Below, piece by piece: positions 1 to 64,000 of a stretch of DNA of 64,000 nucleotides. Both the position numbers and the translations under genes were made by a program. The notes under the pieces were generated by a model. That model searched no databases and was not told the DNA's origin. It was given only the letters and a program-made list of their open reading frames with translations. Each line of letters opens with the position of its first letter. Within the stretch, counting starts at the first letter, position 1. The stretch lies in contig JANYHF010000011.1 in NCBI GenBank assembly GCA_025359185.1, forward strand, positions 1 to 64,000. The letters run 5' to 3'. The DNA is from Hyphomicrobiaceae bacterium (lineage in GTDB: Bacteria > Pseudomonadota > Alphaproteobacteria > Rhizobiales > Hyphomicrobiaceae).

Positions 1-48
1 CTCGAACTTCTCCATTCTCCGGTCCTCGTCACACTTGGTCCGGCTCAT
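1..48 (-). CDS. 5' end of a probable transposase (truncated by the window)
   Basis: An ATG at 48 on the minus strand is preceded by a strong GGGGGG ribosome site about six bases upstream. It opens a frame of 16 codons (MSRTKCDEDRRMEKFE) that runs off the left edge. Its position just inside the putative IS end and its charged N-terminus suggest a transposase, but there is too little protein for a family call. Confidence 0.35.
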   Translation of the reverse strand, partial: MSRTKCDEDRRMEKFE

Positions 49-141
49 CCAATCCCCCCAATGCTGCCCGCATTGAGAGGATCACGGATTACCGGACATA
101 TCGTGTGCTACAGAAACCGGACAACTCGTGTGCTAGCGACA
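1..141 (-). mobile_element. terminal part of an insertion sequence, cut by the window edge
   Basis: Two 20-bp near-identical direct repeats, ACCGGACATATCGTGTGCTA (91-110) and ACCGGACAACTCGTGTGCTA (116-135), lie next to a TGTC..-type end reading inwards from about 141 on the minus strand. A short reading frame with a good ribosome site starts just inside, at 48. Tandem terminal repeats followed by a transposase start are typical of some IS families (IS21-like or ISNCY-like). The family cannot be fixed from 141 bases. Confidence 0.45.
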
Positions 142-228
142 GTTATGTACGCCATGGCTTGCTGCCGATAGCCATTACAGGCATTCTCGTGATGCCCGAT
201 ATAGGCCGCAGGCCCTTGAGGAGACCGC

Positions 229-2688
229 ATGATCCCGCCCCTACCAACGCACGCACAGGTTGTCGTCATTGGCGGCGGTATCATCGGGTGCAGTACGGCC
301 TATCACTTAGCCCGCGATCACAAGGCGGACGTGGTTCTGCTCGAGCGCGGCAAATTGACCGGCGGCTCGACGTGGCACGCGGCTGGGCTGGTCGGGCAGC
401 TGCGCTCGTCGGCCAGCATCACGCAGGTGTTGCGCTATTCGGTCGATCTCTACAAAAAGCTGGCCGAAGAGACGGGGCTGGAGACCGGCTGGAAGATGAC
501 CGGATGCTTGCGGCTGGCCACCAATCCGCAGCGCTGGATCGAGTATCAGCGGCTCGCCACGACGGCGCAGAGCTTTGGGCTGGAGATGCATCTGCTGTCG
601 CCCGCCGAAGTGAAAAAGATGTGGCCGCTGATGCTGACGGACGATCTGGTGGGTGCGAGCTTTCTGCCGACGGACGGTCAGGCGAACCCGTCGGACATCG
701 CCCAATCGCTGGCCAAAGGCGCGCGGATGCATGGCGCGCGGATTTTCGAGGGCGTGGGGGTGACGGGGTTCGACATCGCCGAAGGGCAGGTACGGGCCGT
801 GCATACAACGCAAGGGACGATCACCTGCGAGAAGGTGGTGAACTGCGCCGGGCAGTGGGCGCGGCAGGTGGGTGCGAAGGCCGGCGTGCTGGTGCCGTTG
901 CAACCCGTCAAGCACCAATACATCATTACAGAGAAGATCGACGGTGTGACGCCGGACTTGGCGACCCTGCGCGATCCCGACCGACTGACCTATTTCAAGG
1001 AGGAGGTCGGCGGGTTGGTGATGGGCGGCTATGAGCCCAATCCGATTGCTTGGACGCTGGACGATGTGCCCCAGGACTTTGAGTTCCAGCTGTTCGAGGA
1101 CGACTGGGAGCATTTCGAGCAGCACATCGCGCAGGCGACGGCGCGCATTCCGGCGCTTGAGAAGGCTGGCATCAAGAAAATGATCAACGGGCCGGAGAGT
1201 TTTACGCCGGATGGCAATTTCATCTTAGGCGCCGCACCGGAGCTGGAGAATTTCTACGTCGGTGCGGGGTTTAATGCGTTCGGCATCGCGTCGGGTGGCG
1301 GCGCGGGCTGGGTGCTCGCCGACTGGGTCGCCAAGGGCGAAGCACCGATGGATCTTTGGGTGGTCGATATCCGCCGTTTCTCTGATCTGCACAACGATCG
1401 CAAATGGGTGTGCGACCGGACGCTGGAGGCTTATGGGAAGCATTACACAGTCGTGTATCCGCATGAGGAATATACCAGCGGGCGGCCGCGTCTCGTGTCG
1501 CCATTGTACGGACGGTTGAAGGCGCTGAACGCGGTGTTCGGATCGAAACTCGGTTGGGAACGGCCGAACTGGTTCGCGGCCGCAGGGCAGGAGGCTAAGG
1601 ACGTCTACGCCATGGGGCGGCAGAATTGGTTCGATCAGGTGGGTTTGGAGCACCTGGCCGTGCGCGAGGCGGCGGGTGTGTTCGACCAATCCTCCTTCGC
1701 CAAATACGAGGTGAGCGGACGGGATGCCGAACGGGCGCTCTCGTTCATCTGCGCCAACGATGTGAGTAAGCCGCCGGGCCGCCTCACCTACACGCAAATG
1801 CTCAACAGCCGGGGCGGCATCGAATGCGATCTGACTGTTGCCCGGCTGGCGGAGGACCACTTTTACATTGTGACGGGCACGGGGTTCCGGACGCATGATG
1901 CGGCCTGGATCCGCTCGCATATCCCCAAGGGCATGGATGCAACGCTGACGGACATCACCGAGCGCTATGGCACGCTGTCGCTGATGGGGCCGCGCGCGCG
2001 CGATATCCTGGCCAAGCTCACGGATGCCGACGTCGGGAACGCGGCCTTCCCGTTCGGCACGGTGCGTCCTATCGAGATATCGGCTGGCGAAATGCGCGTG
2101 CGCGTCATTGCGCTGCGCGTGACCTATGTGGGCGAACTCGGCTGGGAGCTGCATGTGCCGATTTCGGTCATCGGCGAGGTGTTCGACGGGTTGATGCGCG
2201 AGGGCGCGACGTTCGGGTTAAAGCCCACGGGCTACCGGGCGCTCGAGTCCCTGCGGCTGGAAAAAGGCTATCGCGCCTGGGGTTCTGACATTACGCCCAA
2301 TGACAACCCGCTTGAGGCGGGCCTGGGCTGGGCCGTGAAACTGAAGAGCAATATCGATTTTGTTGGCCGGGCAGCGCTTGAGGCCGCCAAGCTGGTGCCG
2401 CTGAAAAAGAAGCTTGCGGCTTTCACCTGCGATGACCCGGCGGTGACGCTCCTCGGCCGGGAAACCATTTTGCGGGATGGCAAACAGGCGGGCTACCTGA
2501 CCGCTGGCGGCTTCGGCTACACGATTGGCAAACCGATCGGGTTTGGCTATGTGCGCAACCCTGATGGCGTCACCGACGAGTACATCCAGGCGGGGACGTA
2601 TCAGCTGGTCGTGGCGCAAACGCTGTGCACGGCGCAAGTGCATCTAGCGCCGTTGTACGATCCCGGCAACCTGCGCGTAAAGTCGTGA
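229..2688 (+). CDS. FAD-dependent dimethylglycine/sarcosine dehydrogenase-like protein with C-terminal GcvT domain
   Basis: This 819-residue protein has an N-terminal DAO-type flavin fold with the dinucleotide motif VVVIGGGIIGCSTAYHLA (about residues 11-28). The GGSTWHAAGL segment follows; its His50 sits where mammalian dimethylglycine and sarcosine dehydrogenases attach FAD covalently. From about residue 420 the rest matches the GcvT/aminomethyltransferase folate-binding fold, with YVGELGWELHVP and the later LEAGLGWAVKLK segment. The family oxidatively demethylates N-methylglycines and passes the one-carbon unit to tetrahydrofolate; the exact substrate cannot be read here. The start has GAGGAG seven bases upstream. 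The gene stands alone between an IS end and a convergent fasciclin gene. Confidence 0.9.
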   Translation: MIPPLPTHAQVVVIGGGIIGCSTAYHLARDHKADVVLLERGKLTGGSTWHAAGLVGQLRSSASITQVLRYSVDLYKKLAEETGLETGWKMTGCLRLATNPQRWIEYQRLATTAQSFGLEMHLLSPAEVKKMWPLMLTDDLVGASFLPTDGQANPSDIAQSLAKGARMHGARIFEGVGVTGFDIAEGQVRAVHTTQGTITCEKVVNCAGQWARQVGAKAGVLVPLQPVKHQYIITEKIDGVTPDLATLRDPDRLTYFKEEVGGLVMGGYEPNPIAWTLDDVPQDFEFQLFEDDWEHFEQHIAQATARIPALEKAGIKKMINGPESFTPDGNFILGAAPELENFYVGAGFNAFGIASGGGAGWVLADWVAKGEAPMDLWVVDIRRFSDLHNDRKWVCDRTLEAYGKHYTVVYPHEEYTSGRPRLVSPLYGRLKALNAVFGSKLGWERPNWFAAAGQEAKDVYAMGRQNWFDQVGLEHLAVREAAGVFDQSSFAKYEVSGRDAERALSFICANDVSKPPGRLTYTQMLNSRGGIECDLTVARLAEDHFYIVTGTGFRTHDAAWIRSHIPKGMDATLTDITERYGTLSLMGPRARDILAKLTDADVGNAAFPFGTVRPIEISAGEMRVRVIALRVTYVGELGWELHVPISVIGEVFDGLMREGATFGLKPTGYRALESLRLEKGYRAWGSDITPNDNPLEAGLGWAVKLKSNIDFVGRAALEAAKLVPLKKKLAAFTCDDPAVTLLGRETILRDGKQAGYLTAGGFGYTIGKPIGFGYVRNPDGVTDEYIQAGTYQLVVAQTLCTAQVHLAPLYDPGNLRVKS

Positions 2689-2701
2689 CGGCAGCATGAA
2701 C

Positions 2702-2730
2702 ACTGCGGGCGAAGCCGTACTGCCCGCAGT
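2702..2730. terminator. possible bidirectional hairpin terminator between convergent genes
   Basis: A perfect 9-bp inverted repeat (ACTGCGGGC / GCCCGCAGT, 11-base loop) lies between the stops of two convergent genes. There is no clear T-run on either side, so intrinsic termination is uncertain. Confidence 0.4.
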
Positions 2731-2778
2731 ATCTACAGATTATCACGGTCTAATCAATTCAGACGACGGTCCGCTGAC

Positions 2779-3255
2779 TTATGGCAACAACACGGCATCG
2801 ATGACATGAATGACGCCATTTGAGGCGCGGATGTCAGCCGTCGTGACGCTGGCACCGTTGACGCTGACGCCGTGCATGTTCTTACGAACGCGTACGGACT
2901 TTCCGTTGAGCGTGGCCACACGCGTCGTGCCGTGCGGAATGGCGGCAGCCGGAATGCGCTTGCCGACAACGTGATAGAGCAGGATCGACTTAAGCTTGCC
3001 GCGGTTCTGCGGCTTCAGCAGTGTCGCGACGGTGCCCGCTGGCAGAGCGTCAAAAGCCGCATTGGTTGGGGCAAAGACTGTAAAGTTGCCAGGGCCGTTC
3101 AGCACACCAACCAGGTTGGCGGCCTTGAGCGCTGCGACCAGCGTCGAAAAATTTCCATTCTTGCTTGCGATCTGGGCGATCGTTGCAGCCGTACCAGCTG
3201 TAGCGGTCCCCAAAACAAGTCCAAGCGCGACCAGTGCGGTTGCGATCAAGCGCAT
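2779..3255 (-). CDS. secreted single FAS1 (fasciclin) domain protein
   Basis: A 158-residue exported protein. An N-terminal signal peptide (MRLIATALVALGLVLG..TAGTAA) is followed by one FAS1 domain with the recognisable blocks FTVFAPTNAAFDALP, LLYHVVGKRIPA and NGVIHVIDAVLLP. FAS1 domains mediate surface adhesion or matrix interactions. The start at 3255 has GGAGG (3265-3269) at good spacing; the frame is open further upstream but that part lacks coding character. An ECF-type promoter, TGATCC-N16-CGTTTG, lies at 3298-3325, placing the gene in the same regulon as the ChrR-type sigma factor encoded 3 kb away. From memory, a fasciclin protein is also a singlet-oxygen sigma-factor target in Rhodobacter sphaeroides. 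Confidence 0.88.
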   Translation of the reverse strand: MRLIATALVALGLVLGTATAGTAATIAQIASKNGNFSTLVAALKAANLVGVLNGPGNFTVFAPTNAAFDALPAGTVATLLKPQNRGKLKSILLYHVVGKRIPAAAIPHGTTRVATLNGKSVRVRKNMHGVSVNGASVTTADIRASNGVIHVIDAVLLP

Positions 3256-3297
3256 ATTATATATCCTCCGTAGGGTTGCATAAACGTAACACACTGC

Positions 3298-3325
3298 CAA
3301 ACGCCGTCGGCTTTGCACCGGATCA
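3298..3325 (-). promoter_or_regulatory. ECF-sigma promoter of the fasciclin gene
   Basis: Reading leftwards, TGATCC (3325-3320), a 16-base spacer and CGTTTG (3303-3298). It would start RNA about 36 bases before the fasciclin ATG. The same two boxes with the same spacing recur at 3363-3390, 6845-6872 and 6884-6911. Confidence 0.7.
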
Positions 3326-3362
3326 CCAAATATGGTCCGCTAACGGCCGCCTCTTGGTTTTG

Positions 3363-3390
3363 TGATCTGGGGTCCGGATAGGGACGTTTT
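3363..3390 (+). promoter_or_regulatory. ECF-sigma promoter of folE
   Basis: TGATCT (3363-3368), 16-base spacer, CGTTTT (3385-3390). It lies about 90 bases before the folE start and is divergent from the fasciclin promoter, with 37 bases between the two -35 boxes. Confidence 0.7.
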
Positions 3391-3485
3391 AACCGGCAAT
3401 GGCTGCCACACGGCAAAGCGCAACAGGCGCTGCGGCGGCCTAGGTATCGCCGGCTCAAGTTTTCAATAATCTGTCGAGGTAACCT

Positions 3486-4106
3486 ATGAATGCGATGGTG
3501 CACCCCCTCAAGGGCTGTAAGTCCACTCAGATATTCAACGCCGCCAAACCCACGCGCGCCGAGGTCGAAGCGGCCTTCCGCACCATCATCCGCTGGACTG
3601 GGGACAATCCGGAACGTGATGGCCTGGCCGATACGCCCGGCCGGGTGACCCGGGCGTTCGAAGAGTATTTCGCCGGCTACGGCCAGGACCCGGCGCAGTT
3701 CCTTGAGCGCACATTCGATGAGACTGAGGGTTATGACGAAATGGTGCTGCTGCGCGGCATCCCGTTCGAGAGCCATTGTGAGCATCACATGGCCCCGATC
3801 ATCGGCAAGGCCTGGGTCGCTTACATTCCAACCGGTCACGTGGTCGGCATTTCCAAACTGGCGCGCGTCGTCGAGGCTTACGCCAAGCGGTTGCAAATCC
3901 AGGAAAAGATGACGTCGCAGATCGCCAATGTCATCAACGAGGTGCTGAAGCCGCAGGGCGTTGGCGTGGTCATCAAGGCCCGTCACCACTGCCTGTCGTC
4001 ACGGGGCATTCACAAGCACGGCACTGACCTTGTCACCAGCCGCATGTTGGGTTGTTTTCGTGATAACGCTGCCACCCGGCAGGAATTTCTGGCCATGGTG
4101 GATTGA
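3486..4106 (+). CDS. folE: GTP cyclohydrolase I
   Basis: A 206-residue FolE of the type I family, which converts GTP to 7,8-dihydroneopterin triphosphate for folate and pterin synthesis. Zinc ligands are visible as Cys98 and His101 in ESHCEHH and Cys169 in [10 protein letters not shown]. The block [20 protein letters not shown] carries the usual active-site residues. The start ATG follows GAGG in TCGAGGTAACCT. A promoter of the ECF type sits upstream, which is unusual for a housekeeping folE and suggests a stress-induced copy, perhaps serving pterin or folate cofactors. It is followed after 27 bases by a small membrane protein gene on the same strand. Confidence 0.95.
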
Positions 4107-4133
4107 CGCCAGCCTCGGATTAAAGGACGCGAC

Positions 4134-4559
4134 ATGATTGTGACCAGTGCGATTGCCTATGGCGTGACGTTGCTGGTGTTTGTCGCGCTCGACATGGTTT
4201 GGCTGACATGGGTCGGCGGGCCGCTGTACCGGCAGGTGCTTTCCGACATTCTTGCGCCCAATGTCCGGCTCGAACCAGCGCTACTGTTCTATTTGATCTA
4301 CCCGCTTGGCCTGATGGTTTTTGCGGTGCACCCTGCGATCAACGGTGGCACCGTGTTAACCGCTTTGTTGATGGGGGCATTGTTTGGCTTTTTCACCTAC
4401 GTGACTTACGACCTCACGAATTTTGCCACGCTCAAAAGTTGGACGCTTGGCGTCACGCTGATGGATATAGCGTGGGGATGTTTTCTCGGCGGGGCTGCGG
4501 CGTCTGCCGGCGCGAGCGCGGTACCGTCCATTGCTTCGTGGGTGGGCTCCGGCGTCTGA
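4134..4559 (+). CDS. DUF2177 family small membrane protein
   Basis: A 141-residue protein with about four hydrophobic segments (residues 3-27, 46-66, 73-90 and 105-125) and the conserved pieces FVALDMVWLTWV, FTYVTYDLTNFATLK and DIAWGC that mark the DUF2177 family. The function is unknown. It is the second gene of the folE transcription unit under an ECF promoter and its stop is four bases from the convergent DUF1295 gene, so both belong physically to the sigma/ChrR cluster. A role in the membrane response to oxidative stress is inference from context only. Confidence 0.85.
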   Translation: MIVTSAIAYGVTLLVFVALDMVWLTWVGGPLYRQVLSDILAPNVRLEPALLFYLIYPLGLMVFAVHPAINGGTVLTALLMGALFGFFTYVTYDLTNFATLKSWTLGVTLMDIAWGCFLGGAAASAGASAVPSIASWVGSGV

Positions 4560-4563
4560 TGTC

Positions 4564-5379
4564 CTACTTCGCGCGTCGCGGTGGTTGTGGGAAAAATGCG
4601 TTGGTCCGTCGCTGATAGCCGCGAAAAGCGATGCCCCGCGTACGTAGCATATGGTCTTCCAGCGGCGGGATGCCAGACACGTAAACCAGAAGCCAGTACA
4701 TCCACAATGGCGCGGCTACGGCAAGCCAACCCCAAAGATAAGCCCCGCTTAGATCGATCGCGATCACCGCCAGACCGAGCCAGCCGAGCCATTCGAAAAA
4801 ATAGTTCGGATGCCGTGACCAGGACCATAAGCCTGCATCACAGATTTTACCCTTGTTCTCCGGGTTGGCCGCAAAATTCCGGAGTTGTCCGTCCGCAGTC
4901 GACGCGCCAAAAATCCCAGCGGCAAGGATCATGAAGCCCAAGACGTCCTGCCAGGTGATGCTCAGTTCCGGTTTGTGCGCGGCAAGAAGCGCCGCCAACA
5001 CTAAAGGCACACCTGCTGCCGCCTGCGCCAACACAAATTCCAACATGCGGCGCGGTGCCGTCATGCCCCACTGTCGTATCAGTTCGGCATAACGCGGATC
5101 GTCGCCATGCTTCAGAGTGCGCCGCCCGATATGAGCTGCCAGCCGCAGCGACCAGAGGATAACGAACGCGGCAACAGCGATCTGGCGAAGCAGCAGTGAA
5201 GGGGCGGCATCAATGGTGAGCACCGCCGAGACGCCGCCAACCAGTCCGACCGAGCAAGTCCAACCGAAATCGATCCAGCCGGCATTGCCGGTCCAGCGCC
5301 AGATGCTCCAAGCAACAGTCATAAGCGCAGCGAGTGCCACACCTTGCCCAATGGCTGTCTCAGCCAGGACAGCGAACAT
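4564..5379 (-). CDS. DUF1295 family (steroid 5-alpha-reductase-like) membrane protein
   Basis: A 271-residue multi-pass protein with the conserved C-terminal block GLWSWSRHPNYFFEWLGW and a YQRRTNAFFPQPP tail, diagnostic of DUF1295 and related to steroid reductases and isoprenylcysteine methyltransferases. The substrate is unknown; lipid modification is plausible. The ATG at 5379 opens the first hydrophobic segment (FAVLAETAIGQGVALAALM). A GTG at 5457 in the same frame would add a charged, non-membrane leader and is less likely. It lies 131 bases downstream of the chrR-like gene on the same strand with no promoter of its own seen, so it may be the third gene of the sigma-factor operon. Confidence 0.85.
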   Translation of the reverse strand: MFAVLAETAIGQGVALAALMTVAWSIWRWTGNAGWIDFGWTCSVGLVGGVSAVLTIDAAPSLLLRQIAVAAFVILWSLRLAAHIGRRTLKHGDDPRYAELIRQWGMTAPRRMLEFVLAQAAAGVPLVLAALLAAHKPELSITWQDVLGFMILAAGIFGASTADGQLRNFAANPENKGKICDAGLWSWSRHPNYFFEWLGWLGLAVIAIDLSGAYLWGWLAVAAPLWMYWLLVYVSGIPPLEDHMLRTRGIAFRGYQRRTNAFFPQPPRRAK

Positions 5380-5510
5380 ATTCGTGTGACCCCGCTTAGA
5401 ACTTTTCCGATTTAAGTTGAAACCTTGTTCAAAGTCCAACCCCTCACCGTATCTCACTCCCCAGAGCAGAAAGGCAGGTTAAGGGGTTGCTCAGCTGACG
5501 AAGAAAAGCC

Positions 5511-6149
5511 CTAAAACCGCACGAAGGGTTGCAGCATCCGGCCCATGGATCCAAGCAGCTTCAGCTTGCCGTCCATGGCGACCAGACAAATGCACGCTTC
5601 GCCCGCGTCAACCACGGGGACATGCTCCACCTGGTCGTCCGCCTCTTCGATGTCACCCGGCCCGAAGCGCCCGCCGGCATGGCTGAACGCACCTGATAGG
5701 ACCAGCGTGAATTCTGTCCCGGTGTGGGTGTGGTTCGGCAACTGGATGCCTGGGTCCACCTTGAGCATGAACACCCGCGCACCCGTTTCGGCAGTCGGGC
5801 CAACGGGACGATGATGAATGCCCCTGCCGATCCACGACCATTTGCCGAGCAGCTGCCCACGCAACGCTGACGGCAACGCCTCCGTTCGATGGATCTCATC
5901 GAGCTGCATCGCAGTGACCTCTGGCGCATCAAGCTGCGCCAGCGTCCGCCCGAATGCGCCAACACTCAGACTGACTGGTGGACAGTCGAACAGCATCGCC
6001 CCCGCCATGTGCTCAAGCGCCGACTGCCAGACCTGGCAATGACTGCACAATTCGATATGAGCGGCTACGACGACATGACGTCCATGATCCAGATTCCCGG
6101 CTGCAAATGCAGCGAGTGTCTCGTCAGACGGATGGTGCAAAATTGTCAT
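5511..6149 (-). CDS. chrR: ChrR-type zinc-binding anti-sigma factor with cupin domain
   Basis: A 212-residue protein that aligns well with ChrR of Rhodobacter sphaeroides. The N-terminal zinc anti-sigma domain has His6, His31, Cys35 and Cys38 (in HIELCSHC). The C-terminal cupin has candidate metal ligands His140, His142, Glu146 (NHTHTGTEF) and His176. In the family the N-terminal domain holds the sigma factor inactive and the cupin is needed for release by singlet oxygen or organic peroxide. The ATG overlaps the stop of the sigma gene (ATGA), so the two are translationally coupled. All eight metal ligands known for ChrR are present, at most one residue displaced. Confidence 0.92.
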   Translation of the reverse strand: MTILHHPSDETLAAFAAGNLDHGRHVVVAAHIELCSHCQVWQSALEHMAGAMLFDCPPVSLSVGAFGRTLAQLDAPEVTAMQLDEIHRTEALPSALRGQLLGKWSWIGRGIHHRPVGPTAETGARVFMLKVDPGIQLPNHTHTGTEFTLVLSGAFSHAGGRFGPGDIEEADDQVEHVPVVDAGEACICLVAMDGKLKLLGSMGRMLQPFVRF

Positions 6150-6718
6150 TTAGGATCGTCCAGAAGTTCACGTAAGCGTTTCATGGCCAAACGCAGCCGG
6201 GATTTTACGGTACCAAGCGGAATGCCCAAGGCTGCCGCGATTTCAGGATGCGGCCGGTCTTCGAAGAACGACAACGTCACCACCTTCAGTTGATCAGGGC
6301 TCAGCGCCACCATGGCGGCGCGCACCCGCTTATCCGCATCGGACGTTTCCAGCAAGTCCACGGGCGATTCGGACTCGCGCACCGGTTCATTTTGAAAGCT
6401 ACTTGCTGTTCGTACCCCGCGCTGCAACCGCCGCAGGGCATCGATGCGCAGATTGCGGGCGATGGTATAGATCCACGCAGACGCACTGGCGCCAGCCGGG
6501 TCGAACATATGCGCTTTGCGCCAGACGGTGAGCAGGGTTTCCTGCGCAATTTCTTCCGCCGTCGCAGCATCCAGACCCGTACGCATCAGCATCGACTTGA
6601 TACGCGGAGCAAACAAGCCGAACAAATTCTCGAACGCCCGCCTGTCCTGGCGGGCGACCGCACCGATCAGTGCTGCTATGTCGGGCGCAACGGCCCCAGG
6701 CTTTACATCTGGCATCAT
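6146..6718 (-). CDS. ECF RNA polymerase sigma factor (RpoE/ECF11-like)
   Basis: A 190-residue group IV sigma factor. Region 2 includes EEIAQETLLTVWRKAHMFDP and SAWIYTIARNLRIDALRR; region 4 includes SFFEDRPHPEIAAALG, then IPLGTVKSRLRLAMKRLRELL. It pairs with the overlapping ChrR-type anti-sigma gene. The chosen start is the first of two ATGs at 6718; an ATG at 6838 in frame would add 40 residues of low-complexity sequence and coincides with the predicted transcription start, so it is less likely but not excluded. A self-type promoter lies at 6845-6872, implying autoregulation. The predicted function is to switch on the divergent lipid-modification operon, folE and the fasciclin gene. Confidence 0.93.
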   Translation of the reverse strand: MMPDVKPGAVAPDIAALIGAVARQDRRAFENLFGLFAPRIKSMLMRTGLDAATAEEIAQETLLTVWRKAHMFDPAGASASAWIYTIARNLRIDALRRLQRGVRTASSFQNEPVRESESPVDLLETSDADKRVRAAMVALSPDQLKVVTLSFFEDRPHPEIAAALGIPLGTVKSRLRLAMKRLRELLDDPK

Positions 6719-6844
6719 TGCTCTGGTAGCCCCCGCTGAGGGCAATTGCAACGCGCCAGAATGCAACGCTGTTGAGGCGCCGGTAGCACGCCCGCCGCGC
6801 GACCCAATCCCCCGCCCAATGTTCCCCACAGCAAGCATATCAAG

Positions 6845-6872
6845 TAAACGGTACCGGTCCTATCTTGGATCA
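6845..6872 (-). promoter_or_regulatory. ECF-sigma promoter of the sigma/anti-sigma operon
   Basis: On the minus strand: TGATCC (6872-6867), 16-base spacer, CGTTTA (6850-6845). It is divergent from an equivalent promoter starting 12 bases away. Confidence 0.7.
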
Positions 6873-6883
6873 CTGAGCTTTGG

Positions 6884-6911
6884 TGATCTGCCAACGCAAC
6901 GCTGTCGTTTG
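6884..6911 (+). promoter_or_regulatory. ECF-sigma promoter of the flavoprotein-DUF1365-CFA operon
   Basis: TGATCT (6884-6889), 16-base spacer, CGTTTG (6906-6911), giving a leader of about 47 bases before the flavoprotein ATG. Confidence 0.7.
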
Positions 6912-6964
6912 GTTGCGTCGGTTGCTAAGGTAAATGCATCGAGAGGATCAGTACTCGGTCCCTA

Positions 6965-8344
6965 ATGAATAGTTCAGCACGCATGGATAGTACGTCTCAA
7001 TCCCGGCTTCGGATCGCTGTCGTCGGCACCGGGATAGCAGGGCTCTCGGCAAGCTGGCTGCTCGCCCAGGGCCATGATGTCACAGTGTTTGAGAAGAGCG
7101 GGCGTCTGGGTGGCCATAGCAACACGGTCGATGTGCCCCTCAGCGGTGGCACAGTTCCGGTCGATACCGGCTTCATTGTTTTTAATACGCACACCTACCC
7201 AAACCTGACAGCGCTGTTCCAGCACTTGGGCGTTGCAACCCAGACGTCGGAGATGTCGTTCGGCGTGTCGTTGGAGGATGGTCTGCTCGAATACTCGGGT
7301 GGCACGAAGGTTGGCTTGTTTGCCCAATGGCGCAACATTGCGCGGCCCCGGTTCTGGTCCATGGTCACGGGCCTCGTGCGCTTTTACCGGGAGGCCCCCG
7401 GCCGGCTCGAAGAGCTTGAGCGCTCAGGCCAGACACTGGGGCAGTTTCTTGCAGAGCGAGGCTACGGTGCCGCCTTGCGCGATGATCATCTGCTGCCCAT
7501 GGCTGGCGCCATCTGGTCTGCGGCGCCTTCTGCCATGCTCGATTACCCAGCCGCCTCGTTCGTGCGTTTCTTTCTCAATCATGGCCTGTTTCAGCTGACC
7601 AACCGTCCCCTGTGGCGGACTGTGACGGGCGGCAGCCGCGTTTATGTCAACAAGCTGGTGCAGTCGATGGCTGCCAAGGTGCGGTTGAACGCGGCCGTTC
7701 ATAAAATCGAACGGACGGCGGCTGGCATTGAACTCATTGGCGACGCTGGTCAGCGCGAGAGCTTTGACCACGTCGTGATCGCCGCCCATGCCGATCAGGC
7801 TCTCGCCACGCTGGCGATGCCCAGCCCCGAGGAGCGCGCGGTGCTTGGAGCCATCCGCTACAGCCGCAATCTTGCCGTGCTGCACACCGATGCCACGCTG
7901 ATGCCGCAGCGGCGAAGGGCCTGGTCGAGCTGGAATGTGATGCGCGGCACCGGTGGCGATGACTCAACATTGTGCGTCACCTATTGGATGAACCGTTTGC
8001 AGGCGCTGAACGTAACCCAAGATCTGTTCGTGACGCTCAACCCGCAACCGTTTCCCAAGGGGGACGATATTCTGCATACCGAAGTCTACCAGCATCCGGT
8101 GTTCAATGGCCGCGCGCTGGCGGCCCAGAAGAAGCTCTGGCCGCTGCAAGGCCAGGGCAATACCTGGTTTTGCGGCGCATACTTTGGAGCTGGTTTCCAT
8201 GAAGATGGGTTGCAGTCGGGATTGGCAGTGGCGGAACAGCTGGGGGGCATCGTGCGCCCCTGGACTGTCCCGGGCCAGTCAGATCGCATCCATGTCACCC
8301 GCCGCCCCGCGTCTGCTCTGCAACAAGGCCAGATGACCTCATGA
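6965..8344 (+). CDS. FAD-dependent amine-oxidase/desaturase-like protein of the CFA cluster (UfaD-like)
   Basis: A 459-residue flavoprotein. The dinucleotide motif VVGTGIAGLSASWLLAQG occurs near residues 19-36, followed by EKSGRLGGHSNTVDVP, as in phytoene-desaturase/amine-oxidase folds; the C-terminal FCGAYFGAGFHEDGLQSG completes the FAD site. In Rhodobacter sphaeroides the equivalent gene (RSP_1091, as I recall) sits next to rpoE-chrR and is needed for furan fatty acid formation, where a desaturase named UfaD acts on methylated acyl chains. It overlaps the DUF1365 gene by ATGA. The ribosome site is weak: GAGAGG at 6941 is too distant, so an internal ATG at 6983 is an alternative start. Confidence 0.85.
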   Translation: MNSSARMDSTSQSRLRIAVVGTGIAGLSASWLLAQGHDVTVFEKSGRLGGHSNTVDVPLSGGTVPVDTGFIVFNTHTYPNLTALFQHLGVATQTSEMSFGVSLEDGLLEYSGGTKVGLFAQWRNIARPRFWSMVTGLVRFYREAPGRLEELERSGQTLGQFLAERGYGAALRDDHLLPMAGAIWSAAPSAMLDYPAASFVRFFLNHGLFQLTNRPLWRTVTGGSRVYVNKLVQSMAAKVRLNAAVHKIERTAAGIELIGDAGQRESFDHVVIAAHADQALATLAMPSPEERAVLGAIRYSRNLAVLHTDATLMPQRRRAWSSWNVMRGTGGDDSTLCVTYWMNRLQALNVTQDLFVTLNPQPFPKGDDILHTEVYQHPVFNGRALAAQKKLWPLQGQGNTWFCGAYFGAGFHEDGLQSGLAVAEQLGGIVRPWTVPGQSDRIHVTRRPASALQQGQMTS

Positions 8345-9129
8345 CCGCGTCAGCGCTCTATGCGGGCAAAGTGCACCATCATCGTTTCAAGCCTAAGGCC
8401 CATGCGCTGGCCTACCGGGTATTTTGGCTGTTTGCCGACCTGGACGAACTGCCCCGGCTGAAGCTGCGGCTGTTCTCGCACAATCGCTGGAATCTCTTCA
8501 GTTTCTTTGACAAGGATCATGGCGAGGGCAAACCGGAAGCGTTGCGCGCCTATGTCGAGCGGCAACTGGCGGGGGCGGGCCTCGACAGTCACGGCGGATC
8601 GATCCGTCTGCTGTGTATGCCGAGAGTGCTTGGCTATGTGTTCAATCCGCTCAGCATCTACTACTGCTACGCAAGCGATGGCGCGTTGCAGGCGCTGCTC
8701 TACGAGGTGAACAACACGTTTGGCGAACGCCATAGCTATCTGTTCCCGGTCGAAGCCGGGCATGGGCCAGCCATCACCCAATCCTGCACGAAGGAATTCT
8801 ACGTCTCGCCGTTCCTGGACATGGGGCTGCGCTACGATTTCCGCGTCACTTTGCCAGGGGAGGCACTTTCCGTACACATCCGCGTCTCGGACGCTGCCGG
8901 AACCGTCCTGACCGCCAGCCAGCAAGCGCATAAAGAGCGCCTCGACGATTGGATCCTGGCCAAGCTCTTTGTCACCCATCCGCTGCTGACCCTGAAGGTG
9001 ATCGGCGCCATTCATTGGCAGGCGGTTCGGCTGTTGTGGAAGGGCATCGGGATGCGGACACGTCCGCAGGCGCCAGACGCCAGTCTGCGGATTGTTGTCA
9101 CGCCAGAAACTCATCGACCAGAAATTTGA
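8341..9129 (+). CDS. DUF1365 domain protein
   Basis: A 262-residue soluble protein of the DUF1365 family, with AGKVHHHRFKPKAHALAYRVFWL at the N-terminus (split here only for reading) and the conserved LLCMPRVLGYVFNPLSIYYCY and EVNNTFGERHSY blocks. DUF1365 genes are almost always found between an amine-oxidase-like flavoprotein and a CFA synthase homologue, as here. No reaction is assigned; participation in modification of unsaturated acyl chains is inferred from context. Its start overlaps the preceding stop (ATGA) and its stop is ten bases from the next ATG, so the three genes form a tight operon. Confidence 0.9.
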   Translation: MTASALYAGKVHHHRFKPKAHALAYRVFWLFADLDELPRLKLRLFSHNRWNLFSFFDKDHGEGKPEALRAYVERQLAGAGLDSHGGSIRLLCMPRVLGYVFNPLSIYYCYASDGALQALLYEVNNTFGERHSYLFPVEAGHGPAITQSCTKEFYVSPFLDMGLRYDFRVTLPGEALSVHIRVSDAAGTVLTASQQAHKERLDDWILAKLFVTHPLLTLKVIGAIHWQAVRLLWKGIGMRTRPQAPDASLRIVVTPETHRPEI

Positions 9130-9139
9130 AGGAATGTTC

Positions 9140-10381
9140 ATGTCTAGCGATCTGCCGCACGCTGCCCAGGAGCGGCACCTAGAAAGCCGGACCCGTTGGA
9201 CGGGCCTGCAGCGGTGGTTTGTCAACCGCCTTCTGAAGACCATGCGTGCCGGGAGCATCACCGTCACGTTCCCGTCTGGCGAGCAGGTGGACTATCGCGG
9301 GCAGATGCCAGGGCCGCGTGCGCACATTGCCATCAAGCGATGGTCCGTGTTGCGGCGGCTGGTGACGAGCGGCCATCTCGGCTTTTCAGAAGCCTATCTC
9401 GCTGGCGATTTCGAAACCCCGGATCTGACCCAGCTCTTGCATTGGGCGATGGCCAACGAGGCCAGCGTCAACCGGGTCTGGGACGGAACACTGATGGCCC
9501 GTGCCGTGGCCTGGGCCGGGCATTTCGGCCGCCGCAATACGCGCGCCGGCAGCCAGCGGAACATCTCGGCACACTACGATCTTGGCAACGCCTTCTACCG
9601 CGCTTGGCTCGATGCGGGGATGAACTATTCCTCGGCGTTGTATACGGATCGCCATCAGAGCCTGGAAAATGCGCAGGCGACCAAGAACGACCGTATCTTG
9701 TCGCTGCTGACGCCGTCCAAGGGTGACCGGGTTCTGGAGATCGGCTGTGGTTGGGGCGCGCTGGCAGAACGGCTCATTGGCGCGTATGGCTGCCATCTCA
9801 CTGGCCTAACGCTGTCGCATGAACAGTTGGCGTTTGCGAGCGCCCGGCTGGGCGGCGAGCGGGCCGATATCCGGCTCCAAGACTACCGCGACGTCAGCGG
9901 ACAGTTTGACTGCATCGCATCTATCGAGATGATCGAGGCCGTAGGTGAGAGCTATTGGCCGGCCTATTTCGGCACGTTACGCCGTTGTCTCAAACCCGGA
10001 GGCACGGCCGTGCTCCAGGTCATCACGATTGATGAAAGCCGTTATGCCAGCTACCGCCGCAGCCCCGACTTCATCCAGCAGTACATTTTCCCCGGCGGGA
10101 TGCTGCCAACCAAGACAGTGATGCGCGAGCAGATTAGCAAGGCCGCGCTGACGCTGCGCCATGCCGAACATTTCGGCGCGAGCTACGCCCGGACCATCTC
10201 GGCCTGGCGCGAACGCTTCCGGTCGTCCTGGCCCGATTTGCAGCGGCTCGGCTTCGATGAGGCGTTCCGGCGCAAGTGGGAATACTACTTTGCCTATTGC
10301 GAGACCGGCTTTGACACCGGCCTGATCGATGTCGGTCTCTATCAGATCGGCCATAGTGCACCTGCAACTCAAGCACAGTGA
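9140..10381 (+). CDS. cfa: cyclopropane-fatty-acyl-phospholipid synthase family methyltransferase
   Basis: A 413-residue SAM-dependent enzyme that methylates or cyclopropanates unsaturated phospholipid acyl chains. Visible marks are the N-terminal lipid-binding part, the SAH-box RNISAHYDLGNAFYRAWLD, the SAM motif VLEIGCGWGALAERL, and ASIEMIEAVGESYWPAYF. The ATG at 9140 has GAAGGA seven bases upstream; another ATG lies six bases earlier. Within this ECF-controlled operon it could be a UfaM-type methylase (first step of furan fatty acids) rather than a true cyclopropane synthase; sequence alone does not separate these. It is transcribed with the flavoprotein and DUF1365 genes. Confidence 0.92.
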   Translation: MSSDLPHAAQERHLESRTRWTGLQRWFVNRLLKTMRAGSITVTFPSGEQVDYRGQMPGPRAHIAIKRWSVLRRLVTSGHLGFSEAYLAGDFETPDLTQLLHWAMANEASVNRVWDGTLMARAVAWAGHFGRRNTRAGSQRNISAHYDLGNAFYRAWLDAGMNYSSALYTDRHQSLENAQATKNDRILSLLTPSKGDRVLEIGCGWGALAERLIGAYGCHLTGLTLSHEQLAFASARLGGERADIRLQDYRDVSGQFDCIASIEMIEAVGESYWPAYFGTLRRCLKPGGTAVLQVITIDESRYASYRRSPDFIQQYIFPGGMLPTKTVMREQISKAALTLRHAEHFGASYARTISAWRERFRSSWPDLQRLGFDEAFRRKWEYYFAYCETGFDTGLIDVGLYQIGHSAPATQAQ

Positions 10382-10397
10382 CAGCCATGTGATTTGA

Positions 10398-10447
10398 CCG
10401 TGAACGGCCATCAGCGGCACCTGCTTATGCTGTTGCACCGTTCACGG
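10398..10447 (+). promoter_or_regulatory. inverted repeat overlapping the thioredoxin ribosome site
   Basis: A perfect 10-bp inverted repeat (CCGTGAACGG 10398-10407, CCGTTCACGG 10438-10447) with a 30-base loop. Its right arm ends in the first bases of the GGAGAG ribosome site (10446-10451) of the gene starting at 10460. As RNA it could restrict translation; as DNA it could be an operator. Confidence 0.4.
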
Positions 10448-10459
10448 AGAGACATCGCC

Positions 10460-10849
10460 ATGCTGACCCGCCGTTGCTTGCTTGCGGTTGCCGCAGTTTC
10501 GTTGCTGCCGCTTCCCGCCTTTGCTGAAATGATGACAAGCGCCTATGAGCCGGCAGCCTTTGCCGCCGCGCAGGCCAGCGGCAAGGCGATCCTTGTCCAC
10601 ATTCACGCCAGCTGGTGCCCTACCTGCAAGGCGCAAAACGCCATCCTGAAGGACCTGATGACGGATGCGGCCTTTAAGGACGTAGTCATAGTCAAAGTCG
10701 ATTTCGATGCCCAGAAGGATGTGGTCGCGGCGATGGGCGCAAACTCCCAAAGCACACTGATCATGTTCAAGGGCAAGACCGAGGTCGGCCGTTCGGTTGG
10801 CGCCACCGACAAGGATGCGATCGGCGCGATGATGAAGCTGGCGGTCTAG
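10460..10849 (+). CDS. secreted thioredoxin-fold protein
   Basis: A 129-residue protein. The signal peptide MLTRRCLLAVAAVSLLPLPAFA predicts periplasmic export. The thioredoxin fold carries the redox motif WCPTC (in HASWCPTCKAQN) and the later strand STLIMFKGKTEVGRSVG. It is likely a periplasmic thiol-disulfide oxidoreductase. The next gene, 21 bases on, encodes a CcdA-like membrane electron carrier, so the pair probably carries reducing power from the cytoplasm to periplasmic substrates. GGAGAG lies eight bases before the ATG, and a frame extension to 10394 is unsupported. It follows the CFA operon by 78 bases. Confidence 0.9.
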   Translation: MLTRRCLLAVAAVSLLPLPAFAEMMTSAYEPAAFAAAQASGKAILVHIHASWCPTCKAQNAILKDLMTDAAFKDVVIVKVDFDAQKDVVAAMGANSQSTLIMFKGKTEVGRSVGATDKDAIGAMMKLAV

Positions 10850-10870
10850 CCCGCACGGAAGTTTGTGCCC

Positions 10871-11593
10871 ATGCCCGCTGCAAGTTTCGCCTTGGCCTTT
10901 GCCGCTGGGGTGCTCACGATCCTGTCCCCCTGCGTGCTGCCCCTGGTGCCGATGGTGCTTGGCAGCGCGTCGGCGGAACACCGGATGGCGCCGGTGGCGC
11001 TGGCGGCGGGCGTTGGCGTATCGTTCGCGGTCATCGGCGGCGTGCTTGCCAGTGTTGGCTTTGCCGTTGGCTTCGATGGCTCTGTGTTGCGCCCGCTGGC
11101 GGCGCTTTTGCTCATGGGCATCGGCCTCGTGTTGTTCGTGCCGGTGCTGCAAACGCGGCTTTCGGTTGCCGCTGGTCCCCTCAGCAATTGGGCCAATACA
11201 ACCCTCGGCGGCTTTTCCACCAGCGGCCTCACCGGGCAGTTTCTGCTGGGGCTGTTGCTCGGCGCGGTTTGGACGCCTTGCGCCGGCCCGACACTCGGCG
11301 CCGCGTCTCTCCTCGCGTCGCGTGGCCAAAATCTCCCCGCCGTCGCTCTCACGATGCTGCTCTTTGGTCTGGGCACTGGCCTTGCCCTCGCGGCGCTGGG
11401 CCTTCTGTCGCGCGCCGCTATGATGTCATGGCGTGACCGGCTGATGGGCGCAGGACGCAGCGGCAAACTGCTGCTCGGCGCAGGCCTGATGCTGGTCGGG
11501 TTAGGCATCCTGACGGGCGCCGAACGCAGCCTGGAAGCGTGGCTCGTGGATGTGTCGCCGTTGTGGTTGACGCAGCTGACAACGCAACTGTAG
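10871..11593 (+). CDS. CcdA/DsbD-type membrane thiol reductant carrier
   Basis: A 240-residue protein with about six membrane helices. The two family cysteines are in conserved places: LSPCVLPLVP near the first helix and GAVWTPCAGPTLGAA before the fourth. CcdA proteins move electrons from cytoplasmic thioredoxin to periplasmic partners. The ATG at 10871 has CGGAAG nine bases upstream; a GTG at 10865 is less well placed. Together with the preceding periplasmic thioredoxin it forms a two-gene redox relay directly after the stress-lipid operon. A longer paralogue lies at 43939. Confidence 0.9.
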   Translation: MPAASFALAFAAGVLTILSPCVLPLVPMVLGSASAEHRMAPVALAAGVGVSFAVIGGVLASVGFAVGFDGSVLRPLAALLLMGIGLVLFVPVLQTRLSVAAGPLSNWANTTLGGFSTSGLTGQFLLGLLLGAVWTPCAGPTLGAASLLASRGQNLPAVALTMLLFGLGTGLALAALGLLSRAAMMSWRDRLMGAGRSGKLLLGAGLMLVGLGILTGAERSLEAWLVDVSPLWLTQLTTQL

Positions 11594-11658
11594 TCATCCT
11601 GTCATGGGCTGGCCTGATACAGTCGCGGGACGCATCGCCAATTTCCAAAAGGTCAGCC

Positions 11659-12558
11659 ATGTCCAAATCCCCCAAGGCCGGCATCTCCGCCCGGATTGCT
11701 AGGCCTGACCTCAGCGATTTTTCCGCGATCCTTGACGACATCGAAACCCTGGGTGTCGAGAGTATCGAGCTGCCCGCCTATGACATGGATCTTGTCGTGG
11801 GGGGCAGGATCTGCAAACCCCAGCTCGCTGTCGTGAAGGCAGCAATCGCGGGCCGCAAGGTGGGTTGGACGGTGCATGGTCCGCTGTCGATCAATTTCAT
11901 GGACGAGGCCTTCCGGGGCCCACGCCATTTCGAGGTGCTGACGGCCTCGGTCGAAGCCGCCGCAGAGCTCGGCGCGGCCGTTTATGTTCTGCATACGGGG
12001 CATGTATCAGTCCAGGCCGCCGAGGGCATCGAGGACGCCTATGCCCGCCAGCGCGACTGGCTCGCCAAGGCGGGCAGCTTAGCAAAGGCGCACGGCCTCA
12101 CGATTTGCGTCGAGAACCTGTTCGATTGGACCTGGGGCAAGCTGCATACGGCCACCGCCTCGCGCCTCGCCCGCGAACTCGCCGCCGTCGCCCATCCCCA
12201 CATCCGCGCCACCGTTGATTTCAGCCACGCCTATCTGGAGACGGGCTATCGCGGCGGCAATTTCCTCGACGAGATCCAGCCGCTCACGGCCATCGCGCGG
12301 CACCTGCACATCCACGACAGCTTCGGCCGTGCTGACGACATTTATATGTACACCGATGGTGAGCGCCTGGCGCATGGCCATGGCGACCTGCATCTGCCCC
12401 TCGGCTGGGGAGATCTACCGTGGACGGACGTTATGGCCCACTGCCGGTTTGCCGAGGGCACCGTCTTCAACATCGAGCTGAACCCGCGCTTCTGGCACAC
12501 CGCCAAAGCCTGTGTGGCGGCAGTGCGCGAGCTTGCGGCTCGGGCTGAGATGGGGTGA
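11659..12558 (+). CDS. xylose-isomerase-like TIM-barrel protein (sugar phosphate isomerase/epimerase family)
   Basis: A 299-residue AP-endonuclease-2-type TIM barrel. Metal-ligand-like positions are seen in the strand ends YVLHTGH, CVENLF, ATVDFSHAY, HLHIHDSFG and FNIELNP. These proteins isomerise or epimerise small sugars or related hydroxy-acids; no substrate can be named. The ATG at 11659 follows AAAAGG; the frame is open 40 codons upstream without a ribosome site. It stands alone, convergent with the Xre-RES pair. Confidence 0.82.
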   Translation: MSKSPKAGISARIARPDLSDFSAILDDIETLGVESIELPAYDMDLVVGGRICKPQLAVVKAAIAGRKVGWTVHGPLSINFMDEAFRGPRHFEVLTASVEAAAELGAAVYVLHTGHVSVQAAEGIEDAYARQRDWLAKAGSLAKAHGLTICVENLFDWTWGKLHTATASRLARELAAVAHPHIRATVDFSHAYLETGYRGGNFLDEIQPLTAIARHLHIHDSFGRADDIYMYTDGERLAHGHGDLHLPLGWGDLPWTDVMAHCRFAEGTVFNIELNPRFWHTAKACVAAVRELAARAEMG

Positions 12559-12563
12559 TACGC

Positions 12564-13064
12564 TTAACGGCGGGCGAACAATCGCGGGTCCCACCAGACC
12601 GGGCATTCGCGATCAGGCACGATGCCCTTAAAGTCCGCATGATGCGGATTGATCAGCACATTGTGTTCTTCGCGCGCCACAAAGCTCGGGATCACGAGGA
12701 TTGCGGTTCGCCGTTCTGCAAACCATGTCGCGCCGAACATACGGGCCACCGGCTCATCGATCCAGCCCGGTAAACTGTCCTTGGTTACTGCCTCGTAAGA
12801 CGTACCAAGCGGGATGGCGATGGCCATGAAATGCTGGTTGGACGGTAGCGCGCCATTGCAGTGCGCCAGTTTTTCCAACATTGCCGTGCTGTAGTGCTCA
12901 CTCGTGTAGATGACGTCCTGGCCGAGCTCGTGCCAGCGCGCATCATCGACCAAAGCGGCTCCTTCACCGCTGAAAATCGGAAAGCGGCCCTGGGCATCGC
13001 CGATGCGGAAAACACGCATTGGGCTGATCAGTGTGCGCGGGTGATCAGACTGCGACGCCGGCAT
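12564..13064 (-). CDS. RES-domain toxin of an Xre-RES toxin-antitoxin pair
   Basis: A 166-residue RES-domain protein. The family degrades cellular NAD+ (MbcT and related toxins). The core is seen as MRVFRIGD..PIFSGEGA, VIYTSEHYSTAMLEKLAH and PHHADFKGI. The Arg, Tyr and Glu of the RES fold appear in FRI, YTS and MLEKL. The ATG at 13064 overlaps the antitoxin stop by 20 bases; an ATG at 13019, directly before the RES core, is an alternative start. The order antitoxin then toxin is usual for Xre-RES systems. Confidence 0.85.
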   Translation of the reverse strand: MPASQSDHPRTLISPMRVFRIGDAQGRFPIFSGEGAALVDDARWHELGQDVIYTSEHYSTAMLEKLAHCNGALPSNQHFMAIAIPLGTSYEAVTKDSLPGWIDEPVARMFGATWFAERRTAILVIPSFVAREEHNVLINPHHADFKGIVPDRECPVWWDPRLFARR

Positions 13065-13503
13065 CGAGTCTTGCCAGCAATTTCATGACCAGGGCCGCGC
13101 CGGCGATCGATTCCGTAGCCAGAGCTATTGGTGACCGTCCACCGAGCATACGGTGCGCGCGCTCAAGAAATACCGAACTCTGGATGCTATCGGCGTGATA
13201 AATCCTCAGAACCTCTGAAAGCACGCGCGACAAAGCGAGAACTTTTTCGCTTTCGTCTTGCGTCAGCGGCTTATTGTCTTTCTCGCGCCGGTGCAGCGTG
13301 GATTTTGGGATGATGTCGGTTGCTTTCAGAAACCGTCCATCCGGATCGATGCGCCGGGCTACCGTCGTTGCCGTTTTGGCGGGAAAGCCCTTCTGCACGC
13401 TCGCGACAAGTCCGAGATCATCAATGCGCTGCCAGCGCGGCAAGCCCATGAACTGGGCGATCCGGCTGGCTTCCGATTGGGAGGTGCCATGTGCCACGGC
13501 CAT
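13045..13503 (-). CDS. Xre/MbcA/ParS-type antitoxin
   Basis: A 152-residue antitoxin with an N-terminal Xre-like helix-turn-helix part (around VQKGFPAKTATTVARRI and KATDIIPKSTLHRREK) and a C-terminal DUF2384 toxin-binding part (ERAHRMLGGRSPIALATESI). It should bind and neutralise the RES toxin encoded just downstream and repress the operon. AAGGA stands eight bases before the ATG. A possible promoter, TTGCAT-N17-TATTTC, lies upstream on the minus strand. Confidence 0.85.
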   Translation of the reverse strand: MAVAHGTSQSEASRIAQFMGLPRWQRIDDLGLVASVQKGFPAKTATTVARRIDPDGRFLKATDIIPKSTLHRREKDNKPLTQDESEKVLALSRVLSEVLRIYHADSIQSSVFLERAHRMLGGRSPIALATESIAGAALVMKLLARLDAGVAV

Positions 13504-13578
13504 GAAGCGGCATCCTTGCGTTTCAACTGGGACAGAAATAGTCTATGTTGGATCAAAATGCAAGGATACCGCGTGTCC

Positions 13579-13785
13579 TCAATCCTTCACTTCGAACGAC
13601 AGTTTCACCTGCACTCGGTAGCCGCTGACTTTGCCTTTGGCATCGACGGTCGCGCTCATATCCTTGACCCAGACCGACTTGACGCCCTTGAGGCTCTTGC
13701 TGGCCTTGGTCACGGCGATCTGCGTTGCGTCTTCCCAGCTCTCGGTTGATTCAGCCATCAGCTCAATGACTTTCAGTACGGCCAT
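13579..13785 (-). CDS. dodecin flavin-binding protein
   Basis: A 68-residue dodecin, the small protein that forms dodecameric shells storing flavin dimers. The whole family pattern is present: KVIELMAESTESWEDA, then KSVWVKDMSA with the flavin-stacking Trp, and YRVQVKLSFEV with the Gln that contacts flavin. The frame stays open far upstream across glyQ, but AGGAG eight bases before the ATG at 13785 fixes the start. It is convergent neither with glyQ nor the antitoxin; it lies divergent from glyQ with a 129-base gap. Confidence 0.92.
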   Translation of the reverse strand: MAVLKVIELMAESTESWEDATQIAVTKASKSLKGVKSVWVKDMSATVDAKGKVSGYRVQVKLSFEVKD

Positions 13786-13852
13786 GGTCATGACTCCTGG
13801 TGCTGCGTCCGCGTCTCGCGGACTGTCATCAAAGCGTAACATCAGCTCTTGC

Positions 13853-13880
13853 GTGACACCAGCGGGCAATCTTCTATAGT
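13853..13880 (+). promoter_or_regulatory. candidate sigma-70 promoter of glyQ
   Basis: GTGACA (13853-13858), 16-base spacer and TATAGT (13875-13880), 35 bases before the glyQ ATG. The -10 box is good, the -35 box moderate. Confidence 0.45.
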
Positions 13881-13914
13881 GCGCGCAAATCCGCCCTCTT
13901 TGCGAGACTGAGCT

Positions 13915-14883
13915 ATGCCCAAATCTGCTGCTGCCGCCGTCAAAGCCAAGCCGTCTCATGGCAACGCCTATGGCCTCCATCCCGCCAGTTCGTTCCAGGA
14001 TCTGATCTTGACGCTCCAGCGCTATTGGGCCGAGCAGGGCTGCGTCATCCTCCAGCCCTACGACATGGAAGTTGGCGCGGGCACGTTCCATCCGGCAACG
14101 ACGCTGCGCTCGCTCGGGCCAAAGCCCTGGCACGCGGCCTATGTGCAGCCGTCGCGCCGCCCCAAGGATGGCCGCTATGGCGAGAACCCGAACCGGATGC
14201 AGCACTATTACCAGTTCCAGGTGGTCATGAAGCCGTCCCCGGACGATTTCCAGGATCTGTATCTGGGCTCGCTTTACGCAATCGGCATCGACCCCAAGCT
14301 GCACGACCTGCGCTTTGTCGAGGATGATTGGGAGAGCCCGACGCTGGGCGCCTGGGGGCTCGGCTGGGAAGTGTGGTGCGACGGCATGGAAGTCTCGCAG
14401 TTCACCTATTTCCAACAAGTTGGCGGCTACGACTGCGATCCTGTTTCTGGCGAGCTGACCTATGGCCTCGAACGCCTCGCCATGTACGTCCAAGGCGTCG
14501 ACCGCGTGTTCGACCTCAACTTCAACGGCCGCCAGGACGCGCGCAAGCTGACCTATGGCGATGTGTTCCTGCAGGCCGAGCAGGAGTTCTCGCGCTTCAA
14601 TTTCGAGCACGCCAACACCGATAAGTTGATGCAACATTTCAAAGATGCCGAAGCCGAGTGCAAATCACTGCTGGAAAAAGGCGCATCGGCTGATAAAGGC
14701 GGCCGCCATCAGATGGCGCTCCCCGCCTACGACCAGTGCATCAAGGCCAGCCACGTCTTCAATCTGATGGACGCGCGCGGCATCATCTCGGTGACCGAGC
14801 GCCAGAGCTACATACTGCGGGTGCGCGACCTCGCCAAAGCCTGCTGCGGCGCCTGGCTGGCGACCGAGGGCGGCGGAGCGTGA
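13915..14883 (+). CDS. glyQ: glycyl-tRNA synthetase alpha subunit
   Basis: A 322-residue catalytic alpha subunit of the bacterial tetrameric glycyl-tRNA synthetase. Class II motifs are visible: [33 protein letters not shown], and [15 protein letters not shown] with the [15 protein letters not shown] block. The beta subunit gene glyS, often close by in related bacteria, is not in this window. The next gene is a murein endopeptidase 86 bases on. The length is slightly above the usual 290-310 because of N- and C-terminal tails. Confidence 0.97.
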
Positions 14884-14931
14884 GCGCTCGTCGCAACGGT
14901 CAGCCGCAAAAATGCCATGTGCTGTGCTATC

Positions 14932-14954
14932 GTGGTTAACCAAGGCTTAACCAC
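14932..14954 (+). promoter_or_regulatory. CtrA-type box upstream of the murein endopeptidase gene
   Basis: GTGG-TTAA-N7-TTAA-CCAC is an exact match to the TTAA-N7-TTAA consensus of the cell-cycle regulator CtrA, here within a fully palindromic 8-bp-arm repeat. It ends 15 bases before the mepA start codon. Confidence 0.6.
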
Positions 14955-14969
14955 CGGGGCGGGTTTGCT

Positions 14970-16076
14970 ATGCTGAAATACTGTCTTGCGCCGTTGGCCG
15001 TTGTTGTTTTCATCCCGGCCGCTGCCGCTGAAAGCGCCCGCACCGAGGGCCATCCGGGTGCCAACGCGGTCCTTGCCCCGTTGAGTGCGGCGATTGTAAT
15101 CCGGCCCCAGCCGATCTCGGCAAAAGTGCAGTTTGGCTTCGTGCTGGAGCCGACTGCGGCGACGCCGGCGCCCGTCGGGTCCTATGCGCGCGGCTGTCTG
15201 GCAGGCGGCGTTGCGCTGCCAATCACCGGCCCCACCTGGCAGGTCATGCGCCTGTCGCGCAACCGCAATTGGGGGCATCCGATGCTCATCAACTACATCG
15301 AGCGTTTTGCCAATGACATGCACGAGCGCGAGCATTGGACCGGGCTGCTGGTGGGCGACATGTCGCAACCACGCGGTGGCCCAATGTTGACCGGACATGC
15401 CAGCCACCAGATCGGGCTCGATGTCGATTTCTGGTTCAAGCCGATGCCCGCCAAGGTGTTGTCTCCGCTGGCTCGCGAAACCCTTGAAGCCACTGAGCTG
15501 GCCAAAACGGACGGCCATGACGTGATCCCCACGCGCTGGCACGAGGGTTGGGTGCGCCTGTTGCGACGTGCCGCCAGCTATCCTGAGGTGGCGCGGATTT
15601 TCGTGCATCCCTCCATTAAGAAGGAATTATGCGACGCCGGGCAGTACGACCGGCGCTGGATGACCAAGGTGCGCGCCTATTTTGGCCATCAGGACCATTT
15701 CCATGTGCGCCTGCACTGCCCGGCAGGCAGCAAAACCTGTACCCCGCAGCTCGATCCGGCGCCGACCGATGGCTGCGGCAAGGAACTCGCTTTCTGGATG
15801 AAGGCTGTCAGCCCGCCTCCGCCCAAAATCGAGCCGCCGAAGGTGACGCCGCCTCTCGTGGTCGCGACAACGCCAAAGCCTCTAACGCCGCCGGTCAAGC
15901 CGGCCGTGAAGCTGGGGCCGCGCGTGATTGCACTGGCCGACCTGCCACCGCTCTGCACGGCCGTATTGGGTGAAGGTAAGCCGCCGCTGCTGGCAGCAGT
16001 CGCGCCGGGGCCAAACGACATGCCGATGCCCGAGCCAAGCCCGGCCCGCGATGCTTATGCAGCGGCTCAGCCCTAA
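14970..16076 (+). CDS. mepA: penicillin-insensitive murein DD-endopeptidase
   Basis: A 368-residue MepA (peptidase M74) that cuts peptide cross-links of peptidoglycan in the periplasm. It has an N-terminal signal-like segment (LKYCLAPLAVVVFIPAAAA). The zinc/LAS motifs are HASHQIGLDVDFWF and DHFHVRLHCP, and paired cysteines are frequent. The C-terminal third is Pro-rich (PPPPKIEPPKVTPPLV), beyond the usual length of about 275. A CtrA-type box directly upstream suggests cell-cycle control of this wall hydrolase. Its stop overlaps the convergent membrane protein gene by four bases. Confidence 0.93.
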   Translation: MLKYCLAPLAVVVFIPAAAAESARTEGHPGANAVLAPLSAAIVIRPQPISAKVQFGFVLEPTAATPAPVGSYARGCLAGGVALPITGPTWQVMRLSRNRNWGHPMLINYIERFANDMHEREHWTGLLVGDMSQPRGGPMLTGHASHQIGLDVDFWFKPMPAKVLSPLARETLEATELAKTDGHDVIPTRWHEGWVRLLRRAASYPEVARIFVHPSIKKELCDAGQYDRRWMTKVRAYFGHQDHFHVRLHCPAGSKTCTPQLDPAPTDGCGKELAFWMKAVSPPPPKIEPPKVTPPLVVATTPKPLTPPVKPAVKLGPRVIALADLPPLCTAVLGEGKPPLLAAVAPGPNDMPMPEPSPARDAYAAAQP

Positions 16077-16717
16077 GCAGCCGTCCGCGCGGGGGCACGC
16101 TGGACAGCTGGCTGCGGGCGGGTCACCTGCCTTACTTCCGTAATGCCCATGACCAGGGTCAACAACGCGCGGCCGCTGATGATGGCGAGCGCGACGGAAC
16201 TGAAGGCGATGACATTGAGGCTTGGCCAGTCAAAGCGGTCGCCAGCATGGAGGCTGTGCGCGGTCAGCGCGACCAGCGTCACAAAGGCGCTGATGAACTG
16301 CACGAGCGCCATGAAACCGGCCAACCGCAGATAGTTGCCGATCCGGTCAGGACGCGACAGCGCCGCCTGACGGATCAGGCGTGAGAAGCATAAGCACAGC
16401 GCCGCCGCCGCCAGCCCGGCGATGGCATAGGACGTCGCCCCGGTCAGCGCCAGCTTGGGGATGTGCAGTACGATGATGGCCAGGCTCATCCACAGCCAGT
16501 TGCAGCCGAGATAGGTGGCGTTGGTCGCCATCAGATTGAGTTGCTGAAGCGGCGTTGTAATCCGCCGCTCATGTTCGCGCAGCGCGAGCATCGAAAAATT
16601 CATGCTGATCAGCGCGCAGACAAAGGCCTGGAAGGCCAGCTTTTTGAGCATGGCGGTAACGACCAGCAGGCCAAGACCTATACCGATTGTCGCCAGCCAG
16701 ATGAAAATCGCTGCCAT
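16073..16717 (-). CDS. membrane protein of unknown family
   Basis: A 214-residue protein with about five hydrophobic segments (near residues 3-20, 24-42, 67-90, 100-115 and 135-155). I do not recognise a family. A charged stretch, ALREHERRITTPLQQLNL, separates helices 2 and 3. The ATG at 16717 has AGGGC seven bases upstream; a TTG at 16732 is possible. It lies 49 bases downstream of the epimerase gene on the same strand and may end the nucleotide-sugar operon, which would fit a polysaccharide-related membrane role, but nothing in the sequence proves this. Confidence 0.7.
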   Translation of the reverse strand: MAAIFIWLATIGIGLGLLVVTAMLKKLAFQAFVCALISMNFSMLALREHERRITTPLQQLNLMATNATYLGCNWLWMSLAIIVLHIPKLALTGATSYAIAGLAAAALCLCFSRLIRQAALSRPDRIGNYLRLAGFMALVQFISAFVTLVALTAHSLHAGDRFDWPSLNVIAFSSVALAIISGRALLTLVMGITEVRQVTRPQPAVQRAPARTAA

Positions 16718-16765
16718 GCGCGCGCCCTGCAACCGCCGGGGACGATACCCAATAGCCGATAATAC

Positions 16766-17773
16766 TCACAAACCGTAAAAATTCCGGTACCACGCCACAA
16801 AACGGCGCACACCCTCTTCAATAGGCGTGTTCGGACGAAACCCCACGGCGGCAGCGAGGCTGTCGACATCGGCGTAGGTCTTCTCGACATCGCCAGGTTG
16901 CAGCGGCAAGAGTTTTTTCACCGCCGTACGGCCAAGCGCCTGTTCCAGGCAGGCAATAAAGTAGAGCAACTCGACCGGTTGGTTGTTGCCAATGTTGTAA
17001 AGCCGGTAGGGCGCGGACGACGTGTTCGGCTTAGGATGCAAGGGATCAAAAGCGGCGTCCGGCACCGCTGCCTGATCGAGCGTGCGCACGACGCCCGCAA
17101 CGATATCGTCGATATAGGTGAAATCGCGCGCGTGAAAACCGTTGTTGTAGACGTCGATGGGTTCGCCCGCGAGAATCTTCTTGGTAAATAAGAACAGCGA
17201 CATATCGGGCCGTCCCCAGGGGCCATAGACCGTGAAGAAGCGCATGCCCGTTACCGGCAGGTGGTAGAGATGGGCATAGGCATGGGCCATCATCTCATTG
17301 GCTTTTTTGCTGGCAGCATAAAGGCTTAAGGGGTGGTCGGCGCCTTGGGTTTCGGCAAACGGCATGGCGGCGTTGGAACCGTAGACCGAGCTGCTGGACG
17401 CGAACACCAGATGTTCTACACCGTTGCGGCGGCAGCCTTCTAGGATGTTGGCGAAGCCAACCAGATTGGCATCGATGTAGGCCGCCGGGTTTTCCGCGCC
17501 GTAGCGGACCCCGGCCTGCGCTGCCAGATGCACGACACGCTGGGGTTTTTCGCGCGCAAACAACTGCGCCATCAAGGCCCGGCCGGAAATGTCGATGCGT
17601 ACAAAGCGGAAGCCGGGCTGGTCTACGAGCTCGGCCAAACGCGCTTGCTTGAGCGTGACATCATAATAGTCATTCATATTGTCGATGCCGACAACCTCGT
17701 CGCCGCGCTTGAGCAGCGCCAGCGCTGTATGCATCCCAATAAAGCCAGCCGCGCCTGTCACAAGAATTTTCAT
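16766..17773 (-). CDS. NAD-dependent nucleotide-sugar epimerase (UDP-glucuronate 4-epimerase-like)
   Basis: A 335-residue extended short-chain dehydrogenase. GAAGFIGMH is the NAD motif at residues 7-15; catalytic SSSSVYG and YAASKKANE give the Ser, Tyr and Lys. The segment DNMNDYYDVTLKQARL is typical of the UDP-glucuronate 4-epimerase (LpsL/Cap1J) branch, which makes UDP-galacturonate for surface polysaccharide. It follows the nucleotide-sugar dehydrogenase gene by 27 bases on the same strand, so the two likely act in sequence. Confidence 0.88.
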   Translation of the reverse strand: MKILVTGAAGFIGMHTALALLKRGDEVVGIDNMNDYYDVTLKQARLAELVDQPGFRFVRIDISGRALMAQLFAREKPQRVVHLAAQAGVRYGAENPAAYIDANLVGFANILEGCRRNGVEHLVFASSSSVYGSNAAMPFAETQGADHPLSLYAASKKANEMMAHAYAHLYHLPVTGMRFFTVYGPWGRPDMSLFLFTKKILAGEPIDVYNNGFHARDFTYIDDIVAGVVRTLDQAAVPDAAFDPLHPKPNTSSAPYRLYNIGNNQPVELLYFIACLEQALGRTAVKKLLPLQPGDVEKTYADVDSLAAAVGFRPNTPIEEGVRRFVAWYRNFYGL

Positions 17774-17800
17774 GCGGCGGCGTTCCCGTTTGTAAAGCAG

Positions 17801-19090
<1,290 letters not shown>

Positions 19091-19187
19091 CGCGCGTCCA
19101 CGGGTGAAGAGTCAGTTGCGATTGGTCTGATAGCATCCGCTTTGCCTGCAAACCAGCCGTTCATCCCGCCCGCGCCACCGCACGCAA

Positions 19188-19216
19188 TTGACCGGCGCTC
19201 CGCCCGCCGGTATACG
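19188..19216 (+). promoter_or_regulatory. sigma-70 promoter of rpsT
   Basis: TTGACC (19188-19193), exactly 17 bases, TATACG (19211-19216). It would give rpsT a leader of about 140 bases. Confidence 0.65.
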
Positions 19217-19362
19217 GTGTCGCACTCACGCGGGCGCGTCTTGTTTGCTCGTCCGCGAAGGTTGCTGGCCTGGTGTCTACACCGGCCAACCACCCAACAT
19301 CATCATCACCTCTGCGCGCCGGCCCTGCCGGGCGGCCGCCGTCACACTCTCTGGAGACCTTA

Positions 19363-19629
19363 ATGGCCAATACCAAGTCGGCACAAAAAGCAGCCCGCCG
19401 CACTGTCAAACGCACTGCCATCAACAAGACGCGCCGCTCCGCCATGCGGACCGAAGTGCGCAAAGTCGAAGATGCCATCACGTCGGGCGATGCCGTGAAG
19501 GCTGCTGCGGCGTTGAAAGCGGCTGAGCCAAAACTGGCCCGTACGGCCCAAAAAGGCTTGATCCACAAAAACACCGCCGCCCGCAAAGTCTCCCGTTTGA
19601 CGGCTCGCGTAAAAAAATTGGCGAAATAA
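19363..19629 (+). CDS. rpsT: 30S ribosomal protein S20
   Basis: An 88-residue basic protein starting [18 protein letters not shown], typical of S20, which binds 16S rRNA early in small-subunit assembly. GGAGA precedes the ATG by six bases. The frame is open 30 codons upstream, but that part is not S20-like. Its place immediately before the origin region and dnaA is the usual arrangement in many alphaproteobacteria. Confidence 0.97.
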
Positions 19630-19704
19630 ATTGTTTATCGCACGATTTTCGGCCTCGTCATGAAACTGTTGCAGTCAGGTCACGGTTGCTGGATGCAGAA
19701 ACCC

Positions 19705-19790
19705 GACTCTGGGCCATACAGAGCAAATCTGAATCGCCCCAGAGTCAACGACTTGGCACCCTTTGAGCAGCTTGGATGCCCTTCGGAGTC
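19705..19790. promoter_or_regulatory. cluster of four GANTC (CcrM) methylation sites
   Basis: GACTC at 19705, GAATC at 19731, GAGTC at 19742 and GAGTC at 19786 fall within 86 bases between rpsT and the DnaA-box region. GANTC is the target of the cell-cycle methylase CcrM in alphaproteobacteria, so this may mark replication state near the origin. Confidence 0.45.
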
Positions 19791-19865
19791 AGAGTGGCCG
19801 AAGGGTTAACGGCAAGCAAAAAGCGTTGCTGCTGGGGGCCAGCCAGGTGCGAACCCTGGTGCCAA
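19753..19865 (+). ncRNA. candidate structured RNA with tRNA-like arms
   Basis: A closing stem TTGGCA (19753-19758) / TGCCAA (19860-19865) encloses a hairpin CCCTTCGG / CCGAAGGG (19779-19786, 19798-19805), AGCAA / TTGCT, GCTGG / CCAGC and CCAGG-TGCGAAC-CCTGG. The last four arms can also be drawn as D-arm (GCCG..CGGC), anticodon-like arm, long variable arm and T-arm of a class II tRNA, but the acceptor pairing is displaced by about 35 bases and the anticodon loop is not normal. It could be a tRNA relic, an sRNA or part of the origin fold. Confidence 0.25.
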
Positions 19866-19879
19866 CCTCGGAAGCCAAA

Positions 19880-20210
19880 AAATCCCTATTCCACAGGATG
19901 TTATCCACTGGTTTTAGGTTTTTCCACAGGCGCTCCCCATCGACATTGTGACGATTTATGGACAGTCCGCTACACGTTGTGGGCGATTGCGTCCCCTCTG
20001 CTGCAGTGCTAGATCCACTGCAGCGGGGCAGTGAGCCCAACGGCAGTTTTTTTGGACGGCATCTTTCCTGTAGGGCCCCTGTCTCATCCACAGGGTTGGA
20101 GAGATCGAAAGCCAGCTGCCGATCGACGGTTTTGCTGTGGCGTGCGTGGCCCTTAGGGGTCTCACCAGCAGAGCCATTTGTGTGCGTGTGACTTGTGGAT
20201 CCCGGATCCG
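19880..20210. other. probable replication origin (oriC)
   Basis: DnaA-box-like 9-mers cluster here: TATTCCACA (19887), TTATCCACT (19901), TTTTCCACA (19920), TCATCCACA (20084), and the reverse-oriented TGTGGATCC (20194). Three have one mismatch to TTATCCACA. The stretch GGTTTTAGGTTTTTCC is among the more AT-rich pieces. The position between rpsT and dnaA is the common place for oriC in Hyphomicrobiales. Box quality is moderate and the unwinding element is not sharply defined. Confidence 0.55.
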
Positions 20211-20687
20211 AAGTTTGCACGTTGGGGTCATGAGTTGAATTTTCGGAGACGTTGAGTGTGCAAAGTCATGTGTCCGGCGTGGATTACTCCGCGCCCTTTG
20301 CGAATCTGTCTGTAATCCCAGACCGGCCGCAAAATTTGCCTGCCGCCCATCGTGGCGCAGACGCAAGCCCTTCCGCTCCCTTACAGGCTGCGGGAGCATG
20401 GATTTTAGTGAAGACGCTATTTGGGACCGCCCCGGCGGATGCCGGGACGGATCGTTTCCAGTTCAGCAATGGCTTATCGGGGTTCAACGCCCCGGTTGGT
20501 AGCCTTCAGTAGCCTAGTTTCCAGTGAGGTTGCGTATCCGGCGGTCTTTGTAAACTTGGCCCCGGAGTTGAGGCAATTTATTCAGTATTCGGAGTAACCA
20601 GGTGAGGCTGCCAGGACGGGCAGCTTCATAAAGGGCCTGTCGCTTCGATCTTTGGGTGGCCGTCTGAAAATCTGTGGGGAGTGGACG
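20211..20687 (+). other. dnaA leader region without a convincing gene
   Basis: About 480 bases with no supported gene. An 86-codon open frame (20252-20512) lacks a ribosome site and resembles no family. Two GC-rich hairpins occur (CCGCCCCGGC..GCCGGGACGG at 20427-20450 and CGGGG..CCCCG around 20478-20494), neither followed by a T-run. The dnaA promoter must lie here or in oriC, but no clear -35/-10 pair was found. Confidence 0.5.
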
Positions 20688-22157
20688 ATGAGCGAGATGC
20701 ATCACGACGGGGGCAAAGCTGCCCTAGACGGACGCTGGGACCGGGTGAGAACACGTCTGCGAAGTATGCTCGGAGATGACGTCTATCAAAGCTGGTTCGC
20801 ACGGGTCGAAGCGGCATCACTGGATGCGGGCACCGTAAACCTAACGGTACCAACGCCGTTTTTGAAGACCTGGATTCAGAGCCACTACGCCGAGATGCTG
20901 AAGGATTGCGCGATCTCCGAGATCGATGGTGCGGAGCGTATCTCGCTGACTGTGCGCCAGATGGGTCGCCCTGTCCGCCAGGACAGTGCCGATGCACAGG
21001 CCGTGTCCCTGTCCACCGATTCGGGACGCAGGCCGATGCCCCGGATCGGGCAGATCGAATCCGCCGTTGGTGGTAGTGACGCTGCGTTCAACGCCGACGC
21101 CAACGGCAGCCAAGGCTCGCCGCTCGACAAGCGCGCCACCTTTGACACGTTCGTTGTCGGCGCACCGAACCGGCTCGCCCAGGCTGCCGCCAAGCAGGTC
21201 GCCGAAACCGTTCTCGACAAGCCGCTCCGCTTCAATCCGCTCTTCATCCACTCGCCTGTCGGCCTTGGCAAAACTCATCTTCTCCAGGCCATCGCCTGGG
21301 AAGTGAAGCGTCAGGCGTCGAATGCGCAGGTTGTCTATTACACGGCCGAGCGTTTCCGCTGGAAGTTTGTGGAAGCACTGCGCAAGGACACATCGATGTC
21401 CTTCAAGGAGCGCATCCGTGGCATCGATGTCTTGCTGCTCGATGATCTCGAATTCCTGCAGGGCGACCGCACGTCGGAAGAGTTCGACCATACGGTCAAT
21501 GCTCTGCTCGACAGTGGCAAGCAGGTTGTCGTGGCTTCGGCCCGTGCGCCGGCGCAGATCGAATCGCTCGATCAGCGGATGCGCTCGCGGCTCTCGGGTG
21601 GTCTCGTCGTCGAGATCAGCCCGCTCGACTATGATTTGCGCTTGAAGATCCTCGAACGGCGCCTGGAAGAAAAGCGCGTTGGCGACCCGACCTTCCATAT
21701 TGGCCGCGATGTGCTCGAATTTCTGGCTGAACGCCTCACGGAAGGCGGACGTGAATTGGATGGCGCGATCACGCGGCTACAGGCCACCTGCCACTTTGGC
21801 GGCGCGCCCGTGACGCTCGAATCGGCCGAACACATCATCCGCGATCTGATGCGGGGCATTGAGCCGCGCCGTATCAAGGTCGAGGACATATTGCGCGTGG
21901 TGTCGAAGCATTTTGGCGTCAGCAAGAACGACATTCTCTCGCAGCGCCGCCACCGTTCGATCGTCTGGCCACGTCAGGTCGGGATGTTTCTGGCCAAGGC
22001 CATGACAGCCCGTTCGTTGCCGGAAATCGGCCGCCGCTTTGGCGGGCGTGATCACACGACCGTGCTACACGCGATCCGCAAGATCGATGGCGAACTGCAA
22101 GGCAACTCGCGCCTGCGGGCCGAAATTGAAGAACTCAAAAAAATGCTGGCGGGCTGA
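20688..22157 (+). CDS. dnaA: chromosomal replication initiator protein DnaA
   Basis: A 489-residue DnaA: N-terminal domain I (WDRVRTRLRSMLGDDVYQSWF), a variable linker, AAA+ domain III, and domain IV with the DnaA signature GGRDHTTVLHAIRKI that reads the 9-mer box. The P-loop is SPVGLGKTH, with Ser-Pro in place of the Gly-Gly common in E. coli and B. subtilis; Walker B is VLLLDDLEFL. The ATG at 20688 has GGGGAG eight bases upstream; TTG at 20652 in frame is unlikely. A strong hairpin terminator follows at 22383. Confidence 0.97.
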   Translation: MSEMHHDGGKAALDGRWDRVRTRLRSMLGDDVYQSWFARVEAASLDAGTVNLTVPTPFLKTWIQSHYAEMLKDCAISEIDGAERISLTVRQMGRPVRQDSADAQAVSLSTDSGRRPMPRIGQIESAVGGSDAAFNADANGSQGSPLDKRATFDTFVVGAPNRLAQAAAKQVAETVLDKPLRFNPLFIHSPVGLGKTHLLQAIAWEVKRQASNAQVVYYTAERFRWKFVEALRKDTSMSFKERIRGIDVLLLDDLEFLQGDRTSEEFDHTVNALLDSGKQVVVASARAPAQIESLDQRMRSRLSGGLVVEISPLDYDLRLKILERRLEEKRVGDPTFHIGRDVLEFLAERLTEGGRELDGAITRLQATCHFGGAPVTLESAEHIIRDLMRGIEPRRIKVEDILRVVSKHFGVSKNDILSQRRHRSIVWPRQVGMFLAKAMTARSLPEIGRRFGGRDHTTVLHAIRKIDGELQGNSRLRAEIEELKKMLAG

Positions 22158-22382
22158 TCGCCTGCCACAACACGAGGTTTCGCGTTTAGCGGGGCCTGAT
22201 CCGCCGATACCAACTTTGGCTGGTTCAACGCGCCAATGAGAGGGACTGAAGGGTCCCGGCGTCACACCGTTCGTGTTTGGCGCCCAAGTGTTGCGGATTG
22301 GGGATACGGGGGCACCGTTTCCATGCCACTTTGAGGGCAAGGCCTTCGGGCATTGAAGTTGTGTGGTGCGGGTGTCCCATTG

Positions 22383-22421
22383 GGACCGGCGCAGGCTGAT
22401 CAGCCTCGCTGGTCCTTTTTT
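22383..22421 (+). terminator. intrinsic terminator after dnaA
   Basis: A long imperfect stem, outer arms GGACC (22383-22387) and GGTCC (22411-22415) around the perfect AGGCTGATCAGCCT core, is followed directly by TTTTTT. It separates dnaA from dnaN. The remaining bases of this 426-base gap hold no supported gene. Confidence 0.85.
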
Positions 22422-22483
22422 ATGGTTATGCGCAAATGGCACCGGCGGACCTGCGAAACTCATGACCCAAAGGCCCTTGCCGC

Positions 22484-22512
22484 TTGGACATGCGAGGCTG
22501 GCCTGCTAAATG
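22484..22512 (+). promoter_or_regulatory. candidate promoter of dnaN
   Basis: TTGGAC (22484-22489), 17-base spacer, TAAATG (22507-22512), located after the dnaA terminator and 71 bases before the dnaN ATG. Confidence 0.45.
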
Positions 22513-22583
22513 AGACTGCAACGCAGCGGCCGGTCTGACTGCCGCGCCAGCACTGACAATCCGGCCATCTTCGAGGGTTACGT

Positions 22584-23702
22584 ATGCGACTGCTGATCGA
22601 ACGAAGCGAATTGTTCCGGGCTCTGTCGCATGTGGCCAGCGTCGTCGAGCGCCGGACCACCATTCCGATTCTCTCGAACGTGCTCGTGCGGGCAGACGAC
22701 GGCCACGTCTCGTTCAAAGGCACTGACCTTGAGCGCGAGGTGATCGAGACCGTCCCCGCCGACGTGACGCAGTCTGGCGCCGTCACCATCCAGGCCCATC
22801 TGCTGCACGACATCGTTCGCAAGCTAGCCGATGGGTCGCAGATCACGCTCGATGGCGCGGGTGGCGGTGAGCGGCTTACGCTCACCTGCGGCCACGCCAA
22901 ATTCCAGCTGCCGGCGCTCGCGGCCGACGAATTTCCCGATATCGGCGCAGGTGAGATGCCGCACGAATTCGAGATCCCCGCCCACGAGCTGCGCCGGCTG
23001 ATCGAGAAGGCGCGCTTTGCCATTTCGACCGAGGAGACGCGCTACTACCTTAACGGCATCTATCTGCATACGACTGTTTCCGCTGGCAAGCCGGTCCTTC
23101 GTGCCGTCGCGACGGACGGCCACCGTCTGGCCCAGATTGAACAGCTGGCCCCGAACGGCGCCGAAGGTATGCCCGGCGTGATCGTGCCGCGTAAAACCGT
23201 CAACGAGGTGCACAAGCTGCTGGAAGGTTCGGACGAGGACGTGCGTGTTTCGCTGTCGGCGCAGCGCATCCAGTTCAAGACCGAGAAGGTGACGATGACA
23301 TCGAAGCTGATCGATGGGACGTTCCCGGATTATCAGCGCGTGATCCCGCAAGGCAACAACAAGATCATGAATGTCGGCAATGCCGAGTTCGCCAATGCGG
23401 TAGACAGGGTGGCGACGGTATCGACAGAACGTGGCCGGGCGGTGAAGCTCGCCATCGAACGCGACAAACTGATTCTCTCCGTCACCAACCCCGATGGCGG
23501 CAGCGCCACCGAAGAAATCCCCGTCGATTACGACGCCGACCGGCTGGAGATCGGGTTTAACGCGCGCTATCTGTTGGATATCGCTGGCCAATTGGAAAGC
23601 CCGACAGTGCGGTTTTTCCTCTCCGACGCCGGCTCCCCCACCACCGTCCGCGACGAAGGCGACGAAAACGCGCTATACGTTCTGATGCCGATGCGGGTGT
23701 GA
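22584..23702 (+). CDS. dnaN: DNA polymerase III sliding clamp (beta subunit)
   Basis: A 372-residue beta clamp that encircles DNA and tethers polymerase III. Three repeated clamp domains of about 120 residues are seen, with starts MRLLIERSELFRALSHVASVVERR and FEIPAHELRRLIEKARFAIS and the C-terminal YVLMPMRV, the usual clamp ending. It has its own promoter candidate after the dnaA terminator and is followed by a palindromic element and recF. Confidence 0.98.
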   Translation: MRLLIERSELFRALSHVASVVERRTTIPILSNVLVRADDGHVSFKGTDLEREVIETVPADVTQSGAVTIQAHLLHDIVRKLADGSQITLDGAGGGERLTLTCGHAKFQLPALAADEFPDIGAGEMPHEFEIPAHELRRLIEKARFAISTEETRYYLNGIYLHTTVSAGKPVLRAVATDGHRLAQIEQLAPNGAEGMPGVIVPRKTVNEVHKLLEGSDEDVRVSLSAQRIQFKTEKVTMTSKLIDGTFPDYQRVIPQGNNKIMNVGNAEFANAVDRVATVSTERGRAVKLAIERDKLILSVTNPDGGSATEEIPVDYDADRLEIGFNARYLLDIAGQLESPTVRFFLSDAGSPTTVRDEGDENALYVLMPMRV

Positions 23703-23712
23703 GTTTTCTGCT

Positions 23713-23741
23713 CCCTCTCCCCGTGAAGAACGGGGAGAGGG
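23713..23741. repeat. short intergenic palindrome between dnaN and recF
   Basis: Perfect 12-bp arms CCCTCTCCCCGT (23713-23724) and ACGGGGAGAGGG (23730-23741) with a 5-base loop. The same CCCTCTCCCC / GGGGAGAGGG core recurs in a larger palindrome at 51971-52078, so it is a dispersed repeat family of this genome. Confidence 0.65.
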
Positions 23742-23764
23742 GACGCAGGCCTTCTTGGATCTCA

Positions 23765-27479
<3,715 letters not shown>

Positions 27480-27521
27480 GGCGTGATACCGTCGAGCGAA
27501 TAGTCCGCCCATCATATTTTG

Positions 27522-27662
27522 TCGTCCCGGATGCGCTGCAGCATCCTACATGGGGCAGCGCGGATCCGGGATCGTGTTTGCGGCTCCTGCACCCGGCCGG
27601 TCAGCAAGGTCCCGTGTCTGCGGTGCATCGCAAAGAAGCGCTGCGCCGCGCACGGGATGACG
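27522..27662. repeat. compound palindromic interspersed repeat downstream of gyrB
   Basis: Two linked imperfect palindromes: GTCCCGGATGCGCTGC (27524) against GCAGCGCGGATCCGGGA (27555-27571), and TCCCGTG (27610-27616) against CACGGGA (27651-27657). The composition resembles the roughly 140-base intergenic repeats common in Hyphomicrobiales. No gene is seen in 27480-27757. Confidence 0.6.
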
Positions 27663-27680
27663 AACGGCCGAACCCGCCCT

Positions 27681-27719
27681 CAAAAATAAATCTGCCTACG
27701 GAGGGTTGCCCCGTAGGCA
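27681..27719 (-). terminator. intrinsic terminator of the three-repeat secreted protein gene
   Basis: On the minus strand a perfect 9-bp stem (TGCCTACGG 27693-27701 with CCGTAGGCA 27711-27719) is followed by GATTTATTTTTG, downstream of the stop at 27758. Confidence 0.7.
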
Positions 27720-27757
27720 AATTGCTATCATACGCACTGCGGCTCAGTCCGCCTCGC

Positions 27758-28534
27758 CTAGTTGGCGGCGGCCTTCAGCTTCTTGTTGCAGGCGCTCCAG
27801 TACTGGGGCCACTTCAGGCCGCCCGTGGTGTTGTCCTTTTTGGCGATCTGCCACATACCGCCGCACTCCTTGATGCGCTTGTCCATGGCGAGCTGGCCAG
27901 GGGTGCGGACCTTGCCGTTGGCGTCGACAGTCTTTGCATCAACGGCCTTGGCATCGACGGCCTTGGCGTCAGCTGTCGGCTCGGGCGGTGTCACGTCGTC
28001 CTTTGCCATCGTATCAACAGCCTTGGCGGGAACGACTGCGGGTGCAACCGTTGCAGCCTTGGTCTTGTCAGCGGCCGGCGCCATCTTGGCGAGGCAATCG
28101 GCAACGAAGTCCTTCTTCTTCTGCGTGCCCGTGGTGGCGGCTGCCTTGGCGTCCTTCCACTGCTTGCCGCATTCCTTCTTTTCCTTGGCCATCGGATCGG
28201 GCGTGGCTGCGGCCGTGTCGGTGGCGGCAGCGGCGGTCTTGGCCTTGGCGTCTGCCGCCTTCATGTCAGCGGCCTTCTTATCCGCAGCCTTGGTATCGGT
28301 AGCCTTGGTATCGGTGGCCTTTGCGTCCGTCGCGGCCGGGGCAGCCTTCAAGCAGCTCTTGAGGAAGTCCTGATAGGTACCAGCGTTGGCCTTGTTGGCG
28401 GCCTTGGCGTCGTTCCACTGCTTGTTGCAGTCGGCCATCGCACTGTTGGCGGCGGCAGCTGGAGTGGTGCCAAACACAATACCGGCAACGGCCATCGCCG
28501 CTGACAGTGACAGGGCAGTGTGCATCAGTTTCAT
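27758..28534 (-). CDS. secreted three-repeat Cys/Trp protein with Ala-Lys-Asp linkers
   Basis: A 258-residue exported protein with signal peptide MKLMHTALSLSAAMAVAGIVFG..AAAA. Three units of about 30 residues share one pattern, C-x3-W-x2-AK-x(13-18)-[FW]-x3-C: CNKQWNDAKAANK..FLKSC, CGKQWKDAKAAA..FVADC and CGGMWQIAKKDN..YWSAC. The linkers are low-complexity, built from DAKATDTKAAD-like steps. The cysteine pair in each unit could form a disulfide. I do not recognise a characterised family; resemblance to PsiF-type Cys repeats is weak. GAAGGG stands seven bases before the ATG, and a clear terminator follows. Confidence 0.75.
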   Translation of the reverse strand: MKLMHTALSLSAAMAVAGIVFGTTPAAAANSAMADCNKQWNDAKAANKANAGTYQDFLKSCLKAAPAATDAKATDTKATDTKAADKKAADMKAADAKAKTAAAATDTAAATPDPMAKEKKECGKQWKDAKAAATTGTQKKKDFVADCLAKMAPAADKTKAATVAPAVVPAKAVDTMAKDDVTPPEPTADAKAVDAKAVDAKTVDANGKVRTPGQLAMDKRIKECGGMWQIAKKDNTTGGLKWPQYWSACNKKLKAAAN

Positions 28535-28759
28535 GGCAGACCCTTCTTTAAGTCTAGAGACGACAGCCGCCGGGTGCAGATGACCACCACGATCGCCCGT
28601 ACACAGGACGGCAATTTGGTGCGTGTTCTGATCTATACAAGTCACAAACTGTTGTCTGCAGCTTTACACTTTGGTAAGCGGCAGAAATAGGGCAATTTTA
28701 CAGTCCTGCCCGCGTTGTTGCCGCAGCATTCCGGTCATGCCACGAGCCAGAGGGTGCAA

Positions 28760-29509
28760 TTACGGTGAAACCCGTACCCAGCCGTTATGCGTGAGATGCT
28801 CTTGCGGCTGATAGCGGCTCTTGTAGCTCATCTTGCGCGAGCCGCGCACCCAATAGCCCAAGTAGAGATAGGGCAGACCCAATTTGCGCGCTTGCTGGAT
28901 CTGTTCAAGGATCATATAGGTGCCGAGGCTGCGATCGGCCGCCTCCGGATCGTAGTAGCTGTAGACCATGGAAATGCCGTCGGTCAGGCGGTCGCACAGG
29001 GATACGCCGAACAACGGCCATTTGCGGAATTCGGTGCCAAGACCGCCGGGCTGGCGCTGCCGGTATTCGGTGAGATGGGTCTGCACCATCGTATCCTGCA
29101 CCATCATGGCATAGTCGAGCACGCTCATATCGGCCATGCCACCATCGCCATGCCGGCTGGCGATGTAATCGGCGAACAGCGCGTATTGCTCCTGGCTGGG
29201 TTCAGGCGAGGCGCGTTGGGTACTGAGATCGCGATTACGGTCTAGCGTGCGGCGGAACGAGCGGCCCGGATCGAATTCATCCACCAGGATTCGCACCGAC
29301 ACGCAGGCATTGCAGCCATCGCAATAGGGCGTGTAGGCGATATTTTGGCTGCGCCGGAAGCCAGTCCGCAACAAGTGATCGACAGCGCCGGGCGGCTTGT
29401 CATTGGTGAGATGGGTAAATACCTTTCGTTCGCGCCGTCCCGATAGATACGGACACGGCTGCGGTGCCGTGATGTAGAAGTCAGGAAAATTTCGGTTCTG
29501 CTCGGTCAA
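28760..29509 (-). CDS. bpt: aspartate/glutamate leucyltransferase (Bpt)
   Basis: A 249-residue leucyl/arginyl-tRNA-protein transferase that adds Leu to N-terminal Asp or Glu, marking proteins for ClpAP-type degradation. Motifs seen: PCPYLSGRRERKVFTHL, YCDGCNACVSVRI with the N-end-rule Cys cluster, SLGTYMILEQI, and LYLGYWVRGSRKMSYKSRYQP. It is divergent from the second ECF sigma gene. Confidence 0.93.
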   Translation of the reverse strand: MTEQNRNFPDFYITAPQPCPYLSGRRERKVFTHLTNDKPPGAVDHLLRTGFRRSQNIAYTPYCDGCNACVSVRILVDEFDPGRSFRRTLDRNRDLSTQRASPEPSQEQYALFADYIASRHGDGGMADMSVLDYAMMVQDTMVQTHLTEYRQRQPGGLGTEFRKWPLFGVSLCDRLTDGISMVYSYYDPEAADRSLGTYMILEQIQQARKLGLPYLYLGYWVRGSRKMSYKSRYQPQEHLTHNGWVRVSP

Positions 29510-29731
29510 AGCTCAGCAATCCACTGCCTCTCTACTCAAGTTATGCCCGGGTGGTGAGCTGCGGGCAAGACCATTACGGGCAATCGTCCAAGGTTCGAAG
29601 TTTTGCCACAAATTTTACGTGATTGCCGCAGGGACTCTCCGCTTTGGAAAGGGTCATCTGAATCTCCTGGCCGCCGGCGAATAGAAATCCGCGCGGACCG
29701 TTGTTGGTGCAGTGGGGAGCAAGAGAACAGC

Positions 29732-30271
29732 GTGAACGACGAATTCAGAGAGCGCATGGTTGCGTTCCTGCCGCGGCTGCGGCGCTTCGCCTATGGACTG
29801 TCGGGGGACTTTGCCCAGGCCGATGATCTGGTGCAGGACGCCTGCGTGCGCGCGTTGACGCACCGCGATCAATGGCAGCCCGGTACCAAATTCGAAAGCT
29901 GGATGTTCCGGATCACGCAGAATTTGTGGATCGACAAGAGACGGTCGGTGAAATCGCGCGGAGTGCATCAGGATATCGATGGCCTCGATGAGCCGATGGG
30001 AGTGGATGGGCGCGACGTTACGGAAGGCCGATTGACCCTGTCGTCGGTCATGAAGGGGATGCAGGCTCTCAGTGAAGATCAGCGTACGCTGATGGTCTTA
30101 GTGTGTATCGAAGGCGTCTCCTACAAAGAGGCGTCCGAAACGTTGAATGTGCCGATCGGAACCGTGATGAGCCGGCTGGCGAGAGCCCGCCAGACGTTGC
30201 AGGCTCATCTGGTGCCGCCTGCTGGCGCAGGTGTCACGAAAATTGCTTTGAAGGAGACGTTACGTGGTTGA
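29732..30271 (+). CDS. ECF RNA polymerase sigma factor, second copy
   Basis: A 179-residue group IV sigma factor. Region 2: QADDLVQDACVRALTHRDQW and FESWMFRITQNLWIDKRR; region 4: LVCIEGVSYKEASETLN then VPIGTVMSRLARARQTL. The likely start is GTG at 29732 (VNDEFRERMVAF), preceded by purine-rich GAGAAC; a longer open frame upstream is not sigma-like. The next gene overlaps it by eight bases and encodes a one-helix membrane protein, its probable anti-sigma factor. No promoter matching the first ECF system's motif was found here. Confidence 0.88.
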   Translation: MNDEFRERMVAFLPRLRRFAYGLSGDFAQADDLVQDACVRALTHRDQWQPGTKFESWMFRITQNLWIDKRRSVKSRGVHQDIDGLDEPMGVDGRDVTEGRLTLSSVMKGMQALSEDQRTLMVLVCIEGVSYKEASETLNVPIGTVMSRLARARQTLQAHLVPPAGAGVTKIALKETLRG

Positions 30272-31073
30272 TTCCGTTGGTGATTGGGATGTGCTGTTGA
30301 TGTCCGTCGCGGACGGCGAGGCGAGCCTTGCTGACGAGCAACGGGTGATGGACGCCGTGCGGCAGGATACGCGGCTTGCCCAACAGCTGGACGGCTTCCG
30401 GCGGACGGGACGTTCCTTGGGCGGATTGTTTGAAGGCGTGCTGGCAGCACCTGTGCCCGAGCGGCTGGTGCATGCCGTGATGGAGACAGCGGCCGGGCCT
30501 CAGCAGACTTTTGTGAGGGCGTCGGCGAAGGCAGGATTTTGGGCTCCGTGGCTCGCTTGGTTGGGAGACTGGCAGATGCCAGTGGCGGCCCTTGCGGCCG
30601 TGGCCATAGGCTTTGCGGCTGGGGCGGCTGTGATGGCGCCGGGCATTTCGTCCGTGGGCAGTGGAATCGCGGCGGCGACGGCGGATCCGATGGCGCCCTC
30701 AGCAGCTGTGACGGAGGCGCTGACCGTTGCCAGCACCGGCTCCGAGAAGCCGGTCACGACCAAGGGCGGTGTGTTGAGCTTCCGTGTGGTGGAAACCTTC
30801 CTCGACCGGAGCGGCGCGCCTTGCCGTGAGTTTGAGGCGCAAGCTGCCGCTGGCCCGAGGCAGTTTGGCATTGCCTGCCGAACCGGCAACGCTTGGCACT
30901 TGAAGGCCGTTTTCGAAGGGGCGGCAAAGGCTGCCGGTACAATCCAGACGGCGGGTCCAGGGGCGTCCGGCGAGATGCTTGACAGCATGGTCGAGACGAT
31001 GCGTCAGGGTGACGCTGTTACAACCGATGCCGAGCGTAAGCTGATCGAGAGTGGATGGGCGGCGGCGCATTAA
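30264..31073 (+). CDS. probable transmembrane anti-sigma factor
   Basis: A 269-residue protein starting at GTG 30264 with GGAG eight bases upstream, overlapping the sigma stop. The N-terminal part (DWDVLLMSVADGEASLADEQRVMDAV) resembles the cytoplasmic anti-sigma domain without the HxxxCxxC zinc site. One helix (PVAALAAVAIGFAAGAAVM) lies at about residues 106-124. The periplasmic part has two cysteines (SGAPCREFE, FGIACRTGN), which could sense redox state. The role is inferred from coupling to the sigma gene. Confidence 0.8.
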   Translation: MVDSVGDWDVLLMSVADGEASLADEQRVMDAVRQDTRLAQQLDGFRRTGRSLGGLFEGVLAAPVPERLVHAVMETAAGPQQTFVRASAKAGFWAPWLAWLGDWQMPVAALAAVAIGFAAGAAVMAPGISSVGSGIAAATADPMAPSAAVTEALTVASTGSEKPVTTKGGVLSFRVVETFLDRSGAPCREFEAQAAAGPRQFGIACRTGNAWHLKAVFEGAAKAAGTIQTAGPGASGEMLDSMVETMRQGDAVTTDAERKLIESGWAAAH

Positions 31074-31180
31074 CCAAGGTGGTCACGCCGCGGGCCTCGG
31101 GAGTGATCGGAATGCGTCGCAAAAGAGCGGGAACGATACCGGAATGATACCGGAATGAACGCTGGTGATCGCATTTGGCG

Positions 31181-32206
31181 TCAAACTGGCGGCGGGTTGC
31201 GCTCGGCAAACTCGCGCTGATGCCAGTAGGGGTAGGCCGGTATCACCGCGCTGGCGGCGTCCAGTTTGGCGATCTGCGCTGGCGTCAGTTTCCAACCCAC
31301 AGCACCCAGATTATCCCTGAGCTGTTTTTCGTCCCGCGCGCCAATAATCACCGTCGCCACCGTCGGCCGCCCGCTCACCCAGTTGAGCGCAACTTGCGGC
31401 ACGGTTTTCCCGGTTTCGTTGGCCACGGCCTCCAAGGCATCGACCACCTTGTAAAGGTACTCGTCCGCCATTTGTGGGCCGTTTTCCGCCGTTTTGTGCA
31501 GGCGGCTGAGCTTGGGGAGCGGCGCCCCACGCCGGATTTTGCCGGTGAGACGACCCCAGCCGAGCGGGCTCCAGACCACCGCGCCGACGCCCTCGGCAAG
31601 CCCCAGCGGCATCAATTCAGATTCGTAGTCGCGACCGATCAGCGAGTAGTAGGCTTGATTGGCGACATAGCGGGAAAAACCGTAACGGTCTGAAATCGCT
31701 AGGGATTTCATCAAGTGCCAGCCGGAGAAATTAGAGACCCCGAGGTAGCGCAACTTTCCCGCCGTAACCAGATCATCAAGTGTACGGAGTGTCTCCTCGA
31801 TGGGCGTCGTGGCGTCAAAGCCATGCAGCTGGAACAGGTCGATATAGTCCGTACCCAGCCGTTTCAGCGCCGCTTCGACCGAGGCAATAAGATGATAGCG
31901 CGACGACCCCACATCGTTCGGCCCCTCGCCAGAGCGGAACGTGGCCTTGGTGGAAATCAGCACCTTGTCGCGCCGCCCCTTGATGGCCGCACCGAGCACA
32001 CGCTCCGCCTCGCCAGCCGAATAAACGTCAGCGCTATCAAACATCGTCAGCCCCGCATCGAGGCAGATATCGACGATTTTGCCTGCTCCCTTGGCGTCTG
32101 TCGCCCCCCATTCCTTGAAAAAATCGCCCTTGCCGCCGAACGTCCCGGTGCCAAAACTGAGCACCGGCACCTTGAAGCCAGATGCGCCTAAGCGTTTGTA
32201 TTCCAT
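31181..32206 (-). CDS. aldo/keto reductase
   Basis: A 341-residue AKR of the YajO/YghZ-like type. The catalytic tetrad appears as Asp and Tyr in MFDSADVYSAGEAERVLG, Lys in VLISTKATF and His in LFQLHGFD; the NADPH site is GARDEKQLRDNLGAVGW. It likely reduces small aldehydes or ketones. It is monocistronic, divergent from rpmI and convergent with the anti-sigma gene. Confidence 0.9.
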   Translation of the reverse strand: MEYKRLGASGFKVPVLSFGTGTFGGKGDFFKEWGATDAKGAGKIVDICLDAGLTMFDSADVYSAGEAERVLGAAIKGRRDKVLISTKATFRSGEGPNDVGSSRYHLIASVEAALKRLGTDYIDLFQLHGFDATTPIEETLRTLDDLVTAGKLRYLGVSNFSGWHLMKSLAISDRYGFSRYVANQAYYSLIGRDYESELMPLGLAEGVGAVVWSPLGWGRLTGKIRRGAPLPKLSRLHKTAENGPQMADEYLYKVVDALEAVANETGKTVPQVALNWVSGRPTVATVIIGARDEKQLRDNLGAVGWKLTPAQIAKLDAASAVIPAYPYWHQREFAERNPPPV

Positions 32207-32311
32207 AGTGAAATTCCTATAACTGCAGGCTCAATCCGGATCAGGTCAGCACAACCCTGCTGCCAAATGCTAAGGCTTATGCGGGCCAAACGCGAATGAG
32301 ATTTGCGGCCA

Positions 32312-32340
32312 TTGCGTAAACCGGTCAATCCGCCTATAAC
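32312..32340 (+). promoter_or_regulatory. sigma-70 promoter of rpmI-rplT
   Basis: TTGCGT (32312-32317), 17-base spacer, TATAAC (32335-32340). The leader to rpmI would be about 140 bases. infC, which often heads this operon, is not present upstream. Confidence 0.6.
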
Positions 32341-32487
32341 GCACCCGTCGAGCCGCCCGGCGGGGCATGCCGTGGCGGCTTACATTGCTTGAATTCAGGC
32401 ACTTTCCCTCGGGACATAGCCGTACCGCCTTCAGCAAGGCGCGGGCTTTGCGTGCCTGATCCGAACGTAGAAAGGACACCAAGCCAA

Positions 32488-32742
32488 ATGCCCGGTTACA
32501 AGCTGAAAACGAAAAGTGCCGTCAAAAAGCGCTTCAAGGTCACGGGGTCGGGAAAAGTCAAAGCCCAGGCCCGCGGCAAGCGCCACGGCATGATCAAGCG
32601 CACTGCCAAGTTCATCCGCAACGCCCGCGGGACAATGGTGCTGTCGGATCCCGATATCAAGCGCATCAAGCAGTTCATGCCCAACGCTCGCCGCGCCCGC
32701 AAGCGCAGGCCCGTAGCGGCAACTGTTGCAGCGGCGGAATAG
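32488..32742 (+). CDS. rpmI: 50S ribosomal protein L35
   Basis: An 84-residue L35 beginning [23 protein letters not shown], longer than the usual 65 because of an Ala/Val-rich tail ([11 protein letters not shown]). An upstream open extension is not L35-like. It is followed after 13 bases by rplT. The absence of infC directly upstream means translation factor IF3 is encoded elsewhere. Confidence 0.95.
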
Positions 32743-32755
32743 GGAGAGATCACAC

Positions 32756-33124
32756 ATGGCACGAGTAAAAAGGGGCGTGACCGCCCACGCCCGGCACAAA
32801 AAGGTGCTGAAGGCCGCGCGCGGCTTCTATGCCCGCCGCAAGAACACTATCCGGTTCGCCAAACAGGCGGTCGAGAAGGCCGGTCAATACCAGTACCGCG
32901 ACCGTCGCCGTCGCCGGCGCACGTTCCGCGCTCTGTGGATCCAGCGCATCAACGCTGCGACCCGCTCGCACGGTATGACCTATGGACGATTTATCAACGG
33001 CCTCAACCTGGCCGGGATCGAAATCGACCGTAAGGTGCTGTCGGACCTCGCCATTGCCGACGCCGAAGGCTTCAAGGCCCTCGTCGCTCAGGCCCAGGCA
33101 GCGCTGCCAAAGAAAGCAGCTTAA
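32756..33124 (+). CDS. rplT: 50S ribosomal protein L20
   Basis: A 122-residue L20 with [19 protein letters not shown] and the [22 protein letters not shown] block. It binds 23S rRNA early in large-subunit assembly and in many bacteria represses its own operon. GGGAGAG precedes the ATG. A hairpin with T-run follows before pheS. Confidence 0.97.
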
Positions 33125-33167
33125 GGTCTGCGCGTCTAGCTCCCGGCCTTTTTGAGGCCCGCTCATC

Positions 33168-33200
33168 GTCATGGCCGCCTGCAAGCGGCCGTGACTTTTT
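33168..33200 (+). terminator. intrinsic terminator or attenuator between rplT and pheS
   Basis: An 11-bp stem (33168-33178 with 33185-33195, one T-G pair, loop CTGCAA) is followed by TTTTT. It may end rpmI-rplT transcripts or attenuate pheST. No Phe-rich leader peptide is seen, so classical attenuation by leader peptide is not supported. Confidence 0.75.
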
Positions 33201-33234
33201 GCGTTTTGGTCATTCGATGAAGGTGGGACGGATC

Positions 33235-34308
33235 ATGTCAACCGAACTTGTTGCGCTGGAGCACACGCTCGTCGCCGAAATCACCACCGCCGCCGATTTG
33301 AAGGCGCTGGAAGAGGTACGGATTTCAGCGCTGGGCAAAAAGGGCCGCGTGCCTGAGCTGATGGCCCAATTGGGCAAGCTGCCGCCCGAGGAAAAGAAGG
33401 CATTCGGGCAAGCCGTGAACGGTTTGCGCGACCGGGTCACGACGTCGCTGGAAACGCGCAAAACGGCGCTCTCGGCAGGTGCGCTTCTTGAAAAGCTGAA
33501 GGCCGAGCGTGTGGACGTGACCCTTCCGGTGCGCGCGGGGGGCGGGCACGACGGGCGCATCCATCCGGTCTCTCAGGTTTGGGACGAAGTGATCGAAATC
33601 TTCGCCGACATGGGCTTTTCCATTGCGGAAGGGCCAGATATCGAGACCGACGATCTCAACTTCACCAAGCTGAACATCCCTGAGGAGCACCCTGCCCGGC
33701 AGGAGCATGACACATTCTACATGCGCTCCCAGCCCGGTAGCACGGACGCGCCGCTGGTCTTGCGCACGCATACGAGCCCCGTGCAGATCCGCACCATGCT
33801 CGCCCAAAAGCCGCCGATCCGCATCATCGCGCCCGGCCGCGTCTACCGCCTCGACAGCGATGCGACGCACACGCCGATGTTCCACCAGATCGAAGGCCTG
33901 GTCATCGACAAGGCGACCCATCTCGGCCACCTCAAATGGACGCTGACGGAGTTCGCCAAAGCCTTCTTCGAGGTGGACGACGTGAAGATGCGTTTCCGCG
34001 CCTCGCACTTCCCCTTCACTGAGCCCTCGATGGAAGTCGATATCGGCGCCGAAGCCATCGGCAAGCCTGGCAAATGGCTGGAGATCCTTGGTTCCGGCAT
34101 GGTCCACCCCAATGTCATCCGCAATTGTGGCCTCGACCCCGACGTCTACCAGGGCTTTGCCTTCGGCATGGGTATCGACCGCATCGCCATGCTGAAATAC
34201 GGCATCCCCGACTTGCGCGCGATGTTTGCCGGCGATCTTCGCTGGTTGTGGCATTACGGGTTCAGCGCGCTGGATATGCCGAGCTTGGCGGGCGGGTTGT
34301 CATCATGA
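33235..34308 (+). CDS. pheS: phenylalanyl-tRNA synthetase alpha subunit
   Basis: A 357-residue class II synthetase subunit. N-terminal coiled coil (residues 1-85), then catalytic domain with [54 protein letters not shown] and [21 protein letters not shown] at 33235 follows GGTGGGACGG; upstream in-frame ATGs lack a ribosome site. Its stop overlaps the pheT start (ATGA). Confidence 0.97.
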
Positions 34309-36731
34309 AATTCACGCTCTCCTGGCTCAAAGATCACCTCGACACTCAAGCGCCGCTCGATTTGATCGTCAGCACGCTGTCGTCCATCGGCCTCGAAGTC
34401 GAGGACGTGCGCAATCCGGCAGCGAAGTTGAAGGGCTTTGTCATTGCGCGTGTGCTGAAGGCCGAGCCGCATCCCAACGCCGATAAGCTGCGCGTATGCC
34501 AGATCGATGCCGGTTCCGGCACGTTGCAGGTCGTGTGCGGAGCGCCCAATGCGCGCACGGGGCTCATCGGCGTGTTCGCGCCCGAGGGCACCTATATTCC
34601 GGGGACGAATTTCACGCTGGGCAAGGCGACCATACGAGGCGTCGCCAGCAACGGGATGCTGTGTTCGGAGCGCGAACTGGAGCTGTCCCAGGAGCATGAC
34701 GGCATTATCGATCTGCCAGCGGACATGGAAAAACATCTCGGCAAATCTTATACCGAGGTCATGGGGCTCGATGACCCCGTCATCGAGATCAAGGTGACGC
34801 CAAACCGGCCCGATGCGCTCGCCATTCGTGGCGTGGCTCGTGATCTGGCGGCTTGCGGGCTTGGTAGCCTGAAGAAAGAAGACACCGGCCATGCCAAGCC
34901 GGGCGATTTCGATTGCCCGGTCGCTATCGACCTCAAATTCCCAAAGGGCGCCGAGAACGCTTGCCCAGCCTTCGCCGGATGCTATGTCAAGGGCGTCACG
35001 AATGGTTCTTCACCTGCCTGGCTGCAACAGCGGTTGAAAGCCATCGGCCTGCGCCCCATCAGCGCACTAGTCGATATCACCAACTACATCACCTTTGATC
35101 GTGGCCGGCCCTTGCACGTCTTCGACGCCGATAAACTCAAGGGCGCTGTCCATGCCCGCCTCGGCAAAGCTGGCGAAAGGTTCATGGCCCTTGACGGCAA
35201 GGAATACGCCGTCGACGACACCATGACGGTCATCGCTGACGACAATGGCGTGCTCGGACTTGGCGGCATCATCGGCGGCGAGGCGACGGGATGTTCAGAA
35301 AACACCACCAACGTCCTCATCGAAAGTGCCTACTTCGATCCTATCCGCACCGCCGCTACGGGACGCAAGACCGGTATCCGCTCCGACGCGCGCTACCGCT
35401 TCGAGCGCGGAATCGATCCCGCCTCGCTGCCGTTAGGTATCGGCCTCGCCACCAAAATGATCCTCGACCTGTGTGGCGGCACTCCTAGCAAGATGCGCAT
35501 GGCCGGGGAGGCGCCGTTCGCAGGGCATGTGATCAAATTCCGTCCGTCGCGGGTGGCGGCCTTGACCGGTCTCGACGTGCCAGCGGCCGACTGCGTCCGG
35601 ATCCTGAAATCCCTCGGCTTCGGCATCGAAGGTAGCGGCGAAACGCTGCAGGCCGCCGTGCCAAGTTGGCGTCCTGATGTGGGCGGCGAGGCAGACCTTG
35701 TGGAAGAAGTCATCCGCATCACCGGCATCGACAAGGTTCCGGATACGGCGCTGCCGCGCCTGTCGGGCGTCTCGCGTCCGGTTATGACCGAGGCGCAGAA
35801 GCGCGTGCGGCGGACACGGCGGGTGCTGGCTTCGCGCGGTCTCGTGGAGGCCATCACCTGGTCGTTCATCACCAAGCCGCAGGCGGTGCAATTTGGTGGC
35901 GGCGGTGAGGACTTGGAAGTCGCCAACCCGATCTCGTCCGAAATGTCCGATATGCGGCCAAGCCTGCTGCCAGGCTTGCTTGCGGCGCTGCAACGCAACC
36001 TCGACCGAGGTTATGGCGATCACGGATTGTTTGAGGTTGGCCAGGCCTATCGCGGCGTCAAGCCGGAAGATCAGTTCGCACTTGCATCGGGCGTTCGTGT
36101 TGGACTTGCCAGGGCGTCCGGCAGCGGCCGGCATTGGGACGGCAAATCCTCCGCAGCGGGTACCTTTGACGCCAAAGCAGATGTGGGCGGGGTGGTCGCG
36201 GCCTTCGGGCTAGACGTTAATAAGATCCAACTCACCCGCGACGCCCCTGCCTGGTTCCATCCCGGCCGCTCGGGCGTCGTGCGCCTCGGCCCCAAGGTTT
36301 TGATCGCGCAGTTCGGCGAACTGCATCCAGACGCCTTGAAATCGCTCGGCATCAACAGCCCCGTCAGCGCCTTCGAGGTATTTCTCGACGCCATCCCGGC
36401 GCAAAAAAAGAGGCCAACCCGGGCCAAGCCTGCCTTGGATGCCACAGACCTTCAGTCCGTCCGCCGCGACTTCGCCTTCGTCCTTGACCGCGACGCGGCT
36501 GCTGCCGATGTGGTGAAGGCCGCCGAAGGCGTGGACCGCAAGCTGATCGCCGCGGTGAGTGTTTTTGATCTATTCGAGGGTGGCAGCCTCGGCGAGGGCA
36601 AGAAGTCACTTGCCATCGAAGTGACCTTGCAGCCAAAGGACAAGGCGCTGACCGCCGAAGAGATCGACGCCCTGGCGGTGAAGTTGGTGGCACAGGTGAA
36701 GAAGGCGACTGGCGGCGAGGTGCGCGGGTAG
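34305..36731 (+). CDS. pheT: phenylalanyl-tRNA synthetase beta subunit
   Basis: An 808-residue beta subunit. Domains in order: N-terminal [15 protein letters not shown]-fold tRNA-binding part ([27 protein letters not shown]), B3/B4 editing region, B5, the catalytic-like fold and the C-terminal ferredoxin-type anticodon-binding domain ([19 protein letters not shown]). Translation is coupled to pheS by the ATGA overlap. Confidence 0.97.
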
Positions 36732-36906
36732 GGTGCGTTAGCGCGGCCACGGACGGTTGGGAGTGATCGCAGGTCTTTCGCGCGCTTCACGCACCTTGCA
36801 TGCACACCGTCGCATTTGGGCAATTGGCAGTCGCCCGAGGCAATGGACAATTGCCTGCCCGCATGGCCAATAGCGTCCAAGCCCATCAAGCCTCAGAGGA
36901 TCTGTC

Positions 36907-38580
36907 ATGGCCGACGTGAAAAGCGACATCGAGATTGCCCGCGCTGCCAAGAAAAAGCCGATCCAGGAGATTGGCGCCAAGTTGGGCATTCCGGCGGAGC
37001 ATCTTGAACCCTACGGGCACGACAAGGCCAAGGTGTCTTTCGACTTCATCAAGTCGCTGGCGAACAAGCCCGACGGCAAACTGATCCTGGTCACGGCCAT
37101 CAACCCCACGCCGGCAGGAGAAGGCAAGACCACAACCACAGTCGGCCTCGGCGATGGCCTAAACCGCATTGGTAAGAAGGCGGCGATCTGCTTGCGCGAG
37201 CCATCGCTCGGCCCCTGCTTTGGCATGAAGGGCGGCGCGGCGGGCGGCGGCTATGCGCAAGTGGTGCCGATGGAAGACATCAACCTGCATTTCACCGGCG
37301 ATTTCCACGCCATCACCTCGGCGCACAATCTCCTGTCGGCCCTGCTCGACAATTCGATGTATTGGGGCAACCCGCTGGCCATCGATCCCCGCAAGATTGC
37401 CTGGCGCCGTGTCATGGACATGAATGACCGCGCTTTGCGTGAGATCGTGGTGGGTCTCGGTGGCAATGGCGTCGTGCGCGAAGCCGGTTTCGACATCACG
37501 GTGGCCTCCGAAGTGATGGCCATTCTCTGCCTTGCGAAGGACCGCGCTGACCTCGAAAAGCGCATTGGGCAGATTATCGTTGGCTACAATCGCGACAAGA
37601 AGGCGGTCACCGCCAAGGATCTGAAGGCCGATGGCGCCATGACGGTGCTGCTGGAAAAGGCGATCCAGCCCAACCTCGTGCAGACGCTCGAAAACAACGC
37701 CGCCTTCATCCACGGCGGCCCGTTCGCCAACATCGCCCATGGCTGCAACTCGGTGCTTGCAACCAAGACAGCGCTGAAGCTCGCCGACTACGTCGTGACG
37801 GAAGCTGGTTTTGGCGCAGACCTCGGTGCCGAAAAGTTCTTCGACATCAAGTGCCGTCAGGCTGGCCTCAATCCGTCGGCTGCGGTTATCGTAGCGACAA
37901 TAAGAGCCCTGAAGATGAACGGCGGCATCCCGAAAAACGATCTCGGCAAGGAGAATGTCGACGCGCTGACCAAGGGCTGCGCCAATCTTGGCCGCCATAT
38001 CGAGAACGTGAAGGGGTTTGGCGTGCCCGTCATCGTCGCCATCAACCGCTTCATCACGGACAGCGACGCCGAAATAGCCGGCGTCAAGGCCTATGCCAAG
38101 ACGCAAGGCGTGGAAGCTGTGCTGTGCGAGCACTGGGCCAAGGGTTCAGCGGGCACGGAGGAATTGGCACACAAAGTTGTCACGCTCATTGACGGCGCGC
38201 CCGCGCACTTCAAGCCACTCTACCCGTCCGAGATGGGCCTTTGGGACAAGATCAATACGATCTGCACCAAGATTTATCGAGCCGATAAGGCGACGGCCGA
38301 TCGGAAGATCACCGATCAGCTGGCGGCCTGGGAGGCAGCGGGCTTCGGGCATTTGCCCATCTGCATGGCCAAAACGCAGTATTCCTTCACCACCGACCCC
38401 GACAAGCGCGGTGCTCCAACGGGCCACACGGTGCCGATCCGCGAGGTGCGCCTTTCAGCGGGCGCCGGTTTTATCGTGGCAATCGCTGGCGAGATTATGA
38501 CCATGCCAGGCCTGCCCAAAGTGCCGTCTGCCGAGGTTATCCGCTTCAACGACGGCGGCCAGATCGAGGGGCTGTTTTAG
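36907..38580 (+). CDS. fhs: formate-tetrahydrofolate ligase
   Basis: A 557-residue monofunctional formyltetrahydrofolate synthetase that makes 10-formyl-THF from formate and THF with ATP. The P-loop is [18 protein letters not shown]; other marks are [25 protein letters not shown] and [13 protein letters not shown]. The 175-base gap before it holds only a small hairpin (AGGCAAT/ATTGCCT, 36838-36856). It may link one-carbon supply with the glycine-derivative dehydrogenase at the left end, but they are 34 kb apart. Confidence 0.97.
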
Positions 38581-38660
38581 AGCTTTTGCCGGTTTCAGAA
38601 TTCTGATCACGAATTGTGGATTGATCCGTAATTGTCCCTCATGCGGCGGCCTGACTGAGT

Positions 38661-39815
38661 ATGCGCCTCTCCCTTTTCGCCAACCCGGTCGTCGCTGCGA
38701 CGGTCGGGTTCGGCGGCACCATTGCCGTTGTCGTCGAGGCAGCGCACCGGCTGAATGCGACGCAGGCGGAGCTGGTGTCATGGGTTGCGGCTATCTGTTT
38801 TGCCCAGGCCGTCGCGGGCCTTGTCCTCACCGTTTGGCATCGGATTCCGATTGTCATCGCCTGGTCAACGCCAGGCGCTGCGCTCATCGCGGCGGTGCCA
38901 GCGGGTACGGACATTCATGCCGCAATAGGGGCATTTCTGCTCAGTGCAGCGCTGATCTGCCTGACTGCCGTCATCCGTCCGCTGACGGCGCTGATCGAAC
39001 GGATTCCAGTCGCGCTCGGCGGGGCGATGCTTGCGGGGGTGCTGTTGCATTTCATCCTGCTTGCAGTGGCCAGCGCCCAAACGGCCACCGGGCTGGTGCT
39101 GGCGATTGCCGCCGTTTTCCTGATCGGACGCCTGCTCACCCCCGCGCTCGCTGCTATCGAAGCCTTGATCGCAGGCGTTTCTTTTTGCATCGCGTTCAAC
39201 CTGAACGCGCCGCTGCCTGCAGCATTCGCCTGGTCCAGTCTCATCTACGTCGAACCGCGCCTTGATCCCGCGACGCTGATTGGTCTCGGTATCCCGTTGT
39301 TCCTGGTGGCAATGGCCTCGCAGAATTTGCCCGGTGCCGCAGTGCTGAAGACTGCAGGATACACGCCGCCGCTCACATCCATATTTGGCGTCACCGGCCT
39401 GTGCTCGCTGATTACCGCCCCATTCGGTGGTCACGGTGTTACCCTTGCGGCGATCATCGCGACCATGTGCACTGGGCCAGACACGCATCCCGATCCCACC
39501 AAACGCTGGCCCTCCGGTGTGGTATTTGCTCTCTGCTTTGCACTCTTTGGCCTGTTCGCCTCGATGCTGATCGGCGTTTTGACAGCCATGCCGCCTGAAC
39601 TCATCCGTGCCGTCGCCGGCTTGGCCCTGATCGGCAGTCTGGGCGGTGCGCTGAGCAGTGCCCTGGTCAAAGATAGCGACCGGTTCGCTGCCATGCTCAC
39701 CTTTGCTGTCACGGCCTCGGGCGTTACGTTCGCTGGCATCGGCGCGCCATTCTGGGGCTTGCTGGCCGGACTTTGTGTGCTTGGCGTTGATGCTCTGCGG
39801 CCTTCCGCAGCCTGA
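38661..39815 (+). CDS. benE: BenE-family benzoate/proton symporter-like transporter
   Basis: A 384-residue membrane protein with about 11-12 helices and the BenE landmarks IVIAWSTPGAALIA, ASQNLPGAAVLKTAGYTPP and APFGGHGVTLAAITA-like segment (here LAAIIATMCTG). The family imports benzoate. No ben or cat genes are in the window, so the substrate is inferred from the family only. Confidence 0.9.
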   Translation: MRLSLFANPVVAATVGFGGTIAVVVEAAHRLNATQAELVSWVAAICFAQAVAGLVLTVWHRIPIVIAWSTPGAALIAAVPAGTDIHAAIGAFLLSAALICLTAVIRPLTALIERIPVALGGAMLAGVLLHFILLAVASAQTATGLVLAIAAVFLIGRLLTPALAAIEALIAGVSFCIAFNLNAPLPAAFAWSSLIYVEPRLDPATLIGLGIPLFLVAMASQNLPGAAVLKTAGYTPPLTSIFGVTGLCSLITAPFGGHGVTLAAIIATMCTGPDTHPDPTKRWPSGVVFALCFALFGLFASMLIGVLTAMPPELIRAVAGLALIGSLGGALSSALVKDSDRFAAMLTFAVTASGVTFAGIGAPFWGLLAGLCVLGVDALRPSAA

Positions 39816-39819
39816 TCGG

Positions 39820-40113
39820 TTACGGAATTTCCCATTGGCCCGGGCGTTCCTGGGCGGTGTGAAAAACCCGTAAGATCTCGACCCTGTCATGTGTCACCCG
39901 GTAGGGTATCACATAAGGTAAACCGGCGACGCTTATCTCCCGTAAGCCAACGACCGGGGAGGGCCGTCCGAGATGCGGATGATGCTTCAGGAGGCCGGCA
40001 GTCCGGCGTAGTTTGGCTGCAACCGGTTGTGCGGCACCAGGGTCGTGATCAGCGATGTAACGGCGGAGTTCGGTCAAATCGGCGATTGCAAGTGGCAGCC
40101 AGACCAGTTTCAT
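39820..40113 (-). CDS. RelE/ParE-family toxin
   Basis: A 97-residue ParE-type toxin: KLVWLPLAIADLTELRRYIADHDP at the N-terminus, HPHLGRPSPVVGLREISVAGLPYVIPYRV in the middle (split for reading), and VEILRVFHTAQERPGQW at the end. ParE toxins block gyrase; RelE-type members cut mRNA. The ATG overlaps the antitoxin stop (ATGA). Confidence 0.9.
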   Translation of the reverse strand: MKLVWLPLAIADLTELRRYIADHDPGAAQPVAAKLRRTAGLLKHHPHLGRPSPVVGLREISVAGLPYVIPYRVTHDRVEILRVFHTAQERPGQWEIP

Positions 40114-40397
40114 GGTTTGCGGTGCGGCAGGACATCGGCTGCCGGCGGCGGAAGTTCGGTGGCACTACCCCAAGAGGCCAGCCAGGCATCGGCTGCCGCT
40201 TCGGAAACAAACCGGCCTGCGTCAGCTTGTGTCACAGCCTCATGCAATGCAGCAACCTGCCACGCGTTGCGCGCGACATACTCTTCGATGGCTTTGTTGA
40301 CGAGGAAAGACTTCGTGCGATTGGTTGTTTTGGCGAGAACGTCCAGGCTTGCTTTTGTGTCCTCAGGCAAGCGAAGGGTGAACACCGAATTGGTCAT
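40110..40397 (-). CDS. ribbon-helix-helix antitoxin
   Basis: A 95-residue antitoxin with a CopG/ParD-like DNA-binding part (VFTLRLPEDTKASLDVLAKTTNRTKSF, given in part) and an acidic/Pro-rich toxin-binding tail. It should neutralise the downstream ParE-like toxin and bind the palindrome at 40415-40431 to repress the operon. Confidence 0.88.
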   Translation of the reverse strand: MTNSVFTLRLPEDTKASLDVLAKTTNRTKSFLVNKAIEEYVARNAWQVAALHEAVTQADAGRFVSEAAADAWLASWGSATELPPPAADVLPHRKP

Positions 40398-40414
40398 GGG
40401 TCTTCTCTTCTATC

Positions 40415-40431
40415 GTATTACACTATAATAC
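40415..40431 (-). promoter_or_regulatory. operator palindrome of the ParE/RHH operon
   Basis: GTATTA-CACTA-TAATAC, a perfect 6-bp inverted repeat 18 bases upstream of the antitoxin ATG, overlapping a TATAGT -10-like box on the minus strand. It fits an autorepression site of the RHH antitoxin. Confidence 0.55.
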
Positions 40432-40487
40432 AATGTCGTCATAGGTGAAGTTTTGTCAAGAAATCCCATTGGAACCCGCCTGCTTTC

Positions 40488-40907
40488 ATGATCCAGCTCA
40501 CCCCTAAGATCTCTATCGAAGACAGCGAGATCGAGGAGCAGTTCATCCGCGCCTCGGGGCCGGGCGGGCAGAATGTCAACAAGGTGTCGACGGCGGTTGA
40601 GCTGCGTTTCAATGTACGGGCTTCGCCGGCGCTGACTGGGCCTATCAAGACGCGCCTGGTGGCGCTCGCGGGCAGCCGCATGACCAAGGAGGGTGTGCTG
40701 GTCATCCGCGCCGACCGCTTCCGCTCGCAGAACGGCAACCGCGAGGATGCACTGCAGCGGTTGAAGGAGATGGTCGCTGAGGCTGAGGTGCCGCCCAAGC
40801 CGCGCGTCAAAACCCGGCCGTCCTATGCCGCCAAGCAGAAGCGTATGGACACCAAAGCCGTGCGGGCCAAAGTCAAACGCGCGCGGCGGGACAAACCTGA
40901 GGAGTAG
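40488..40907 (+). CDS. arfB: alternative ribosome-rescue factor ArfB (YaeJ-like peptidyl-tRNA hydrolase)
   Basis: A 139-residue release-factor-like protein. The catalytic GGQ is in RASGPGGQNVNKVST; the basic C-terminal tail (RPSYAAKQKRMDTKAVRAKVKRARR) enters the mRNA channel of stalled ribosomes. It releases nascent chains from non-stop complexes. The amine oxidase GTG lies four bases after its stop and uses a ribosome site within arfB, so the two may be cotranscribed. Confidence 0.95.
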   Translation: MIQLTPKISIEDSEIEEQFIRASGPGGQNVNKVSTAVELRFNVRASPALTGPIKTRLVALAGSRMTKEGVLVIRADRFRSQNGNREDALQRLKEMVAEAEVPPKPRVKTRPSYAAKQKRMDTKAVRAKVKRARRDKPEE

Positions 40908-40911
40908 ACTG

Positions 40912-42807
40912 GTGGCAGCCAAACACCCGCTTGATCCGCTCGATGCGGTAGAAATGTCTTTCGCTGTCGCCGCGGTGCACGCTCAAGGCGGGCTCGATGC
41001 GTCGGCCTGGTTCGAAACCGTCGCGCTCGACGAGCCGGAAAAGGCCGCGTTGCGAGCTTACACGCCCGGCAGCCCCCCCAACCGTCGGGCGTTCGTGGCC
41101 TGCTACGAACCCTCCAGCAACCGCACCTTCGATGGGGCGGTCGATCTCGCGTCCGGAAAGCTCGTGCATTGGCGGCACGTTCCAGGCGCCCAAGCCCGCA
41201 TCGTCATGGACGAGTTCGTGGAGGGCGGGCGCATCGCAATCGCCGATCCGGTGTTCCGTGCCGCGTGCGCCAAGCGTGGCATTGATCCAGATAAGGTGCT
41301 CGTCGAGCCATGGGCGGCTGGTAATTTTGGCATCGAAGGCGAGGCCGGAGAACGGCTCGCCTATGGCCATTGCTGGCTGCCCAATGACAGCGGCGACAAC
41401 CCCTATGGCCGGCCGATTGCCAACCTGCATCCGGTCATCGATCTGCGCCGCCGACGGGTGCTGCGTGTTGACGACTTCGGAGCCGTGCCGCTGCCTCCGG
41501 ATTCGGGCAACATTGTTCTGCGCGATGGTCTGCGCACGGACATCAAACCGTTTGAAATCACGCAACCCGACGGCCCCAGTTTCACCGTCGAGGGCCAGCA
41601 TGTACGCTGGCAGAAATGGGACCTGCGCGTCGGCTTCAATGGCCGCGAGGGTTTGCATTTTTACGAGATCGGCTACGAGGATCAGGGCCGCGTGCGCCCG
41701 ATCATGCACCGCGCATCGCTCGCCGAGATGGTCGTACCTTATGGCGATCCGACGGGCGGCAACTTCCGCCGCAACGCTTTTGATGCTGGCGAATATGGCG
41801 TCGGCGCGTTGGTCGATGCCCTGGCGTTGGGTTGCGATTGCCTCGGACACATCCACTATTTCGATGCCTGGTCCCACGATTGGCATGGCAGTCCGAAGCT
41901 GGCCAAAAACGCCATCTGTATGCATGAGGAGGATTACGGCATCCTCTGGAAGTTCAGCAACACCTATACCGATCCTGTCCGCTCTACAGTTGCGCGCTCG
42001 CGGCGGCTGGTGATCTCGTCCTTCAGCACCATCGGCAACTACGTGTACGGCTTTTTCTGGTATTTCTACCAGGACGGCACCATCGGCGTAGAAATCAAAG
42101 CAACGGGCATCCCGTTCCCGACCGGCACGCCATCGGGCGAGCCTGGGCCGTGGGGCGAGCCGATGGCGGAGGGCATCGTTGGCCACGTCCACCAACATGT
42201 GTTCAGCCTCCGCTTCGATATGTCCGTCGACGGCGACCGGAACGCCATACGCGAAGTGAATTTTGCCGGGCTGCCCAAGGGGCCGGGCAATCCGCAAGGC
42301 AATGCCATTGTCACCACGGTGACGCCGCTCAAGACCGAGCAGTCCGCCCAGCGCGTGATGGATCTTGCCTCGGCGCGTTATTGGGCCGTGGTCAATCCAA
42401 ATTCGCTCAACCGGTTCGGCAAGCCCGTGGGCTACAAACTGGTGCCCGGCGCAAATGCTCTGCCTTACCTGACGCCCGACGCGCCGGTCGCCAAACGCGC
42501 AGGCTTCATGTTCAAGCACTTCTGGGTGACGCGCTATGACCGCGCTGAACTCTATCCGGCAGGCTGGTATCCCAACCAGCACGCGGGCGGTGACGGGCTG
42601 CCCGCATACACCGCCAGCGACCGGCTGCTGGAAAACGAGAATGTGGTGGTGTGGTACACGCTCAACTATCACCACCTGTCGCGGCCCGAGGATTGGCCGG
42701 TGCAGCCAACGGTCTATGCCTCGATGCACTGGATGCCCGAGGGCTTCTTTGACCGCAATCCGGCGCTGGATGTGCCGCCATCCAAGCCTGCTCACTGCTG
42801 TGACTGA
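40912..42807 (+). CDS. copper amine oxidase (primary-amine oxidase) with an altered TPQ motif
   Basis: A 631-residue copper amine oxidase, which oxidises primary amines to aldehydes with O2, giving ammonia and H2O2. The catalytic-base block is NAFDAGEYGVGALVDAL; copper ligands are HVHQH and the His of YHHLSRPEDWPVQP. The cofactor site reads STIGNYVYGFFW: the modified Tyr is present but Asp/Glu after it, usual in N-Y-D/E, is Val. The start is GTG 40912 with GAGGAG nine bases upstream. No signal peptide is visible, so it is probably cytoplasmic. Confidence 0.93.
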   Translation: MAAKHPLDPLDAVEMSFAVAAVHAQGGLDASAWFETVALDEPEKAALRAYTPGSPPNRRAFVACYEPSSNRTFDGAVDLASGKLVHWRHVPGAQARIVMDEFVEGGRIAIADPVFRAACAKRGIDPDKVLVEPWAAGNFGIEGEAGERLAYGHCWLPNDSGDNPYGRPIANLHPVIDLRRRRVLRVDDFGAVPLPPDSGNIVLRDGLRTDIKPFEITQPDGPSFTVEGQHVRWQKWDLRVGFNGREGLHFYEIGYEDQGRVRPIMHRASLAEMVVPYGDPTGGNFRRNAFDAGEYGVGALVDALALGCDCLGHIHYFDAWSHDWHGSPKLAKNAICMHEEDYGILWKFSNTYTDPVRSTVARSRRLVISSFSTIGNYVYGFFWYFYQDGTIGVEIKATGIPFPTGTPSGEPGPWGEPMAEGIVGHVHQHVFSLRFDMSVDGDRNAIREVNFAGLPKGPGNPQGNAIVTTVTPLKTEQSAQRVMDLASARYWAVVNPNSLNRFGKPVGYKLVPGANALPYLTPDAPVAKRAGFMFKHFWVTRYDRAELYPAGWYPNQHAGGDGLPAYTASDRLLENENVVVWYTLNYHHLSRPEDWPVQPTVYASMHWMPEGFFDRNPALDVPPSKPAHCCD

Positions 42808-42951
42808 TGCTGCACGGCCACAGGCCGGGCTTGTGTCACAGATGGCATTTTGCCAACGACCCCGGAAGTTTAGTACACTTCAAACGAATCGCGGCACCCC
42901 AGGTAGCGTTTCGGGAACGCAGCCGCCTCGCTCGAAGACCTGGGGTTCGTC

Positions 42952-43800
42952 ATGCGCTTGATGTTCGCCGCCATTATCCTTGCAGCCTTCCCCGTTGCCG
43001 CCGCTTTGGCCGACGACTATTCGAATTGCGCCCAGGATGCTAATCCAGCTGTCAAATTTGAGGGCTGCTCGGCGCTGCTTGCCAAAAACCCAGGTCTAGC
43101 AGCGGCCTATAGCAGCCGGGGCAGCGCTTCGGCCGCCTTGGGCAACGCCGACCAAGCTATCGCCGACTATTCCTATGCGTTGGTTCTCGATCCCTCTTTG
43201 GGAGCAGCCTATTACAACCGGGCGCTCCTTTACCTTGCCGAGGACAACGCCACCTTGGCAGCGGACGACTTTGGCCAAGTGATTGCTCTCGATCCTAAGG
43301 ACGCCACGGCCTACAATGGCCGGGGCATGGCCTATGCCGCCAGCAGCCGGTTTTCCTTGGCTGACGCCGATTTCGCCAAGGCACTCGGTCTCGATCCCCG
43401 GTATGTGCGGGCCTATCTTGGACGGGCCAATCTCAATATGCTGCGCGGTGAGTTTGCTGCGGCAGCGGCGGGCTATGAGAAGGTGCTGCAGCTCGATCCT
43501 GGCAATGCAGACGCGCTTGGCGGGCGCGCTTTGGCCGCCAATCCGGCATCTCCCGTGGCTGTCGCTCCGGCTGCCCCCGAGAACGACGCTGTAAGCAGTC
43601 TGACGCCTCTTGCTGTAACGCCTAGCCAGAATCGGTTGCCAGCGCATAAAGCCGTTCCACAGGGTGTTCCGTCTGCCACCGTCCGGTCTGAGCCTAAGCG
43701 GCGCAAGTCCAGTCTGCCCGCAAAAACGGTGTCGATACAGCCCGCCGCCGGCGGTTGCGGCACCTATGGAGATGAGCTCTGCATTGTGTTGAGCCGGTAA
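42952..43800 (+). CDS. secreted TPR-repeat protein
   Basis: A 282-residue exported protein. Signal peptide MRLMFAAIILAAFPVAAALA, then about four TPR units (around residues 45-180; for example AAAYSSRGSASAALGNADQAIADY and AAYYNRALLYLAED). The C-terminal third is Pro/Ala-rich and ends with GGCGTYGDELCIVLSR, whose two cysteines could pair. TPRs bind partner proteins; no partner is visible nearby. Confidence 0.82.
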   Translation: MRLMFAAIILAAFPVAAALADDYSNCAQDANPAVKFEGCSALLAKNPGLAAAYSSRGSASAALGNADQAIADYSYALVLDPSLGAAYYNRALLYLAEDNATLAADDFGQVIALDPKDATAYNGRGMAYAASSRFSLADADFAKALGLDPRYVRAYLGRANLNMLRGEFAAAAAGYEKVLQLDPGNADALGGRALAANPASPVAVAPAAPENDAVSSLTPLAVTPSQNRLPAHKAVPQGVPSATVRSEPKRRKSSLPAKTVSIQPAAGGCGTYGDELCIVLSR

Positions 43801-43938
43801 CGGCACACCCATATGTGAGCCGGAGTTGAGCCGGAGTTCAACAGACTTCCTAACCCATTTCGCGTAAACACGTTCCGGTGCCAGGGATTGTGCGGATCGT
43901 ACATGCACGGGTCAATCGGGCGCTGCGGGAGTGACGCG

Positions 43939-44739
43939 ATGGGCGAAGCGGAAATCTATTTTGGTGTCTGGCTGGCAGGGCTGGCAAGCTTTCTCAGCCC
44001 CTGCGTGCTGCCGCTGGTGCCACCCTATCTCGGGTTTATCGGCGGTACGTCGATTGAGGCCATCGCAAATTCTGAGGGCGGGCAGGGCAGCGGGGCGCAT
44101 CGCCGGGTAATGCTGGCGGCGCTGATTTTTGTGCTGGGCTTCACGACCGTGTTTGTCGCGCTGGGTGCTGGCGCGTCGTTCATCGGTCAGCTGCTGCTGG
44201 CCTGGCGCGGCTGGCTGGGAATTGCCGCCGGCGCTATCCTCATCGTGTTCGGTCTGCATTTCCTAGGCTTTGTCCGGATCCCGCTGCTCTATCGCGAGGC
44301 TCGCTATCACGCCTCGTCGGAGCCTGCGTCGTTGTTTGGCGCCTACGTCATTGGCCTTGCCTTCGCCTTGGGCTGGACGCCATGCATCGGCCCCATCTTG
44401 TCGGCCGTCATCTCAGTTGCAGGCAGCTCCGCCAGCCTTGGGCGCGGGATAGCGCTGCTGTTCACCTATTCTCTTGGTCTGGGCATCCCGTTCCTGCTGG
44501 CAGCCATCGCCATAGGTCCCTTTCTGGGCTTCATGAAGCGTTTCCGCCGCCATCTGGGGACTGTGGAAAAAGTGATGGGTGCTGCCTTGGTTCTGACAGG
44601 GTTGCTGATGCTGACTGGATCCTTGAATTGGTTCGGGGCTTGGCTGCTGGAGACCTATCCGGGCATTGCCAATATCGAGACGTGGGTAGTGCCAGAAGGA
44701 TTGCGTGGCGGCATTCTTCGTCAAAGCCAGGGCGGATAA
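43939..44739 (+). CDS. ccdA: CcdA-type cytochrome c biogenesis/thiol transport protein
   Basis: A 266-residue membrane protein with six helices. Conserved cysteines: FLSPCVLPLVPPYLGF and GWTPCIGPILSAV, the typical CcdA pattern. It carries electrons from cytoplasmic thioredoxin to periplasmic apocytochrome c or disulfide reductases. GGGAG stands eight bases before ATG 43939. It is closer to canonical CcdA (LSPCVLPLVPPY) than the paralogue at 10871. It stands alone. Confidence 0.92.
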   Translation: MGEAEIYFGVWLAGLASFLSPCVLPLVPPYLGFIGGTSIEAIANSEGGQGSGAHRRVMLAALIFVLGFTTVFVALGAGASFIGQLLLAWRGWLGIAAGAILIVFGLHFLGFVRIPLLYREARYHASSEPASLFGAYVIGLAFALGWTPCIGPILSAVISVAGSSASLGRGIALLFTYSLGLGIPFLLAAIAIGPFLGFMKRFRRHLGTVEKVMGAALVLTGLLMLTGSLNWFGAWLLETYPGIANIETWVVPEGLRGGILRQSQGG

Positions 44740-45138
44740 GCTGCCTCCAGCACACGAATTCCGGTGTTTCGAACTGCGTTGCGGGCGCGCCACAGGAACG
44801 GGTCTATCGGCCTTGGGCCATTGCGCGGCCGGAGAAAAATTGACTAGGGTCTGGATAACGTTGACGTCGCCCAGCGGTCCTATCGCGGGCCTTCGTCTTA
44901 CGGGGGAAGGAGCCTGCGCAAACCGGTTGGTGCGCTGCGGGCTTTAGCGGAGGGGCCGGTTCGACCGGGGGGTTAGAACCGGCCCATTTTTGCTTTTGCG
45001 GGCAACGAACAAGACCTGCGCTTGGATTATCCCGAAGCCTCGTGCACACTCCGCCATCAATAGGCTGCGGATAACAAACGCGCTGTCATCAAACTGTTGG
45101 GAAACCCGCCTCTGGTTGGGGCGGCCACCAGACCGGGG
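44740..45138 (+). other. gene-free interval with structured segment
   Basis: About 400 bases without a supported gene. Bases 44884-44991 are rich in hairpin potential and end in a strong terminator; the remainder (44740-44838, 44992-45138) shows nothing recognisable. Confidence 0.5.
44953..44991 (+). terminator. intrinsic terminator
   Basis: Perfect 10-bp stem GGGCCGGTTC (44953-44962) / GAACCGGCCC (44976-44985) followed by ATTTTTGCTTTT. It lies over 200 bases after the ccdA stop, so it may end a small RNA or a long ccdA 3' tail. Confidence 0.8.
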
Positions 45139-45960
45139 ATGGATCAGATGATTGCAAACGATGAAGACGGCAGCCGCCGCTACCGTGCGCTGTTTCTTTC
45201 GGACGTGCATTTGGGCACCAAGGCCTGCCAGGCCGACCTGTTGCTCGATTTTCTGCGCGTGCATGACGCCGACACCATCTATCTCGTTGGTGACATTGTC
45301 GATTTCTGGCGTATCCGCCGCGCCGCGCACTGGCCTCAGTCGCATAATGACGTGCTGCAAAAGTTGCTGCGCAAGGTGCGCAAGGGCTCGCGGATCGTCT
45401 ATCTGCCCGGCAATCACGATGAGGCGTTGCGGGACTATTGCGGTGCCAAGTTCGGCGGTATCGAGATTGTGGACAGCATCATTCACACAACTGCAGATGG
45501 CAAGCGTGCGCTGGTTGTGCATGGCGATCAGTTCGATGTTGTCGTCCACTATGCCAAGTGGCTGGCCTATCTAGGAGATTCTGCCTACATCTTGGCGCTC
45601 TGGGCCAATACGCATCTCAATTTTGCGCGGCGCAAGGCGGGCTTGAGCTATTGGTCGTTGTCGGCGTTTTTGAAGCACAAGGTGAAGCAAGCCGTGAATT
45701 TCATCAGTGCCTTTGAGTCTGCGCTGGCCACCGAGGCGCGCAACCAGGGAGCAGATATCGTCATTTGCGGGCATATCCATCATGTTGCCAAGCGGCAGAT
45801 GGGCGATGTGCTCTATGTCAATACGGGCGACTGGGTCGAGAGCGGAACAGCAATCGGCGAACGGGAAGACGGGACCTTGGAAATCATCGATTGGATGAAG
45901 GATCATGAGGTCAACCGCCTGCGCGCCAAGGGCAATCTTCCTGTTGATCTTGCGGCCTGA
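45139..45960 (+). CDS. LpxH-like metallophosphoesterase
   Basis: A 273-residue calcineurin-like phosphoesterase. Metal motifs: LFLSDVHLGT, LVGDIVDFW, LPGNHDE, VVHGDQFD and ICGHIHHV. The closest known group is UDP-2,3-diacylglucosamine diphosphatase (lipid A synthesis), although many alphaproteobacteria use LpxI, so another lipid or sugar pyrophosphate is possible. ATG 45139 sits directly after GGGG; ATG 45148 has better spacing. It is followed after 30 bases by a glycosyltransferase, a pairing I associate with rhizobial genomes. Confidence 0.85.
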   Translation: MDQMIANDEDGSRRYRALFLSDVHLGTKACQADLLLDFLRVHDADTIYLVGDIVDFWRIRRAAHWPQSHNDVLQKLLRKVRKGSRIVYLPGNHDEALRDYCGAKFGGIEIVDSIIHTTADGKRALVVHGDQFDVVVHYAKWLAYLGDSAYILALWANTHLNFARRKAGLSYWSLSAFLKHKVKQAVNFISAFESALATEARNQGADIVICGHIHHVAKRQMGDVLYVNTGDWVESGTAIGEREDGTLEIIDWMKDHEVNRLRAKGNLPVDLAA

Positions 45961-45990
45961 ACAGCGCGGCACCCTTGGAATGATTGCTGA

Positions 45991-47043
45991 ATGCGTGTGC
46001 TCGTAGCCACAGATGCTTGGAAACCACAGGTCAATGGTGTCGTGCGCACCTATGACCGGCTGAGCGCTGAGGCCCCCCGTCTCGGTGCCGAATTGTTTTT
46101 TCTCTCGCCTGAGCCGTTCTCGACGTTGCCATTGCCCAGTTACCCCGAAATCCGCCTGGCGCTGGTTGGCGAGGCCAATGTCGAACATTGGTACCGGCAG
46201 ATCCGCCCCGATTTCATTCACATTGCCACGGAAGGGCCGATTGGTCTGCGTACGCGCAGCTGGTGTCTCCGCCAGGGGCACCCGTTCACCAGCAGCTATC
46301 ACACGCGGTTTCCAGACTATCTGTCGGCGCGGATGCCGGTGCCGCTGTCCTGGGGCTACGCCTTGCAGCGCTGGTTCCATAATTCCGGCGCGGGCATGAT
46401 GGTGGCAACGCCCTCGCTGGCCAACGATTTGAAGGCCAAGGGCTTCAGCAATCTGATGCCATGGACCCGTGGCGTCGATACGCAAGTGTTCCGGCCGCGC
46501 AAGAGCACAGGTCCGAGCAGTGCGGAGCCGGTGTTCCTCTATGTCGGGCGGATTGCGGTTGAAAAGGGCATCGAGAGCTTTCTCGGTCTCGATCTGCCCG
46601 GCGCAAAAGTCGTTGTCGGCGACGGCCCCCAACTCGATGAACTGCGGAGGCGCTTTCCAAATGTAAGGTTCACTGGGCCGCTTTTCGATGAGGCGCTGGC
46701 GCAGGAATACGCCGCCGCCGATGTGTTCGTGTTTCCGAGCCGCACCGACACCTTCGGCATTGTGCTGCTCGAAGCCATGGCCTCCGGCCTGCCGGTCGCC
46801 GCCTTGCCGGTTACTGGACCCATCGATGTCGTGCGCCATGGCGAAACCGGCATTCTCGATGAGGATTTACAAAAAGCGGCCATAGCAGCCTTGTCCCTCA
46901 ACCGTGATGCCGTAAGGCATCACGCATTGTCATTCAGTTGGCGCAATTGCGCCAGTATTTTCCTCGAAAATGTTTACCAAGCCAACCGGGATGCCGGCCA
47001 CCAGCCCGCCAACCGGCCTGCCCCGCTGGAGCTGCGGGCTTAG
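45991..47043 (+). CDS. GT4-type glycosyltransferase (mannosyltransferase-like)
   Basis: A 350-residue GT-B enzyme. N-terminal VATDAWKPQVNGVVRTYDRLS, acceptor-domain SSYHTRFPDYLSAR, and the donor site FVFPSRTDTFGIVLLEAMASGLPVAALP with the E-x7-E motif. The family transfers mannose or glucose onto lipids (MgtA/PimB-like). Together with the adjoining phosphoesterase it may build a membrane glycolipid. Its stop overlaps the convergent HisKA gene. Confidence 0.88.
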   Translation: MRVLVATDAWKPQVNGVVRTYDRLSAEAPRLGAELFFLSPEPFSTLPLPSYPEIRLALVGEANVEHWYRQIRPDFIHIATEGPIGLRTRSWCLRQGHPFTSSYHTRFPDYLSARMPVPLSWGYALQRWFHNSGAGMMVATPSLANDLKAKGFSNLMPWTRGVDTQVFRPRKSTGPSSAEPVFLYVGRIAVEKGIESFLGLDLPGAKVVVGDGPQLDELRRRFPNVRFTGPLFDEALAQEYAAADVFVFPSRTDTFGIVLLEAMASGLPVAALPVTGPIDVVRHGETGILDEDLQKAAIAALSLNRDAVRHHALSFSWRNCASIFLENVYQANRDAGHQPANRPAPLELRA

Positions 47044-47414
47044 ATCTGACCCCATGCGGCACTTTGGGATGGCGGCAACCGGGCATCGGCGCCGTGCAAC
47101 AGCTTGCGGCCGGCCAGGGCCAGAACCTCATCCGATACTGCCAGCAGCGACTCGCCGCTGAAACGCACATGCTTGACGTACTCCTCGTATTTCGGGTGGC
47201 CCAGCGGCCCATGCAACTTATGCGTCATGATCTCTGAAAACCCCATGATGGCATTGAGGGCGGTGCGTAAGTCGTGGCCGATGCGAGAGAGGGCGACATG
47301 CGAGGCGTCCGGGGCGGTGGGAGGCTTGGGGGCGGGGCCGCAAGTAAACAACTCAAGTTGCTCAGACGCACATTCACCAAAATTCGCGAAATCGTGGGTG
47401 ATGGTGTCGAGCAT
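47040..47414 (-). CDS. stand-alone HisKA (phospho-acceptor) domain protein
   Basis: A 124-residue protein consisting mainly of a histidine-kinase dimerisation domain. The H-box is LSRIGHDLRTALNAIMGFSEIM, followed by HPKYEEYVKHVRFSGESLLAVSDEVL. No HATPase catalytic domain, sensor or membrane helix is encoded here or nearby. GGAGGG lies before ATG 47414. It may serve as a phosphotransfer or scaffold protein. Confidence 0.8.
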   Translation of the reverse strand: MLDTITHDFANFGECASEQLELFTCGPAPKPPTAPDASHVALSRIGHDLRTALNAIMGFSEIMTHKLHGPLGHPKYEEYVKHVRFSGESLLAVSDEVLALAGRKLLHGADARLPPSQSAAWGQI

Positions 47415-47536
47415 GTGTCCCTCCTTGAGAGTTGGCCGGCAGCCCCCGCTGAACCGGCACAACCGCGAACCGGCTGCAGGGGCATAGAACCAGTTCCTGA
47501 GCTGATTTGTCTATGGATTTGAAATAGCGTCGTATT

Positions 47537-50194
47537 TTACTCCTGTGCGTCCAAAGTTCGCGTCACGATCTCGAACACGTCGCGCGACAACCCTGTAGTT
47601 CCGCGTACGGTTTCTAGGGCCTTGCGCGCAAGCTCCCGGCGCTTGGGCTCCAGCGACCGCCAGCTGCGGAAGGCGCCAAGAAGCCTTGCAGCGACCTGCG
47701 GATTGAACGCATTGAGATCGATCACGGCCGCGGCCACCAGACTGTAACCCATGCCATCCGCCCGGTTGAAATTCAGCTGATTGCCTTGCGCAAAGCCACC
47801 GATCAGTGAGCGGACCTTGTTAGGATTGCGGAGCGAAAACAAAGAATGCTTGAGCAGCGCTTCCACGTTCTCGAGCGTACCCGGAAGATCCGACATTGCC
47901 TGCACGGCAAACCACTTGTCCATGACCAGCAGATCCTTGCTCCATTGCTTTTCAAAAGCCGCCAGAGCTTGCACCCGCTGTGGACAATCGAAATCGGCGA
48001 GGATGGCGAGGCCAGTGAGCTGATCGGTCATGTTCCGGGCCGAGCTGAAATGCTTGGCAACCAGCGCGATATCTTCGTCCTCGCCCCGCTTCGCGATCAG
48101 CATCAAGGCGGCCGAGCGCAGGGAACGGTTGCCGGTGCTGGCGGCGTCCGGCTTGTAGGTTCCTTTGGGTTTATGCTTGTCGTATAGCCGTGTCAGCTGC
48201 TCGTGCAACTCGGTGCCAATGACTTCCAGAAGGCGCTCGCGGGCCAAATGAATGGCGGCAGGATCGACGTTATCGCGCACGGTGCGGGCAATATCGGTTT
48301 CGCTCGGCAGCTGCATGAACAGCGCCCGGTAGGCCGGTTCGAGCTTTTCATCCCCAATCGTCAAGCTGATTGCCTTAGCGAGATCGACCCCGATCTTGCC
48401 GCGCTTGCCCTTGGCCGGGTCAGCCATCAGCTCCAGGATGATCCGGGTCGCATAGGTCTGCATGGACTGCCAGCGGTTGAAGAGATCGCTGTCGTGCACC
48501 ATGAGGAATTCAAGATCGGCGGTACTCTGATCGAACGTGACATTGACGGGTGCCGAGAAATCGCGCAGCAGCGAGACGACTGGGCGGGACGTGACGCCGG
48601 AAAAGCTGAAGGTCTGCTTGGTTTTGCGGAGTTCCACCATGCCGTCGCGCGGTTCGGTGCCATCGGCAAGTTTGAGCGGGATTTCGGTGCCATTGCTGCC
48701 GATCAGGCCGAGCCGGACCGGAATGTGGAACGGCTTCTTTTTTGGCTGGCCCGGCGTCGGGGCCAGCGACTGTTCGATGGTCAGCGTGGCGGTTTGCGCC
48801 GTCTGGTCATGGGTCAGAGAACAGACCAGTTCGGGCGTGCCGGACTGGCTGTACCAGAGCATGAACTGGCTGAGGTCGGTTGCGCACGCATCCTCGAAGC
48901 ACGCGACAAAGGCCTCGACCGTAGTCGCCTCGCCGTCGTGTCGCTCGAAATAGAGATCCATTCCCTTGCGGAAGCCGTCCACGCCCAGAATAGTCTGCAG
49001 CATACGGCAGACCTCGGCACCTTTTTCGTAGACGGTTGATGTGTAAAAATTGTTGATCTCGATGTAGCTCGACGGGCGCGGCGGATGCGCCAGCGGCCCC
49101 GCATCCTCGGGGAACTGCGCGGCCCTCAGGCCCCGCACATCGCCGATACGCTGCACCGTGCGCGACCGTTCATCGGCGGAAAATTCCTGATCGCGAAAAA
49201 CCGTCAGGCCTTCCTTCAGGCAAAGCTGGAACCAGTCGCGGCAAGTGACGCGGTTGCCAGTCCAGTTGTGAAAATACTCGTGTGCAATGACGCTTTCGAT
49301 CGCTACGAAATTGCTATCGGTCGCGGTCTCGGGCGAGGCCAGCACCAGCTTGTCGTTGAAGATGTTGAGGCCTTTGTTCTCCATAGCGCCCATATTGAAA
49401 TCGGACACGGCCACGATCATGAAAATGTCGAGGTCATATTCGCGCCCGAAGCGCTTTTCATCCCAGCGCATTGAGCGCTTGAGGCTGTCCATGGCCCAGG
49501 CGCAGCGGTCTTCCTTGCCGGGCTCCACATAGATGCGCAGGTCGACCTTGCGGCCTGATACGGTCACGAACGTATCGCTGATATGGCCGAGTTTGCCGCC
49601 GACCAGCGCGAACAGATAAGAGGGTTTCTTGAACGGATCGTTCCAGGTCGCAAAATGACGGTTGGACTTGGCGATCTTGCCACTGCCGATGAGATTGCCG
49701 TTGGAGAGCAAAACCGGAGCGTCTGTTGCGTCGGCTTCAATCCGTGTTGTGTAGGTGGTCAGGACATCGGGCCGGTCGAGGAAATAGGTGATGCGCCGGA
49801 AACCCTCGGCCTCGCATTGCGTGCAATAGATACCGTTGGATCGGTAAAGGCCAGTGAGTGCCTTGTTTGCCTCGGGATTGCAGTGGGTTGTGATGTCAAG
49901 CGTGAACGGACGGTCTGGCACGTTGTGGATGGTCAGCGTTTCGGCATCGACCGAATAATCCTTGTCTGTGAGTTTGCGGCCAGACAATTTGGCGTCGGCC
50001 AAGTCCAACATCTGGCCATTGAGGACGAGGTCTGTCGCCGGATGTTTTGCCAGCGTGTTCGGACGTAACTTCAGCTTTGACGTGACCCGTGTCGCCTCGG
50101 GCTCCAGCCGCACATCGAGATCGACTTTGTCGATCAGAAAGGGTGCTGGCGTATAGTCCTTCAGGCGAATCGTGCGGTGCTGTGTCTTGGCCAT
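47537..50194 (-). CDS. pepN: aminopeptidase N
   Basis: An 885-residue M1 zinc aminopeptidase. The exopeptidase motif is MGAMENKGLNIF; zinc ligands are VIAHEYFHNWTGNRVT with the distal Glu in CLKEGLTVFRDQEF. The C-terminal helical domain (DUF3458) follows. It trims N-terminal residues from peptides in the cytoplasm. ATG 50194 follows AGGACC; a longer frame to 50260 is unsupported. Confidence 0.97.
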   Translation of the reverse strand: MAKTQHRTIRLKDYTPAPFLIDKVDLDVRLEPEATRVTSKLKLRPNTLAKHPATDLVLNGQMLDLADAKLSGRKLTDKDYSVDAETLTIHNVPDRPFTLDITTHCNPEANKALTGLYRSNGIYCTQCEAEGFRRITYFLDRPDVLTTYTTRIEADATDAPVLLSNGNLIGSGKIAKSNRHFATWNDPFKKPSYLFALVGGKLGHISDTFVTVSGRKVDLRIYVEPGKEDRCAWAMDSLKRSMRWDEKRFGREYDLDIFMIVAVSDFNMGAMENKGLNIFNDKLVLASPETATDSNFVAIESVIAHEYFHNWTGNRVTCRDWFQLCLKEGLTVFRDQEFSADERSRTVQRIGDVRGLRAAQFPEDAGPLAHPPRPSSYIEINNFYTSTVYEKGAEVCRMLQTILGVDGFRKGMDLYFERHDGEATTVEAFVACFEDACATDLSQFMLWYSQSGTPELVCSLTHDQTAQTATLTIEQSLAPTPGQPKKKPFHIPVRLGLIGSNGTEIPLKLADGTEPRDGMVELRKTKQTFSFSGVTSRPVVSLLRDFSAPVNVTFDQSTADLEFLMVHDSDLFNRWQSMQTYATRIILELMADPAKGKRGKIGVDLAKAISLTIGDEKLEPAYRALFMQLPSETDIARTVRDNVDPAAIHLARERLLEVIGTELHEQLTRLYDKHKPKGTYKPDAASTGNRSLRSAALMLIAKRGEDEDIALVAKHFSSARNMTDQLTGLAILADFDCPQRVQALAAFEKQWSKDLLVMDKWFAVQAMSDLPGTLENVEALLKHSLFSLRNPNKVRSLIGGFAQGNQLNFNRADGMGYSLVAAAVIDLNAFNPQVAARLLGAFRSWRSLEPKRRELARKALETVRGTTGLSRDVFEIVTRTLDAQE

Positions 50195-50509
50195 GTTTGG
50201 TCCTGTGCGCGGTCTCTGGAAAGGGTTGTCCGCAAGATGGCTCCGAACCGCGCCAGACACAACGGCAAGAGCGCGGTTGACACCCAGATTCGCGGAGGTT
50301 CTTTGGGGGAACCGGAAACGGCGGCGTGGGATCTCCGCCCGCCGCCCGCCACTTGCGGCCGCGAACGCGGACCTCTGTGGGCTACTCCACTCCCGGGCGT
50401 CTTACCCCTGGCGTGCGGCGGTAGTCCCCCGAAGACCTCACGTGCGGCGGGCCCTCCGGGCGCTGCTCACATCCAAGACGCCCTCGAGTGCACCCCTGAT
50501 TGGAGAAAG

Positions 50510-50650
50510 ATGAAGGAAGTATACATAGATGTAGTTGGAAGTAAAAAACAGACTACAGAATTGGTGAAGCGATGCAACGCTGTAGGGTGCAATAGGCGTT
50601 CTTCGCGCCGTATGGCACCTCTTGGGCAAGGACAGTGCAATTGGGCATAA
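50510..50650 (+). CDS. small open frame of 46 codons, possibly a remnant
   Basis: ATG 50510 has GGAG five bases upstream and opens MKEVYIDVVGSKKQTTELVK, a stretch of AT-rich codon use unlike the rest of the window. The second half reads into the palindromic element (from 50580), so the reading frame's end is probably not original. It may be the start of a transferred gene cut by the element, or chance. Confidence 0.25.
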   Translation: MKEVYIDVVGSKKQTTELVKRCNAVGCNRRSSRRMAPLGQGQCNWA

Positions 50651-50672
50651 GAGCGCCTAGTGCACCCTACAG
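50580..50672. repeat. MITE-like palindromic repeat of 93 bases
   Basis: Perfect 12-bp terminal inverted repeats CTGTAGGGTGCA (50580-50591) and TGCACCCTACAG (50661-50672), with inner arms TAGGCG (50593-50598) and CGCCTA (50654-50659). GTAGGGTGCA..TGCACCCTAC palindromes are a widespread intergenic family. No target duplication is evident. Confidence 0.7.
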
Positions 50673-50728
50673 ATCGTCAGATCGGGCATAGCGCTCAATC
50701 AGCCCTTGGCAAATTGGGTAGACCCGAC

Positions 50729-50748
50729 TATATGCAAACGCATATAAT
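50729..50748 (+). promoter_or_regulatory. palindromic operator overlapping a -10 box before the VOC/wrbA genes
   Basis: TATATGC-AAAC-GCATATA (50729-50746) is a perfect 7-bp inverted repeat. Its right arm merges into TATAAT (50743-50748), an ideal -10 box, while no good -35 exists. This arrangement fits repression by a MarR- or HxlR-like dimer that would release on quinone or electrophile stress. Confidence 0.55.
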
Positions 50749-50804
50749 TCGGCATTCCGTTCAATCCCGATCAAACGTATGAGTCTTTCTAGAGGAGTTC
50801 CCCC

Positions 50805-51305
50805 ATGGCCAATGTCCCTATCGCGGCAGGCACACGTGTCGGGCACGTGCATTTGAAAGTCGCCGATCTCGACCGGGCGCTCGGCTTTTACCAGGGCGTA
50901 CTCGGCTTTCAGCTGATGCAACGTTTCGGCACACAAGCCGCGTTCATCTCGGCGGGTGGTTATCACCATCACATCGGGCTCAACACCTGGGAGAGCAAAG
51001 GCGGGCCGCCGCCGGCGCGTGGAACCACAGGGCTCTACCACACTGCCATTCTCTATCCCACGCGCGCCGATCTTGCTGACGCGCTTCGGCGTGTCGCCAA
51101 GGCTGGCATTGCGCTTGATGGCGCCAGCGATCACGGCGTGAGCGAGGCCCTCTATCTCAGCGACCCCGATGGCAACGGCGTCGAACTCTATTGGGATCGT
51201 CCGCAGGTCGAATGGCCTCGTGCAGCCAATGGCGAACTGGCCATGACCACGCAACGGCTTGATCTCGATGGCCTGCTGCGGGAACCGGAACTCGCCCACG
51301 CTTAG
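50805..51305 (+). CDS. VOC-family (catechol 2,3-dioxygenase/glyoxalase-like) protein
   Basis: A 166-residue vicinal-oxygen-chelate protein. Metal-ligand positions appear as His in [19 protein letters not shown], His in [10 protein letters not shown] and Glu in [12 protein letters not shown]. The family includes ring-cleaving dioxygenases, glyoxalases and fosfomycin-type transferases; the pattern is closest to CatE-like proteins. AGAGGAG precedes the ATG. WrbA follows after 32 bases. Confidence 0.87.
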
Positions 51306-51337
51306 CCTTTTCAAATGCCTCAACACAACGGAGACTT

Positions 51338-51937
51338 ATGATGACCAAGGTACTCGTCCTGTTTTATTCCTCCTACGGACATATCGAAACGATGGCTCAT
51401 GCCGTCGCTGAGGGCGTCACGTCGGCCGGCGCGCATGTCGACGTCAAGCGCGTGCCAGAACTGGTGCCCGCTGAGGTCGCCAAGGCCTCGCATTTCAAGC
51501 CTCAGACCGCGCCGATCGCAACAGTTGATGAACTCGCCAACTACGACGCCATTATTTTTGGTTGCGGCACGCGCTACGGCACGTTCGCTTCGCAGATGCG
51601 CAATTTCATCGATCAGACGGGCGGACTTTGGGCCAAAGGAGCGTTGGTAGGCAAGGTGGGGTCGGCCTTTACGTCTTCGGCCACGCAGCACGGTGGCCAG
51701 GAAACAACGATCCTGGGCTTTATCCCAACCATGCTGCATCACGGCATGGTCGTCGTTGGCCTTCCCTACGCCTTCCAGGGCCAAATGGGCATGAGCGAGA
51801 TCCTTGGTGGTTCGCCCTACGGTGCCAGCACGATAACGGGCGGCGACGGATCGCGTCAGCCCTCGGCCATCGAATTGGACGCCGCCCGTTATCAGGGCAA
51901 GCACGTCGCGCAGATCGCAGCCAAACTGAAGAGCTAA
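51338..51937 (+). CDS. wrbA: NAD(P)H:quinone oxidoreductase, type IV
   Basis: A 199-residue flavodoxin-like WrbA that reduces quinones by two electrons. FMN-binding pieces: [31 protein letters not shown] and [13 protein letters not shown]. Tandem ATGs at 51338 and 51341 follow GGAGAC. The upstream VOC gene and the shared palindrome-controlled promoter suggest a quinone/catechol detoxification unit. Confidence 0.95.
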
Positions 51938-51970
51938 AGATTTTCCGGTTCACGTGCCCGACGTTGATCA

Positions 51971-52078
51971 CCCCCTCACCCTGTCCCTCTCCCCAAAGGA
52001 GAGGGGACGCGATGCGCTGATTTTGCGGGTCAATCGTCCCTTCCCCCTTGAGGGGGAGGGATAGGATGGGGGTGGGGT
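51971..52078. repeat. compound CCCTC/GAGGG palindromic repeat
   Basis: Outer arms CACCCCCTCACCCT and AGGATGGGGGTGGGG enclose two hairpins: GTCCCTCTCCcc..GGAGAGGGGAC and CCCTTCCCCCttgaGGGGGAGGG. The CCCTCTCCCC core matches the short palindrome at 23713. It sits between convergent wrbA and the pentapeptide gene and may help terminate both. Confidence 0.65.
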
Positions 52079-52129
52079 GGGAAAGCCTGGCAACAGGGCG
52101 CGCCTGCTCCAACTTGAACTGGAAAGACT

Positions 52130-54313
52130 CTATTGGGCTGGAACAGCTGCTGCGGCGGCGGGGTTCGAATCTGTCACTGCCACGGCTGGCGTCTGAGCCG
52201 CGGCCGCCTCTGCAACCATAGGAGCGGTCCGCTCGGTTGTGGCTTCCAAATCGAGCAGCACCAATTCCGGCAGATGCTTGGCGGCGGGGCAATCTGGCGA
52301 GCGCAAGCGGCGCAGCATCGCCGCCGGATTTGATTTCTTGGGCGTATCGACGATTCTGCGGACCAAGCCGATCGCGACGGACCCGTCCGATTGATTGGCT
52401 GAGCAGCTGAGTTTGCCAAAAAAGGCCGCCATCTTCTCAAGCCGTTGCGACTGATCGGTGGTTACGGCCGCCTGCTTCATCGCGGCCCAGGCCGTCGCCT
52501 GATCACCCGCATTCCAACTCGCGCCTTCTTCTGCCGAATCGAACCTTGCGATCAGCTTGTCGATCTTGTCCTGTACGCGCCCCAGCTTGACGGATTTGCG
52601 CAACTCCTTCAGCGCGATCACATCTTTGGGATCGAGCGGCTTGATCACGATGGCGCCAAAATCAGCCAGCGAGGCCTGACCGATGGCGGGCGGCTTGGTG
52701 TCCCAGATGACCGCCGCGCCAAAATCGACGGCTGACACATCGGCGTCGGTGAAATCGGCGCCCTGCAACCGCGCTGCGTTGAGATTTGCGCCTTCAAGAT
52801 GCGCACCCTGAAAATTGGCGCCCTGGGCCTGCGCGAACACCAGCCGCGCGCCTTTGAGATCGGCACCATAGAAGTCGCTGCCTTGCAATCTGGCGCCCTT
52901 CAAGTCCGCTCCGTTCAAATTGGCGCCAAGGAAGTTCGCGCCCATCAGCTCGATGCCGCCACCCAGGGACGCGCCGCGCAGATCGGCTCCGGACAGATTA
53001 GCGCCTGTCAGGTCCGCGTAGCGGAAATCGGTGCCTTTGAGGACCGCATTCTCGAAATTGGCGCCGCTGACATACGCGAACCGGAGATCGGCACCCGAAA
53101 GATCGGCGCGGGCGAAGTTGGCCGAACTCAGATTGGCACAACTGCCCGCCCGCAAGGTCGGCTCGGTCAACACCACATCGATGTCAAGGCAGGACAGCCG
53201 CGCGCCCCTGAGATTGGTGCCGACGAGCCGCGCGCCGCGCAAGTCGGCTCCGGTGAAATCGGCCAGTCCCAGGTCCGAGCGGTCAAGCTCTGCATAGCGC
53301 AGATCGCGGTCCCGCAGCGAGACAATGGCCTGCCCCTTGCCGCCGCCCTTGCGATCGACGACAACTTCGTCCGTGACCGAGAGGTTGCGGCGGAACGGGC
53401 TCGTTGACAGCCGCGATCCCGAACCTAAGCCCTCAAACAGCCAGTCTGTGACGGCGAACACGCGTCGTGAGGCAACCTGGCCATCGGCCGTCGTAATGGT
53501 TTTCACGCTGCTCCAGGGCAGCGACTGGGTGAAGCGGTCCAGCGGCTCATCAGGAACCGTCGCCACCAGGAATGAGAAGAGGACAACCCCGACATAGAGG
53601 ATGACCGTGGCCATCACGTTCAAGGGCTGGTTTCGCACCATACGCGACAGGGCGCCAAAAAAGCTTGACGATCGGCTGCCCAAAAACGCACCCATCAGGC
53701 CGAGGATGACGGTATCCAGCACCAGCGCCAACCTGTGCGACCAGGTTGTGGTGACGTCGTGATAGGGCAGGTAGACAATCTGGATGAACAGGATGACCAG
53801 CACCGGGATGCCGATGATCGAGAGCCAGAACATGCCATGCAGGAAGCCGCCGAATAGTTTTGAGCGCTCGGGGCCGGCCAGCGCCTGGGTGAAGAAGTAG
53901 GAATGCAGCTCGTGCCGGATGGGATGGGTACGGCGGTGCGTGGGCTCCATATCGCGCACGGCGGCATCGAATTCCATGACCTTACGGGCGAGCATCACAT
54001 GCTGCACCAGCAAGCCGAAATGCATGAAAACGAGGACGATGGGAGCGAACAGGAAGAAGCGCGTGAGATCAATACTGACTTGCAACACAGGCAGCTGCAC
54101 GGCTGAATTCAGGAGCAGGTCCTTGTGGGTGACGCCAGCCGCCGCGATGCAGAAGTAAGCCACCACGCCAAGAAAGATCAGCCAGCCCGTATGGGCGATC
54201 TCGCTGGTTGAGTTGACGGCCTCGATCAGGCTGAACGGATTGACCTCGGTCAGGCTCGGCCGGGCTTGCGGGCTCGGAGCGTCAAAGCCTATCGCCAAAG
54301 ATCTCTCAGACAT
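52130..54313 (-). CDS. large membrane-anchored pentapeptide-repeat protein
   Basis: A 727-residue protein. Residues 1-270 contain about five membrane helices (for example GWLIFLGVVAYFCIAAAGV, ATVILYVGVVLFSFLVATV). Residues about 335-540 form a run of A(D/N)LxG-type pentapeptides (ADLSGADLRF, ADLTGANLSGADLRGASL, ANLNGADLKGARL), expected to fold as a right-handed quadrilateral beta-helix. The C-terminal 190 residues are soluble and Ala-rich, without a recognised domain. Function unknown; the helix probably presents a protein- or DNA-binding surface in the cytoplasm. Confidence 0.85.
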   Translation of the reverse strand: MSERSLAIGFDAPSPQARPSLTEVNPFSLIEAVNSTSEIAHTGWLIFLGVVAYFCIAAAGVTHKDLLLNSAVQLPVLQVSIDLTRFFLFAPIVLVFMHFGLLVQHVMLARKVMEFDAAVRDMEPTHRRTHPIRHELHSYFFTQALAGPERSKLFGGFLHGMFWLSIIGIPVLVILFIQIVYLPYHDVTTTWSHRLALVLDTVILGLMGAFLGSRSSSFFGALSRMVRNQPLNVMATVILYVGVVLFSFLVATVPDEPLDRFTQSLPWSSVKTITTADGQVASRRVFAVTDWLFEGLGSGSRLSTSPFRRNLSVTDEVVVDRKGGGKGQAIVSLRDRDLRYAELDRSDLGLADFTGADLRGARLVGTNLRGARLSCLDIDVVLTEPTLRAGSCANLSSANFARADLSGADLRFAYVSGANFENAVLKGTDFRYADLTGANLSGADLRGASLGGGIELMGANFLGANLNGADLKGARLQGSDFYGADLKGARLVFAQAQGANFQGAHLEGANLNAARLQGADFTDADVSAVDFGAAVIWDTKPPAIGQASLADFGAIVIKPLDPKDVIALKELRKSVKLGRVQDKIDKLIARFDSAEEGASWNAGDQATAWAAMKQAAVTTDQSQRLEKMAAFFGKLSCSANQSDGSVAIGLVRRIVDTPKKSNPAAMLRRLRSPDCPAAKHLPELVLLDLEATTERTAPMVAEAAAAQTPAVAVTDSNPAAAAAVPAQ

Positions 54314-54495
54314 ATCTGCTTTGCCCCCGGCAACCCACCACCGCGCCCAGATGCTGAGACGGATTGTTTAATCCACCCAAGCTCTTGCGACGCTAGCACA
54401 GCAGCCGACGGGATGCCAAACGCCTGCACCGCGCCTCTGCTCCGGATTGAGATTGCCTGCTAATTGCGGCGGGCTTGCGAAGGCCCGTAACCGCT

Positions 54496-54972
54496 CTATG
54501 CCTTGATATCAGCGGCGACCTTCAGGCTCGTGATCTTGTCCGGGTTTCGCACGGGCTCGCCGCGCTCGATCTTGTCGACGTGCTCCATACCCTCGATGAC
54601 CTTACCCCAAGCGGTGTATTGGTTGTCGAGGAAGCGGGCGTCGTCGAAGCAGATGAAGAATTGGCTATCGCCGCTGTCGGGGCTGGACGAGCGGGCCATC
54701 GAGCAGACGCCGCGCACATGCGGCTCCTTGTTGAACTCGGCCTTCAGCTTCTTGCCTGAACCACCAGTGCCGGTGCCTTGCGGGCAGCCCGTCTGGGCCA
54801 TGAAGCCCTCGATCACGCGATGGAACACGATGCCATCGTAAAACCCCTCGCGCGCCAGTTCCTTGATACGCGCAACGTGGCCGGGTGCGAGGTCCGGGCG
54901 AAGTTCGATGACAACCTTGCCATGGCTCATGTCCATGATAAGCGTGTTCTCTGGGTCTTTGATCTTGCTCAT
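54496..54972 (-). CDS. ppiB: cytoplasmic cyclophilin-type peptidyl-prolyl isomerase
   Basis: A 158-residue cyclophilin without signal peptide: FYDGIVFHRVIEGFMAQTGCPQGTGTGGS carries the catalytic Arg and the binding-site Phe/Met/Gln (quoted in part only), followed by SQFFICFDDARFLDNQYTAWGKV. It speeds proline isomerisation. It lies downstream of the exported paralogue and coaD on the same strand, with a 33-bp-arm palindrome between. Confidence 0.95.
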   Translation of the reverse strand: MSKIKDPENTLIMDMSHGKVVIELRPDLAPGHVARIKELAREGFYDGIVFHRVIEGFMAQTGCPQGTGTGGSGKKLKAEFNKEPHVRGVCSMARSSSPDSGDSQFFICFDDARFLDNQYTAWGKVIEGMEHVDKIERGEPVRNPDKITSLKVAADIKA

Positions 54973-55021
54973 TTTATCGTCTCCGCTTTTGTTTTCGGTG
55001 TTTCAATGATCGATCCCCCTC

Positions 55022-55118
55022 TTCGTCATGGCGGGGCTTGACCCGGCCATCCAGGGTCGCGAACGCAATGGCTCGTGCCTGCGCTCTGGATGGCCGGGTC
55101 AAGCCCCGCCATGACGAA
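55022..55118. repeat. long perfect palindrome between the two cyclophilin genes
   Basis: 33-base arms (55022-55054 and 55086-55118) are exactly complementary, with a 31-base loop. The arms carry the GGCGGGGCTTGACCCGGCC type of motif familiar from intergenic repeats in Bradyrhizobium-like genomes. Read-through RNA would form a very stable hairpin inside the operon. Confidence 0.75.
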
Positions 55119-55139
55119 ATATGCCAGCCTAGGCAGGTA

Positions 55140-55679
55140 CTATTTGGCGTCAGCCGCCAGCTGCAATTTCAGAATGCGGTCTGGCTTCTCGGGCGGCTCG
55201 CCAACGGCGACTTTATCAACAAATTCCATGCCTTGAACGACTTCGCCCCAGACCGTGTATTGCCCGCGCAGCTGATCGCAGCCGCCTGAGAAGCAGATGA
55301 AGAACTGGCTGTTGGCGCTGTTGGGATCATTGGTGCGGGCCATGCCGATGGTGCCGCGCTTGTAGGGCGTATCGGTGAACTCGCTGGGCAGATTGGGCTC
55401 ATAGGAGCCACCGGTGCCAGTGCCAGTCGGATCGCCGGTCTGGGCCATGAAATCGGGGATAACCCGGTGGAACGTCAGGCCATCATAGAAGTGCCGCGAC
55501 ACCAGTTTCTTGATCTGGGCGACGTGCTTGGGGGCGAGGTCAGGGCGCAGCGCGATGACGACGCGGCCACCCGTCAGTTCCATATACAACGTGTTCTGCG
55601 GGTCCATGTCTGCGCACAGCGCTGCACCGGCCAAGCCAGCCCAGACGAGGGTCGCGGCCACGAGAGTTCTCAAGAACAT
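55140..55679 (-). CDS. exported cyclophilin-type peptidyl-prolyl isomerase
   Basis: A 179-residue cyclophilin with signal peptide MFLRTLVAATLVWAGLAGAALC, so it acts in the periplasm. Core: FYDGLTFHRVIPDFMAQTGD and NSQFFICFSGGCDQLRGQYTVWGEV. ATG 55679 follows AAGGAAG; a much longer open frame upstream overlaps coaD in another frame and is a shadow. It follows coaD by 35 bases. Confidence 0.95.
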   Translation of the reverse strand: MFLRTLVAATLVWAGLAGAALCADMDPQNTLYMELTGGRVVIALRPDLAPKHVAQIKKLVSRHFYDGLTFHRVIPDFMAQTGDPTGTGTGGSYEPNLPSEFTDTPYKRGTIGMARTNDPNSANSQFFICFSGGCDQLRGQYTVWGEVVQGMEFVDKVAVGEPPEKPDRILKLQLAADAK

Positions 55680-55714
55680 ACGGCTTCCTTTCAGTCGGCT
55701 AAGCAAGGGATGGT

Positions 55715-56221
55715 TCAGGCTTTCGTTTTGACAAAGCGTTTGGCGAGGCGCTTGGCAACATCTTTGGAAACGAAAGGCGTTACGTCGCCCCCCATGCTGG
55801 CGATCTGACGCACGAGATTGCCAGCAATATGACGAACACCCGGGGACGCGGGTAAAAATACGGTTTCGATACCATCGGCCATCGCGCCGTTCATGCCGGC
55901 GAGCTGCATCTCGTAGTCGAAATCGGTGCCGTCGCGCAGGCCCCGGATCATCAGCGTGGCGTTGGCGCCGCGCGCCGCCTCCACGGTGAGTGTGTCGAAT
56001 GTCTCCACACGGATGACGCTTCCCGCAGCTTTGGCCAGCGGTTTGCACTCGGCTTCCAGCATGGCGATGCGCTCTTCAGCGGCAAACAATGGCGCTTTGC
56101 CGGGATGGACACCGATGCCGATGACCAATTCATCGACCAACCGCGCCGCACGCGCAATAACGTCCGCGTGCCCACGCGTAACCGGGTCGAAGCTGCCAGC
56201 ATAAAAACCAATCCGCCTCAT
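55715..56221 (-). CDS. coaD: phosphopantetheine adenylyltransferase
   Basis: A 168-residue CoaD, the penultimate step of coenzyme A synthesis. The nucleotidyl-transferase motif is [35 protein letters not shown] is the substrate loop. It heads the coaD - exported cyclophilin - ppiB cluster, an order I associate with Hyphomicrobiales. Confidence 0.97.
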
Positions 56222-56273
56222 ATTATGGTCTTAGCTGAGCCAGCGCGGCTTCACAATCTGTTGGGCGGTGCGG

Positions 56274-59200
56274 CTATTTCTGCTGTGTGGAGGGCAGGCC
56301 ATTGTCCGGCCATGGCGAGTCATCGGGGCCGCCAGTGAGGAACGGATCGCCGATGTCGGTGGAGTTGGCTTGCGAGCCGGTCGAGGGCGGAAGACTGCTG
56401 GTTCTGGGCTTGACGCGGTCCAGCGCACTGCGAGCGTCAGGCTGAATCCGCGCCGCATCCGGGCCGATTTCAAAGATTTGACGGAAGATCCCTGGCGCAA
56501 CAGCCGAGACTGGATTGACAATGACCTCGGGCTTGGCGAGCGGCCCCTCAACGGCAAAAGTAATGCCGAGCAGGCCTTCGCCGTTTCGTCCGACCAGCAG
56601 CTGGCCAATGACGGGCAACGCTCCGAACATCGAGTTGAGGCCATAGAGGGGCACATAGGTGCCGCCGAGATGCACGGACTGGCCGGCATAATCGATCCGG
56701 CCCCGCAACGTCGCGCCGAGCGCCGGGCCGTTGATGAACATATCGTTGATGGCGAGCTGGCCTGAGCCAACCGAAAAGCGCACCCGCATCCGGTCGAAAT
56801 CGAACCGCTGCCGGTCAGAGTTGCCCGCCGCCTCGGCGCCCGATGGCGTTGTTCCCGTCAGCACCTGGTTGACGACGGGATCTCCCAGCACTGTGAAGCG
56901 CCGTGCCCATAACGTGCCCGTCGTGTCGATGCCGCCCTGGCTATCCAAGGAGACTTCGAGCGAGGCATCGCCGCCCTCAAGGCTGTTGTAGAGCCCGATT
57001 AATTTGAAGGCCTGTCCAGCGTCCTCGGCTTGCGCACGCAGATAGCGGGCATTGCCCGCCTTGCGCTCTAGCCGCACGCCAATCGGCGCCTTGCCATCCA
57101 GCGTGCCCTTACCTTCGAGCGCGGTCAGCAACCCCTGCCGCCGCTCGGCATGCAGATGCACATCATGCAGGGCGACCTGCGAAAAGCCCAGGATCGTGTC
57201 GATATCTGCGGTCAGATCGAGGCCGCTGGTAGCCTTTGAAATAGGCAGCGGCTTGGCGGCGATCTGCCCGATCGAAAACAGCGATTTGAAAAATTCGCGG
57301 CCCTCGAAATAGCTGCCGCGCGCGTAAACGTCGAGCACCTTGTCAGCCCGGACTGTGCCGGTCACATCGAGCCGCGTGACCACATTGATCGAGAATTCGG
57401 GGAAATGGAACGCGCTGAGTTTGTTGTCGGCCCCAATATCAACGCTGCCTTTGACAGCGATCTTTTCGCCCGACAGTTGAAAGGGGTCCAGGCGGAATTT
57501 GCCCTTGTCACTGGCGATGACGTCAAACGAGACATTGGCCGCTTCGCCCTGCGGTTTGCGCCAGGCGAGTGTGTCGAGCACCAGTTCTGCCTCCGACAGG
57601 TTGGCTTCGACGTGGGCGAGGTTACCGTCCGCGCTCACCGGGCCAGTAGCGATGTCGACCGTAACAGGCACGACCCCGGACACCATGTGGTTGACCAGAA
57701 TGCCCAGCTGCTCGCGGTCGTTGGCGTCCAGCGTTGCGGTGATGCGGACTGGCGGCGACGGGCCGCTGCCTTCGCCCAGCGGCCGCGACCACAGCAGCTT
57801 TGCGGCAACGCCGTTCACCAGGAGATCGCCGTCGGCACGCAGGGACGCCTCAGTGGCTTCAAGATCGACGGTGCCGCCTTGCAAAGAAAATCCGCTGATG
57901 GGTCGTGGCAGCTTCAGTGAGGTCAGCGTTGCCGACGCTTTTAGAGCAATATCGCCCGTAGCCGGCAGCCGGGTCACCGGCAATTCCAGATCGAGTTTTC
58001 CTGAAAATTCGCCCGACAAATCTGTCAAGCGAATCCCTGATGCCCTGATCAGGCCGAGCGGCTTGGCATCGAGATATTCCAGCGCGGCTTCGATGGGTCC
58101 AGCGGCTTTCAGGGTGATCTTGCCGCGCGGCGACGGATCGAGGAAATTGGCGACGGTGTACGTTGCATCGGTCAACGTCAGCACACGGCCACTTGGCATC
58201 TGCGAGGCGGCGTCAGGGATTTCGGCCGTGAACTGACTGCCAGAAAATTGCATCTTGCCGTGGGTGGCGATCACGGGCGGCAGATCGGGCGCATATTTGA
58301 AGGCGATGTCGTCAACCTCGAACTCGGCCGTGGCGGCATCGTCGGGCGCTTTGCCGGTTTGCCGCAGCCGGCGCAGGCCCTCGGCGTCAAGTGACACACG
58401 CATATGGCCCTTGGAGATCTGGCCCGATTGCACATTCGTCAGCACCCAATTGCGGGCATAGGTCTGGAAACAGGCTGGCCAGAGCCGGAGCACCAGGTCC
58501 GACGCCGCCGACGCCACGCGGGCTTCCATCTCTAGCCCTGCGCTTGAAGCCCGGCCCGCCATCGCCATGCGCATATCGCCCGCTTCCAGCGCTAGCCGGT
58601 CCAGCACAGCCTCGCCCGTCGATGGAGTGAAGGTGCCCCGCGCGGTCCAGCCGTCAATGGCAACGGGCGAAAGGCCATGTTCGGGGTCTGCGATACGCGC
58701 ATCGGCCAGTTGCAGATTGTATTGCCAGCGATCCTGGCCTGCCGCGTCGTGGTTGACAGTGGCGTTGCCCGATACGGTCGCGCCGCTGCCGTTGCTCTTG
58801 ACTTGCGATGGCAGCAGCTCGATCCGCCCGCTGCCTTTGACGTAGCGGATATGGACGCCGCCCTGATCGAGCTTGAAGCTGTCAGCACAGGCGCCGCCCA
58901 CATCAAGCTGGCCACGGCCGAGGCCGACATTCATGTCGAGGCGGCTGAGCGCGCCGTCGGGCGCAAAAGCCATGGTGGCGTTGCCGCCAACCGGCAGCAG
59001 TGCCGGAGCCAGCGGTGCCAGGGCCGCGCTGAGGTCCGCGAAATCGGCAGGCACGATATGATCGAGCGACGTACTGACCAGCAGGTCGGAGCCCGCTTCC
59101 GGTTGTTCGGCGGTAACCGTGACATGGAAGGGGCCGCTCGGCGCCACCACATTGCCCGAGCCGACCAGAATGTTGCGGGCCGTGTCCGTGCCAAGCCGGA

Positions 59201-59984
59201 AATCGAAATTCGGGATGCGCCAGGGCGTGGTGCGGCCTGAGCCTGCAATATCCATCCGGGCGTTGCGGATATGTAGCGACATGGGGGCTGCCGGAGATGG
59301 TCCTCGGGCCGGATGCGATTGGCCGATCACGGTGTTGAGCATCACCAGGGGATTGAGGGCTGGGGGATTGAGGGCTGGGCCATCAACCGGCGGGCTCACC
59401 GTAGTCTGGCTGGGGGACGCCGTGGTGTTCGTCGTTGCGTCAGGTTCTGCCCTTAATTGCAGACCGGCAGTCTTGGCGTAGTTCAAACGGAACAGCGGCT
59501 CGACCAGCGTGACGCTGGTGGGCTCGAACGAGCCCGTCAGTACAGACATCCAATCGAGGCCAACGGTGGCATTGGCGATCTTGGCCCAGGGTTGGCCGTT
59601 GGCCCCGGTAACCTCTACGGATGTGAGGGCAAAGCCAGGCGAGCCGTCTTCGTCGTCCAGCCGCAAGTTGGCGGTGCCGATCTTAACGACGAGCGGCGCT
59701 GAGCGCTTATTAATAGCGCTCTCCAGGGTGCCGATTAGGAAATCGGTCGCAATAGGCCCCTGACGCAAGGCAACGTACGCTGCTGTCGAGCTTACCAGGG
59801 CAAGGAGCACAGGCACGGCACACAGGAAAGCTGCCCATAGCAGCCAGCGCGGCCGTTTCAGACGGCGCTTGCGCGTGACTCGTCCCCCCGCCTTTGCCCC
59901 CCGTTGCGGGCGTGCTGTGCCTTTCGTCGTCGCCAAAAGGCGCTCCTCGATCCATCTGCCGGCTGCCGTCACGCCGTCATACAA
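56274..59984 (-). CDS. giant AsmA/YhdP-like envelope protein
   Basis: A 1236-residue protein. One N-terminal helix (PRWLLWAAFLCAVPVLLALVSS) after a basic cytoplasmic tail, then a long beta-rich periplasmic body and a C-terminal AsmA-like domain (LRGRIDYAGQSVHLGGTYVPLYGLN, given in part). This is the layout of DUF3971/AsmA-like proteins such as YhdP and TamB, which bridge the periplasm and are linked to phospholipid transport. The start is uncertain: TTG 59984 is the longest frame, GTG 59972 is an alternative. It is divergent from bcp. Confidence 0.85.
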   Translation of the reverse strand: MYDGVTAAGRWIEERLLATTKGTARPQRGAKAGGRVTRKRRLKRPRWLLWAAFLCAVPVLLALVSSTAAYVALRQGPIATDFLIGTLESAINKRSAPLVVKIGTANLRLDDEDGSPGFALTSVEVTGANGQPWAKIANATVGLDWMSVLTGSFEPTSVTLVEPLFRLNYAKTAGLQLRAEPDATTNTTASPSQTTVSPPVDGPALNPPALNPLVMLNTVIGQSHPARGPSPAAPMSLHIRNARMDIAGSGRTTPWRIPNFDFRLGTDTARNILVGSGNVVAPSGPFHVTVTAEQPEAGSDLLVSTSLDHIVPADFADLSAALAPLAPALLPVGGNATMAFAPDGALSRLDMNVGLGRGQLDVGGACADSFKLDQGGVHIRYVKGSGRIELLPSQVKSNGSGATVSGNATVNHDAAGQDRWQYNLQLADARIADPEHGLSPVAIDGWTARGTFTPSTGEAVLDRLALEAGDMRMAMAGRASSAGLEMEARVASAASDLVLRLWPACFQTYARNWVLTNVQSGQISKGHMRVSLDAEGLRRLRQTGKAPDDAATAEFEVDDIAFKYAPDLPPVIATHGKMQFSGSQFTAEIPDAASQMPSGRVLTLTDATYTVANFLDPSPRGKITLKAAGPIEAALEYLDAKPLGLIRASGIRLTDLSGEFSGKLDLELPVTRLPATGDIALKASATLTSLKLPRPISGFSLQGGTVDLEATEASLRADGDLLVNGVAAKLLWSRPLGEGSGPSPPVRITATLDANDREQLGILVNHMVSGVVPVTVDIATGPVSADGNLAHVEANLSEAELVLDTLAWRKPQGEAANVSFDVIASDKGKFRLDPFQLSGEKIAVKGSVDIGADNKLSAFHFPEFSINVVTRLDVTGTVRADKVLDVYARGSYFEGREFFKSLFSIGQIAAKPLPISKATSGLDLTADIDTILGFSQVALHDVHLHAERRQGLLTALEGKGTLDGKAPIGVRLERKAGNARYLRAQAEDAGQAFKLIGLYNSLEGGDASLEVSLDSQGGIDTTGTLWARRFTVLGDPVVNQVLTGTTPSGAEAAGNSDRQRFDFDRMRVRFSVGSGQLAINDMFINGPALGATLRGRIDYAGQSVHLGGTYVPLYGLNSMFGALPVIGQLLVGRNGEGLLGITFAVEGPLAKPEVIVNPVSAVAPGIFRQIFEIGPDAARIQPDARSALDRVKPRTSSLPPSTGSQANSTDIGDPFLTGGPDDSPWPDNGLPSTQQK

Positions 59985-60072
59985 GAGCCTTAGTGAATCT
60001 GGAACTAGCGCGGTGCTTCGGCTTGGTGCAGAAACGAGGCATCACCGTGGCACTATTCGAGGGGACTGAGCG

Positions 60073-60543
60073 ATGATTGTTGAAGGGGGTGCGGCACCTG
60101 CGTTTGATTTGCCTGGCGACGACGGCAAACGGGTGACGCTGAAGGGGCTGAGCGGCGCTCCGGCGGTGCTCTATTTTTATCCCAAAGACGATACCAGCGG
60201 CTGCACACTGGAAGCGCAACAATTCACGGCGCTTATGGCCAAATTCAAAGCGCATGGCGCGCGTGTCATCGGAATTTCTCCGGATTCGACCGCCAGCCAC
60301 TGCAAGTTCCGCGACAAGTACGAATTGAGCGTGACCCTGGCGGCCGATGAGGACAAAACCGTATGCGAGGCCTATGGTGTCTGGATCGAGAAGAAGATGT
60401 ACGGCAAGACTTACATGGGCGTCGAACGTACAACGGTTCTGATTGATACCAAGGGGAAGATCCGGCAGATCTGGCGCAAAGTGAAGGTATCGGGTCACGC
60501 AGCTGATGTACTGAGTGCGGTCGAAGGTCTGAACGCAAAGTAG
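60073..60543 (+). CDS. bcp: thioredoxin-dependent peroxiredoxin (Bcp type)
   Basis: A 156-residue peroxiredoxin that reduces hydrogen and organic peroxides. The peroxidatic Cys44 lies in DDTSGCTLEAQQF; the usual Pro two residues before it is Ser. A second Cys appears in TASHCKFRDKY and a third in KTVCEAYG. Cytoplasmic; single gene between the AsmA-like gene and bactofilin. Confidence 0.95.
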   Translation: MIVEGGAAPAFDLPGDDGKRVTLKGLSGAPAVLYFYPKDDTSGCTLEAQQFTALMAKFKAHGARVIGISPDSTASHCKFRDKYELSVTLAADEDKTVCEAYGVWIEKKMYGKTYMGVERTTVLIDTKGKIRQIWRKVKVSGHAADVLSAVEGLNAK

Positions 60544-60686
60544 CGGCCTTGGTCTTGTGCGTAACCAGAGAAAGACTATAACCAAGACGGATGCAGAGGG
60601 GCAGGCCACGGCCCTGCGGCACCTTCAAGCGGTGCCGAGGGAACGTTGCCAATCATCAATGTCAGTGGAGTAAGGGGTTGTCCGAA

Positions 60687-61220
60687 ATGTTTACCAAGAG
60701 GCCAGAGCCGCGCTCTGATCGTGTCGTGATTGGCGCTGAATCTGCGCGATCCACTCCAGTGCCGTCGCCTACCATCGGCAACTACTCCACAGCGTGGCCG
60801 TCATCGTCAGTTAGCGGGGATAAGATGAATCCGTCAGTCATCGGTTCGGATCTGATCATCATGGGCAACCTTGAGTCCAAGGGCGAAGTGACAATCGAAG
60901 GTCAGGTGCAGGGTGATATTCATTGCGCCATGCTGCTCGTCGGCGAGCACGCCCAGGTTACCGGCGGCATCGTTGCCGAGGAAGTGGTCGTGCGCGGCCG
61001 TGTCATGGGCTCGGTGCGCGGCAACAAGGTGACGTTGCAGGCGTCAGCCCATGTCGAGGGCGATGTGTACCATAAAGCGCTCGCTATTGAGCAAGGCGCG
61101 TTCTTTGAGGGTAAGTCGCGCCGGTCGGATGATCCGATGGCGGTCAGTAGCCGGAACGAAATCCGCTCCAACGGCGTCGTCGGGTTGCCGATGAGCGATG
61201 CCGGCCACACCACAAACTAA
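60687..61220 (+). CDS. bactofilin
   Basis: A 177-residue polymer-forming cytoskeletal protein. A disordered N-terminal tail of about 50 residues (MFTKRPEPRSDRVVIG...) precedes the bactofilin beta-helix core: SVIGSDLIIMGNLESKGEVTIEG, VQGDIHC, AEEVVVRGRVMGSV, HVEGDVYHKALAIEQGAFFEG. Bactofilins position wall enzymes or polysaccharide machinery at the membrane. AAGGGG precedes ATG 60687. Its stop overlaps the convergent O-antigen ligase gene by four bases. Confidence 0.93.
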   Translation: MFTKRPEPRSDRVVIGAESARSTPVPSPTIGNYSTAWPSSSVSGDKMNPSVIGSDLIIMGNLESKGEVTIEGQVQGDIHCAMLLVGEHAQVTGGIVAEEVVVRGRVMGSVRGNKVTLQASAHVEGDVYHKALAIEQGAFFEGKSRRSDDPMAVSSRNEIRSNGVVGLPMSDAGHTTN

Positions 61221-62500
61221 ACGGACACTGATTGTCGAGAGCGGCTGGGACTATATGACGGCCCGGCCGTTTTTGGTGCGCTCCCCAGAAACAATCCCCA
61301 GACCAGTGACATCAGCAGGAAAAAGTGCCGCCAGTGATCGGTATCGACGATGAAGCCTTCGCCCACTGTGCCGATATAGGCCGATAGCGCCACCAGCATC
61401 AGCCCTTGCGACGGCACGCGCCGGAAAGCGCCCGCCAAGCCGATGCCCACCGTCACCATCACCAGGATAATGTACGCGCCGCCGCCCAGCCAGCCATGCC
61501 CAACCAGCACGTTGAGATAAACCTCGTGCACGTCCTCATGGTGGTAGTTGCCACCAAATTGTAATGGGCCAATGCCAAACGGATGGCTGGCAATCAGCGC
61601 CTTGGCTTTCTCATGCCCGGCAAAGCGGCCGTTCGATCCGCCATCATAGGATTGCTCAAGCTGCGCCCGCTCGGTCAGCAGCGAACTGATCTGTGACGAT
61701 TGCAACGCTGCTCCGACGACCGCCGCGCCGCAAAGCCCGGCCGCCACCAAAAGCCCAGTGATCCGTAACCGGAATTTGCTGCTGCGCGAAGTCAAAAAGC
61801 TAAAATAACAAAGCAATATCAGCGCCACCGCTGCGTTCGACCAAGCCCCGCGCGAAAAGCTGAGGAGTGCGCCCAGCAGCAGGAAGCCTGTGGCACCAAG
61901 CGCCGCCGCGGCGATCAGTGTGCGCCGTGTAAACGCCAAATGCAACGCATAGACAAGCGCGGGCACGACGAAGGCCCCGTAAACGTTTGGGTCCTTGAAA
62001 GTGCCGCGCGCGCGCCCAAAGCCAGTCAGAAGCTCCGTCAGCGGCGGAGCCACGTTGAAATAGCCCACGAGCCCCGCCACCGTCGCCACCAGCGCCGCCA
62101 GCAGATAGCCGTTCAGGATCAGCCGCACATGCTTAACGGGGTCGTACTGCACGAAAGCCGCCAGCATCACCGAGGCGACAGCCAGATAGAAGGTGATGAA
62201 AACCTGCTTGCCCGCGACGCCGAAATCGAACGCCGACATTGCCCCGAGAAGGCCACCGATGGTGACGAGCAGCCATAGCAGCAGATACACCATCAGCGGC
62301 CAGTTCAGCGTGGCAAGGCCTGCAGCGGGCAAAATCACGATGAGGGCGATCAGCAAGGCATCGACCGGCGCCGGTTCAAAAAACACGATGCCGCTCGATG
62401 CCATCGCCAGCCACACGAGCGCCAGGGAAAGGCGATGCAACCCGCGCGGCTGGGCTGCGGCCGCCACCGTTGGCCATGGATCTTGAGCGACTGCGATCAC
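61217..62500 (-). CDS. O-antigen ligase/polymerase (Wzy_C) family membrane protein
   Basis: A roughly 427-residue protein with about 11 helices. The Wzy_C loop is seen as HPFGIGPLQFGGNYHHEDVHEVYLNVLVGHGWLGG (given for recognition by its parts HPFGIGP, HEVYLNVLVGHGW). The start is uncertain: GTG 62500 has AGGA nine bases upstream, TTG 62536 is possible, and the frame stays open to 62671 inside the upstream gene. It likely polymerises or ligates a polysaccharide made by the adjoining glycosyltransferase. Confidence 0.82.
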   Translation of the reverse strand: MIAVAQDPWPTVAAAAQPRGLHRLSLALVWLAMASSGIVFFEPAPVDALLIALIVILPAAGLATLNWPLMVYLLLWLLVTIGGLLGAMSAFDFGVAGKQVFITFYLAVASVMLAAFVQYDPVKHVRLILNGYLLAALVATVAGLVGYFNVAPPLTELLTGFGRARGTFKDPNVYGAFVVPALVYALHLAFTRRTLIAAAALGATGFLLLGALLSFSRGAWSNAAVALILLCYFSFLTSRSSKFRLRITGLLVAAGLCGAAVVGAALQSSQISSLLTERAQLEQSYDGGSNGRFAGHEKAKALIASHPFGIGPLQFGGNYHHEDVHEVYLNVLVGHGWLGGGAYIILVMVTVGIGLAGAFRRVPSQGLMLVALSAYIGTVGEGFIVDTDHWRHFFLLMSLVWGLFLGSAPKTAGPSYSPSRSRQSVSV

Positions 62501-62595
62501 GCGACGTGGTCCTGCATCTATCCGCTCAGAAACCAATTCGTCATGCCAGCCTCCGCTGCCATGACGAACGGTGGGCAGTTGCTTGAGTGCCCACC

Positions 62596-64000
62596 CTAAT
62601 AAGCGTTTTCGGACTGCAACAGTGCCACGGGGGTCTTCAACAGGATGTAAAGATCGAGCAGCACCGACCAATGATCAATGTAGTAAAGATCGTGCTCTAC
62701 GCGCTTCTTGATTTTTTCTTCCGTGTCCGTCTCGCCGCGCCAGCCGTTGATCTGAGCCCAGCCGGTCAGGCCCGGCTTCACCTTGTGACGGGCGTAGTAG
62801 CCATCCACAGCCTCCTGGTACAGCTTGTCGGCCGCCTTGGCCTGTAGGGCGTGCGGGCGCGGGCCAACCAGCGACAGCTCTCCCTTCAACACATTGAAAA
62901 GCTGCGGTAATTCGTCAATCGATGATTTTCTGATGAAGCGGCCGATTTTGGTCACGCGCGGGTCGCCCTTGCTCACCAGCTTAGCCGCGTTGGCATCACT
63001 CATATCCGTATACATCGAGCGGAACTTGTAGACTTCGATCAGCTCATTGTTGAAGCCGTAGCGCTTCTGCTTGAAGAACACCGGCCCCTTGCTGTCGCGC
63101 TTGATCAGAAAAGCCGTGATCAGCATGACCGGGGCGAGCGCGATCAGCGCCAGCACAGCGATCACCTTGTCGAACCACCATTTCTGGATGGTTGACCAGT
63201 TGGCAATCGGGCGATCTGCGACATCCAAAAATGGGATGCCGCCGATATAGGAATAGGCGCGCGGCGAAAGGCGGAGCTTGGCGGCAAGGCTGGACAGTTT
63301 GATATCCAGTGGCAAGATCATCACGGAGCGCAGGATATCGAGCAGCCGCTGCTCGGCGCGTGTCGGAAGGGCCAGCAGGACGAGGTCCACCCGCGTGTTG
63401 CGGCTGAACTCGGCGAGATCGGCGACAGTACCGATCTTGGGATACCCGGCGACCAGCCGGCCAACCCGGCCCTCCGAACGATCATCAAACACGCCGCAGA
63501 TGCGGATGTCAGTCTCTTCGCTTTCCAGCCGGTGCAGCAAGGCTTCGCCCTCGGCGCCGCCGCCCACCAGCACGGCGCGGCGGACCAAGCGGCCCTGCTG
63601 GGTCCAGGTACGCACGCAAGCGGCAACAATCGTGCGCGATGTCAATAAACCGGCCGCACCGATAGCGAACCAGACCGCCAGCCATACACGCGACACTTCC
63701 GTACCCGCCTTGAAGAAGAACACGCCCGCAACCAACGCTGCGAAGATCGATGTCCAGGTGAGGCCCAGCCGCGACAGCTGGCTGACCGGCGAGCGAAGCG
63801 TGGGAATGGCGTAAAGCCCGCTGGCCTGGAACAGCACTGAGGCCAGAAACCCGACGAGGCCACACAGCGCGAAGTAAGGCGTGCTCGCCGCAAGATTGGT
63901 GTGGCCGATATAGATGTAGAACAACCCCGCGCCCAGCGCCGCGATCAGTGCGAAGTCAGACGCGCGCACGAGGCCGGAGACAACCACGGGCGAAATCACG
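62596..64000 (-). CDS. undecaprenyl-phosphate sugar phosphotransferase (WcaJ/WbaP-like), cut at the window edge
   Basis: At least 467 residues, running to the right edge; the frame-opening GTG at 63999 is probably internal. N-terminal helices (SDFALIAALGAGLFYIYIG onward), a CoA-binding-like middle part (VLVGGGAEGEALLHRL), then the catalytic transferase: LIKRDSKGPVFFKQKRYG, RKSSIDELPQLFNVLKGE, LVGPRPHAL and KPGLTGWAQINGWRGETDT. It starts polysaccharide synthesis by loading a sugar phosphate on the lipid carrier. The O-antigen ligase-like gene follows. Confidence 0.92.
   Translation of the reverse strand, partial: VISPVVVSGLVRASDFALIAALGAGLFYIYIGHTNLAASTPYFALCGLVGFLASVLFQASGLYAIPTLRSPVSQLSRLGLTWTSIFAALVAGVFFFKAGTEVSRVWLAVWFAIGAAGLLTSRTIVAACVRTWTQQGRLVRRAVLVGGGAEGEALLHRLESEETDIRICGVFDDRSEGRVGRLVAGYPKIGTVADLAEFSRNTRVDLVLLALPTRAEQRLLDILRSVMILPLDIKLSSLAAKLRLSPRAYSYIGGIPFLDVADRPIANWSTIQKWWFDKVIAVLALIALAPVMLITAFLIKRDSKGPVFFKQKRYGFNNELIEVYKFRSMYTDMSDANAAKLVSKGDPRVTKIGRFIRKSSIDELPQLFNVLKGELSLVGPRPHALQAKAADKLYQEAVDGYYARHKVKPGLTGWAQINGWRGETDTEEKIKKRVEHDLYYIDHWSVLLDLYILLKTPVALLQSENAY

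Follow-up and report, generated by a model that had tools for sequence, protein, structure and literature searches.

The closest described counterpart of the locus analysed here is the RpoE-ChrR (ECF11) pair of Rhodobacter sphaeroides. The promoter of Rhodobacter RpoE is TGATCC(N15)GCGTA (PMC5036791) and its targets include, in Table 1 of PMC7074977, RSP_1090/1091, cfaS, the fasciclin gene RSP_1409 and folE2. A further point of reference is Rhodopseudomonas palustris, where RPA2571-2569 encode, in this order, UfaD (FAD-type), UfaO (DUF1365) and UfaM (methylase) (PMC7380195). The window studied in this work is a stretch of 64,000 nucleotides from a Hyphomicrobiaceae bacterium, and its sequence very probably encodes an ECF11 sigma factor, the zinc anti-sigma factor ChrR and, close by, a local regulon like that of RpoE-ChrR in Rhodobacter. 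The two systems share the type of sigma and anti-sigma factor, the zinc ligands, the TGATCC -35 box and the 16 bases to CGT (PMC5036791, PMC6852236), and, going by the targets tabulated in PMC7074977, they also share rpoE-chrR itself, RSP_1090/1091, a CFA-type methylase, a fasciclin gene and a GTP cyclohydrolase gene as targets. The window differs from R. sphaeroides in a -10 box that reads CGTT instead of CGTA, in having its targets in about 8 kb, in carrying FolE (PF01227) where Rhodobacter has FolE2, and in lacking TGATC-N15..18-CGT at the two photolyase loci of the same genome that were examined as candidate further members (for L195 in only a few hundred bases upstream).

The gene names given by the first-pass annotation (fasciclin, FolE, DUF2177, DUF1295, ChrR, ECF sigma, FAD oxidoreductase, DUF1365 and CFA/CMAS) all agree with profile matches. 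The sigma gene lies at 6146..6718 (-), and among the 20 solved sequences to which its product was matched R. sphaeroides RpoE (2q1z_A) ranks first (E 1.2e-37); a leaderless start at 6838 was considered unlikely, the 2q1z alignment beginning near 6718. Its frame overlaps by 4 bp that of chrR (5511..6149, -), the product of which passes TIGR02451 with 195.6 bits (cut-off 124.5) and stays under the cut-off of the narrower model NF051881 (221.2 vs 300 bits). Aligned with 2z2s, and with the reference positions for the anti-sigma and cupin domains taken from PMC6852236, all eight zinc-ligand residues are kept, namely H6, H31, C35 and C38 together with H140, H142, E146 and H176. The DUF1295 gene (4564..5457, -; Pfam) follows 3' of chrR, an order repeated in many relatives, and probably shares its transcript; a second CFA-like gene, which stands beside DUF1295 in many relatives, was not found in the window cluster. 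On the other side of the sigma gene a FAD amine-oxidase-type protein (6965..8344, +; PF01593), a DUF1365 protein (8341..9129, +; PF07103) and a CFA/CMAS-type fatty-acyl methyltransferase (9140..10381, +; PF02353) follow each other in the order of RPA2571-2569 with an ECF11-type motif upstream, UfaO likewise having DUF1365 (PMC7380195). By Pfam family and gene order these three genes are likened to the RPA and RSP Ufa proteins, with a 9M5 furan fatty acid as the predicted product. The remaining genes are those of a fasciclin-domain protein (2779..3255, -; PF02469), probably exported given a signal-peptide-like start as judged by eye, of GTP cyclohydrolase I FolE (3486..4106, +; PF01227, TIGR00063) and of a DUF2177 membrane protein (4134..4559, +; Pfam), which after a gap of 27 bp is probably on one transcript with folE.

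Four ECF-type sites had been claimed for this locus with the pattern TGATCY-N16-CGTTTR, once ending in CGTTTT, and we find them as described, with a 16-base spacer in 4/4. The putative promoters of the fasciclin gene (TGATCC-N16-CGTTTG, 3298..3325, -; start codon 42 bp away), of the sigma-chrR operon (TGATCC-N16-CGTTTA, 6845..6872, -; 126 bp to the sigma start at 6718, which would imply autoregulation) and of the ufaD-ufaO-ufaM-like operon (TGATCT-N16-CGTTTG, 6884..6911, +) match the pattern exactly, and the fourth, 95 bp from the start of folE and ahead of folE-DUF2177 (TGATCT-N16-CGTTTT, 3363..3390, +), carries the CGTTTT ending. In the divergent pair formed by the sigma and ufaD-like sites the -35 boxes are 11 bp apart. 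Shuffling gave a mean of 0.02 matches to TGATCY-N16-CGTTTR, and none of 100 shuffles reached the three observed. Neither was there a further copy, as had been stated by eye: the stretch 12001-64000 of the window is without any TGATCY-N16-CGT[A/T], and on the entire 88-kb contig the four window sites are the sole matches. In the genome (4.04 Mb, 97% complete) a scan returned six matches to TGATCY-N16-CGTTT, four of which are at the locus, so that the background amounts to two in the remaining 4 Mb; one of these (C12:8924, -) has a HlyD-type gene starting 72 bp downstream, while the other (C15:4969) has no frame of at least 100 aa starting within 220 bp. These two sites are a better background for the site count than a reversed-pattern control, which gave no match for the original pattern, since the forward pattern is commoner than its reversal genome-wide (147 vs 40 with one mismatch, 29 vs 4 in the CGTT scan and 13 vs 2 in the CGTA scan) and the reversed control thus understates chance. 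Genome scans for further regulon members gave 29 places with TGATCY-N16-CGTT and 13 with TGATCY-N16-CGTA. A crude test placed 18/29 and 12/13 of them within frames of at least 180 aa, but it is weak, since two window sites out of four and the sigma promoter of a second ChrR/sigma pair on contig C114 were flagged as well; the remaining places are no more than leads. That the regulon is confined to 8 kb does not follow from the four sites, as more CGTT sites precede genes elsewhere in the genome. The accompanying remark that the R. sphaeroides targets are scattered applies to cfaS, fasciclin and folE2, whose locus tags in the part of PMC7074977 that lists them are distant, but not to RSP_1090/1091, which adjoin rpoE-chrR.

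Recurrence was addressed by comparing 80 loci around chrR, with the window and the second pair included. From 249 genomes drawn, 78 others were fetched; the loci were picked from the better ChrR matches and are thus a non-random sample (78/139 other genomes with a match, some being skipped at contig ends). The stretches around chrR contained 71 ufaD-like, 71 DUF1365 and 42 DUF2177 genes, and less commonly a fasciclin gene (9/80 loci). TGATC-N16-CGT was present upstream of 54/69 sigma genes, 44/71 ufaD-like genes and 25/42 DUF2177 genes, and was not found before 15/69 sigma genes and 27/71 ufaD-like genes of these loci. The reading of the four sites as promoters of a ChrR-controlled sigma factor is well supported by this occurrence of like -35 boxes, spacers and CGT before like genes in many relatives. 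Clustering as a novelty of the window was ruled out, the ufa genes and DUF2177 being commonly found beside sigma-chrR in relatives.

For transcription, inducers and ChrR turnover at the window locus we infer a course like that in Rhodobacter. In the unstressed state ChrR would hold the sigma factor, and singlet oxygen, presumably acting via the cupin domain as in Rhodobacter, or organic hydroperoxides would lead to the loss of ChrR. The freed sigma factor would then drive four transcripts from the TGATCY-N16-CGTT promoters: its own operon, probably including DUF1295; ufaD-ufaO-ufaM, leading to furan fatty acids (in Rhodobacter these lipids also act back on the turnover of ChrR); the fasciclin protein; and folE-DUF2177, which would supply extra GTP cyclohydrolase I.

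The fourth base of the -10 element is the flipped ‘master nucleotide’ of ECF sigma factors. At all four window promoters this base is T, and the canonical ECF11 promoter has A (CGTA); the first-pass annotation was silent on this departure. The sigma promoter of the window thus has the -35 box and spacer of the ECF11 autoregulatory promoter TGATCC-N16-CGTA and differs in the fourth -10 base. We regard it as a variant within ECF11, because 4/54 sigma promoters, the window included, are alike in this respect, and the assignment to ECF11 is unaffected by the base since the group rests on the sigma and ChrR sequences. Loop L3 of ECF sigma factors reads the flipped base, in the accounts of PMC6372665 and PMC8103513, and these accounts together with PMC6411747 describe the same role of L3 residues for E. 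coli RpoE, sigma-W, sigma-X, EcfG and M. tuberculosis sigma-H and sigma-L. The evidence they cite consists of structures and of engineered loop swaps between ECF sigmas, which switch the base read (PMC8103513, PMC6372665, PMC6411747). PMC3441632, PMC3597554 and PMC10880074 offered no help with the motif, and PMC3817407 dealt with orthogonality in general terms only. Residue 76 of the window sigma, a Gly, aligns with sigma-L residue 62, within L3 (56-67). Across relatives we compared this residue with the promoter letter in a set of 105 loci, 93 of which have a recognised sigma gene beside chrR; 91 were left after removal of L189 and L190, which duplicate the contigs of L196 and L202, and 77 of these had a counted promoter; of the 93, 14 had none. 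Promoters were counted only as TGATCY-N16-CGT at most 260 bp in front of genes of five types, and changes elsewhere in the boxes are consequently unseen. Loci with Gly or Thr at position 76 had 21 CGTT and no CGTA promoters, those with Arg or Lys 13 CGTT and 106 CGTA, and those with other residues 0 and 14.

On these counts we would tentatively propose, giving it slightly under an even chance, that the window sigma belongs to a set in which all local promoters exchanged A for T at the flipped base and residue 76 went from Arg/Lys to Gly/Thr alongside. The same counts have to be weighed against tolerated drift to T within an ordinary ECF11 regulon of unchanged sigma specificity, a reading which denies the switch step and not the regulon, and which may well be correct though we stop just short of favouring it. 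Drift would account for the CGTT at 13/119 promoters of Arg/Lys-loop loci, for L199, which combines Arg76 with two CGTT promoters, and for the Lys-loop relatives L275, L276 and L280, which have CGTA at sigma and CGTT at folE or DUF2177, so that CGTT is met with outside the Gly/Thr loops as well. It fits less well with the absence of CGTA among the 21 promoters of Gly/Thr-loop loci, with the statement in the review PMC8103513 that other letters at the flipped base drastically cut ECF transcription, and with the uniformity within loci: among 48 loci with at least two counted promoters 35 had A throughout, 8 had T throughout and 5 were mixed, where a shuffle that ignores relatedness expects 21.2 mixed. 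Independent events are few, and the association of -10 base and L3 is not independent of descent: in a tree of 90 rows, from which L198, truncated where its contig ends, was also excluded, there were six supported letter contrasts over 74 scored rows, and the residue (Gly/Thr) changed along in 0.9 of them on average and was the same in 5.1. Among the well-sampled loci (43 rows) there was a single supported letter contrast; an independent-contrast test of loop against promoter base was set aside, the residue differing in too few contrasts. By mutual information with the promoter letter a linker position outranks residue 76. Exceptions apart, the pattern suggests a natural regulon-wide change of the letter together with its reader. 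It would be the natural counterpart of the laboratory L3 swaps, from which it would differ in having arisen between ECF11 relatives and in the like alteration of several promoters. ECF sigmas are thought to diversify via loop L3, the reader of a single flipped base, and homologous promoters with either letter beside a changing sigma residue offer a series from nature for testing which came first, sigma or promoters, and what part tolerant intermediates (the Lys-loop relatives, for instance) have played.

Two other sigma factors might serve the four promoters. The C114 ECF11-ChrR pair is present in the same genome and its own promoter (TGATCC-N16-CGTATC) has an identical -35 box and spacer; but this promoter has the canonical A, the C114 sigma has Arg in its L3 loop, and it is the window pair that sits amid the targets. 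Service by the C114 pair, or by both sigmas, is therefore unlikely, though partial cross-talk may occur. General stress sigma EcfG is a highly improbable candidate: its canonical promoters likewise have CGTT at -10, but their -35 has AAC as given in the review PMC8103513, and TGATCY, the -35 of all four sites, is found again and again in relatives. The fuller form of the switch reading, that a conserved singlet-oxygen sigma went naturally from CGTA to CGTT with residue 76 and was thereby insulated from the canonical C114 pair, is conceivable, although we lean somewhat against it. As a general cause of CGTT such insulation is unsupported as a rule: of the eight CGTT-type genomes of the family (our own, G310, G265, G313, G315, G281, G302 and G283), several of them incomplete, three have a second ChrR match and five have one only.

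The cyclohydrolase of the cluster is FolE (PF01227); PF02649, the FolE2-type cyclohydrolase, was not matched in this genome, and a second folE, like the C114 pair not mentioned by the first-pass annotation, is found on contig C119. The motif was seen at 8/29 other folE loci of the family that were examined, and FolE is likely a recurrent ECF11 target there. The extra GTP cyclohydrolase I would perhaps replace photo-oxidised folate or pterins, and the recurrence of promoter motifs at GTP cyclohydrolase genes, folE2 in Rhodobacter and folE here, points to pterin or folate supply in the singlet-oxygen response.

The four candidate promoters of the form TGATCY-N16-CGTTT described in the first-pass annotation were confirmed at 3298-3325 (-), 3363-3390 (+), 6845-6872 (-) and 6884-6911 (+). 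Three of them match TGATCY-N16-CGTTTR exactly, against a mean of 0.02 matches after shuffling of the 64-kb window, the fourth (3363-3390) has CGTTTT as its terminal box, and the reversed pattern had no match. Genome-wide (4.04 Mb) there are six occurrences of TGATCY-N16-CGTTT, of which the window has four; as reversed controls with looser patterns were low relative to forward counts throughout the genome, the background was taken to be the two other sites in 4 Mb. One of these (TGATCT-N16-CGTTTG; contig C12:8924-8950, locus L006) lies 72 bp upstream of a HlyD-type efflux adaptor adjoined by a divergent TetR gene, and at the other no frame of at least 100 aa begins within 220 bp. A pattern scan for TGATCY-N16-CGT[A/T] found none in window positions 12001-64000. 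On contig C7 (1158-1183, L218) TGATCC-N16-CGTTGT lies about 50 bp upstream of a gene for a rubrerythrin-VIT1 protein (PF02915, PF01988), which is a possible distant member of the regulon.

The window carries a well-formed ECF11-ChrR regulon of a kind already known, the compactness of which is shared with many relatives. Pfam and NCBIfam identified fasciclin, GTP cyclohydrolase I (FolE), DUF2177, DUF1295, a ChrR-type anti-sigma factor (5511..6149, -), an ECF sigma factor (6146..6718, -), a FAD amine-oxidase-type protein, DUF1365 and a CFA/CMAS methyltransferase. The ChrR scores above the TIGR02451 cut-off and below that of the narrower NF051881, and its zinc-ligand residues agree with the reference ligands of Rhodobacter sphaeroides ChrR (PMC6852236), with H6, H31, C35 and C38 at identical positions and the cupin set offset by one; the closest solved relative of the sigma factor is R. 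sphaeroides RpoE (2q1z). The RpoE regulon as tabulated for R. sphaeroides includes rpoE, chrR, cfaS, phrA, RSP_1091, RSP_1090 and rpoHII, as well as fasciclin RSP_1409, folE2 RSP_1852 and others (PMC7074977, Table 1). RSP_1091, RSP_1090 and RSP_2144 are described as UfaD, UfaO (which contains a DUF1365 domain) and UfaM of furan fatty acid synthesis, the R. palustris trio being RPA2571-2569 (PMC7380195); by its domains, the FAD-DUF1365-CFA operon of the window has the same gene order. Many relatives carry a second CMAS-type methyltransferase (PF02353) between DUF1295 and DUF2177 (e.g., 7130-7915 of locus L197), 24-31% identical to the window CFA protein; none was found in the window cluster. 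Since FufM of R. palustris is reportedly 26% identical to UfaM (PMC7380195), this second protein may be FufM-like.

The contrast drawn earlier with R. sphaeroides, where the targets are scattered, is only partly right, since in many Rhodobacteraceae RSP_1090/1091 adjoin rpoE-chrR (PMC7074977, section 22). ChrR matches at E 1e-20 were present in 140 of 249 genomes of the order, the window's own included, and neighbourhoods were taken for 78 of the 139 others, mostly those with better matches. Across the resulting 80 loci, which include the window and a second pair of the same genome, a strict search placed TGATC-N16-CGT upstream of 54/69 sigma genes, 44/71 ufaD-like genes and 25/42 DUF2177 genes, the remainder being without the motif by this search; fasciclin was found in nine stretches and folE in that of the window only. 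The sigma and ufaD-like genes are divergent in 53 loci (counting the added family and named loci), with the motif on both sides in 30, and nine of these 30 have a gap of 11-13 bp between their -35 boxes. The window is one of the nine, with 11 bp (6873-6883), a spacing at which the two polymerases would probably compete.

Identity of the clustered FolE is 53% with a second FolE of the same genome (contig C119) and reaches 77% with a FolE present in most family genomes (a FolE match was found in 98 of 103). Among 30 folE loci examined from the best matches, window included, an exact copy of TGATCY-N16-CGT[A/T] lies in the 400 bp upstream of the gene at eight of the 29 others and is absent at 21, where roughly 0.7 would be expected by chance from the motif density of the same loci. 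Together with genomes G276 and G270, in which a folE-DUF2177 pair with a CGTT promoter lies opposite sigma-chrR, this makes GTP cyclohydrolase a likely recurrent ECF11 target in the family. The Rhodobacter target is FolE2 and that of the window FolE; a search of the window's genome gave no FolE2 match.

For RpoE of Rhodobacter the published promoter is TGATCC(N15)GCGTA, i.e., N16-CGTA (PMC5036791), whereas all four window promoters have CGTT, and among the 80 loci the sigma promoter is CGTA in 50 and CGTT in four, including the window. Same-family relatives were added afterwards; several are CGTT at every promoter found (e.g., loci L197, L200, L201 and L204), and L202 and L205 retain CGTA. The letter is largely uniform within a locus: of 48 loci with at least two promoters 35 are all A, eight all T and five mixed, against a mean of 21.2 mixed loci after letter shuffling, which never gave five or fewer in 20000 trials. 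A topic-level search of the open-access full-text literature, with most subscription journals outside it, returned no paper whose title concerns an ECF11 regulon of the CGTT type.

In ECF sigma factors, loop L3 of region 2 is described as reading the third base of GTX, which is flipped out, and exchange of the loop exchanges the base (PMC8103513, PMC6372665, PMC4598750, PMC6411747); a residue-to-base code is already published according to PMC8103513. Residue 76 of the window sigma, aligned to residue 62 of M. tuberculosis sigma-L (L3 = residues 56-67; PMC6372665), is Gly as opposed to Arg in R. sphaeroides RpoE. The minority letter is found together with an altered L3, the loop predicted to recognise this base. 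Over 91 loci, 77 with a counted promoter, CGTT and CGTA numbered 21 and 0 with Gly/Thr76, 13 and 106 with Arg/Lys76, and 0 and 14 with other residues. After thinning to 50 sigmas less than 70% identical, seven of seven Gly/Thr loci were T only, Arg/Lys loci were 30 A, five T and five mixed, and other residues three A.

A joint switch of loop and promoter is nevertheless held at a little under even odds, for the following reasons. On a 90-row sigma tree built with the L3 columns excluded the pattern is clustered, with nine changes of letter and four of Gly/Thr. Among 74 scored rows there are six supported letter contrasts, which the residue accompanies in a mean of 0.9, never in the opposite direction, and is the same in 5.1; the 43 well-sampled loci give one supported contrast, or two counting all branches. 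Locus L199 has all-T promoters despite Arg in the loop, and three Lys-loop loci (L275, L276 and L280) combine a CGTA sigma promoter with CGTT at folE or DUF2177, so that Lys-loop sigmas may read both letters, or their CGTT promoters may be weak. In the well-sampled loci a linker position has a higher mutual-information rank than residue 76, and variation at position 88 of region 2 is also confined to the CGTT set.

The second ECF11-ChrR pair of the genome (C114:21099-22410, L068), recovered in the ChrR search at 40% identity, has Arg in L3 and a canonical promoter of its own, TGATCC-N16-CGTATC; none of the other window cluster genes was found in the 19 kb around it. Insulation between the two pairs is attractive and not a rule, because only three of eight CGTT-type family genomes, this one included, have a second ChrR match. 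On contig C87 (73621-73646, L117) TGATCC-N16-CGTAGA lies 65 bp upstream of a bacterial globin gene (PF01152), a possible target of the second sigma.
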